Below are positions 1 to 35,538 of a stretch of 35,538 nt of DNA, one piece after another. The notes below the pieces were generated by a model. It was given only the letters and a program-made list of their open reading frames with translations. It had not been told where the DNA came from and did not search any database. The first letter of the stretch is position 1, and every line of letters begins with the position of its first letter. The translations under genes and the position numbers were made by a program. The stretch is taken from contig JANYIO010000272.1 in NCBI GenBank assembly GCA_025362015.1, positions 1 to 35,538 on the forward strand, read 5' to 3'. This stretch comes from Gammaproteobacteria bacterium. Lineage in GTDB: Bacteria; Pseudomonadota; Gammaproteobacteria; Pseudomonadales; Cellvibrionaceae.

Positions 1-159
1 CAATTCAACTGCAGTCTTGCCGAGGCGCAGCAAGCGCAAATCGGTTTCTTTCACACTAAAACCGCAATCGATCAGCAATGCACCTTCGCTCCACTCGACC
101 AAAGTGGAATTACCGCGACTACCACTTCCGAGCGAGGCAAAACGCAATTGCGCTGCCAC
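1..159 (-). CDS. MBL-fold metallo-hydrolase, N-terminal part (cut by window edge)
   Basis: Reading the minus strand from a GTG at 159-157 gives 53 open codons to the window edge, so the gene continues to the left. The translation starts VAAQLRFASLGSGSRGNSTLVE and continues through LLIDCGFSVKE. The SLGSGSxGNSTLVE opening followed by LLIDCG is the first beta-sheet region of the YycJ/PhnP-like group of metallo-beta-lactamase-fold hydrolases; the metal-binding HxHxDH motif would lie beyond the edge. The GTG follows the bamC TAG directly (TAGGTG), which suggests translational coupling. An MBL-fold hydrolase after bamC and before purC is the order I know from pseudomonads. The ORF track missed it because it is short and partial. 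The substrate is unknown. Confidence 0.8.
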   Translation of the reverse strand, partial: MAAQLRFASLGSGSRGNSTLVEWSEGALLIDCGFSVKETDLRLLRLGKTAVEL

Positions 160-1353
160 CTAAATTAAGTTCTTGCGCAGGACAGTTAGCAACTCTCTGG
201 TTTCTCGCGCTTTCAAACGTTTGCCATAGGGATCGCGAACTCGAATCATGTAATCGCCTTCTTTACCCATTACAGTAATTAAATAACCAGGCGCATTTTT
301 TAGCTTTTTTTCATCATCACGAGTTGAATAACCCGCTTTTTCAAAGGCCTCACCTTGCAGCATATTGGCACTAATCTGGTCTATTGAGTAAGGTGATGTT
401 TCTGGCTTTGGATGTAAACCTATATGGAAAAAACGCCTGAACCAACCGGGTTTAGCATCCTGGACATTCTTATAATAAACATAGAATAAGCCAAGATTGG
501 CATCAGAGTCATAAAGTTGGAATCCATCATGCTTAGCGGCATAGGACACAGTCGCCATGGTGCGGACTTTATCCAACTTCAACGTCATTACCGCTTCATT
601 TTTGTAGATGCCCAATGCAGCTTTCGCAGCAACATTACCGCCAATAGCTTGCGCCAGCATAGACGTGCCGCCTTCCGTTGAATCGCTCGCCAGGGTTGCA
701 GACAATTCATCCAGCAACCATTTTTCACGCTCTGGATTCATGGATTTAGTCGGCCAAATGGGCTCCTCAGTTGGCTTGGTAGCACTAGCAACATTAATGT
801 GGGTAATGTGGATTTCACTCGTATCAGGCTGCACGCCTTGATCTATTTGTAAACGATATTTATCCTGGCTATTTAAATCGGTTTTGAACTGCAACCAATC
901 TGTTTCAATAATGCCTTGCTTAAGATCGGCGCGAGCCACCTTCAAGTCGTTAGCATTCAAAAAATTACGTACGCGTGGCCAAAGTTCACCAGGCGCCGAA
1001 TTTACCAAAATCCAGGTATTCTCACCCACACGTTGAATTTTAACGTTGTCTTGAAACATGTTCGCTGACAGTGGCATTGGTCGAGGAATATCATATTCAG
1101 TCGCATTAGCATCAAAACCAAAGTCCGCAGCACTTATGGGTGGAATGGGGTAAAGCTCCCCTAATGCATCTTTATTTACCGCCTCAGGCAATACCAGCGG
1201 TGCAACATTATCGGACTTAAGATAATCATTTTCGCGGTTGCGAAAAAAGCCTTCATCGCCAAAAAATATACCGCAACCAGATAGCGCAAAACTTACACAA
1301 GCGAGACAGCCATAACGCGCACTGGTTTTTAAAAGCAGTTTTGTAAAATTCAT
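160..1353 (-). CDS. bamC: Outer membrane protein assembly factor BamC (NlpB lipoprotein)
   Basis: A 397-residue lipoprotein of the BAM complex, which inserts beta-barrel proteins into the outer membrane. It has a signal peptide with a hydrophobic core and lipobox LSGC, giving lipidation at Cys27; the +2 residue is Gly, compatible with sorting to the outer membrane. After the Cys comes an extended, low-structure stretch rich in Pro (LYPIPPISAADF), which in BamC binds BamD. Two alpha/beta helix-grip domains follow, roughly residues 100-220 and 270-395. The length is somewhat above E. coli BamC (344). It lies 122 bp downstream of dapA and abuts the MBL hydrolase. The dapA-bamC order is conserved in gammaproteobacteria and supports the call more than the rather diverged sequence does. 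The Shine-Dalgarno (AGAG) is weak. Confidence 0.88.
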   Translation of the reverse strand: MNFTKLLLKTSARYGCLACVSFALSGCGIFFGDEGFFRNRENDYLKSDNVAPLVLPEAVNKDALGELYPIPPISAADFGFDANATEYDIPRPMPLSANMFQDNVKIQRVGENTWILVNSAPGELWPRVRNFLNANDLKVARADLKQGIIETDWLQFKTDLNSQDKYRLQIDQGVQPDTSEIHITHINVASATKPTEEPIWPTKSMNPEREKWLLDELSATLASDSTEGGTSMLAQAIGGNVAAKAALGIYKNEAVMTLKLDKVRTMATVSYAAKHDGFQLYDSDANLGLFYVYYKNVQDAKPGWFRRFFHIGLHPKPETSPYSIDQISANMLQGEAFEKAGYSTRDDEKKLKNAPGYLITVMGKEGDYMIRVRDPYGKRLKARETRELLTVLRKNLI

Positions 1354-1475
1354 GAAATTTCTCTAAGAGGATAAAGCCGACTATTTATATTTTTGCCATA
1401 AGCTGCTTCTAGACTCAGCCAACGTCAAGAAGTTCGATAAAGACTTAGGGGGAATGTGAATCCTGAAAAGCTACA

Positions 1476-2354
1476 TCAATTTACCTGTTGTGCCACAGCA
1501 ATAGCTGCTTTGACTTGTGAGTAATACTGCTCTGCCAATGGCGTTAAAGGTAAACGTATTCCGGCTTGAATTAATCCCAATTGTGCAACAGCCCATTTCA
1601 CTGGGATAGGGTTAGACTCAACAAACATTGCATCATGCAACGGCAATAAGTGTGCGTTAATTGCACGTGCGGCCTCAGCATAACCACCAAGAGCCAATTC
1701 ACACATGCGTGCAATTTGGTTGGGAACAACATTAGCCGTAACAGAAATATCACCTTTACCGCCCAATAAAATTAATTCTACGGCAGTTGCGTCATCACCC
1801 GAAATAATCGCAAAACTGGCAGGAGCCTGTTCAATCAGCGCCTTAGCGCGCAGCAAATCACCGGTAGCTTCTTTGATGCCAATAATATTAGATACCGCCG
1901 CTAAGCGTAGGGCAGTTTCGGTTTTCATATCCACACCAGTACGGCCTGGGACGTTGTACAGTATTTGTGGAATCGCGACAGCACGAGCAATGTGCTGATG
2001 ATGCAAAAACAAACCTTCCTGAGTAGGTTTGTTGTAGTAAGGCGTTACTAACAGGCAGGCGTCCACTCCAGCTTCTTTGGCGGCTAGCGTGAGCTCTACG
2101 GCTTCTGACGTTGAATTTGCGCCGGTACCAGCAATCACCGGAATACGGCCATTCACTTGATCGACTACTTTTTTAACTACTGCAAGATGCTCGGCAACAC
2201 TCAACGTGGCCGACTCACCGGTGGTACCTACAACAACAATTGCATGAGTACCCTGCTCCAGGTGCCAGTCAACCAATTTATGCAGGCTCGCCCAATCCAA
2301 TGAGTTATCTGCATTCATGGGTGTTACCAGGGCAACCATACTACCTTGAATCAT
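1476..2354 (-). CDS. dapA: 4-hydroxy-tetrahydrodipicolinate synthase
   Basis: Cytosolic class I aldolase-type enzyme that condenses pyruvate with aspartate semialdehyde, the first committed step to meso-diaminopimelate and lysine. The 292 residues match the family length. The Schiff-base lysine is Lys161 in GIKEATGD; Tyr133 and Arg138 in LYNVPGRTG and Thr44-Thr45 in GTTGES complete the proton relay and substrate carboxylate site, all at the E. coli numbering. The GTGANST loop is also present. The ATG start is preceded by GGAG at suitable spacing. It probably heads a dapA-bamC-MBL operon. No lysine riboswitch is recognisable in the 130 bp upstream. Confidence 0.98.
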   Translation of the reverse strand: MIQGSMVALVTPMNADNSLDWASLHKLVDWHLEQGTHAIVVVGTTGESATLSVAEHLAVVKKVVDQVNGRIPVIAGTGANSTSEAVELTLAAKEAGVDACLLVTPYYNKPTQEGLFLHHQHIARAVAIPQILYNVPGRTGVDMKTETALRLAAVSNIIGIKEATGDLLRAKALIEQAPASFAIISGDDATAVELILLGGKGDISVTANVVPNQIARMCELALGGYAEAARAINAHLLPLHDAMFVESNPIPVKWAVAQLGLIQAGIRLPLTPLAEQYYSQVKAAIAVAQQVN

Positions 2355-2484
2355 TCGGGGCTCCGTTAGCGGTCAATAATGATGATATACAGCGATGAAA
2401 AGCGTAAGCCTTTCAATAAAGGCGCAATGGTACTGAGTAAAAAATGAGGATACAAGCATCATCAAAGGGTTCTGTACAACCTGT

Positions 2485-4200
2485 TTAAATATTCATGGCC
2501 TCCACCGCGAAACATTCGATATATTCTCCTTGCTCCAATACACCAATCCCCTTCTTGAGCGGTACACGTTTGGGGATAAAGTTGAATAGGTCGCTCCGTT
2601 CGGCATAGTGACGTATTTTATAACTGACAAGCACTTCACCTGTTTCCGCCGCAGCCTCCAACCGAGCAGCCATGCTAACAGCAACGCCTTCTAGATCAAG
2701 AATATCGGTAATTTCATTGTGAACAACAAACACCTCACCCAACTCAACACCAATACGCAATTCGAATCCAGCAGCGGTTAATACATTACGCATCATGCAA
2801 GCACAGGATAAACCCGCAGATACATTGTTGAATGTCACCCTTAATGAATCGCCTTCCATATTTGGGTGATCGGCCGACCATTTTTTGAGTATGGGTTTTA
2901 CCAGCCCACGAAACAGCGAAAGTTTTTCTGAGAGCTCATCATCTGCCCACTTTGAAAAGCCTTTCAAATCCATAAATAAAACAGTGAGGTTACGCACCTG
3001 ATCTTTTTCATGGTCTGCGGCCAACTCAAGTAAGCGCGGCCAAAACTCTTCGCGAATGGCTGCAATTTTTTCTTTGAGCTGTACATGCAATTGCGTATTA
3101 GTACGCAACACCAGTTGCGCCAGTTGAATACGATCCGCCTCAGACTGCAACTGCGCTTTTAACTGTGTCGGATTATAACTACCAACATCCTCCACAGCGA
3201 ATTGCACTAGTGCGCCACCTGCAACATCGCTGATCGATTTAAGACGTAAAACGATCCCCCAATGCACAGCGGTTAAATGCTCAATAAATATAGGAAGAGT
3301 TGCTAACTCATGGTCGGCGAGTCGGTAGGGATAACGCAATTCAATGTTGATGGATTCGGCAAAGATGCGTTCAAATTCATGATTGCGATAAACCGTTTTC
3401 TCTTTCCCAGCTTTGTTCCAATAGGCGAAATCACAAACGACCTCGGAAATCATCCAGCCGTCGGTTGTTATTTTCCAAAGTTTCGCACCGGTAATATTCG
3501 CGCGTGATAATTTTGCCTTACCGAGATTAGCTTCTCTCAAATCGCAATTTAAAAGATTGGCACTGGTGAAGTCGGCTTTATATAAATCGATACAACTCAA
3601 ATCAACGCCGTTTAAATTAGCAGATTTAAATATAGTGCCCGTCAATTTCGCATCTTTCAAATTCGCATTCATCAGGTTCGTACCCGTCATAATGGTATTT
3701 GATAAATCTGCACGCTGAAAATTGACTCCATCCAAATTGGAATTACTAAAATCTACGCGAGCGAGTTGCTGTCCTTCGAGATTGCTTCCTGCGAGTGAAA
3801 TATCTTTTAAAATCAGACCGCTGATGTCGTGGCCTTTAAAATCGATATTTTCGAGTTTTGTATTGCAGGTAATCGTCGTGAGCATGTTTGCATGGTAAAG
3901 AATTGAACCACCTAAATCGCACTTAGTAAAATTTGTGGCAATTAATTTAGCATATGAAAAATCATTATTGTGTAGGATCGAACCCTCTAGATTTGTGGAA
4001 ATAAGATCAGCATGCTTAAAACTGCAATGGGTAATTCTGGTATTGCGGATTGATATTTTCGACAAATCGATTTCATCAAGATTGATGTGCGTCAGTTCAA
4101 CACCATCCAGATTTAAATCGCCAACAGGGCGGTCTTTTCGCCAACTATTCCAGGATTTGGCGCCTTTTTTCAATTCTTCAATTAGCTGATTTTTATCCAT
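2485..4200 (-). CDS. Pentapeptide-repeat / class III nucleotide cyclase fusion protein
   Basis: A 571-residue predicted cytosolic protein. Residues about 28-245 are almost continuous pentapeptide repeats (A(D/N)LxxxxF/L pattern, for example SANLNGVDLSC), expected to form a right-handed quadrilateral beta-helix. Residues 250-350 form a mixed alpha/beta linker domain that I do not recognise with certainty. Residues about 355-400 are a coiled helix, and 402-571 are a class III adenylate/guanylate cyclase homology domain. Metal ligands are Asp411 (FMDLKGFS) and Asp451 (EGDSLRVTF). The purine-contact Asp502 (LDLEG) and the transition-state Arg513 (AARLE) are present. The Asn expected three residues before the AAR of VNxAAR is Ser509, and the base-selecting Lys before GD is Asn447. 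There is no membrane segment. The gene stands alone between dapA and nadA with a poor ribosome site. cAMP synthesis is plausible but unproven; a nucleotide sensor is the alternative. Confidence 0.85.
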   Translation of the reverse strand: MDKNQLIEELKKGAKSWNSWRKDRPVGDLNLDGVELTHINLDEIDLSKISIRNTRITHCSFKHADLISTNLEGSILHNNDFSYAKLIATNFTKCDLGGSILYHANMLTTITCNTKLENIDFKGHDISGLILKDISLAGSNLEGQQLARVDFSNSNLDGVNFQRADLSNTIMTGTNLMNANLKDAKLTGTIFKSANLNGVDLSCIDLYKADFTSANLLNCDLREANLGKAKLSRANITGAKLWKITTDGWMISEVVCDFAYWNKAGKEKTVYRNHEFERIFAESINIELRYPYRLADHELATLPIFIEHLTAVHWGIVLRLKSISDVAGGALVQFAVEDVGSYNPTQLKAQLQSEADRIQLAQLVLRTNTQLHVQLKEKIAAIREEFWPRLLELAADHEKDQVRNLTVLFMDLKGFSKWADDELSEKLSLFRGLVKPILKKWSADHPNMEGDSLRVTFNNVSAGLSCACMMRNVLTAAGFELRIGVELGEVFVVHNEITDILDLEGVAVSMAARLEAAAETGEVLVSYKIRHYAERSDLFNFIPKRVPLKKGIGVLEQGEYIECFAVEAMNI

Positions 4201-4345
4201 ATCTAGGTGTTTGTGCCAATACTATTTAAATGATAGGAATTATAGGCATCCTTCCGTCGCATAATCCATTGAGCATTCACCTGAACCTTCACGTAGTGCC
4301 GTCACGTTGAGCCTTCACACTGAACCTGAAAAAACTTGCAGCAGC

Positions 4346-5404
4346 TTACTTTTTAAAATCTAGCATACGCTGTAAGGGGATCATGGCACGCCTGGCCAAA
4401 TCCAACTCAATATAGATTTCATTGTCATCGCGCGCAAAAACGTTAACCAAATTATCCAATGCATTCATGGCCATCCACGGGCAATTGGCGCAGGAGCGAC
4501 AAGTAGCCCCACCGCCTGCCGTAGGTGCGATATGGAATATTTTAGTGGGATTCAACTGCTGCATTTTATAAAAAATGCCTTGGTCCGTAGCAACAATAAA
4601 CTCATTGTTAGGCAGAGTTTGCGCCGCTTTGATGAGCTGCGAAGTTGAGCCAACGACATGCGCCAAATCCACTACTGCTCTTGGTGATTCTGGATGAACC
4701 AGCACTGCCGCATTCGGGTACAAGGTTTTTAAATCCTCAACACCTTTAGCTTTGAACTCTTCGTGAACGATGCAAGCACCGTCCCATAGTAATACATCCG
4801 CACCGGTTTTTTGCTGTACATAACCACCAAGATGTTTATCCGGAGCCCACAGGATTTTTTTGCCCTGGCGGTCAAGGTAATCCACCACATCAAGCGCAAT
4901 GCTGGAGGTTACAACCCAATCAGCACGGGCTTTAACTGCCGCAGAAGTATTGGCATACACAACCACGGTGCGGTCGGGATGCTGATCACAAAAAGCTGCA
5001 AACTCATCAATAGGGCAGCCCAAGTCCAGCGAACAAGTAGCCTCTAAAGTGGGCATCAATACACGTTTTTCAGGGGTAAGAATTTTTGCGGTCTCGCCCA
5101 TAAACTTCACACCAGCAACCACCAAGGTATCTGCTGCGTGATGTTTGCCGAAACGCGCCATCTCTAATGAATCTGCCACGCAGCCGCCAGTCGCTTCAGC
5201 TAAGGCTTGAATCAATGGATCGGTGTAGTAATGGGCAACCAGCACCGCATTGTGTTGTTTAAGCTGGGCAACTATACGCTCTTTATAATCAGCTTCTTGC
5301 GCTGGAGAATATTGCCGGGCGCTCCAGGCACGCGCCAAATGTTGCTTTACCAGCTCTTGCGTGGATGAATCTTCACGCACAGCAAGATTAAGAAATTCTG
5401 ACAT
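4346..5404 (-). CDS. nadA: Quinolinate synthase NadA
   Basis: [4Fe-4S] enzyme of de novo NAD synthesis that condenses iminoaspartate (made by NadB) with dihydroxyacetone phosphate to give quinolinate. The 352 residues fit the E. coli-type NadA. The three cluster cysteines are visible as Cys124 ([11 protein letters not shown]), Cys211 ([10 protein letters not shown]) and Cys308 (NCPWMAMN). The substrate-site HYYTD near residue 58 and the conserved [11 protein letters not shown] segment are also present. The ATG start is preceded by GAGG. It sits downstream of the tRNA-Lys on the same strand but is separated from it by a strong terminator, so it is probably transcribed on its own. No NrtR or NadR-type operator was recognised. 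Confidence 0.97.
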
Positions 5405-5562
5405 GGCATTGCCTCATACTGCGTTTTTAAAACATCACTTCATAACCCGCTAACTACACAAAGTACATAGAAAACAGGCGTCAATTTTATCACAGCTCCC
5501 ACCTAAAAAGGCTTTAGATGACTTGGCTAAAAATAAATCACATGATGATAAAACGGAAGTAT

Positions 5563-5594
5563 AAACAAAAAGAGGACACCGATTGGCGTCCTCT
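5563..5594 (-). terminator. Rho-independent terminator after tRNA-Lys
   Basis: On the minus strand AGAGGACGCC-AATC-GGTGTCCTCT forms a 10-bp stem (one G-T pair) with a 4-nt loop, followed by TTTTTGTTT. It begins 8 nt after the encoded CCA end of the tRNA, so it ends the tRNA transcript before nadA. Confidence 0.92.
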
Positions 5595-5601
5595 ATAATG
5601 A

Positions 5602-5677
5602 TGGTGGGTCGTGCGGGATTCGAACCTGCGACCAATTGGTTAAAAGCCAACTGCTCTACCAACTGAGCTAACGACCC
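5602..5677 (-). tRNA. tRNA-Lys (anticodon UUU)
   Basis: A 76-nt tRNA including an encoded CCA. The acceptor stem pairs GGGTCGT with ACGACCC and the discriminator is A. The D-arm is TAGCTCAGTTGGTAGAGCA. The anticodon loop is CTTTTAA with anticodon TTT in a TTGGC/CCAA stem, and the T-loop carries GTTCGAATC. It is nearly identical to E. coli tRNA-Lys. The ORF-track entry at 5450-5662 runs through it and is spurious. Confidence 0.98.
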
Positions 5678-5741
5678 AAATACCTAACAACCGAACCGAC
5701 CAACGAGCTTATTACCTAAACGCTCAATGACCTAATTAAGA

Positions 5742-5776
5742 GGCGCGTATAATAATGTTTTACCCTGAAAAGACAA
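5742..5776 (-). promoter_or_regulatory. Putative sigma70 promoter of tRNA-Lys
   Basis: On the minus strand TTGTCT (-35, 5771-5776) and TATTAT (-10, 5749-5754) are separated by 16 nt and followed by a GC-rich ACGCGCC discriminator, the type associated with stringent control of stable RNA promoters. It lies about 70 bp upstream of the mature tRNA 5' end. No other gene intervenes. Assigned by eye. Confidence 0.5.
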
Positions 5777-5829
5777 GTAATTTTTACATAATTTGCCGTA
5801 AATACTAAGTCATGAAGATGGATTGGCGA

Positions 5830-5952
5830 TTAAAAAAGCTTTTTGTTGGCATCATGAGCAGAGCTTAAAATGATATTGCCGCAATAAATGCCGCACCCCG
5901 TCAAGCCAATATAACCCCACAACCCAAACAAAAATAAAACTCTCGCTTTCAT
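5830..5952 (-). CDS. Candidate 40-aa small lipoprotein (unconfirmed)
   Basis: This minus-strand ORF is too short for the supplied track. It reads MKARVLFLFGLWGYIGLTGC, then GIYCGNIILSSAHDANKKLF and TAA. It has a positively charged start (Lys2, Arg4), a hydrophobic core and a textbook lipobox LTGC with Gly at +2, giving a mature peptide of 21 residues. A GGCGA stretch 6 nt upstream of the ATG is a weak ribosome site. Very small lipoproteins such as LptM share the LTGCG opening, but the LptM-typical KGPLY segment is absent. The region between tRNA-Lys and the MASE1 gene is otherwise empty. I call it for the signal alone; chance is a real alternative in a 400-bp gap. Confidence 0.3.
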   Translation of the reverse strand: MKARVLFLFGLWGYIGLTGCGIYCGNIILSSAHDANKKLF

Positions 5953-6082
5953 AACAAGTCGCCAAAAACTAGCCTACGCTATAGCAGTCTGCATGCTCGA
6001 TGACGAGACAAATAAGAAGAACGTCTGGTCAACATGCTTGCTCTAAATCTAGATGTGCTCGCCACCCAATTGAGACCAATTC

Positions 6083-9000
6083 ATGCAACGTGTCTTTCAC
6101 TGGCAAGAACTCACCAAGCCAAAAGTACAGTGGTTTTACCAAATATTAATCATCATTTTGGCCTATACATTCACGGGGTGGCTCGGCCTGAGCGTTCCTT
6201 TCGACGCGGGTAAGGTGACCTTATTCTGGCTTCCAAGCGGCATAGCCGTTGCGGCGCTCTATCGTTGGAACATCAATGTTTGGCCAGGTGTTTTTTTGGG
6301 CGCTTTACTGGTAAATCTGGCAACTGGTGCCCCGCCGCTGACCAATGTCATCATCGCCTGTGGCAACACAATCGGACCAATCGTTACCATTCTTTTATTG
6401 CGCTACTCCAATTGTCGGCTGCATCAACTACAACATTCCACCGCGATAACTTTATTGGCAACCGTGAGCTTGGGGATGCTTATCCCAGCCAGTATTGGCG
6501 GCACAGCGGTAATGATTGCCAACAATATTACCTTTGACATAGCTAGTGTTAATATTTATTTACCCTGGTGGATGGGGGACAGCCTCGGCATTCTGTTGGC
6601 TGCACCGCTATTAATAAATTTCACGCGCGCCAATTTAAGTAAATTGCTGATCCAAAAAAGCAATATTTTTTGGATATTTTTCATCAGCGTTTTAGTCGGC
6701 TTAGTATGCTTTCCGCTTAATAATTTTACGGGAGACCGTCATCTACCGATCGTATTTATCAGCTTTGTTTGTGTAGCATGGGCCGCATTGAGTTTTGGTC
6801 TGCTGGGTAGCGCCATTTGCACGATAGGTTTCAGCTTTATAGCTATCTGGTCTACAGTCCATCATTTAGGTCCATTTTCTTTTACTGACATTCGGATTAA
6901 CTATTGGTTGATATGGTTTTATACCTCCAGTATGACTTGCCTTAGCCTAATGATTACTGCGGCATATGCCAAAATCCTTACCACTGCAGCAAGATTAAGT
7001 GACTCAAATCGAGAGCAAGAGAAACAAAAAAAACACTTGGAAAATGCCCAACTCATGGCACGCGTAACGCACTGGAGCTGGAATACAGAAAGCGACGCCT
7101 ACACGTTCAGTTCATCCATGAACCACCTATTTCAACTACCACCACATTTACTTAAGGGGAATTTACAAGATTTTATCCAGAAATTTATTTATCACGAAGA
7201 CAAACCCATATTAATAACAGCACTTGAAGAAATCGCTAAAGAAAAAAAGCCACTGGCAATAGAATGTCGCCTGGAAATATCAGATCAAAAATTTTGGTTA
7301 CACATCCAGGGAAGTATTTCAGAAAATAATACGCATATCATTCAAGGAACTTTTCAAGATATTACCGAACACAAACGTCTTGACCTGGCGCTTTCAGCAG
7401 CAGCAGCCGACTCTGCGACTTCACCCGATTTTTTTAACGTTATCTTAAAAGCACTCCTTCACGCAGTAGGTGCAGAGCATGCGCTTATTTGTATAATTGA
7501 TCCCGACAATGCTGACCAGGTTACCGTTCACACCTATTTAAAAAATGGCGAACCGCAAGCGCACTTTAGTTATACGCTTAAAGATACACCATGTGCTGAT
7601 GCAGTACGCGATGAAATATGCTTTATATCCGCGGGGGCATATAAACTTTATCCTAAAGATGAAATGCTCAGCACCTTCAAAATTGAAAGCTATCTTGGTG
7701 TTGTCATTAGAAATGCACAAGGAAAACCTATTGGAATTCTCATTGTTTTGGGTGAAAAATCTTTAACTATTTCAGCTCAAGTACGTTCACTGATGCTTAT
7801 ATTTGCAGAGCGAACGTCCGGAGAATTACGGCGCGCTATTGATCAGGACAAAATTTACAATCTCGCCTTTTTTGATCCCCTGACCCGTCTGCCCAATCGG
7901 CGCATGCTGTTGGATCGGCTCAAGCTGATTACCGCACAAAGCGCGCGCACCGGTCAACATAGTGCTTTATTATTTATCGATCTTGATCACTTTAAATTAC
8001 TCAATGACACTCGCGGCCACCGAACCGGTGATCTCTTACTCATTCAAGTTGCCGATCGAATTAAAAGCATTATTCGGTTAACAGATGTAGCAGCGCGCCT
8101 TGGCGGCGATGAATTTGTCGTAGTATTTGATAACTTAAATATCAACGCAGAAACCGCCGCAATGGAAGCAAAAAAACGTGCAGAAGATTTACATGAATTA
8201 CTTAACCTACCCTACCCCTTACAAGATTCGATATTTCATTGCACAGTGAGTATTGGTGTCAATTTATTTGACAGTCAAAGTACATCAATCGACGATTTAT
8301 TACGCAATGCAGATGTTGCTATGTATCAAGCTAAAGACAATGGGCGGAACACTATTCGCTTCTTTGATCCCCGCATGCAAGCCTTATTAGAAACACGTGC
8401 ATCCATAGAGTTCGATTTACGCGGTGCACAGGAGTCAGAAAAAGAGTTAATGCCTTATTACCAAGTACAAATTAATAATCAAGGTAAAGCGGTTGGTGCC
8501 GAATTACTCCTGCGCTGGAAACATGCTACAAAAGGAATGATTTCGCCTGTAGATTTTATTCCTGTAGCGGAGCAAACAGGATTAATCATAAACATAGGCA
8601 AACAAGTCATTAAACAAGCGTGTGAACAATTAAAACGCTGGCACACGCAACCACGGTTTGCCCATTTAACGATTGCCGTGAATGTTAGCCCCATTCAATT
8701 TAATCAAGAAAATTTTGTTACAGATGTAATCAATATAGTCAGCAAAAGCAATATTAATCCACGCCTATTAAAACTCGAATTAACAGAAAGCTCCCTATTA
8801 AAAAATGTGGAACAAAGCATTAAAAAAATGCAGGTTTTACAGGATATTGGAATTGATTTTTCAATGGATGATTTTGGTATTGGCTATTCATCACTGTCTT
8901 ATTTAAAACTTTTACCCTTGTATCAACTCAAAATTGATCAGACATTTGTACGCGATATTACTGTCGACCCTAATGACGCTATTATTGTGCGAACCATTAT

Positions 9001-9169
9001 TGCTATGGCGCAAAATATGAACCTGAATGTTATTGCGGAAGGTGTGGAAACTGAAACACAAAAGATTTTTTTGGAGAAAAATGGCTGCCCAATGTTTCAA
9101 GGTTATTATTTTGGTCACCCACTACCAATTGAAGAGTTTGAAAAGCACATTTTACTCAAAAACTATTAA
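6083..9169 (+). CDS. MASE1-PAS-GAF-GGDEF-EAL c-di-GMP turnover protein
   Basis: A 1028-residue inner-membrane signalling protein. Residues about 15-305 are a MASE1 sensor with eight or more membrane helices ([14 protein letters not shown] and [17 protein letters not shown] are typical). A coiled linker leads to a PAS/PAC fold (about 325-430, ending [13 protein letters not shown]), then a GAF-like domain (about 437-585), a GGDEF domain with the signature at 674-678 ([12 protein letters not shown]), and an EAL domain to the end. The diguanylate cyclase site is intact and has an inhibitory RxxD (RLTD) five residues upstream. The EAL signature reads ELLLR (Glu807 retained); the [25 protein letters not shown] and AEGVET motifs are present, so phosphodiesterase activity is possible. 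Its stop overlaps the queC stop tail to tail. The ligand is unknown. Confidence 0.94.
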
Positions 9170-9843
9170 CTAAAATAACGCGTTGGATCTGCTATGCCCG
9201 CTTGTTCAAATCCAGTGCGACGCAAACGACAACTATCACACTTACCACAGGCTTCACCCTTAATATTGGCTTGATAGCAGGAAACGGTTAAACCGTAATC
9301 TACCCCTAATGCCAAACCTTTTTGAATAATTTGTGCTTTCGATAAATCAATTAACGGTGTGCGAATTCGCAACTTACCGCCCTCCGCACCGACACGTGTC
9401 GCAAGATTGGCCATGGTTTCATAAGCGGCAATATAATCAGGGCGGCAATCAGGATAACCAGAAAAATCCACCGCATTAACACCAATAAAAATATCTTCTG
9501 CACCCAACACTTCAGCCCAACCCAAGGCAATCGATAAAAATACTGTGTTACGTGCCGGCACATAAGTCACCGGAATGCCTTGCGTTTCTTGCTCAGGCAC
9601 GGCAATGGAATCGTCAGTAAGTGCTGAGCCACCGATAGTGCGCAAATCCAAATGAATAACTTTATGTTCTAGCGCGCCCATGGCCTTTGAGGTGAGTTCA
9701 GCGGCGAGGAGTTCAACTTTATGTCGCTGCCCATAATCAAAACTGATGGTGTAGCAAGCATATCCTTCACTCCGCGCCATAGCTAAGGCCGTAGTTGAAT
9801 CCAACCCACCTGATATCAATACAACAGCTTTCTTTGACGACAT
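9166..9843 (-). CDS. queC: 7-cyano-7-deazaguanine synthase QueC
   Basis: ATP-dependent enzyme that converts 7-carboxy-7-deazaguanine to preQ0, the precursor of queuosine. The 225 residues match the family. The N-terminal PP-loop SGGLDST (residues 11-17) binds [14 protein letters not shown] is the conserved substrate-side motif, and the C-terminal SCYQ...CGKCDSC supplies four zinc-binding cysteines. It follows queE by 75 bp on the same strand, and the pair likely forms one transcript making the product of QueE the substrate of QueC. The last 4 bp overlap the convergent GGDEF-EAL gene; no terminator is seen between them. Confidence 0.98.
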
Positions 9844-9868
9844 ACAAAATCCACAAACTTATAAATTG

Positions 9869-9922
9869 TTAGTTAAAAATCGTTAGTTAAACAATGAGTT
9901 CGTTAGTTAAAAAATTAGTTAA
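9869..9922. repeat. Four copies of TTAGTTAA between queC and queE
   Basis: TTAGTTAA occurs at 9869-9876, 9883-9890, 9903-9910 and 9915-9922, three of the four in GTTAGTTAA context. Read on the minus strand (TTAACTAA) the first copy contains the queE stop codon, so the array reads as serial stop codons. It fills most of the 75-bp spacer. The spacing (14, 20 and 12 nt) is irregular. Confidence 0.75.
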
Positions 9923-10569
9923 TGACCAGCAACATCATTCCACAACAGTTTGTGGAGCTGCAATTGAAAACGCACCGGTAAATTGTCGGCCAAAATCCAT
10001 TCCGCTAACGTAAGTGGTTCAATCTGTCCAAAGCTGGGCGAGAACAACACCTCAGCAACTTTAGTATTCAGTTGATGCTCATCGACTTTAAAACGTGCCC
10101 ATTCATAATCTTCACGGCTGCAGAGCACAAATTTAATTTGATCCTGCTCGGTCAATAAAAGAATGTTCTCCCAACGATTGCGCCCTACCTCACCCGAACC
10201 CGGTGTCTTTAAGTCCATTATTTTCACAACTCGTGCATCCACCGCATCCACTGGCAAAGCACCGCTTGTCTCCAGCGAGACGGTATAACCAGCATCGCAT
10301 AACATAGTCAGTAAAAGTAGGCACTCACGTTGCGCTAAGGGTTCCCCGCCAGTAACACACACATACCGCGGTTTGTAGCTCGCAACTTTGTTAAGGATCT
10401 CAGTCAACAGCAAACGCTCGCCACCGTAGAATGCGTACTCTGAATCACAATAACCACAGCGCAACGGACAACCAGTAAGACGCACAAACACCGTTGGCAA
10501 GCCAACCATATTGGATTCGCCTTGCAGGGAGTAAAAAATCTCGGTAATTTTCAAACTATTTTGAGTCAT
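9919..10569 (-). CDS. queE: 7-carboxy-7-deazaguanine synthase QueE
   Basis: Radical SAM enzyme that converts 6-carboxy-tetrahydropterin (from QueD) to 7-carboxy-7-deazaguanine. The cluster motif CPLRCGYCDSEYAF gives CX3CX2C ligands for [4Fe-4S]; the substrate-binding start EIFYSLQGES, VTGGEPL and the C-terminal FQLQLHKLLW are typical of the gammaproteobacterial form. I start at the ATG at 10569, giving 216 residues and MTQNSLKITEIF. AGG lies 5 nt upstream and the family normally begins there. The ORF track's 25-residue hydrophobic extension has no precedent and no ribosome site. It heads the queE-queC unit. Confidence 0.95.
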   Translation of the reverse strand: MTQNSLKITEIFYSLQGESNMVGLPTVFVRLTGCPLRCGYCDSEYAFYGGERLLLTEILNKVASYKPRYVCVTGGEPLAQRECLLLLTMLCDAGYTVSLETSGALPVDAVDARVVKIMDLKTPGSGEVGRNRWENILLLTEQDQIKFVLCSREDYEWARFKVDEHQLNTKVAEVLFSPSFGQIEPLTLAEWILADNLPVRFQLQLHKLLWNDVAGH

Positions 10570-10885
10570 TGGGGCCTGCAAAGTGAAACGGTGATAGACA
10601 ACAAACGAAGTTAGACAAAGTATAACGATAATAAAGAAGTTCAATAATGAAGTAGACGGCGCAAGCGTTAATAGCCTTGGCTCTGAACTGTTTCTGAAAA
10701 CAGCAGCAGTTTACCCAAAGGACGACCTAGATGCGAGAAACCCAATACATTTGCATTACTCAAGCACATTTGATATTTGCAGATCCACGCCAACGGCTGC
10801 TATGCTGGCTGATGGGTGATGGGTGATGATTTAACATCTTCCCTTGTAATAATTTGTTACCAACCAAGATACCGATTAGACCGCA
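10570..10885. other. Divergent intergenic region, 316 bp
   Basis: It separates queE (minus) from the small hypothetical gene (plus) and must hold both promoters. A short GATGGGT direct duplication is visible at about 10813-10827 (gctgatgggtgatgggtgatg). I find no preQ1 riboswitch, tRNA or convincing hairpin. Confidence 0.55.
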
Positions 10886-11200
10886 ATGAAGCCAACCAAG
10901 ACTAGACGCGAATTACACAACGAAATGGACCAACAAGTTCATGATTTTTTAAATCAAGGCGGTCTCGTCAGCGAGGTTCCGCGTGGACTGAGCGGACGCC
11001 CCTTCGCGCAAGGCTCATTAGTCAGTATCTTTGATGGCCAAGGCCAGGAAGATCGCACCCCATTACCTGAAGTTGTTGCAGCAATCGAAGCTCGCCGCAA
11101 ACCACAAGCGACCTCAAAACATTACAAACCGCGCCCAAAAAAGAAAGTCATTCTGGACGATTTCGGCCAACCGTTGCGCTGGGAATGGGTCGAAGAATAG
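10886..11200 (+). CDS. Small basic hypothetical protein
   Basis: 104 residues, hydrophilic, without signal peptide or membrane segment. The N-terminal half contains HDFLNQGGLVSEVPRGLSGRP, an FLxxGGxVxEV pattern reminiscent, from memory, of the RNA-polymerase-binding region of the pseudomonad regulator SutA; I would not transfer the name on that alone. The C-terminal third is Lys/Arg-rich (KHYKPRPKKKVILDDFG) and ends in a Trp-rich LRWEWVEE. An even composition and its own spacer favour a real gene. It converges on the MASE2 diguanylate cyclase, 23 bp apart, with no terminator visible. The function is unknown. Confidence 0.75.
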   Translation: MKPTKTRRELHNEMDQQVHDFLNQGGLVSEVPRGLSGRPFAQGSLVSIFDGQGQEDRTPLPEVVAAIEARRKPQATSKHYKPRPKKKVILDDFGQPLRWEWVEE

Positions 11201-11223
11201 TAAGCCGAGCATAGTAAGAGGAA

Positions 11224-12309
11224 TCAAGAGCTCTCAAGAATGTGTTGCGGGTTATTACTGACAAAACTAATACACCTATTGCGCCCCATTCCTTTGGCTT
11301 GATAAAGCGCAGCATCCGCCGCTCTAACCCAGGAAGAAAAATCACCGTCGCCATCGTTAAAGGCAGCCACTCCTACGCTAATAGTACAACGCAAACTAGC
11401 ATGATGCGGATCAGCCGGATCCTGAAACACGGCTTGCTCTATAAATTCACGCAAACGTTCGCCCATTTGCCAAGCCTTGTTGTTATCAGCATCGGGCAGA
11501 ATAATGGCAAATTCTTCCCCACCATAACGACCCAGTAACTCAGTTTCGCGTAGGTTCCACTGCAGGTACTGTGCGAGCTGCGTTAAGACATGATCACCTA
11601 CACTATGCCCGTAGGTATCATTAATACGTTTGAAGTGGTCAATATCAATCATGATAAGACTCAGTGAGCTGTGATTGCGTCTGGCGCGGACAATTTCTTC
11701 TTTCGCCCTTGTCTCCCAGTAGCCACGATTTAAAATCCCCGTTAACCCATCCGTCCGGCTTAAATGCTTCAATAACTCCTTTTGTTTGTGTAACTGCATG
11801 GAAAGATTATAAGTTATCGACCCAATGAATATGGGGTATAGCATCAGCATAGGAATTGAGGCATAAACTAGAGTATCGTTGGTTGCAGGATACCAACGCA
11901 TACCAAATGCCAATAAGCCAAAACTTAAACCCACTAGCGTACTCGCAAAGCCTTGCACAAAAAGGGTCACCCCACCCGCACCAACAATATTCATCCATAG
12001 CATCATGGTGATAATACTACTACCCAGTGGATTAAAACCCATCGCAACTACCCAAAAGCCGCCCATTGCCGCATCACCCAGTAAATGCAGCCGTTCAAAA
12101 CGAATAGGATTAGCACTGCTTGAAGCGATAAAATACGCGAGGTGAGGCCATATAAAACAGTTATAGACAAGCACTACCCACAAGAGAGGGGATGTGTGTA
12201 ATGGCAACAAAACCGTCGTAATGATAAGGCATGCTAAAGCTAAACCCAGCATTCGTGCAGGGTATACCCGCTTTACAAAACTAAAACCTCTCGGTTTTAC
12301 TACTGCCAT
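11224..12309 (-). CDS. MASE2-domain diguanylate cyclase (AdrA/DgcC-like)
   Basis: A 361-residue inner-membrane enzyme making c-di-GMP from two GTP. The first 175 residues form a MASE2 sensor with several membrane helices. FVKRVYPARMLGLALACL and WPHLAYFIASSSANP...RFERLHLLGDA follow the MASE2 pattern of E. coli DgcC (AdrA), which activates cellulose synthesis. The GGDEF domain carries DGLTGILNRGYW, MIDIDHFKRINDTYGHSVGD and the signature GGEEF at 263-267. The inhibitory I-site position reads RETE instead of RxxD, so product inhibition may be weakened. AAGG precedes the ATG at good spacing. No cellulose genes are nearby, so the target cannot be inferred from context. Confidence 0.93.
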   Translation of the reverse strand: MAVVKPRGFSFVKRVYPARMLGLALACLIITTVLLPLHTSPLLWVVLVYNCFIWPHLAYFIASSSANPIRFERLHLLGDAAMGGFWVVAMGFNPLGSSIITMMLWMNIVGAGGVTLFVQGFASTLVGLSFGLLAFGMRWYPATNDTLVYASIPMLMLYPIFIGSITYNLSMQLHKQKELLKHLSRTDGLTGILNRGYWETRAKEEIVRARRNHSSLSLIMIDIDHFKRINDTYGHSVGDHVLTQLAQYLQWNLRETELLGRYGGEEFAIILPDADNNKAWQMGERLREFIEQAVFQDPADPHHASLRCTISVGVAAFNDGDGDFSSWVRAADAALYQAKGMGRNRCISFVSNNPQHILESS

Positions 12310-12443
12310 ATAAGCCTTATCCTAAGATGAAACTATCACTACCCTATCAAGCAGATCAAAACTTAACCTAGAATAACTCAAATGTCGATAAAATGGATTT
12401 TAAACGACAATAAAACACACTAATTCAGCTGCGGAAGGCCTAA

Positions 12444-13505
12444 TTAGAGCAAATCTTTGCTTTTAAAATACCAGTAAGGTACAGCAGCAGAAAGCACCAT
12501 CAATAGCAAACCAACCACCCAACCATATTGCACAGATTTTAAAAGCGACATATCGTCAAAGTTCATCCCCCAAAAACTCGCCACCATCGTAGGCGGGAGG
12601 AAAATAACCGATGCGACTGAGAAAGTTTTAATAATCTGGTTTTGCTCGATGTTGATAAAGCCTTGCGTAGAATCCATTAAGAAGTTGATTTTGTCGAACA
12701 AAAATGCGGTATGTGACATAAGCGTATCCACATCGCGTTTAATTTCACGGGCTGTTTCTTGCAACTCAAGGTTGTCGCGAATATAACGCTGTAAAAATGA
12801 AATAGAGCGCTGTGTATCCATCAAACACAAGCGAATTTTTCCATTGCTGTCTTCCAACTTGGCCAGCTTATCAATCGCATCTTCCAGCTCCGAATCTTCA
12901 TCTTCAAGTACCAGATGACTGACCTCTTCCAGGGTGCGATGAATATCTTCCAAAGCATCGGCAAGGTTTTCAACCTTTTGTTCAAACATAGTAATGAGTA
13001 AATCTTGCGGTGAAGCAACATGCACCTGGCCGCGACGTGCGCGCATCCGTAGGAGACGGAAATCTGCCAGGTCGCCTTCACGCACAGTAATTAAGCGTTT
13101 ATCCTGCAAGAGAAAAGCAACCGTAACGGTATTATGGCGGCCTGCCTCACCGGGCGATAAAAACAGTGAATGAACATGAATACCTTCATCATCTTGAAAA
13201 TAACGCGCCGAGAATTCAATCTCCTCTACATCATCTGACTCGGGCAATTCTGCACGCAAAAAACTATTTAACGCATCCCGCTCTTCGTCGCTGGCTTCAT
13301 GCGCATCAATCCAAATTGCACTGGCCATAGACAATTTTAGCGATTCGCCAGTGTGATTCTCTTTATCCAAAACAGCATCTTCACGAAGACCTGCATCTTC
13401 ATGCAACCCAGCATCTTCACGCACCTCTCCACGTAAACCAGTATCTTCACGCAAGACAGTATCTTCACGCAAAGTAGTACCTTGAACTTTAAACATTCTT
13501 AACAT
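12444..13505 (-). CDS. corA: CorA-type magnesium/divalent cation transporter with N-terminal repeat
   Basis: 353 residues. The large N-terminal cytoplasmic alpha/beta domain and long helix lead to two C-terminal membrane helices with the selectivity motif GMN at 313-315 (FWGMNFDDM), ending in YFKSKDLL. CorA works as a pentamer carrying Mg2+ (also Co2+ and Ni2+) inward; ZntB, the related Zn2+ carrier, is less likely given this sequence. Unusually, residues about 12-45 are a hexapeptide repeat (LREDTV, LREDTG, VREDAG, LHEDAG, LREDAV) encoded by 18-bp units and inserted before the conserved AIWIDAHEAS. The start is firm: GAGGAG precedes the ATG. It is 143 bp downstream of lpxL and probably has its own promoter. 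No Mg-box leader was recognised. Confidence 0.93.
   Translation of the reverse strand: MLRMFKVQGTTLREDTVLREDTGLRGEVREDAGLHEDAGLREDAVLDKENHTGESLKLSMASAIWIDAHEASDEERDALNSFLRAELPESDDVEEIEFSARYFQDDEGIHVHSLFLSPGEAGRHNTVTVAFLLQDKRLITVREGDLADFRLLRMRARRGQVHVASPQDLLITMFEQKVENLADALEDIHRTLEEVSHLVLEDEDSELEDAIDKLAKLEDSNGKIRLCLMDTQRSISFLQRYIRDNLELQETAREIKRDVDTLMSHTAFLFDKINFLMDSTQGFINIEQNQIIKTFSVASVIFLPPTMVASFWGMNFDDMSLLKSVQYGWVVGLLLMVLSAAVPYWYFKSKDLL
13375..13476 (-). repeat. 18-bp tandem repeat within corA
   Basis: Plus-strand units of the form G(C/T)ATCTTCACGCAAnnnn lie at 13375-13392, 13393-13410, 13411-13428, 13441-13458 and 13459-13476, with a 12-bp partial copy at 13429-13440. The reading frame is kept because every length is a multiple of three. 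Copies differ at a few positions, so the expansion is not brand new. Confidence 0.9.
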
Positions 13506-13648
13506 CAGTTTCTCCTCAAGATTGCGCTAATGAATAAGGCGCGCCTTGTATCACATTCTAGTGGGGCTTTTCCCATTATATGTAAAGAAATTAAGGGTCG
13601 CTCAAAGAAATTCAAATTCGTGTAAACAACATCACAAGTGAATTGGAA

Positions 13649-14590
13649 TTAATGGCGATGATTTTTTTTTGGATACAAACTCGCCTCACCCACAGGCCGA
13701 GTTTTAAAGCGACGATGTACCCACAAATATTGATCTGGCTGCTTGGCAATGGCCGTTTCAATAACCTGATTAATCCGCGTGGCATCGATCAAATCATCGC
13801 CAACAGGATAATTTTGTAACGCAGCCTCTATAACAAGATGATAGCAATTATGCTCATCACGATAATGCGCAAAGGGAATGACAACAGCCTTACCGAGCTG
13901 TGCAATTCTCGCAGTACCTACCACCGTCGCCGCCTGCACACCAAAAAATGGCGCGAACACACTATGTTTTGCACCAAAGTCTTGATCAGGCGCATACCAA
14001 ACCACATGCCCCTGACGCAAATTCTTAATTAATTGACGGGTATCACTCCGCACAATGGCATTGCCAGCAAAACTCTCGCGCGCTTGAATTAATTTATACG
14101 CCAGCAAAGGATTAGGATCTTTGCGGTAGAGCATATCGTACTTAACATGAAACGCTAAAATCCGTGCGGCGGCATCCAATGTAGTGAAGTGGCAGCCCAC
14201 CAGTAACACACCTAAACCTTGTGCTTGCGCGGCCTCTATGTGCTCCAAACCGCTGATAGTATAACGTTTCCGTAATTGTCTAGCAGGCCCCCAAAGCGCA
14301 ACTGACGTTTCAATAATACTTTTGCCGGTTGAATGCATTATTTTATGAACCAGGGCTTTTTGTTCAGTGGCGGATAATTGCGGAAAGCACAGAGAAATAT
14401 TAATTTCAGTAATCCGACGACGGGAGCTTGCAAAATAAAAAAACAAATCGCCCAACAATCGCCCAAATGGCAAAGTAATGGACATAGGTAAAGCGCCCAG
14501 CACATAGAAAAAGCCCAGAGCTAGCCATGTGAACCAATAGCGCGGCTGGTAAAAAGAGGAATGAAATTCGGGAGGGCTATGTTTATCCAC
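13649..14590 (-). CDS. lpxL: LpxL/HtrB-family lipid A late acyltransferase
   Basis: A 313-residue inner-membrane acyltransferase that adds a secondary acyl chain to Kdo2-lipid IVA from acyl-ACP. One N-terminal membrane helix (WLALGFFYVLGALPMSITLPF) is followed by the catalytic HX4D motif His134-Asp139 (GCHFTTLDAAARIL). RKDPNPLL, YAPDQDFG with the following FFGVQAATV, and WVHRRFKTRP are typical of the LpxL/LpxP branch rather than LpxM. The GTG start has AGGA about 10 nt upstream. The C-terminus is Lys/His-rich (YPKKNHRH). Whether it transfers laurate or another chain cannot be read from the sequence. Confidence 0.92.
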   Translation of the reverse strand: MDKHSPPEFHSSFYQPRYWFTWLALGFFYVLGALPMSITLPFGRLLGDLFFYFASSRRRITEINISLCFPQLSATEQKALVHKIMHSTGKSIIETSVALWGPARQLRKRYTISGLEHIEAAQAQGLGVLLVGCHFTTLDAAARILAFHVKYDMLYRKDPNPLLAYKLIQARESFAGNAIVRSDTRQLIKNLRQGHVVWYAPDQDFGAKHSVFAPFFGVQAATVVGTARIAQLGKAVVIPFAHYRDEHNCYHLVIEAALQNYPVGDDLIDATRINQVIETAIAKQPDQYLWVHRRFKTRPVGEASLYPKKNHRH

Positions 14591-14787
14591 TAACTAGGAG
14601 TCCTGCTATTTACATGAAACGATATGTGAAGTGAGTAAAGTGAGCGCATTATGGTAGTTGTTTTAAGATGGCATTCTCGCACATAGATTTCATTCATTAA
14701 ATTCTGATACCGAAGCAAAGAAAAAACTTAAAGCATCTGCTAATGTAAACTACACTCATAACCAAATCTTTTTCGTAGTGACCTTGC

Positions 14788-15096
14788 ATGAATATTAATC
14801 AGCTGTCGGCCAATATTGACGCAAAGCTCTTACAACTTGAGCAGCAGCTCAACCATTTACAGCGGCAATTAAAACAAAAGACTGGCGATAATGCACAGTT
14901 AACTCAAGATATAGCAGCACTCGAAAAGCTCAAATTTAAACTCAATAAATCGCGTGATCTCGCATGGCGTGCTCACGAATTACAAAGCAATAACAACAAA
15001 CATCAACTCCAACAAAAACGTATGATTGGAATTGGTTTATGTGTATTTTGCGGCCTTGGTTTACTAACAATCATTGTACTTGTGCTGCTGCGTTAA
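14788..15096 (+). CDS. Small coiled-coil protein with C-terminal membrane anchor
   Basis: 102 residues. Residues 1-70 are strongly predicted coiled coil, rich in Gln and Leu (LLQLEQQLNHLQRQLKQK). They are followed by a basic patch (QQKRM) and one C-terminal membrane helix (IGIGLCVFCGLGLLTIIVLVLL), ending in a single Arg. This is a tail-anchored layout, with the coiled coil expected in the cytoplasm. I do not recognise the family. It is transcribed alone and ends at a bidirectional terminator shared with grxD, beyond a repeat cluster. It may act as a scaffold, but nothing here fixes a role. Confidence 0.72.
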   Translation: MNINQLSANIDAKLLQLEQQLNHLQRQLKQKTGDNAQLTQDIAALEKLKFKLNKSRDLAWRAHELQSNNNKHQLQQKRMIGIGLCVFCGLGLLTIIVLVLLR

Positions 15097-15146
15097 GCGG
15101 CTACTTTAAGCCGCATCTTTGAGTCGTTTAGCCAGCAACAGTGCTG

Positions 15147-15230
15147 GTCTTATCGATAACAGCTCCAAGTCTTATCGATAAAAGCTGCCTAGTATCATCA
15201 ATAAAAGCTATTTGGCTTGACCGATAACAA
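15147..15230. repeat. Degenerate 22-23 bp tandem repeat with palindromic core TTATCGATAA
   Basis: GTCTTATCGATAACAGCT (from 15147), GTCTTATCGATAAAAGCT (from 15169) and GTATCATCAATAAAAGCT (from 15192) are repeated at periods of 22 and 23 bp; a fourth, worn copy (CTTGACCGATAAC) follows near 15216. The first two contain the perfect 10-bp palindrome TTATCGATAA. It lies just after the stop of the coiled-coil gene and before the terminator. Confidence 0.75.
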
Positions 15231-15260
15231 AAATGTGCCGAGCCAATTTTTCACTCTAAA

Positions 15261-15293
15261 ATTAAAAAAGCCAGTCGCGCTGGCTTTTTTAAT
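15261..15293. terminator. Bidirectional rho-independent terminator
   Basis: ATTAAAAAAGCCAG-TCGCG-CTGGCTTTTTTAAT is a perfect 14-bp inverted repeat with a GC core flanked by A and T runs on both sides. It terminates the plus-strand small membrane protein gene and the minus-strand grxD, which ends 28 bp away. Confidence 0.93.
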
Positions 15294-15320
15294 TTCTATT
15301 TACCACATTACCGCAAATTA

Positions 15321-15644
15321 TTAATTTGCAGTCACTACTGCAGCGTCAATTAACGGCTTCAGCTCGCCTTTCTCATGCATTTCAGTGACTATGTCACAAC
15401 CACCAATTAACTCTCCATTAACCCACAATTGAGGAAATGTTGGCCAATTAGCATATTTGGGCAATTCAGCACGGATTTCCGGGTTGCTAAGAACATCCAC
15501 GTAAGCAAAACGTTGACCACAGGCCATAAGTGCCTGCACTGTACGAGCAGAAAACCCGCACTGAGGTGCATTTGGCGAGCCTTTCATAAACAGAATCACG
15601 TGATTCTCGGTAATTTGTTGCTTGATAGAGTCTAAAACGTCCAT
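15321..15644 (-). CDS. grxD: Monothiol glutaredoxin GrxD (Grx4)
   Basis: A 107-residue cytosolic protein with the CGFS active site at Cys29 (APQCGFSARTV). Lys21 (FMKGSP), the cis-Pro segment WPTFPQLWVNGELIGGCDI and the glutathione-binding GGCD identify the monothiol glutaredoxin family, which binds a glutathione-ligated [2Fe-2S] cluster with BolA proteins and serves in iron-sulfur delivery. The start is firm: GGAGG lies 6 nt before the ATG. It is transcribed alone, toward the shared terminator. Confidence 0.98.
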   Translation of the reverse strand: MDVLDSIKQQITENHVILFMKGSPNAPQCGFSARTVQALMACGQRFAYVDVLSNPEIRAELPKYANWPTFPQLWVNGELIGGCDIVTEMHEKGELKPLIDAAVVTAN

Positions 15645-15856
15645 AACTAACCTCCAAAACGGTTAACAGTAAAATTAGGCGAAGCCGCTTTGAGATTAAG
15701 TTGTCATTAGGAGAAGACGACGACTTAAAGACCCATTGCATGCACAAGTATCGATATTCTACCCCATTCTTATCAAGAACCGCACCCTCTCTCAAAGGAT
15801 GGAATTGCTCTGCGAAATGAATGAACTGCGAAATTTGAGCCGAACCGGTTTCAGTA

Positions 15857-16969
15857 TTAAAAATCAATATACAAACGCAACCCCAAAGCCAGTGCATTAT
15901 CCAAGTCAGGCCTCATACCAGGGTTTTCAACATAGTAAAGGCTGGCTTGAGCATTAATGTGGTCAATTAAGGGGGCAAAATAGGTTAACTCCCAAATAGT
16001 TTCCGATGGCTCAAGAATAGGATTCTCTCGTAAAAAAGGTGCACCGTTGTGTGCTTTTGCGCAGCCCAAACCTAACGCATCTTCTTCTTGCCAATAATTG
16101 TTCAGCCTTATTCCGCCCCCCCAATATTCATCCAATTGATTTTTTGCATCATCCGCACGCCCATATTGAAAGAACATTAATAAATCCTCACTAATATTTT
16201 TTTCACCAATAATATAATAACCCTGGTTATGATTTATCGGTTGGCCATCCACAACGCTGGTTTCTTGTGTTGTTTTCTGCCATCCACCCACTGCAAATTT
16301 ATATTGTTTGCCTTCAGTTACACCAAATTCAGCGGCGTTAAATAAACCGTCACCTTTATTAAATTGAACATGAGTTCCATGCGAGTTATTAGGGTCACCG
16401 GGAACACCATCGTAGGCAGCAAGCAATAAATAAAATTTATCTTGCTGCAAGGTAAGATGTATCGCTGCCGAGGTTGTTGAAAAAATGGAGGGTGTTGCTT
16501 GAGAGGTATCAGGCCCAATACCAAATGATGCCAGGGAAAATAATCCAGCGGAATCTAATGAATAAAAAGTGGAATTGTAATCATGCAAACCAATCAAAAG
16601 CTTGATGGAGTCATTCAAAAAATGCTGTTGATACCAGAACTCATAAACCTTTAATGCATTATCGGTAGCAATGTTGGAGAGAGTTTGTAAATCACCGCTC
16701 ATATCCGAGGGGTTTTTGCCATAATTACCCAGCACATACATATGCCAGGTACCACTATTCCACCAACCGGCAGCTTCGGTATCCACAGTCAAGATGACGT
16801 CTAAATTTGCGAGACTTTTAGTACCTTGCGCTATACCACCTTGTAAATTATCGACGGTTTCCAGAGTTAAAGCATTCGCCCATTCATATGCCTGTGGAAC
16901 AGATGCATCATTTGCCAGAGCAAAAGAAACACAACCACAAAGTACGAAACCGATAAATAAGTTACGCAT
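15857..16969 (-). CDS. OprB-family carbohydrate-selective porin
   Basis: 370 residues with a cleavable signal peptide (MRNLFIGFVLCGCVSFALA, probably cut before NDAS) and an outer-membrane beta-barrel pattern of alternating residues ending in Phe (LRLYIDF). WNSGTWHMYVLGNYGKNPS, KVYEFWYQQHFLNDSIKLLIGLHDYNSTF and AYDGVPGDPN are characteristic of OprB-like porins, which pass sugars passively through the outer membrane. The C-terminal ETIWELTYFAPLIDHINAQASLYYVENPG also fits. The length is typical. It stands alone, with no sugar transporter or regulator beside it. GGAGAGAAGG precedes the ATG. The substrate is not determinable. Confidence 0.87.
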   Translation of the reverse strand: MRNLFIGFVLCGCVSFALANDASVPQAYEWANALTLETVDNLQGGIAQGTKSLANLDVILTVDTEAAGWWNSGTWHMYVLGNYGKNPSDMSGDLQTLSNIATDNALKVYEFWYQQHFLNDSIKLLIGLHDYNSTFYSLDSAGLFSLASFGIGPDTSQATPSIFSTTSAAIHLTLQQDKFYLLLAAYDGVPGDPNNSHGTHVQFNKGDGLFNAAEFGVTEGKQYKFAVGGWQKTTQETSVVDGQPINHNQGYYIIGEKNISEDLLMFFQYGRADDAKNQLDEYWGGGIRLNNYWQEEDALGLGCAKAHNGAPFLRENPILEPSETIWELTYFAPLIDHINAQASLYYVENPGMRPDLDNALALGLRLYIDF

Positions 16970-17174
16970 AACCTTCTCTCCATTTACAAGTTTCCAAAGT
17001 ATAGGCAGAATTCAAAAAAATGTAGCCAACGCTTAAAAACAAGAAGATAAATTGAGGAACAGGAATAAAGTGAGGTAGTATCGGTGCCGAGGTAAATACC
17101 AGATTTTTACAAAGGCTAAAATTTGATGAGTTGCAGAGTCACGCACCGTCTAAAGGGGCGCTTCTGATAAATTT

Positions 17175-17187
17175 TTATATCGTATAA
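17175..17187. promoter_or_regulatory. Short AT-rich inverted repeat upstream of the NRAMP-like gene
   Basis: TTATA-TCG-TATAA is a perfect 5-3-5 inverted repeat ending 33 bp before the ATG. It could be a small metalloregulator site or part of the -10 region; the sequence alone does not tell which. Confidence 0.25.
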
Positions 17188-17220
17188 GAACATGAGATTA
17201 AATTATTTTTTACGGTGCAT

Positions 17221-18510
17221 ATGAACAAACCAACGAACATCGAAACAGTAAAAAAACCTACAGGGCTCTGGCTAAAAAAACTCGGACCTGGACTTATTAC
17301 AGGTGCAGCCGATGATGATCCAAGTGGTATAGCAACCTACTCCCAAGCTGGTGCGCAGTTTGGGTTTAATATGCTATGGACTTTATTCTTTACCTACCCA
17401 TTAATGGTCAGCATTCAAATCATCAGCGCGAAAATAGGCCGAGTGAGTGGCCATGGTCTCGCCACCAATATTCGTCAACATTATCCGGCGCCGTTATTAT
17501 ATTTTATTGTTGGATTATTATTGATTGCCAACACTATTAATATTGCCGCTGATGTAGCTGCAATGGGTGATGCATTAAAAATACTTATTGGTGGCTCTGC
17601 CCATTGGTATGCGCTCGGCTTTGGAATTTTTTCACTTTTGTTGCAAATTTTCATTCCTTACCATCGCTACGTCAGTCTTTTAAAATGGCTAACGCTTGCG
17701 CTTTTAGCTTATGTAGGCACTGTATTTGTTGTGCAAATCCCATGGACACAGGTATTCACAAAAACCTTATGGCCAACAATGTCCTGGAAACCAGAATACA
17801 TTACTACAGTGGTTGCCGTATTGGGTACGACTATCAGCCCTTATTTATTTTTCTGGCAGGCATCACAAGAAGTGGAAGAACAACAATCCAATCCGCATGC
17901 AAAGCCATTAATAGAAGCACCTTATCAAGCACGCGCTAATTTTCTGCGTATAAAAATAGATACTTTCGTCGGCATGGGATTTTCTAATTTAGTTGCTTTT
18001 TTTATTATGCTCACCACTGCAGTCACTTTAAATAATCACGGCATTACTGACATTCAAACATCGGCGCAGGCAGCAACAGCATTACGCCCCATTGCGGGTG
18101 AATTTGCGTTCTGGTTATTTAGCGCAGGAATTATTGGCACAGGTTTGTTAGCCGTACCAGTATTGGCAGGCTCTGCAGCTTATGCAATGGCAGGCGCATT
18201 TCATTGGAAAAATAGTTTGGAATTAAAATTTTCTGCTGCAAAAAAATTCTACGGTATCATTATCATATCAACATTAATTGGCATTGCACTCTGCTTTACA
18301 CCCATTGACCCCATGAAAGCACTTTACTGGAGTGCGGTTATTAATGGTGTTATTTCAGTACCAATTATGGGCGTGATGATGCTTATGGCCGCGCACCCAA
18401 AAATCATGGGAAAATTTGTTATTCATAGCGTATTAAAAATGGTGGGCTGGATTTGCACTGCCGTAATGGCCATTGCAGTAGCTATTATGTTTTGGACAAT
18501 GGGTAAATAA
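17221..18510 (+). CDS. NRAMP-family divalent metal transporter, non-canonical type
   Basis: An inner-membrane protein with about 11 helices, LeuT fold, 429 residues from the ATG at 17221; the ORF track starts two codons earlier at GTG, and I prefer the ATG. Helix 1 reads GPGLITGAADDDPSG, so the metal-binding DPGN is DPSG (the Asp is kept). Helix 6 reads GTTISPYLFFWQ in place of the canonical MPHN, so the thioether Met ligand typical of Mn/Fe carriers is missing. The rest of the fold is intact. These changes resemble distant NRAMP-related groups, some of which carry Mg2+; calling it MntH would be unsafe. It is transcribed alone and converges on the ABM gene 29 bp away. Confidence 0.88.
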   Translation: MNKPTNIETVKKPTGLWLKKLGPGLITGAADDDPSGIATYSQAGAQFGFNMLWTLFFTYPLMVSIQIISAKIGRVSGHGLATNIRQHYPAPLLYFIVGLLLIANTINIAADVAAMGDALKILIGGSAHWYALGFGIFSLLLQIFIPYHRYVSLLKWLTLALLAYVGTVFVVQIPWTQVFTKTLWPTMSWKPEYITTVVAVLGTTISPYLFFWQASQEVEEQQSNPHAKPLIEAPYQARANFLRIKIDTFVGMGFSNLVAFFIMLTTAVTLNNHGITDIQTSAQAATALRPIAGEFAFWLFSAGIIGTGLLAVPVLAGSAAYAMAGAFHWKNSLELKFSAAKKFYGIIIISTLIGIALCFTPIDPMKALYWSAVINGVISVPIMGVMMLMAAHPKIMGKFVIHSVLKMVGWICTAVMAIAVAIMFWTMGK

Positions 18511-18539
18511 AAAATATTTGTTGCTGACTAAATTCTTTT

Positions 18540-18821
18540 TCACGACTGATAATAAATTCCAAATGGGGGCTTGGCAAACAGCACCATTGCCTTTGCAATT
18601 TCTTCAGGTGGGATCATACTTGCTGCTGCTTGATGATGTGCAATAGAAAGCCATTCCTCAATCACGACTAGTTGCAAAATATTTTCAGCCCTTTTTAATA
18701 AACGACAATTAATACAACCATCTGCTTTTTGCACAACGTCAACCACATGTTGCATAAAAGAAAACAGCTCATCACCACAATTTTCTTTGGCTTCAAAATG
18801 ATTAAGACGGATAATACTCAT
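18540..18821 (-). CDS. ABM-domain (putative quinol/antibiotic-biosynthesis-type monooxygenase) protein
   Basis: 93 residues with the ferredoxin-like ABM fold. MSIIRLNHFEAKENCGDELFSFM is the first strand and helix, ADGCINCRLLKRAEN the central strand pair, and VVIEEWLSIAHHQAA the helix bearing the usual Glu-Trp and His residues. Proteins of this size include YgiN-type quinol monooxygenases and small-molecule oxygenases without cofactor; the substrate is not predictable. GAGG precedes the ATG at good spacing. It lies 58 bp downstream of the EamA gene on the same strand and could be co-transcribed with it. Confidence 0.83.
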   Translation of the reverse strand: MSIIRLNHFEAKENCGDELFSFMQHVVDVVQKADGCINCRLLKRAENILQLVVIEEWLSIAHHQAAASMIPPEEIAKAMVLFAKPPFGIYYQS

Positions 18822-18879
18822 AAATAAACCTCACATATAAAAATTAATAATTTAGTGCAAGAGTAAATGTTATATTTCA

Positions 18880-19311
18880 TTAACGCTTAATAGCTAAAAT
18901 TATTACTCCAGCAGCTACCAGGCTTACAGCGAACCAGTCACGTACATCCAGTCGCTCACCTAAAAAACAGACTGCAAATACGGCAACAAATATGACACTT
19001 AACTTATCGACGGGAGCGACTCTAGCAACATCGCCAAGTTGTAATGCACGAAAATAACAGATCCATGATGCACCTGTCGCCAATGCAGATAAGCCTAAAA
19101 AAAACCAATTTTTAGTCGACAACAACATGGGGTTAGATAGCTTTCCTGTTCCCCATACAAAACAAATTAATATTAGAAGGATGATACTCGTTCGAATTAA
19201 AGTGGCAAAATCAGAATCCATTTGCTGGGTACCAAGCTTGGCAAAAATAGCTGTCATTGCAGCAAATATTGCTGATAACAATGCCCAAATAATCCACATT
19301 GATGACGACAT
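18880..19311 (-). CDS. Half-size EamA-family (DMT) transporter
   Basis: A single EamA domain of about 143 residues with four or five membrane helices. The C-terminal half shows GASWICYFRALQLGDVARVAPVDKLSVIFVAVFAVCFLGERL, the signature repeat of the drug/metabolite transporter superfamily. Most members carry two such domains; single-domain forms are known and assemble as dimers. I start at MSSSMW (19311), where GGGG lies about 9 nt upstream. The track's start five codons earlier has no ribosome site. The substrate is unknown. Neighbours on the same strand are the Cdd1-like gene upstream and the ABM gene downstream. Confidence 0.85.
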   Translation of the reverse strand: MSSSMWIIWALLSAIFAAMTAIFAKLGTQQMDSDFATLIRTSIILLILICFVWGTGKLSNPMLLSTKNWFFLGLSALATGASWICYFRALQLGDVARVAPVDKLSVIFVAVFAVCFLGERLDVRDWFAVSLVAAGVIILAIKR

Positions 19312-19389
19312 AAATACAAACCCCATATTTATAGCTTTACAAAACGCGGTAAGACTATCAGCGCTAGAGAAGTAATTACTAATGCAAGA

Positions 19390-19686
19390 TTATTGGTAAT
19401 CACACCCATAACGTTGCTTTCTCTCTTCGGTATAGTCCCACCATACACGAGCTGGTTCGCCCTGCATAAAGCGGGTGATGGAAATTAATACATCCAGCAC
19501 ACAAGGATCATGGCGGGTTTGAGTTATAGCACAGAGTTGACTGTAAAGTTCAAATGGATCGCAGCCAATCAGATCATCAGGAGTTTGAATACCTAGCAAG
19601 CGCAAATCGGCAGCCCCTGCCTTACCAATATTGGGTAAATCCGTTAATTGTAATAATTTATTTCTATCAACTTTGGCGGGATTCAT
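19390..19686 (-). CDS. Cdd1 / pathogenicity-locus family protein with helix-hairpin-helix
   Basis: 98 residues from the ATG at 19686, chosen because AGGA lies 8 nt upstream and the extra 16 residues of the track ORF have no such site. LLQLTDLPNIGKAGAADLRLLGIQTPDDLIGCDPFELYSQLC is a helix-hairpin-helix-like start. It continues into RHDPCVLDVLISITRFMQGEPARVWWDYTEERKQR, the conserved body of the small Cdd1 family (sometimes labelled mitomycin resistance). No biochemical role is established for this family; the HHH fold suggests nucleic acid contact. It probably has its own promoter upstream. Confidence 0.85.
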   Translation of the reverse strand: MNPAKVDRNKLLQLTDLPNIGKAGAADLRLLGIQTPDDLIGCDPFELYSQLCAITQTRHDPCVLDVLISITRFMQGEPARVWWDYTEERKQRYGCDYQ

Positions 19687-19815
19687 GATGACCATCCTAT
19701 CTTCTAAAATCGGTAGCTTTAAAGTTAAATGCAAGATATGAAAGTAAGTAAAGGCAGTTGACTAAGGTACATAAATTGTGACAATAAATATACATAAGTC
19801 GCGGTTAAAACACTT

Positions 19816-19840
19816 AAAAAAAAGCCCAGCATAGCTGGGC
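19816..19840 (-). terminator. Rho-independent terminator of the glucanase gene
   Basis: On the minus strand GCCCAGC-TAT-GCTGGGC forms a 7-bp GC-rich stem with a 3-nt loop followed by eight T. It lies 60 bp after the stop of the gene at 19900. The plus side has only ATTTTG, so the minus strand is the main direction. Confidence 0.92.
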
Positions 19841-19899
19841 ATTTTGTATTTGTTAACACTTTAAATTACGTGCATTCTTATAAAAGATGCCGCTGCTTA

Positions 19900-22113
19900 T
19901 TAATGTTTTATTATCGTTTTTCTTCCGTTAATTAATATTAACACTATCATCGACAGCAACATAAACCAACTAATTGATCCACCACCACTACTTTTTTTGC
20001 TTGATGAAACTGAGACTACCGGGCTTGCCGCTGCTGAACTTGCAGCTGAACTTGATGCCGCTTTCAGTTGGAAATTTATCCAGTTCAAACTTACCGGTTT
20101 AGTAAATACCAGACGAACTTTATGTGCACCTACCGGCAGGGCGATTGCAGAATTAATCGTTTGCCATGTGAGTAGCCCACCAGTGCCTTTTACTTCTAGG
20201 CTGACCGTTTGGGTGCCATCCACTAGTAGATTAATAACTCCATCATCTTTACTGGCGATACGCAGAGCTATGTCATAGGTCTTAGCTTCGCTAATGAGGT
20301 TATATTCAACCCACTCATCATCTACATCATCTGCATCAATAATATTTAAAAAACCTGAACTATCTACTGTCGGCTCTACGTAAGTACCTACACTGGTCGC
20401 GTAATCTTCGGCCTGAACCAATTTTGGCAAAGTGTGAACGCTGACATCACCATGCACTGGCATATTGATATAGGTATTGCCCAACTCGGTGAGCGCACCC
20501 GATTGGTGGTAATCCAATAATCCATTGTAAGGAGCACCATCGAGACGACCAATAAACCATGCGTAACGTTCAACGTCTTTATCATTTTCAAGGTAGTCAA
20601 CAGTTTGAATCAGCATACGTCTTTGCGATTCCGGGCTGGTGTTGCTTTCCCATGCAGAGAACTCAGTGAGCCAAATTGGTTTGCCATATTTTTTGAATTG
20701 ACCAACATACCATTTGATCCCCCACACATTTTCCATATACGCATGAATAGCCAGTGCATCAACCCGGCAAGTCGGGCAGAGCTTAAAGAAATCATCAAAA
20801 TAATCAAAGGGGCTAGTGTAAGTAGTACCGTTTTCTACAACGCAATTACCGCAGTAATTCATCGCGACACTAACGATTTTTAAATTGTAATCAGTGGCTA
20901 TAGCTTCCAGACGTGGCCATTGCGCGACAACTTCTGAAGGAGTCATATTCGCTTGGGCAAGAAAGTTTGGCTCATTGAACGCAAGGATATATTTTACTTC
21001 TGAATGCGCAGCAATATAAGCACGTAACTTTACTTCATCAAAGTTTTTGTCCCACGCCATAGGTACGTATTCCATACCGTAACTTTGGTAGACCGATGCC
21101 ACTGCCGCTTCAGGTGTAGTGCCCCAGTTGTACCACCAGCTTAGGCCTTTGGACATGAGCGCCATATCTTCAACTGAGTGTTCGCCATAACTTACACCGC
21201 GCTTGGTACTTTTAACTGTCTGAAAGTTTTTATCGATAAACATAGTCGCACTTACACTATTAGTACGATTGCCATCATTTGCGGTTAAGGTGACAGGATA
21301 TGAACCTTCGGCCGCATACGTGTGACTCACCACTGCGCCCATGCCAGTTGCACCATCGCCAAAATTCCAGCTGTAAGTGAGAGTATCGCCTTCAGGGTCG
21401 CGTGACTTACTAGCATCAAAATTAATAGCGACAGGCCCAGTCGCGCCCATTGCCGAAGTAATCATAACGGCGGTAGGGGCAGCGTTTTGCGCCTTTACCG
21501 TTGTACCACCAGAGAAATAAATATCATCAATACTCAGGCTTGCAACTGAAGAACCTAAAATCTGAAACACTTGCGTAACATCCGCAAGAGTTACTTTATT
21601 TTTAATGTCCGCAATAGGAATTTCTATATCGTGCCATTCCCCGTCACGCGCAAAACCATAGGGGTCACTACCATTTTTAAAGACGATCCATAATTGACCA
21701 TCTTCACCACCGCTTGTACCACTTTTTAGCCCAATACTGATATCAGTAAGGTCTTTTGATTTCATGGAAAAGTGTAACTTGCCATTTGCATTATCAAATG
21801 CAGAAAGATTGACGTGAAATGTATCTTTTACAGTCAAACCCATTCCATACCAACCCACACCGGTCGATGTAAGAATGAGCGCAGCACTACCATCACGTAC
21901 ATCGCCAGTGCCTAGCGTGAGAGTTTTTTCCCACACAAAAATATCACCATTGACACCCGGAATGAATTCTCCCGCATTTTTATGCGCGCTGGTTTCGGTG
22001 TAGATACCATAGTTGCCATTTTCAGGTGCAATCTGTGCTGTTGCTGTTAAAGCGATGACACAAGCGCTCACCACAGTGAGTGCTCGCATTAAAAAAATGC
22101 CAGGGATTTTCAT
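19900..22113 (-). CDS. Secreted modular GH128-type glucanase with PKD, CBM and GlyGly-CTERM-like tail
   Basis: In track numbering (742 aa): signal peptide to about residue 31; a beta-sandwich domain resembling a carbohydrate-binding module (35-208); a PKD domain (215-298, DPEGDTLTYSWNFGDG); a GH128/Asl1-like TIM barrel (305-565); a CBM6-like domain (570-690, LVQAEDYA...DDEWVEYNL); a Ser/Ala-rich linker; and a C-terminal SSGGGSISWFMLLSMIVLILINGRK tail. Likely catalytic residues are Glu386 in FNEPN (acid/base) and Glu489 in WLTEFSAW (nucleophile). GH128 enzymes cut beta-1,3-glucans such as laminarin or curdlan. The tail matches the GlyGly-CTERM sorting layout (Gly run, helix, basic end) processed by rhombosortase after type II secretion. 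I start at the sixth track codon (MKIPGIFLMRAL), preceded by GGAAACTAAG. It ends at a strong terminator and stands alone. Confidence 0.88.
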   Translation of the reverse strand: MKIPGIFLMRALTVVSACVIALTATAQIAPENGNYGIYTETSAHKNAGEFIPGVNGDIFVWEKTLTLGTGDVRDGSAALILTSTGVGWYGMGLTVKDTFHVNLSAFDNANGKLHFSMKSKDLTDISIGLKSGTSGGEDGQLWIVFKNGSDPYGFARDGEWHDIEIPIADIKNKVTLADVTQVFQILGSSVASLSIDDIYFSGGTTVKAQNAAPTAVMITSAMGATGPVAINFDASKSRDPEGDTLTYSWNFGDGATGMGAVVSHTYAAEGSYPVTLTANDGNRTNSVSATMFIDKNFQTVKSTKRGVSYGEHSVEDMALMSKGLSWWYNWGTTPEAAVASVYQSYGMEYVPMAWDKNFDEVKLRAYIAAHSEVKYILAFNEPNFLAQANMTPSEVVAQWPRLEAIATDYNLKIVSVAMNYCGNCVVENGTTYTSPFDYFDDFFKLCPTCRVDALAIHAYMENVWGIKWYVGQFKKYGKPIWLTEFSAWESNTSPESQRRMLIQTVDYLENDKDVERYAWFIGRLDGAPYNGLLDYHQSGALTELGNTYINMPVHGDVSVHTLPKLVQAEDYATSVGTYVEPTVDSSGFLNIIDADDVDDEWVEYNLISEAKTYDIALRIASKDDGVINLLVDGTQTVSLEVKGTGGLLTWQTINSAIALPVGAHKVRLVFTKPVSLNWINFQLKAASSSAASSAAASPVVSVSSSKKSSGGGSISWFMLLSMIVLILINGRKTIIKH

Positions 22114-22218
22114 GGTCTTAGTTTCCATTAGTTTTGTTTATTTGGATGTTTAAGGCTATTTTGCTGCTGTTGTTGATGCATGTCGCGAGGAGATACTAAC
22201 GAAGAAAAAATCATCAAG

Positions 22219-22232
22219 CGTTCTATTGAACG
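22219..22232. promoter_or_regulatory. Inverted repeat upstream of the glucanase gene
   Basis: CGTTC-TATT-GAACG, a perfect 5-bp inverted repeat with a 4-nt loop, lies about 105 bp before the start of the glucanase gene in the 176-bp gap after hrpB. It is the most symmetrical element there and could be an operator; no regulator is encoded nearby. Confidence 0.25.
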
Positions 22233-22304
22233 GAAAGACGGATAAATTTAAGGTACGAACAATTTTTTTAAATCAAACGCAGGGGTGATTTCGCGTAACA
22301 ACGA

Positions 22305-24791
22305 TTATTTTTGTTCTTGTTGTGCTAATTTTCTTTTCGTAAGTGCAGTAGCTTCATGCTCTAAAGGATTTTCTGGCCACGGATGGCGTGGGAATGTTCC
22401 ACGTACATGCTTACGTACGTCGGGGTAGCCTTGCTGCCAAAAGGTTTGCAAATTGGCCGTGATCGCCAAGGGGCTGCCATTGGGTGCGAGCAAATGTATT
22501 TTTAAGGGTAACTTACCATTAGCTAGCTCTAATTTCTCACAACCAAAAAACTCTTGTAACTTAGCGGAAACTTGCGGCATACCTTCTGCGGAAAATTCTA
22601 CGGTGATACTACGCCCACTGGGCAACTGGATTTTTTCTGGCAATAATTGATTCATTTTTTGGCAGTTATCGTAACCCAAATGAAATTCCAACGCGTTATG
22701 CCATGGCAATTGTTCAAGTCGTGTTTGTGCCGTTAAAAAAGGTTGCAGCCATTTATCTAATGAAGCGATTAATGCAGCTTCGCTCACATCGGGAAAAGCT
22801 GCTAATTCTGGCATAGTGTTGTCATTAAACATTAACAAACACCGCGCTCGCTGTAACAACCGCGATGCGTTGTCGCTCCATTGCAAAGCTGAAAAACCTT
22901 TTTCAGCGATAAGTTCGCGGATGTGTACTAACAACATCGTTGCTATTTTTTCTGGAAGTATGGGTGCAAGCTGTTCATCAATAATCACACCGCCCATACG
23001 CCAAATAGTTTGTGTATGCCAACCGCTACTTTTGCATACTAGCTGTATTTGTGCCTGACTCAGCAAACGCTGTTGCTCTTTCGACAGTTCCAACGCTACG
23101 CCTATGCCTGCATGGCCTTTAGGTTTTGGATTGATAATGGGAAACACAGCCCATGCAGAATTTAATTTTTCCTGGGCAACCACACTAATTCCAGAATTTA
23201 AACGATAACGACCTGACTCTTGCTTAAAGCCAATACGATCACTAAAAGCTTTTGCAACTGACAGGGCATTTATCGATTGTACATTTATATTTTTGTTTTG
23301 CCCAACTTGCAACTGTAATTTTCCCAACCAACGCTTTTGTTGCTGCTGCCACTGGCGGTTACGTTTTAATTCTTGCGCAGCATTGCCTAACCAGTCATCA
23401 AAACTATCTTCACTATTAAGTTCAAAGTGCAATGCTAAGGCTAACAGCAAGGTATATTCAGAAATTTTATGCTGGTGAATTTGTTGTTGATGAAAGAGCA
23501 GTAATGCAGCAATCCGTGGATGTGTACCCAGCGCACTGACCAGTTCACCTGCAGCAGTAATTTTTAATTGCTCATCCAACAAATTCATTTGCTGTAGTTG
23601 TTGTCGCGCAAAATTAAGCGCTAACGAGTTGGGCACTTCTAACCACGACAAGCTTTCTACCGGACTACCCCAATGTGCAAGCCGCAATGCAAGTGGTAAA
23701 TAATCAGTCGCGCGAATTTCTGGCAAATTAGCAGCAGCCAAAGGTTGGTCTTGCGACCAAAGACGAATACAGTGCCCCGCTTGCACCCGCCCTGCTCTAC
23801 CGCGACGCTGATCTGCGCTTGCCTGACTAATGCGTGAATTGCGCAAGCGTGTTATGCCAGTGCGCTGTTCATAATCAGGCCTGCGCACTAAACCTGAATC
23901 AATCACTAAGGTTACATCAGCAATGGTTAATGAAGTTTCTGCAATATTGGTGGCAAGAATAATGCGCGGACCTTGCTCTGGATTGAGCGCACGTTTTTGT
24001 TCGGCAGCAGGAACCCGGCTGTGTAAACGGTAAACTGCTAATGCAGGATAAGCCTGTTGGATTGCTTGTGTGCATTTTTCAATATCATACCAACCAGGTA
24101 AAAAAACCAGAGTGGTAGAATTTTGCCAAGCTGGGTAAGACATTAATGCGCGAAGCAAATGCTCTTCCAACTTTTCAGGATAAAGTGTATTCGTTTTAGC
24201 CGGTAAAAATGCTGTCGTTACCGGAAAACATTTTCCGGGTGTAAATAAACGCTGAGCAATTTTTTGTTGCAATGCCGGATCTGGTGTTGCACTCATTAGC
24301 ACTAGCTGTAAATCATCACGCAGAATTTGTACTTCTTGCAACCACACCCAAGCAACATCTTGATTAACGGAACGCTCGTGAATTTCATCGAGCATGACAC
24401 AGGCAACATTGTCCAACGTAGGGTTTTGCAATAAGTGTTGTAGCAAAATTCCAGGCGTCATTAATAACAATCGCGTTTTGTCGCCGCAGCAATTATCGTA
24501 AGGTACCTGGTAGCCAACAGTTTGACCAACCTCTTCACCTACCAATTCTGCCAAACGTTGTGCCAAGGCTTGTGCAGCTAATACACGCGGTTGAATCAGC
24601 CACACCACTTTATCGATAGGTGTTTTTTCTAAAACCCACAAAGGTGCAAGTGTGGATTTACCCGCACCCGGCTCTGCTTCCAATAATAAGCATCCGCGCG
24701 ATAGTGATGATAAAAACTCTTCACGTAAATCAGTAAGAGGATATCTTGGCAAATTATGAAAAAACTTTTCACCGCCGATTAAATTATTCAA
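22305..24791 (-). CDS. hrpB: ATP-dependent helicase HrpB
   Basis: An 828-residue DExH-box helicase. The motifs run in order: Walker A EPGAGKSTLAPLWV, DEIHERS, VLMSATPD, the motif IV-V stretch ATNIAETSLTI, and motif VI QRRGRAGRVQAGH. They are followed by the HA2-type helical domain and the HrpB-specific C-terminal domain, ending around PDVRKHVRGTFPRHPWPENP. In Xanthomonas and E. coli HrpB is an RNA helicase-like protein of loosely defined role. The start is uncertain: the track uses TTG at 24791, inside the last codons of the upstream gene (8-bp overlap), and another TTG at 24752 before PRYPLTDLREE is the alternative. No ATG is available near the expected N-terminus. The overlap suggests translational coupling to the DUF6445 gene. 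Confidence 0.95.
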   Translation of the reverse strand: MNNLIGGEKFFHNLPRYPLTDLREEFLSSLSRGCLLLEAEPGAGKSTLAPLWVLEKTPIDKVVWLIQPRVLAAQALAQRLAELVGEEVGQTVGYQVPYDNCCGDKTRLLLMTPGILLQHLLQNPTLDNVACVMLDEIHERSVNQDVAWVWLQEVQILRDDLQLVLMSATPDPALQQKIAQRLFTPGKCFPVTTAFLPAKTNTLYPEKLEEHLLRALMSYPAWQNSTTLVFLPGWYDIEKCTQAIQQAYPALAVYRLHSRVPAAEQKRALNPEQGPRIILATNIAETSLTIADVTLVIDSGLVRRPDYEQRTGITRLRNSRISQASADQRRGRAGRVQAGHCIRLWSQDQPLAAANLPEIRATDYLPLALRLAHWGSPVESLSWLEVPNSLALNFARQQLQQMNLLDEQLKITAAGELVSALGTHPRIAALLLFHQQQIHQHKISEYTLLLALALHFELNSEDSFDDWLGNAAQELKRNRQWQQQQKRWLGKLQLQVGQNKNINVQSINALSVAKAFSDRIGFKQESGRYRLNSGISVVAQEKLNSAWAVFPIINPKPKGHAGIGVALELSKEQQRLLSQAQIQLVCKSSGWHTQTIWRMGGVIIDEQLAPILPEKIATMLLVHIRELIAEKGFSALQWSDNASRLLQRARCLLMFNDNTMPELAAFPDVSEAALIASLDKWLQPFLTAQTRLEQLPWHNALEFHLGYDNCQKMNQLLPEKIQLPSGRSITVEFSAEGMPQVSAKLQEFFGCEKLELANGKLPLKIHLLAPNGSPLAITANLQTFWQQGYPDVRKHVRGTFPRHPWPENPLEHEATALTKRKLAQQEQK

Positions 24792-25494
24792 GGCTATTGA
24801 TAAATGTATTAAGTGTTAAACGGCCAGTACGCGGATTAGGATCAAAATTAAAATCAGGGCTAATATTACCTGAATGCAAACTATTGCCGCGATACATAAT
24901 TATGCGATTAAATACTGCATCATAGGATGCAATTTGCTCGTAATATTTATTACTGCCATTGATATATTGACCCAGCCAACACGGATCTTCCTCTTCTTGC
25001 AAAAAATATTTTTTCATTTCTATCATACGAGCATCATTAACCATCTCAAATCCAGTTGCGCGATGACGATAGAGAGAAGTGCCGCCTTTATCCGCCGAAC
25101 ATAAATAATGAATCGCTGCAAATTGTGAGTTCACAGGTGAATCTATATGTGGTCGTGACTGCGCTGGCTGCAAACTAGCAGGTGGCGCAATAACCATTGA
25201 AAAAAAAGACTTGGAATGAGTAATATTTTCAGAAGCTATGTTAAACGTGTTGCAGATAATATGCCGTAAATGGGTATACATGGCAGCAGCATAAAATTGC
25301 GGCACCATAGCTTGAACACCGGGGTACAAATAAGTAGATTCACCAAAATGACAATAACGCTCAGCAACTTCTATTAATAATTCTGCTTTATCCAGAAAAT
25401 TATCGATGATTAAAACGGGGCTTTTTTCTTCACCCACATAATCAACATGATAGCGAAAGTTGGCATGCAAAGGTGGTACAAAATCTGAACTCAT
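24784..25494 (-). CDS. DUF6445 family protein, Fe(II)/2-oxoglutarate dioxygenase-like
   Basis: 236 residues, cytosolic. It has the residue set of a non-haem iron dioxygenase: His116-x-Asp118 in SRPHIDSPV, distal His207 in GNSLHSGNI, and Arg225 in TGRLTLNTFI, positioned to hold 2-oxoglutarate. The N-terminal part (PVLIIDNFLDKAELL...FGESTYLYPGVQA) matches what I remember of DUF6445, often found near TonB receptors and tryptophan-halogenase-like genes in polysaccharide degraders. The substrate is unknown. GGAG lies 7 nt upstream of the ATG. It lies 47 bp after the TonB receptor on the same strand and overlaps hrpB by 8 bp, so the three may form one transcript. Confidence 0.78.
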   Translation of the reverse strand: MSSDFVPPLHANFRYHVDYVGEEKSPVLIIDNFLDKAELLIEVAERYCHFGESTYLYPGVQAMVPQFYAAAMYTHLRHIICNTFNIASENITHSKSFFSMVIAPPASLQPAQSRPHIDSPVNSQFAAIHYLCSADKGGTSLYRHRATGFEMVNDARMIEMKKYFLQEEEDPCWLGQYINGSNKYYEQIASYDAVFNRIIMYRGNSLHSGNISPDFNFDPNPRTGRLTLNTFINSLE

Positions 25495-25541
25495 TTATTA
25501 TCTCCGCAGCATGTTCATTAAAACAAAATTATATTAAACCA

Positions 25542-27560
25542 TTATAATAATACAATGGTGACTCCAGCCAGTAAATTTCGTGCTTGTGCCGGCTCAAACG
25601 CGCGGCCATTGTTTTGATTGACAATTACTGAACCAACATAAGTTTCATCGGTTACATTTGCAAGTTTAATCCACCATTGGCCCTGCCATATAGGAACAGC
25701 TGTTGCGCCTGTCGTTAAGCGGCCTGAAAGCGCAATATCTGCGGTAGTACTTGCAGGTGCTTTTATTAAATTATTATCGCTGGTAGCAACAGCACTTCGG
25801 TGTGCAAAACGAATGAATACTTGAAAATCATTATTGAATGGCTGCCAATTAAGTTGCAGATAGTGATTAATTTTTGCAACACCTGGTAATTGCATTCCGT
25901 TCCATTGGCCCTGATCGTATTCGGCATTTAAGTAGTTCGATACAAAATGGCTATCCCATTGTTTAGACAGCTGCCAACGGCCACCTAACTCTAACCCCTT
26001 ACGTTCAGTTGCGGCTGCATTGCGATAACTGGTACGACCATTTTGTGATTGATCAACAACTATTTCATCTTGCGTATGAATTGTAAAAGCGGTGAGCGCG
26101 GTATTCATTCCTTGCCGCTGATACTTTATCCCCAATTCATGCTGATGATTTTGCGCAGCCTCTAACGCTTGATTAAACCCCTTATCACTTACAGTGTAAG
26201 CAGTTTCGGTAAGGGTTGGAGTTTCAAATCCACCACCGCTACTCGCATGCAGAATCCAACTTTTAGTCAATTCGTAACGGGTTTCCAACGCTTTGGATAA
26301 ATGACTAAATTCACGATTGCCGCTGTCATCGCCATTACCCGGCACAACAAAATAATCAGCCACGGCAAAATTAACCTGTGATTCTCGCAATCCCGCCAGC
26401 CATTGCCAACGCGCGGTTGGCTGCCACTGCGCAATAGCATACACGTCGCGGCTATCGACTTGTCCCAATTCGTTACGGCGCAAATTACCGCGATTACCAG
26501 CGAAGTTAATGTAGCCTTTACGCTTATCGTCCATTATTGAATACTCACCGCCCAACGTAATGCTGGCTGGTTGATTATTCAATGCAATATCCCAAGTGTA
26601 ATTGCCATTTGCACCATTAAAATTACGCTGTAAATCTACCACACCACCCGAGTTAGCTATCGCATCCCCTTTTTGCGCGAGGTATTGTTCAATAGCGCGT
26701 TTACCATTCCACAATGCTAATTGCCAGCGCCGACCACCTTCTGCTTGACGTAAACTCAATGCGGTTTGTTGATGATGAATTTGCTTGCGGGTATTAAAAA
26801 ATGTCGCTGCTGAATTAAGTTGTTGCGGGTCAGTTTGCCATTCCAGTTCGGTAAGCCCAAGTGGATCTTGCAATTGCGGTGCGGATTCTTTATCAAAACG
26901 TAATTGGGCTTGGATGTTATTGTCAAAATGATAATAGGCTTGCGCGCCCAACTGTTCGCGCTCCGCATGGGCATGAGGGTGATCGCCAGCTGCTTGTAAA
27001 TGACTGCCTTGAGCACGCAAAGCAAAGTCGTTTTGCTGCCATTCACCCAGCACATTTTCACGTGCTAAACCGGATTCATCGGCAGAACCACCGAACGCAA
27101 TATTATTGATTGTTGGCGCCTGGGTTTGTAATCGAATTACACCACCAGCACCGTTACCATAGAGTGCTGCTACTGGTCCTGTTAATACATTTACCTGACT
27201 AACACTATCCAGTATTGCACCTGAAAATTGCCCCTGACCATCCGGCATGGTCAGGGGAATTCCATCTATCTGTAAATCTACGCCGCGCACACCAAAGGCT
27301 GAGCGAGCGCCAAAACCACGCAGGGTGATGCGAGTATCTTGCGCATAATTCGAGCGACTGTCCGCTTGTATACCGGATAAGCCCGACAAAAATTCTGCGG
27401 CATCACTGCGCGCGCCGGGCATTAACTCTTTTACAGTAACGGAATATTCACGCTCATCTGCCTTGGAAACTTTAGCCGTAACCACCAAAGTTTCTATCTC
27501 AACAAACGCATAACAACGCACAGGTAATATGCATAGAAACAAAAATTTTCTCATAATCAT
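25542..27560 (-). CDS. TonB-dependent outer-membrane receptor
   Basis: 672 residues with a short signal peptide (MIMRKFLFLCILPVRCYA, probably starting at the second Met, 27554) followed at once by a TonB-box-like IETLVVTA. The plug domain carries TRITLRGFGARSAFGVRGVDLQIDGIPLTMPDGQGQ and VNVLTGPVAALYGNGAGGVIRLQTQ, a pattern of the FecA-like siderophore/iron-chelate branch. The C-terminal 520 residues form the 22-strand barrel, with GFETPTLTETAY and the closing ARNLLAGVTIVLL. It imports a ligand with TonB energy; iron chelate is most likely by similarity, but no Fur box could be recognised upstream and no siderophore genes are adjacent. It probably heads the unit with DUF6445 and hrpB. Confidence 0.92.
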   Translation of the reverse strand: MIMRKFLFLCILPVRCYAFVEIETLVVTAKVSKADEREYSVTVKELMPGARSDAAEFLSGLSGIQADSRSNYAQDTRITLRGFGARSAFGVRGVDLQIDGIPLTMPDGQGQFSGAILDSVSQVNVLTGPVAALYGNGAGGVIRLQTQAPTINNIAFGGSADESGLARENVLGEWQQNDFALRAQGSHLQAAGDHPHAHAEREQLGAQAYYHFDNNIQAQLRFDKESAPQLQDPLGLTELEWQTDPQQLNSAATFFNTRKQIHHQQTALSLRQAEGGRRWQLALWNGKRAIEQYLAQKGDAIANSGGVVDLQRNFNGANGNYTWDIALNNQPASITLGGEYSIMDDKRKGYINFAGNRGNLRRNELGQVDSRDVYAIAQWQPTARWQWLAGLRESQVNFAVADYFVVPGNGDDSGNREFSHLSKALETRYELTKSWILHASSGGGFETPTLTETAYTVSDKGFNQALEAAQNHQHELGIKYQRQGMNTALTAFTIHTQDEIVVDQSQNGRTSYRNAAATERKGLELGGRWQLSKQWDSHFVSNYLNAEYDQGQWNGMQLPGVAKINHYLQLNWQPFNNDFQVFIRFAHRSAVATSDNNLIKAPASTTADIALSGRLTTGATAVPIWQGQWWIKLANVTDETYVGSVIVNQNNGRAFEPAQARNLLAGVTIVLL

Positions 27561-27670
27561 AAATAGCTGCGCCGCTTGATTGGGGTAAACGAATCATTAA
27601 GCGCACTAGTTTAACGGGTGGAGCGAGTAAATAGATGCAATTAAAAATAAAGGATAATCGGCCGCCTGGC

Positions 27671-28627
27671 TTAGGCTACCTGCACCACAATTTTTCCAAT
27701 CGCTCTACCACCTTCACTTTTCTCCTGCGCTTGCACAATGTCTTTCAGCGCATAAACACTGTCCATAACGATTTGAATTTTTCCCGCATCAATCAATTTC
27801 GCCAATTCATTTAGCTGTGGTGCGCTGGGTTGAACAAAACAAAATAACGGTGTTACGCCATGTTGCTCTGCAGTGGCGGCATCGGGAACAGAGACAATCG
27901 ACACTAATCGACCACCGCGTTTCAAAGTCTTCCAGGACTTCTGCTCAACATCGCCACCCAAGGTATCAAACACTACGTCCAGATCGCGCAACTCACTAAA
28001 ATCCTGTTGCGTGTAATCAATCACTTCATCAGCGCCCAGGCTTTTCAGTAGCGCCACATTGCGTGTAGAACTGGTGGTATACACATAAGCACCACGCAAT
28101 TTCGCCAATTGAATCGCAAAAGTACCAACACCACCGGAACCGGCGTGGATTAACACGCGTTCGTCAGCTTGTAGTTTTGCAAATTCATACAGCACTTGCC
28201 ATGCAGTAAGCGCAACTAAAGGAACTGCTGCGGCCTCTTGCCAGTTAAGGGTCTGTGGTTTGTGGGCAATCTCGCTAGCGCGTACTGCGATGTATTCTGC
28301 ATAAGCGCCATCACGAGCAATATCCGGGCGACTATAAACTGCATCACCCATTTTCCAGCCGGTGACTTTGTCGCCCAAGGCAACAATCTCACCTGCGAGA
28401 TCCCAACCTAAAGTCAATGGCAATTTATGTGGCAGGAAATTTTGCAGGTAGCCTTTGCGTACTTTCCAATCCACTGGGTTAATGCTTGTCGCGTGGATTT
28501 TGACTAATACATCATCCGCATTAACGGTGGGAATAGGCGCAGGTTCGAGAGTTAACACCTCTCGCTCACCGTAACTATGGATGCGAGCGGCTTGTTGTGT
28601 TTGTGGTATTTGATAGGATTGGCTCAT
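27671..28627 (-). CDS. NADP-dependent zinc-free medium-chain oxidoreductase
   Basis: 318 residues of the MDR superfamily, quinone oxidoreductase-like. The N-terminal GroES-like domain contains NPVDWKVRKGYLQNFLPHKLPLTLGWDLAGEIV but no zinc-ligand cysteines. The Rossmann domain has HAGSGGVGTFAIQLAK, and a Tyr-Ser-Arg region near YTTSSTRN suggests NADPH preference. The C-terminus GRAIGKIVVQV is typical. The substrate is unknown; reduction of enones or quinones is usual. AGGAG precedes the ATG. It is divergent from the LysR gene 123 bp away, the usual arrangement for a regulator and its target. Confidence 0.93.
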   Translation of the reverse strand: MSQSYQIPQTQQAARIHSYGEREVLTLEPAPIPTVNADDVLVKIHATSINPVDWKVRKGYLQNFLPHKLPLTLGWDLAGEIVALGDKVTGWKMGDAVYSRPDIARDGAYAEYIAVRASEIAHKPQTLNWQEAAAVPLVALTAWQVLYEFAKLQADERVLIHAGSGGVGTFAIQLAKLRGAYVYTTSSTRNVALLKSLGADEVIDYTQQDFSELRDLDVVFDTLGGDVEQKSWKTLKRGGRLVSIVSVPDAATAEQHGVTPLFCFVQPSAPQLNELAKLIDAGKIQIVMDSVYALKDIVQAQEKSEGGRAIGKIVVQVA

Positions 28628-28750
28628 GATAAAACTCCTGACTGGTTAAGTTGAATAACATTGAGACCAGTCTAAGGCAAAAAAAATCTCTTGATTAGCC
28701 CGCTTTTTATCACTAGATTGTTTCCATTAACTCAACAAAAGTGAATTATC
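28628..28750. promoter_or_regulatory. Divergent promoter region between oxidoreductase and LysR gene
   Basis: It must carry both promoters. A TTGAT-N13-ATCA dyad near 28692-28713 (ttgattagcccgctttttatca) is a loose candidate for a LysR-type site; the LTTR consensus T-N11-A is too weak to decide by eye. Confidence 0.35.
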
Positions 28751-29662
28751 ATGCCTATACCTATTGACCGGCTTTCAGGCCTAATGCTGTTTGCGCGTGT
28801 AGCACAATACGGCAGCTTATCGGCGGCAGCTCAGAGCCTTGGCATTAGCCGTTCAGCGGTGAGCAAGCAATTAAGCAATTTTGAAACACAAATAGGCGCA
28901 CGCCTTGTGCAGCGAACAACACGTAAACTTGCGCTCACTGAACTCGGCGAACAAATTTTACAAGAGGCAGAGCGAGTGGATGTTGCCTTAAATACTATAG
29001 AAAGCATTACCGATAACTTCAGCCAACAGGTGCGCGGCAAGCTGCGAGTTTCGTGCTCGACTTCGTTAGGGAGAGTGGCGTTAATGCCGCTATTAAAGGA
29101 TTTTTCCGAGCGTTATCCCGAGCTAGAATTGGAGCTGGGGCTGGAAGACAGATTTGTTGATTTAGTCGCGGAGCAAATAGACGTTGCTATCCGCATCGGC
29201 CACTTGCCTGACTCGTCATTAATTGCTCGACGCCTGGGTGAACTTCGCTGGAAACTAACTGCCAGCCCAAGTTATATCGCCCAATACGGTGAACCAAAAA
29301 CACCTGCTGATCTTACAAATCACGCCTGTTTGTTTTACGGCAGCCGCAGGCAATTCATGAATATCTGGAACTTTACAACTGCGGAAGGGGTAGAGAGTAT
29401 TAAAGTAACCGGCCCTTTAGTCATCAACGATGCTTGTGCTTTAGTCGATGCCGCCATTAACGGCATGGGGATTTTATTAATTGATGATGCCTTGCTGGGC
29501 GATGCATTGGCTAAAAGACAGTTAGTTCCTTTATTGCAGAATTATCCACTCGCACCCGGCTTTCCTGTTTATGTGGTTTATCCCGCGCGAAACTTTTTGC
29601 CAGCAAAAACCTTAGCGTTTGTAGAGTTTTTGCTGGCAAAATTAATTCCACTCCTGGCTTAA
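28751..29662 (+). CDS. LysR-family transcriptional regulator
   Basis: 303 residues, the usual LTTR length. The N-terminal winged helix-turn-helix (residues about 8-65) reads MLFARVAQYGSLSAAAQSLGISRSAVSKQLSNFETQIGARLVQRTTRKLALTELG. The periplasmic-binding-like effector domain begins around residue 92 (GKLRVSCSTSLGRVALMPLL) and includes VDVAIRIGHLPDSSLIARRLG in slightly altered form. It belongs to the DsdC/AaeR-like group that often controls a neighbouring oxidoreductase; the divergent MDR gene is the likely target, with autoregulation. The start has only a weak AGTGA upstream. A direct repeat begins within its last codons. Confidence 0.93.
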   Translation: MPIPIDRLSGLMLFARVAQYGSLSAAAQSLGISRSAVSKQLSNFETQIGARLVQRTTRKLALTELGEQILQEAERVDVALNTIESITDNFSQQVRGKLRVSCSTSLGRVALMPLLKDFSERYPELELELGLEDRFVDLVAEQIDVAIRIGHLPDSSLIARRLGELRWKLTASPSYIAQYGEPKTPADLTNHACLFYGSRRQFMNIWNFTTAEGVESIKVTGPLVINDACALVDAAINGMGILLIDDALLGDALAKRQLVPLLQNYPLAPGFPVYVVYPARNFLPAKTLAFVEFLLAKLIPLLA

Positions 29663-29711
29663 CTCATTCCTGGTTTAATCTATTTCTGATTGAAACTCAT
29701 TCCTGGTTTAA
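29651..29711. repeat. Direct repeats at the LysR gene 3' end
   Basis: AACTCATTCCTGGTTTAA occurs at 29661-29678 and 29694-29711 (period 33), and a diverged copy CTCCTGGCTTAA at 29651-29662 holds the LysR stop codon. No hairpin is formed. It lies in the convergent gap before the lipoprotein gene. Confidence 0.8.
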
Positions 29712-29736
29712 GCTAAGAAAAAATTAATATTCTCCA

Positions 29737-30489
29737 TTAATTTAACAAACCATATACGCCCAATGAATATGCGCGATGATTTCTTTCGCCTTGCATGGAC
29801 GAGGTACTGATTACATCACCCAACTTTAAATCTTCTGATTGGAAGCGTGAAATACCGGTGCCCTCATCGAAACTTACTGCGACACCTTCACCTAAGTAAT
29901 AGCCAATTAAATCGCCTTGTTCTACACCAACACTAACGGGAAAATTAATTCGAATAATACCTGTTTGAGTTACCAATAATGGTTTGCTATCCCAGATAAC
30001 CACTAAGCTCTTATCAACTTTACGTAAAACTTTGACACTAAACTTTCCTGGTTTTACAAAATATGCCCCAGCTCCCGTTAAGGTTCCGGTTTTAGGAATA
30101 ACATTGGCTAAATCAACAATACAAAGTGGTTTCTCATCAATCTTAGCGCGCAAAACTAATTCACCACCAATGTAATCGAGCAGCCCACCTCTCACCAGAA
30201 AATCTTTATAAGCATCAATTTGTTTTTGCACAAAAACGCGCACTTGTCCACGCAATTCAGAAGACTCCTGAACTCGCGAAGTTTTTTCCACGCCTAGCAC
30301 ACCATTCACACGAGTTTTCTCAGCCAAGTCCTGACGCAATTCAGCTTCTTGTTTCTGCAATTGTGCAATATTATTATTGGCAACACCCAAATCAGCTTTG
30401 AGTTTTTCCATTTTTTTTACATCTGGTGAAGTTTGACAAGCGCTGAGTGCCACTATACCGAACAATATTAAACCATTAGCCAGTTTCAT
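29737..30489 (-). CDS. Lipoprotein with coiled coil and beta-rich domain, partner of the Ser/Thr kinase
   Basis: 250 residues. The signal peptide ends in lipobox LSAC (Cys18), and the +2 Gln suits outer-membrane sorting. Residues about 22-75 are coiled coil (KKMEKLKADLGVANNNIAQLQKQEAELRQDL). From about 95 a beta-rich domain follows, with LCIVDLANVIPKTGTLTGAGAYFVKPGKFSVKVL and GVEQGDLIGYYLGEGVAVSFD; I recognise no family. AGGAGA precedes the ATG. It follows the kinase gene by 63 bp on the same strand and is probably co-transcribed. As an envelope protein beside a membrane kinase it could be a sensor or an output, but that is inference. Confidence 0.8.
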   Translation of the reverse strand: MKLANGLILFGIVALSACQTSPDVKKMEKLKADLGVANNNIAQLQKQEAELRQDLAEKTRVNGVLGVEKTSRVQESSELRGQVRVFVQKQIDAYKDFLVRGGLLDYIGGELVLRAKIDEKPLCIVDLANVIPKTGTLTGAGAYFVKPGKFSVKVLRKVDKSLVVIWDSKPLLVTQTGIIRINFPVSVGVEQGDLIGYYLGEGVAVSFDEGTGISRFQSEDLKLGDVISTSSMQGERNHRAYSLGVYGLLN

Positions 30490-30552
30490 AAGAGAGTTCT
30501 CCTAAAGTGAATTTAATTTCATATAGAATATTTAACTGCAACCTCTGTACAA

Positions 30553-32853
30553 CTATTTTTTAACACTAAATTTGGTAGAAATTAAGGCTTGTTGTTCAAA
30601 TAATAAATCAATGTTATACCCGCCATCAGCAAAACCAGTTACCGGTTGCTCAATGCGAAAAAACTTAAGCCCACTCGAACCGTTAATAACAACAGGTACC
30701 TGTGCAATCTGTAAGCTGCGCGACCCATCATAAAGAATAGCCTGCAAGACAGAAGCATCACCTTTAAAATTACGATATTCAAAACCTATATAAATAATCC
30801 GCTCGGCAGCGATGGACGGATCTTGCTGCGCTAATTTATTGACTTCATTACTCGTTACCAACAACCGCGATACAGTAGGCACCTTGTCTGCAATCGCATG
30901 CTCGAGATCCATGGACAATCCTAGCAATGCTTTACTTTGCGGAAAACTTTCACGTGCATTAACCAGCTCTGCTGAAGCGTCGGTAAATTTCTCTTCACTG
31001 ATTAACTGATCAATTCTTTTTACCACTAAATTTTCAACCGCAATTACACCTGCACGCGCAGCAGAATGTTGAGCATTCTGCGCCAGTAATTCACGATAGG
31101 TTTTCAACGCATTGTCGCCACTCGGTGCAATAAGTTTGCCTGCCGCTTGTTGTACTTTGGCTGTATTCAATAAATCCTGTTCAATATTTTGTTGCTTTTG
31201 TTTTAACTGACTTAACTCCTTTTGTTTTTGCTGCTGTTGTTGCTGTTGCAATGCCGCTTTCTGCAACTGTTCATTGGCAGCCTTAGCAATATTCAAGGCT
31301 GTTAACGCATCTTGTAACGCCGCTATTTTTTCATCAGCAGCGAATACAACTTCGGCAGAGTTCGCATACTCTTGCGCTACACTCATAGCATTTTCTTGTT
31401 GCGAATTTTTAATTAAATTAGCGTAAAAATTTTGCAACTCGTCCAGGCCTGCTTGCGCTGCTTGTCGTTCATCAGCATTATTACTGTTAACTCCTTTACG
31501 ATAAATACTGGCCAGCTCAGGTGCAAATCGCCAATCTTGCTTTAAAGAATCACGTAAAACTTTTATTTGCTCCATGAACGTTGGCTGCGCATCAACTGCA
31601 GGCTGCTCAATGGTAGTAGACTGCGCTGTGTTAGCAGGCGGCTCTGTGTTAGTAGACTGTGCTGTGGATACTTGTGGCTCAGGCTGTATTGCAGACTTAG
31701 ATTCAGATTGTATTGTCGGAGCAACCAATGCAGGCTTATCAATGACTGGCACATCGATTTTGGCAACAAAATATTCTTGCCAACGCTGTTTAATATCTTC
31801 TTGAAAATAAAAACTCGTCGCAGCCACAGCAATAATCAAACTTAATGCAAGCCACCCACCATTACTATTTGATTTTTTGGGCGGATTGGAATTGTGCCGC
31901 ACAATACGATCTTCAGACCGTGCCACTATAGTATTGTTATGCGCAAGCTCATTAGTCTCGTGCCGCTTCGCTTTTCGCTCAACAACTTTTATGGGCTTAG
32001 GAAACGTTTTATCATCCGTAGTTTCTCGCGTACTAGCTTCAGCAACGGACGCCAATACATGAGCAGGAATTGCATCCAATGCGGCAATAAATTCAGCGCC
32101 CGTTTGGTAACGTCGCTCAGGATTTTTTGCCATAATTTTGTCAATGATTGGTTGAAAAACTTCTAAATAGGGAGGTAAACAGGGAATATCTTCACTGATA
32201 TGCATAATGCCAACAACAACGGCTGATTCGCCATCATAAGGCACAGCGCCAGTTACCAATAAAAATAATACTACGCCTAAGCTATAAAGATCAGATCGGG
32301 GATCAACCGATAATCCTTTGGCTTGTTCCGGGCTCATGTAATGGGGCGTGCCTATAGCAATGCCCACTTGTGTCATGCCCGAAGCAGTATCTGAAGGTCG
32401 CGCAATACCAAAATCCATCAATACGGCGCGGCCATCTTCTTCATGTAACATAATATTTTCAGGTTTTACATCGCGATGGACATAACCTTTTTTACCCGCA
32501 AAATCCAATGCCCGAGCGATTTCTTTAACAACCCTCAAGCGATCAAGCAAACTCAAGTCTAAACGCTTGTGAGTCAAATCTTTACCGGGAACATATTCCA
32601 TGGATAAAAAATAATACCCATTATGAATACCGACATCATAAACACTCACAATATTAGGATGGACTAAACGGCTAACAATTTTCGCCTCGCGTAAAAAACG
32701 CTCACCAAAGTTATCATCGGCAAGTAGATCAGGAGACATTACCTTAAGCGCCACTTCACGCTCAAAACTTTCCTGTATCGCGAGATAAACAGTCGCCATG
32801 CCTCCTTTGCCAAGGATGCTTTTAATTTTATATCCCGGTAACTCAATCTGCAT
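30553..32853 (-). CDS. Membrane Ser/Thr protein kinase (PknB-like) with large extracytoplasmic region
   Basis: 766 residues. The N-terminal Hanks-type kinase (about 7-270) has GKGGMATVYLA (P-loop), ALKVMS (ATP lysine), HRDVKPEN (Asp128 catalytic), MDFGIA and GTPHYMSPEQ, so it should be active. A linker leads to one membrane helix (GGWLALSLIIAVAATSFYF, about 330-350). The periplasmic part begins with a Gln/Thr/Pro-rich spacer with a 12-residue repeat (NTAQSTTIEQPA), continues through long helices with a Gln run (ALQQQQQQQKQKEL), and ends in a beta-sandwich-like domain (ERIIYIGFEYRNFKG...LISTKFSVKK). There are no PASTA domains. The substrate is unknown and no phosphatase lies nearby. The ATG lacks a ribosome site. 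It heads a two-gene unit with the lipoprotein. Confidence 0.93.
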   Translation of the reverse strand: MQIELPGYKIKSILGKGGMATVYLAIQESFEREVALKVMSPDLLADDNFGERFLREAKIVSRLVHPNIVSVYDVGIHNGYYFLSMEYVPGKDLTHKRLDLSLLDRLRVVKEIARALDFAGKKGYVHRDVKPENIMLHEEDGRAVLMDFGIARPSDTASGMTQVGIAIGTPHYMSPEQAKGLSVDPRSDLYSLGVVLFLLVTGAVPYDGESAVVVGIMHISEDIPCLPPYLEVFQPIIDKIMAKNPERRYQTGAEFIAALDAIPAHVLASVAEASTRETTDDKTFPKPIKVVERKAKRHETNELAHNNTIVARSEDRIVRHNSNPPKKSNSNGGWLALSLIIAVAATSFYFQEDIKQRWQEYFVAKIDVPVIDKPALVAPTIQSESKSAIQPEPQVSTAQSTNTEPPANTAQSTTIEQPAVDAQPTFMEQIKVLRDSLKQDWRFAPELASIYRKGVNSNNADERQAAQAGLDELQNFYANLIKNSQQENAMSVAQEYANSAEVVFAADEKIAALQDALTALNIAKAANEQLQKAALQQQQQQQKQKELSQLKQKQQNIEQDLLNTAKVQQAAGKLIAPSGDNALKTYRELLAQNAQHSAARAGVIAVENLVVKRIDQLISEEKFTDASAELVNARESFPQSKALLGLSMDLEHAIADKVPTVSRLLVTSNEVNKLAQQDPSIAAERIIYIGFEYRNFKGDASVLQAILYDGSRSLQIAQVPVVINGSSGLKFFRIEQPVTGFADGGYNIDLLFEQQALISTKFSVKK
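31615..31670 (-). repeat. 36-bp in-frame repeat in the kinase periplasmic spacer
   Basis: AGTAGACTG(C/T)GCTGTG occurs at 31615-31630 and 31651-31666 (period 36), giving the repeated AQST in the Thr/Pro/Gln spacer after the membrane helix. It is low-complexity, probably a flexible tether. Confidence 0.6.
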
Positions 32854-33382
32854 TTATGTCTATACCAATTTTTTTAGTCAGCATCAGGGCGTATTCCAGC
32901 AAAGAATAATTATCGTGGGAATTCTGGTTTATGGCACGAAGCAATCAATGGCCGGCAATAACGAAAAACACTTATTATCTGTAAGGCACCCACCAAATCT
33001 AAATTTAGGCAGCAACTCATACTTAATATAGCAGGAATTATGACTTGCTGACTAAAATGCTTCTACCCTTCCAAAAACGGTTTTATTATATTGAGGAAGG
33101 CGAAGATAGCGCCCTGAGTGATTTGCTGTAGGTATATTACATCTATTTTTTTGTTCAAAAAATAACCTTCATCACAAGATCGCCAAGCTTTTTACGTCAG
33201 CAATAAACACAACTATTCTCAATAGTATGGCATTATCACCTGCCTGTATTTCATGATTAAAAACCATTAGAATTTTTTGCTGTGAACTTTTTTGCCGCAA
33301 TCCCTTTGGCTATGCCTACAAGACCTACATACGTTTAAACACGCTATAGTGTTTTACACTATTTGTTAACCGAGGATTATCC
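32854..33382. other. Divergent intergenic region, 529 bp
   Basis: It lies between the kinase gene (minus) and pepA (plus) and should hold both promoters. The ORF-track frame at 32798-33031 has no ribosome site or recognisable content. I see a loose CCTTCC...GGAAGG dyad near 33066-33105 and a clear inverted repeat next to pepA (listed separately). No RNA gene or riboswitch is recognised. In many gammaproteobacteria lptF-lptG are divergent from pepA; they are absent here. Confidence 0.6.
33346..33362. promoter_or_regulatory. Inverted repeat before pepA
   Basis: ATAGTG-TTTTA-CACTAT is a perfect 6-bp inverted repeat centred 29 bp before the pepA ATG. TATAGT inside it resembles a -10 hexamer, so a repressor here would block the promoter. 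E. coli PepA controls its own and carAB transcription, but this short site is not a proven match. Confidence 0.35.
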
Positions 33383-34912
33383 ATGCAAATTACTGCCAAA
33401 ATAATAGATGCTGCGAAGCTCTCCACACACTGCCTTGTAGTCGCTTGTTTTGAAGGCGGCAAACTATCCACCTCGGCGAGCGCTGTTAACATCACCCCGA
33501 CCAGCAAGACTGCAGGCTCCACTAAAACTATTGGCGCTCAGCAACTTGAAGCACTGTTAAAACGCGAACATTTTGCGGGTAAATCCGGTCAAAACTTATT
33601 GCAACTTAGCCCACTGGGTATAGCAGCAGAGCGTTTATTAGTATTGGGTTTTGGTAGCCTTGATAACGATGGAAAAGTGAGCGCTGATAATTTTCGCAAA
33701 GCCTTGCAGAAAATAGCCGATGCGTTAAAAGCAACGCATTGCAAAGAAATCTGTATTAGCTTGGGCGACATTAGTGTGTGCGACAAAGATGCTGAGTGGC
33801 AAGCGCGGCAAATCAGCGAAATTTTAATTACCAGCCAATATCGGAGTGATAGCTTAAAAAGCAAACCTGCCGAAGTAAGTTTTGTACTCACAAAAGTGAC
33901 TTTGGGTTTCAACAAAGCACAAATTTCAGCCGCTACAAAAGGTATTAAACTCGGTCAAGCCATTGCTCATGGTGTTAATTTTGCGCGTGAGCTTGGTAAC
34001 CTGCCGGGAAATATTTGCACACCAACGTATCTCGCCCGTGAAGCCAAACACTTGGCGCGAAATCAAAGTAAATTAAGCGTAAAAATTCTCGAAGAAAAAG
34101 CCATGGCGGCACTGGGTATGGGTTCATTGCTGTCGGTATCCGCAGGCAGTGATCAACCGGCAAAACTCATCGTTTTAGAATACAAAGGAGGCAACAAGAA
34201 AACAGCTCCCGTGGCATTGGTCGGTAAAGGTATTACCTTTGATACTGGCGGTATCAGCCTCAAACCTGGCGCAGCAATGGATGAAATGAAATTTGATATG
34301 TGCGGCGCTGCCAGCGTGCTTGGCACGTTCAAAACTTTATTAGAACTGCAAGCTCCCATAAATGTGGTGGGTGTGATTGCAGCAAGTGAAAACATGCCCA
34401 ACGGCAGCGCTACTAAACCGGGCGATATTGTTACTTCTATGTCAGGTTTAACTATTGAAGTTCTCAACACCGACGCAGAAGGTCGTTTAGTGCTCTGTGA
34501 TGCACTCACCTACACTGAGCGCTTCAAGCCCAAAGCTGTGATTGATATAGCTACCCTGACTGGCGCATGCGTAATCGCCCTTGGTGGCCACGCCAGCGGC
34601 TTATTCAGCAACAACGAAGCATTATCCCAGGCACTGTTAAAAGCGGGCCAAAGTGCAAATGACCGCGCCTGGCCCATGCCACTTTGGGACGATTATCAAA
34701 AACAACTCGATAGCAATTTTGCCGATATTGCTAACATTGGTGGACGTGAGGCTGGCAGTATTACTGCTGCTTGTTTTCTCTCGCGCTTCACCAAAAAATT
34801 CGCGTGGGCACATTTGGATATCGCGGGTACGGCATGGTTATCTGGCGGCGCAAAAGGCGCTACAGGTCGGCCGGTTCCGCTGCTCGTACAATATTTGTTA
34901 GATAACCAATAG
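33383..34912 (+). CDS. pepA: Leucyl aminopeptidase PepA (M17)
   Basis: 509 residues, a cytosolic hexameric zinc (or manganese) aminopeptidase releasing N-terminal residues, mainly Leu. The N-terminal macro-like domain leads at about residue 170 into the catalytic domain. The metal-site segments are GKGITFDTGGISLKPGAAMDEMKFDMCGAASVLG (Lys, Asp and Asp ligands) and NTDAEGRLVLCDAL (Asp, Glu and the bicarbonate-binding Arg). GREAGSITAACFLSRF and WAHLDIAGTAW complete the family pattern. In some bacteria PepA also binds DNA in Xer recombination. GAGG lies 7 nt before the ATG. It is followed 3 nt after its stop by holC, a standard operon. Confidence 0.98.
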   Translation: MQITAKIIDAAKLSTHCLVVACFEGGKLSTSASAVNITPTSKTAGSTKTIGAQQLEALLKREHFAGKSGQNLLQLSPLGIAAERLLVLGFGSLDNDGKVSADNFRKALQKIADALKATHCKEICISLGDISVCDKDAEWQARQISEILITSQYRSDSLKSKPAEVSFVLTKVTLGFNKAQISAATKGIKLGQAIAHGVNFARELGNLPGNICTPTYLAREAKHLARNQSKLSVKILEEKAMAALGMGSLLSVSAGSDQPAKLIVLEYKGGNKKTAPVALVGKGITFDTGGISLKPGAAMDEMKFDMCGAASVLGTFKTLLELQAPINVVGVIAASENMPNGSATKPGDIVTSMSGLTIEVLNTDAEGRLVLCDALTYTERFKPKAVIDIATLTGACVIALGGHASGLFSNNEALSQALLKAGQSANDRAWPMPLWDDYQKQLDSNFADIANIGGREAGSITAACFLSRFTKKFAWAHLDIAGTAWLSGGAKGATGRPVPLLVQYLLDNQ

Positions 34913-34915
34913 ACT

Positions 34916-35335
34916 ATGACACAGGTTGATTTTCATATTTTGCCAGACGCCAGTGTAGAAGCACGCTGGCTATATACTTGTCGCCTGGTTGAAAAAGCTA
35001 CCGGCCTTGGCCATAGTGTTTTAATTGCAGTTGATACGCAGGATGAAGCACAGACACTCGACGATTTACTCTGGAGTTTCAAACCAGAAAGTTTTATTCC
35101 ACATCAGATTATTGGTGGCGAAAACGAAACCAATGTTGAAATTACTTTTTCAGACGAGACCGGTGATCATCAACAAGTTCTAATAAATTTGCGTAGCCAG
35201 GTGCCAGAATACTTTAGCCGTTTTGCGCGCCTAGCTGAAATTGTGATTCAAGAGCCAAATATTCTAGAAAACACACGTGAGCACTACCGAATTTACAAGC
35301 AGCGGGGTTATCCTATTGCACAGCATAAACGTTGA
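34916..35335 (+). CDS. holC: DNA polymerase III chi subunit HolC
   Basis: 139 residues. MTQVDFHILPDASVEARWLYTCRLVEKATGLGHSVLIAVDTQDEAQTLDDLLWSFKPESFIPH is the HolC signature: a first strand, a long helix and the Leu-Trp-Ser-Phe segment preceding the conserved FIPH. HolC joins the psi subunit and clamp loader and contacts the C-terminal tip of single-stranded DNA-binding protein. It begins 3 nt after the pepA stop and must be translationally coupled, as no good ribosome site of its own is present. The C-terminus IYKQRGYPIAQHKR is normal for the family. Confidence 0.95.
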   Translation: MTQVDFHILPDASVEARWLYTCRLVEKATGLGHSVLIAVDTQDEAQTLDDLLWSFKPESFIPHQIIGGENETNVEITFSDETGDHQQVLINLRSQVPEYFSRFARLAEIVIQEPNILENTREHYRIYKQRGYPIAQHKR

Positions 35336-35351
35336 GGTAGAAAGTCTTAAC

Positions 35352-35538
35352 ATGGTAGATAACAAAAGCAAAACTAAAACCGAGATGCTGCGTGAATTAG
35401 AGTCCATAAAAGGGCTTTTACGCGAGGAAGACGACATCCCTATTTTGCAAGAAATGATCGCTGCAGAGAGAAGCACGGAAGCAGTCGCTGATGTACAAAC
35501 ACTAAAACCACCAGCGCTAACCGCCAGCTCGCAACCAA
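35352..35538 (+). CDS. Small acidic protein between holC and valS (partial, cut by window edge)
   Basis: An ATG at 35352 opens a frame that runs to the window edge (62 codons), missed by the track because it is incomplete. It reads MVDNKSKTKTEMLRELESIKGLLREEDDIPILQEMI, then a less conserved Ala/Thr/Pro-rich part. A helix followed by the short DDIPIL motif is what I recall for the small hypothetical protein encoded between holC and valS in pseudomonads, so valS is expected just beyond the edge. It is 16 bp after the holC stop, on the same transcript. No function is known. Confidence 0.8.
   Translation, partial: MVDNKSKTKTEMLRELESIKGLLREEDDIPILQEMIAAERSTEAVADVQTLKPPALTASSQP

Follow-up and report, generated by a model that had tools for sequence, protein, structure and literature searches.

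A pentapeptide-repeat beta-helix joined to a predicted class III adenylate cyclase in Cellvibrionaceae and related Gammaproteobacteria

Gene and domain architecture

The window analyzed here, a 35,538-nucleotide stretch of contig JANYIO010000272.1 from a member of the Cellvibrionaceae, carries on its minus strand (2485..4200) an open reading frame with an ATG start that encodes a protein of 571 amino acids. Cellvibrio and further Cellvibrionaceae carry full-length orthologues of this gene as single copies. Purifying selection on the gene is strong and constrains the catalytic half most tightly; in a comparison with a close Cellvibrio orthologue that is 77% identical, dN was approximately 0.08 for the cyclase domain, 0.09 for the middle domain, and 0.23 for the beta-helix, with dS being saturated. 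An AlphaFold2 model made with 40 natural sequences as input (mean pLDDT, 88; pTM, 0.60) places a beta-helix first, followed by a beta-alpha-beta-beta-alpha domain, helices spanning residues 344 to 399, and a cyclase fold beginning at residue 403; the pTM is modest, so the relative placement of the domains in the model is untrustworthy. The first-pass annotation of this DNA had described pentapeptide repeats linked through a domain of ~100 residues and a helix to a cyclase and had proposed structure prediction as a check. That order is confirmed by the AlphaFold2 model, by the PF00805 and PF00211 matches, and by a test of the repeat register.

The beta-helix (residues ~27 to 255; 3436..4122, minus strand) is built from 43 tandem repeats of the A(D/N)LXX type that characterizes PF00805 pentapeptide-repeat proteins, and it matched that family with an E value of 4.9e-42. 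The five-residue register is unbroken from residue 31 to residue 241, 42 of the 43 repeat centers are hydrophobic (L, F, I, M, or V), and the register score over residues 27 to 256 is 43, whereas the highest of 10,000 shuffles reached 26. Foldseek matched this part of the model to HetL (PDB 3du1) and to designed beta1 solenoids. Pentapeptide-repeat proteins are abundant, and a role is known for few of them. The repeats of HetL, NP275-NP276, MfpA, and Qnr form a right-handed quadrilateral beta-helix, as do those of the window protein. Unlike HetL, MfpA, and Qnr, however, the window protein has its repeats fused to a cyclase, and it scores far under the curated cut-offs for those proteins.

Next to the beta-helix lies a small alpha/beta domain (residues ~262 to 347; 3160..3417, minus strand) with a ferredoxin-like beta-alpha-beta-beta-alpha order, which has three strands rather than four both in the full-length model and in a model of the domain taken separately. 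Pfam searches with 32 members and a PDB profile search returned nothing significant for this domain, and a Foldseek comparison of the separate model with the PDB gave no match at an E value of ≤0.001; the top matches, at 0.05, were to small alpha/beta proteins, and designed ferredoxin folds ranked just below them. Outside the cyclase architecture the domain was absent among 144 Cellvibrionaceae genomes, and 399 genomes across the phylum yielded no convincing other architecture and one borderline partial match (E = 0.0045). Bacterial TRADD-N proteins join an RRM-like domain to pentapeptide repeats and once to a nucleotide cyclase (PMC8195603), and they resemble the window protein in placing a small alpha/beta domain beside repeats and, in that one case, beside a cyclase. 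TRADD-N is, however, a four-stranded RRM-like sandwich with a conserved tiny-Ser turn motif, whereas the window domain has three strands and the motif is not clearly seen in it. A link to TRADD-N is supported neither by the strand number nor by the fold search of the PDB, which gave no significant match, and no TRADD structure was among the 50 Foldseek matches listed for the domain.

The long helices that follow (residues 344 to 399; 3004..3171, minus strand) include a "PRLLELA" segment and the conserved residues W387, P388, L391, and E392. As modeled, they likely form a coiled-coil linker into the cyclase.

The cyclase domain and its active-site columns

The catalytic domain (residues ~403 to 566; 2503..2994, minus strand) has the class III hallmarks of a PF00211 score above cut-off, a cyclase homology domain fold, the metal-binding aspartates together with the transition-state arginine, and Asp502. 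PF00211 scored 26.9 bits on the window protein (cut-off, 21.9) and matched all 17 of the 17 members of set A1; the score is modest and the match covers just the C-terminal part of the domain, which counts against reading the protein as an active cyclase. The closest cyclase folds are those of the adenylyl cyclases Ma1120, CyaB, and Rv1900c. Ma1120 gave the best Foldseek cyclase match (E value of ~4e-10, versus 2e-9 for Rv1900c, with a TMt of ~0.85 to both), and sequence profiles place Rv1900c nearest among solved cyclases.

Both metal-binding aspartates, Asp411 (2968..2970) and Asp451 (2848..2850), and the transition-state arginine, Arg513 (2662..2664), all encoded on the minus strand, are invariant in an alignment of 53 members, as the first-pass annotation of the window protein would lead one to expect. 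The same is true of Asp502 (2695..2697, minus strand), at the second base-selecting column, a retained residue absent from that annotation. Asn447 (2860..2862, minus strand) stands before the GD motif in the first base column in place of Lys, and it too shows no variation across the alignment; no member with Lys447 was found among those read. Ser509 (2674..2676, minus strand) occupies the Asn of the VNxAAR motif, the ribose and transition-state column, where 30 of the 53 members have Ser and 23 have Asn, with variation among close relatives. In a tree built without the surrounding columns, two changes suffice to account for the history of column 509, and one of them parts Aliikangiella coralliicola, which has Asn, from its closest relatives, which have Ser. 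Lys at the first base column is typical of adenylyl cyclases but not universal, and Asn at the ribose column of class III cyclases is likewise common but not universal.

The two substitutions had been singled out in the first-pass annotation, and both were read correctly; alignment through the profiles of Rv1900c and Ma1120 confirms that 447 and 509 are the Lys and Asn columns. In these profiles, position 447 corresponds to Asn in Rv1900c and Lys in Ma1120, and position 509 corresponds to His in Rv1900c and Ala in Ma1120. The annotation had also reasoned that homologues with the canonical residues and ordinary adenylate cyclase activity would make the variant unremarkable. Homologues with the canonical residue exist for column 509 (the 23 members with Asn), whereas the replacement at column 447 is shared by every member read. 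The genome-scan pattern that brought in the Kangiella group contained PNMEGDSL, so the invariance of Asn447 in that group is partly a product of how its members were selected; the searches of Cellvibrionaceae are free of this bias. Among 33 rows aligned from other loci, three (L083, L086, and L087) have Asn in an NTAGD motif, and Ser does not occur at the Asn column in any of the 33.

Characterized enzymes show comparable residues at these positions. Rv1900c (LipJ) of Mycobacterium tuberculosis (PDB 1ybt and 1ybu), in addition to sharing the fold, resembles the window protein in its Asn at the Lys column, its Asp at the base column, and its residue other than Asn at the ribose column. It differs in carrying an alpha/beta-hydrolase domain instead of the beta-helix, in having His where the window protein has Ser at the Asn column, and in a shorter segment preceding the base Asp. 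A passage of PMC4886424 cites Rv1900c as evidence that adenylyl cyclase activity does not require the Asn. Ma1120 of Mycobacterium avium likewise has the class III fold and lacks the ribose-column Asn but differs from the window protein in keeping the canonical Lys101 and in having no beta-helix; it is an active adenylyl cyclase with Ala164 at the Asn column, and the A164N change drastically lowered its activity (PMC4215837). Because Rv1900c has Asn and His and the active Ma1120 has Ala at these columns, functional inference from the substitutions is weak, and the occurrence of such replacements in working enzymes gives no pointer to strange chemistry.

Family distribution and genomic context

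Among 84,980 species genomes scanned, 44 loci were found, all near full length and of one architecture, mainly in the Cellvibrionaceae, Kangiellaceae, and Pleioneaceae, with some in unplaced Gammaproteobacteria. When the window protein was searched against 97 related genomes, 19 full-length members were recovered, counting that of the window. With a middle-domain profile, 21 of 144 Cellvibrionaceae genomes were positive, each with a single copy in an open frame of ~580 to 620 codons, while a profile of the middle and cyclase domains run against 274 Gammaproteobacteria found cyclase-domain matches only, apart from the window. The family architecture is stable and narrowly spread among the genomes sampled. 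Both the family of pentapeptide-repeat class III cyclases and its architecture appear to be undescribed and are what is new here; in the literature searched, neither pentapeptide repeats linked with a class III cyclase nor Kangiella together with adenylate cyclase was found.

Besides a class I cyclase, the genome that contains the window has three further class III matches and 12 cyclic nucleotide (cNMP)-binding matches. Another class III cyclase domain in this genome (L003; G000:C207:417-923), in a frame of 796 codons, has Glu at the Lys column (IEFAGD), and its base choice may differ. In each of ten Kangiella-group genomes, PF00211 had exactly one match, which was the family protein in a frame of 586 to 613 codons, and no class I cyclase (PF01295) was found in the same ten; the cyclase classes covered by the search were I and III. 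Four Pleionea and Aliikangiella genomes in this search contained both class I and class III enzymes. In K. taiwanensis, the one Kangiella genome checked for cNMP-binding proteins, there is a single such protein, a Vfr/CRP orthologue that matched solved Vfr with an E value of 4.4e-92 and aligned to Vfr and CRP over almost its full length. This genome content, a sole detected class III cyclase in the group and CRP in one genome, is the strongest hint of function, and the members concerned carry Asn509 and not Ser509.

In the window, the neighbors of the cyclase gene are bamC, dapA, nadA, and a gene for a MASE1-GGDEF-EAL protein; no neighbor is conserved family-wide, and none is conserved across Cellvibrio either. 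The last of these lies near the cyclase at 6083-9169 on the plus strand and reads as a MASE1-GAF-GGDEF-EAL protein. GGDEF-EAL proteins are also encoded near some other family members, though the adjacency is not constant. The gene immediately downstream of the cyclase in Kangiella and its relatives encodes a beta-propeller protein of the PD40 type, apparently with a signal peptide, a placement seen at 23 of the 44 loci (for example, L067:6955-7839 and L078:6942-7820). The Kangiella gene begins within a few bases of the cyclase, which suggests an operon.

Predicted function and alternative explanations

The reading of this protein as a beta-helix joined to a cyclase stands, since its architecture and the two substitutions are genuine and conserved. 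The first-pass annotation had gone further and suggested unusual nucleotide choice or low activity, which is unsupported in view of the Rv1900c and Ma1120 precedents, Asp502 in 53 of 53 members, Asn509 in 23 of 53, and the content of the Kangiella genomes. The likeliest reading is an adenylate cyclase, predicted to be active and ordinary, whose architecture is undescribed: with a probability that we place at roughly 0.65, the protein is a soluble, homodimeric class III adenylate cyclase with an Rv1900c-like Asn/Asp base pair and with the beta-helix as a docking or sensing module. A homodimer would convert ATP to cAMP, both the dimerization and the product being predicted; the N-terminal pentapeptide beta-helix would dock a protein or sense a signal; and the ferredoxin-like domain and helices would relay the state of the beta-helix to the catalytic dimer. 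Regulation of the cyclase by the beta-helix is plausible. The family protein may act in Cellvibrio as an extra cyclase beside the class I enzyme CyaA and in Kangiella is probably the main source of cAMP for CRP. A broader and more tentative proposal is that the family consists of beta-helix-gated cyclases with a fixed Asn/Asp base pair that serve as the chief or sole supply of cAMP for CRP in Kangiella, where a partner bound to the rod would set cAMP signaling.

A relaxed or different base choice, with cGMP or both cAMP and cGMP as products owing to Asn447, would fit the presence of Asn at the Lys column in every member and the purported adenylyl and guanylyl activities of Rv1900c, which a passage of PMC4886424 ascribes to the lack of an Asn equivalent. 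The second base reader is nevertheless an adenylyl-type Asp, whereas guanylyl cyclases are reported to carry Glu at the Lys column and C, S, T, H, A, or G in place of the Asp (PMC4215837). In K. taiwanensis, moreover, CRP occurs beside the family enzyme, and a further cyclase of class I or III was not found; we regard this alternative as unlikely. Slightly less probable again is a weak or dead cyclase domain that serves as a scaffold or senses nucleotides. In its favor, two of the six classic columns of the active site are noncanonical and the PF00211 score is weak, but the metal and catalytic residues are all invariant in 53 members, the gene is under strong purifying selection, and natural active enzymes have the same or similar replacements.

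A defense-type cyclase or an immune-like effector, either Pycsar-like or a TRADD-N-like adaptor fusion, is very improbable. The protein has a weak PADLOC match to PycC (E = 0.0043 over 30 residues), and the TRADD-N proteins noted above offer a pairing of an RRM-like domain with pentapeptide repeats (PMC8195603). Pycsar cyclases, however, are recognized by a PycC profile match across the catalytic domain and by an adjacent effector gene, and neither was found here; the window neighbors nadA and dapA are not effectors. The single copy per genome in those Cellvibrionaceae that have the gene and the three-stranded middle domain, which lacks a significant fold match and any TRADD structure in its 50 listed matches, also argue against a defense role.

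In this natural fusion of a rod with a cyclase, the activity with and without the rod would report directly on what the rod senses. Whether CRP signaling can be supplied by a class III enzyme lacking the canonical Lys could be tested cleanly with the Kangiella genomes, and the outcome would help to sort the essential from the dispensable base-selecting residues.

Elsewhere in the window, the gene for a CorA-type transporter (12444-13505, minus strand) encodes several N-terminal near-repeats of the form LREDxG or LREDAG, and its true start may lie further in. A large protein encoded at 30553-32853 on the minus strand has a start that, by eye, resembles a Ser/Thr protein kinase.
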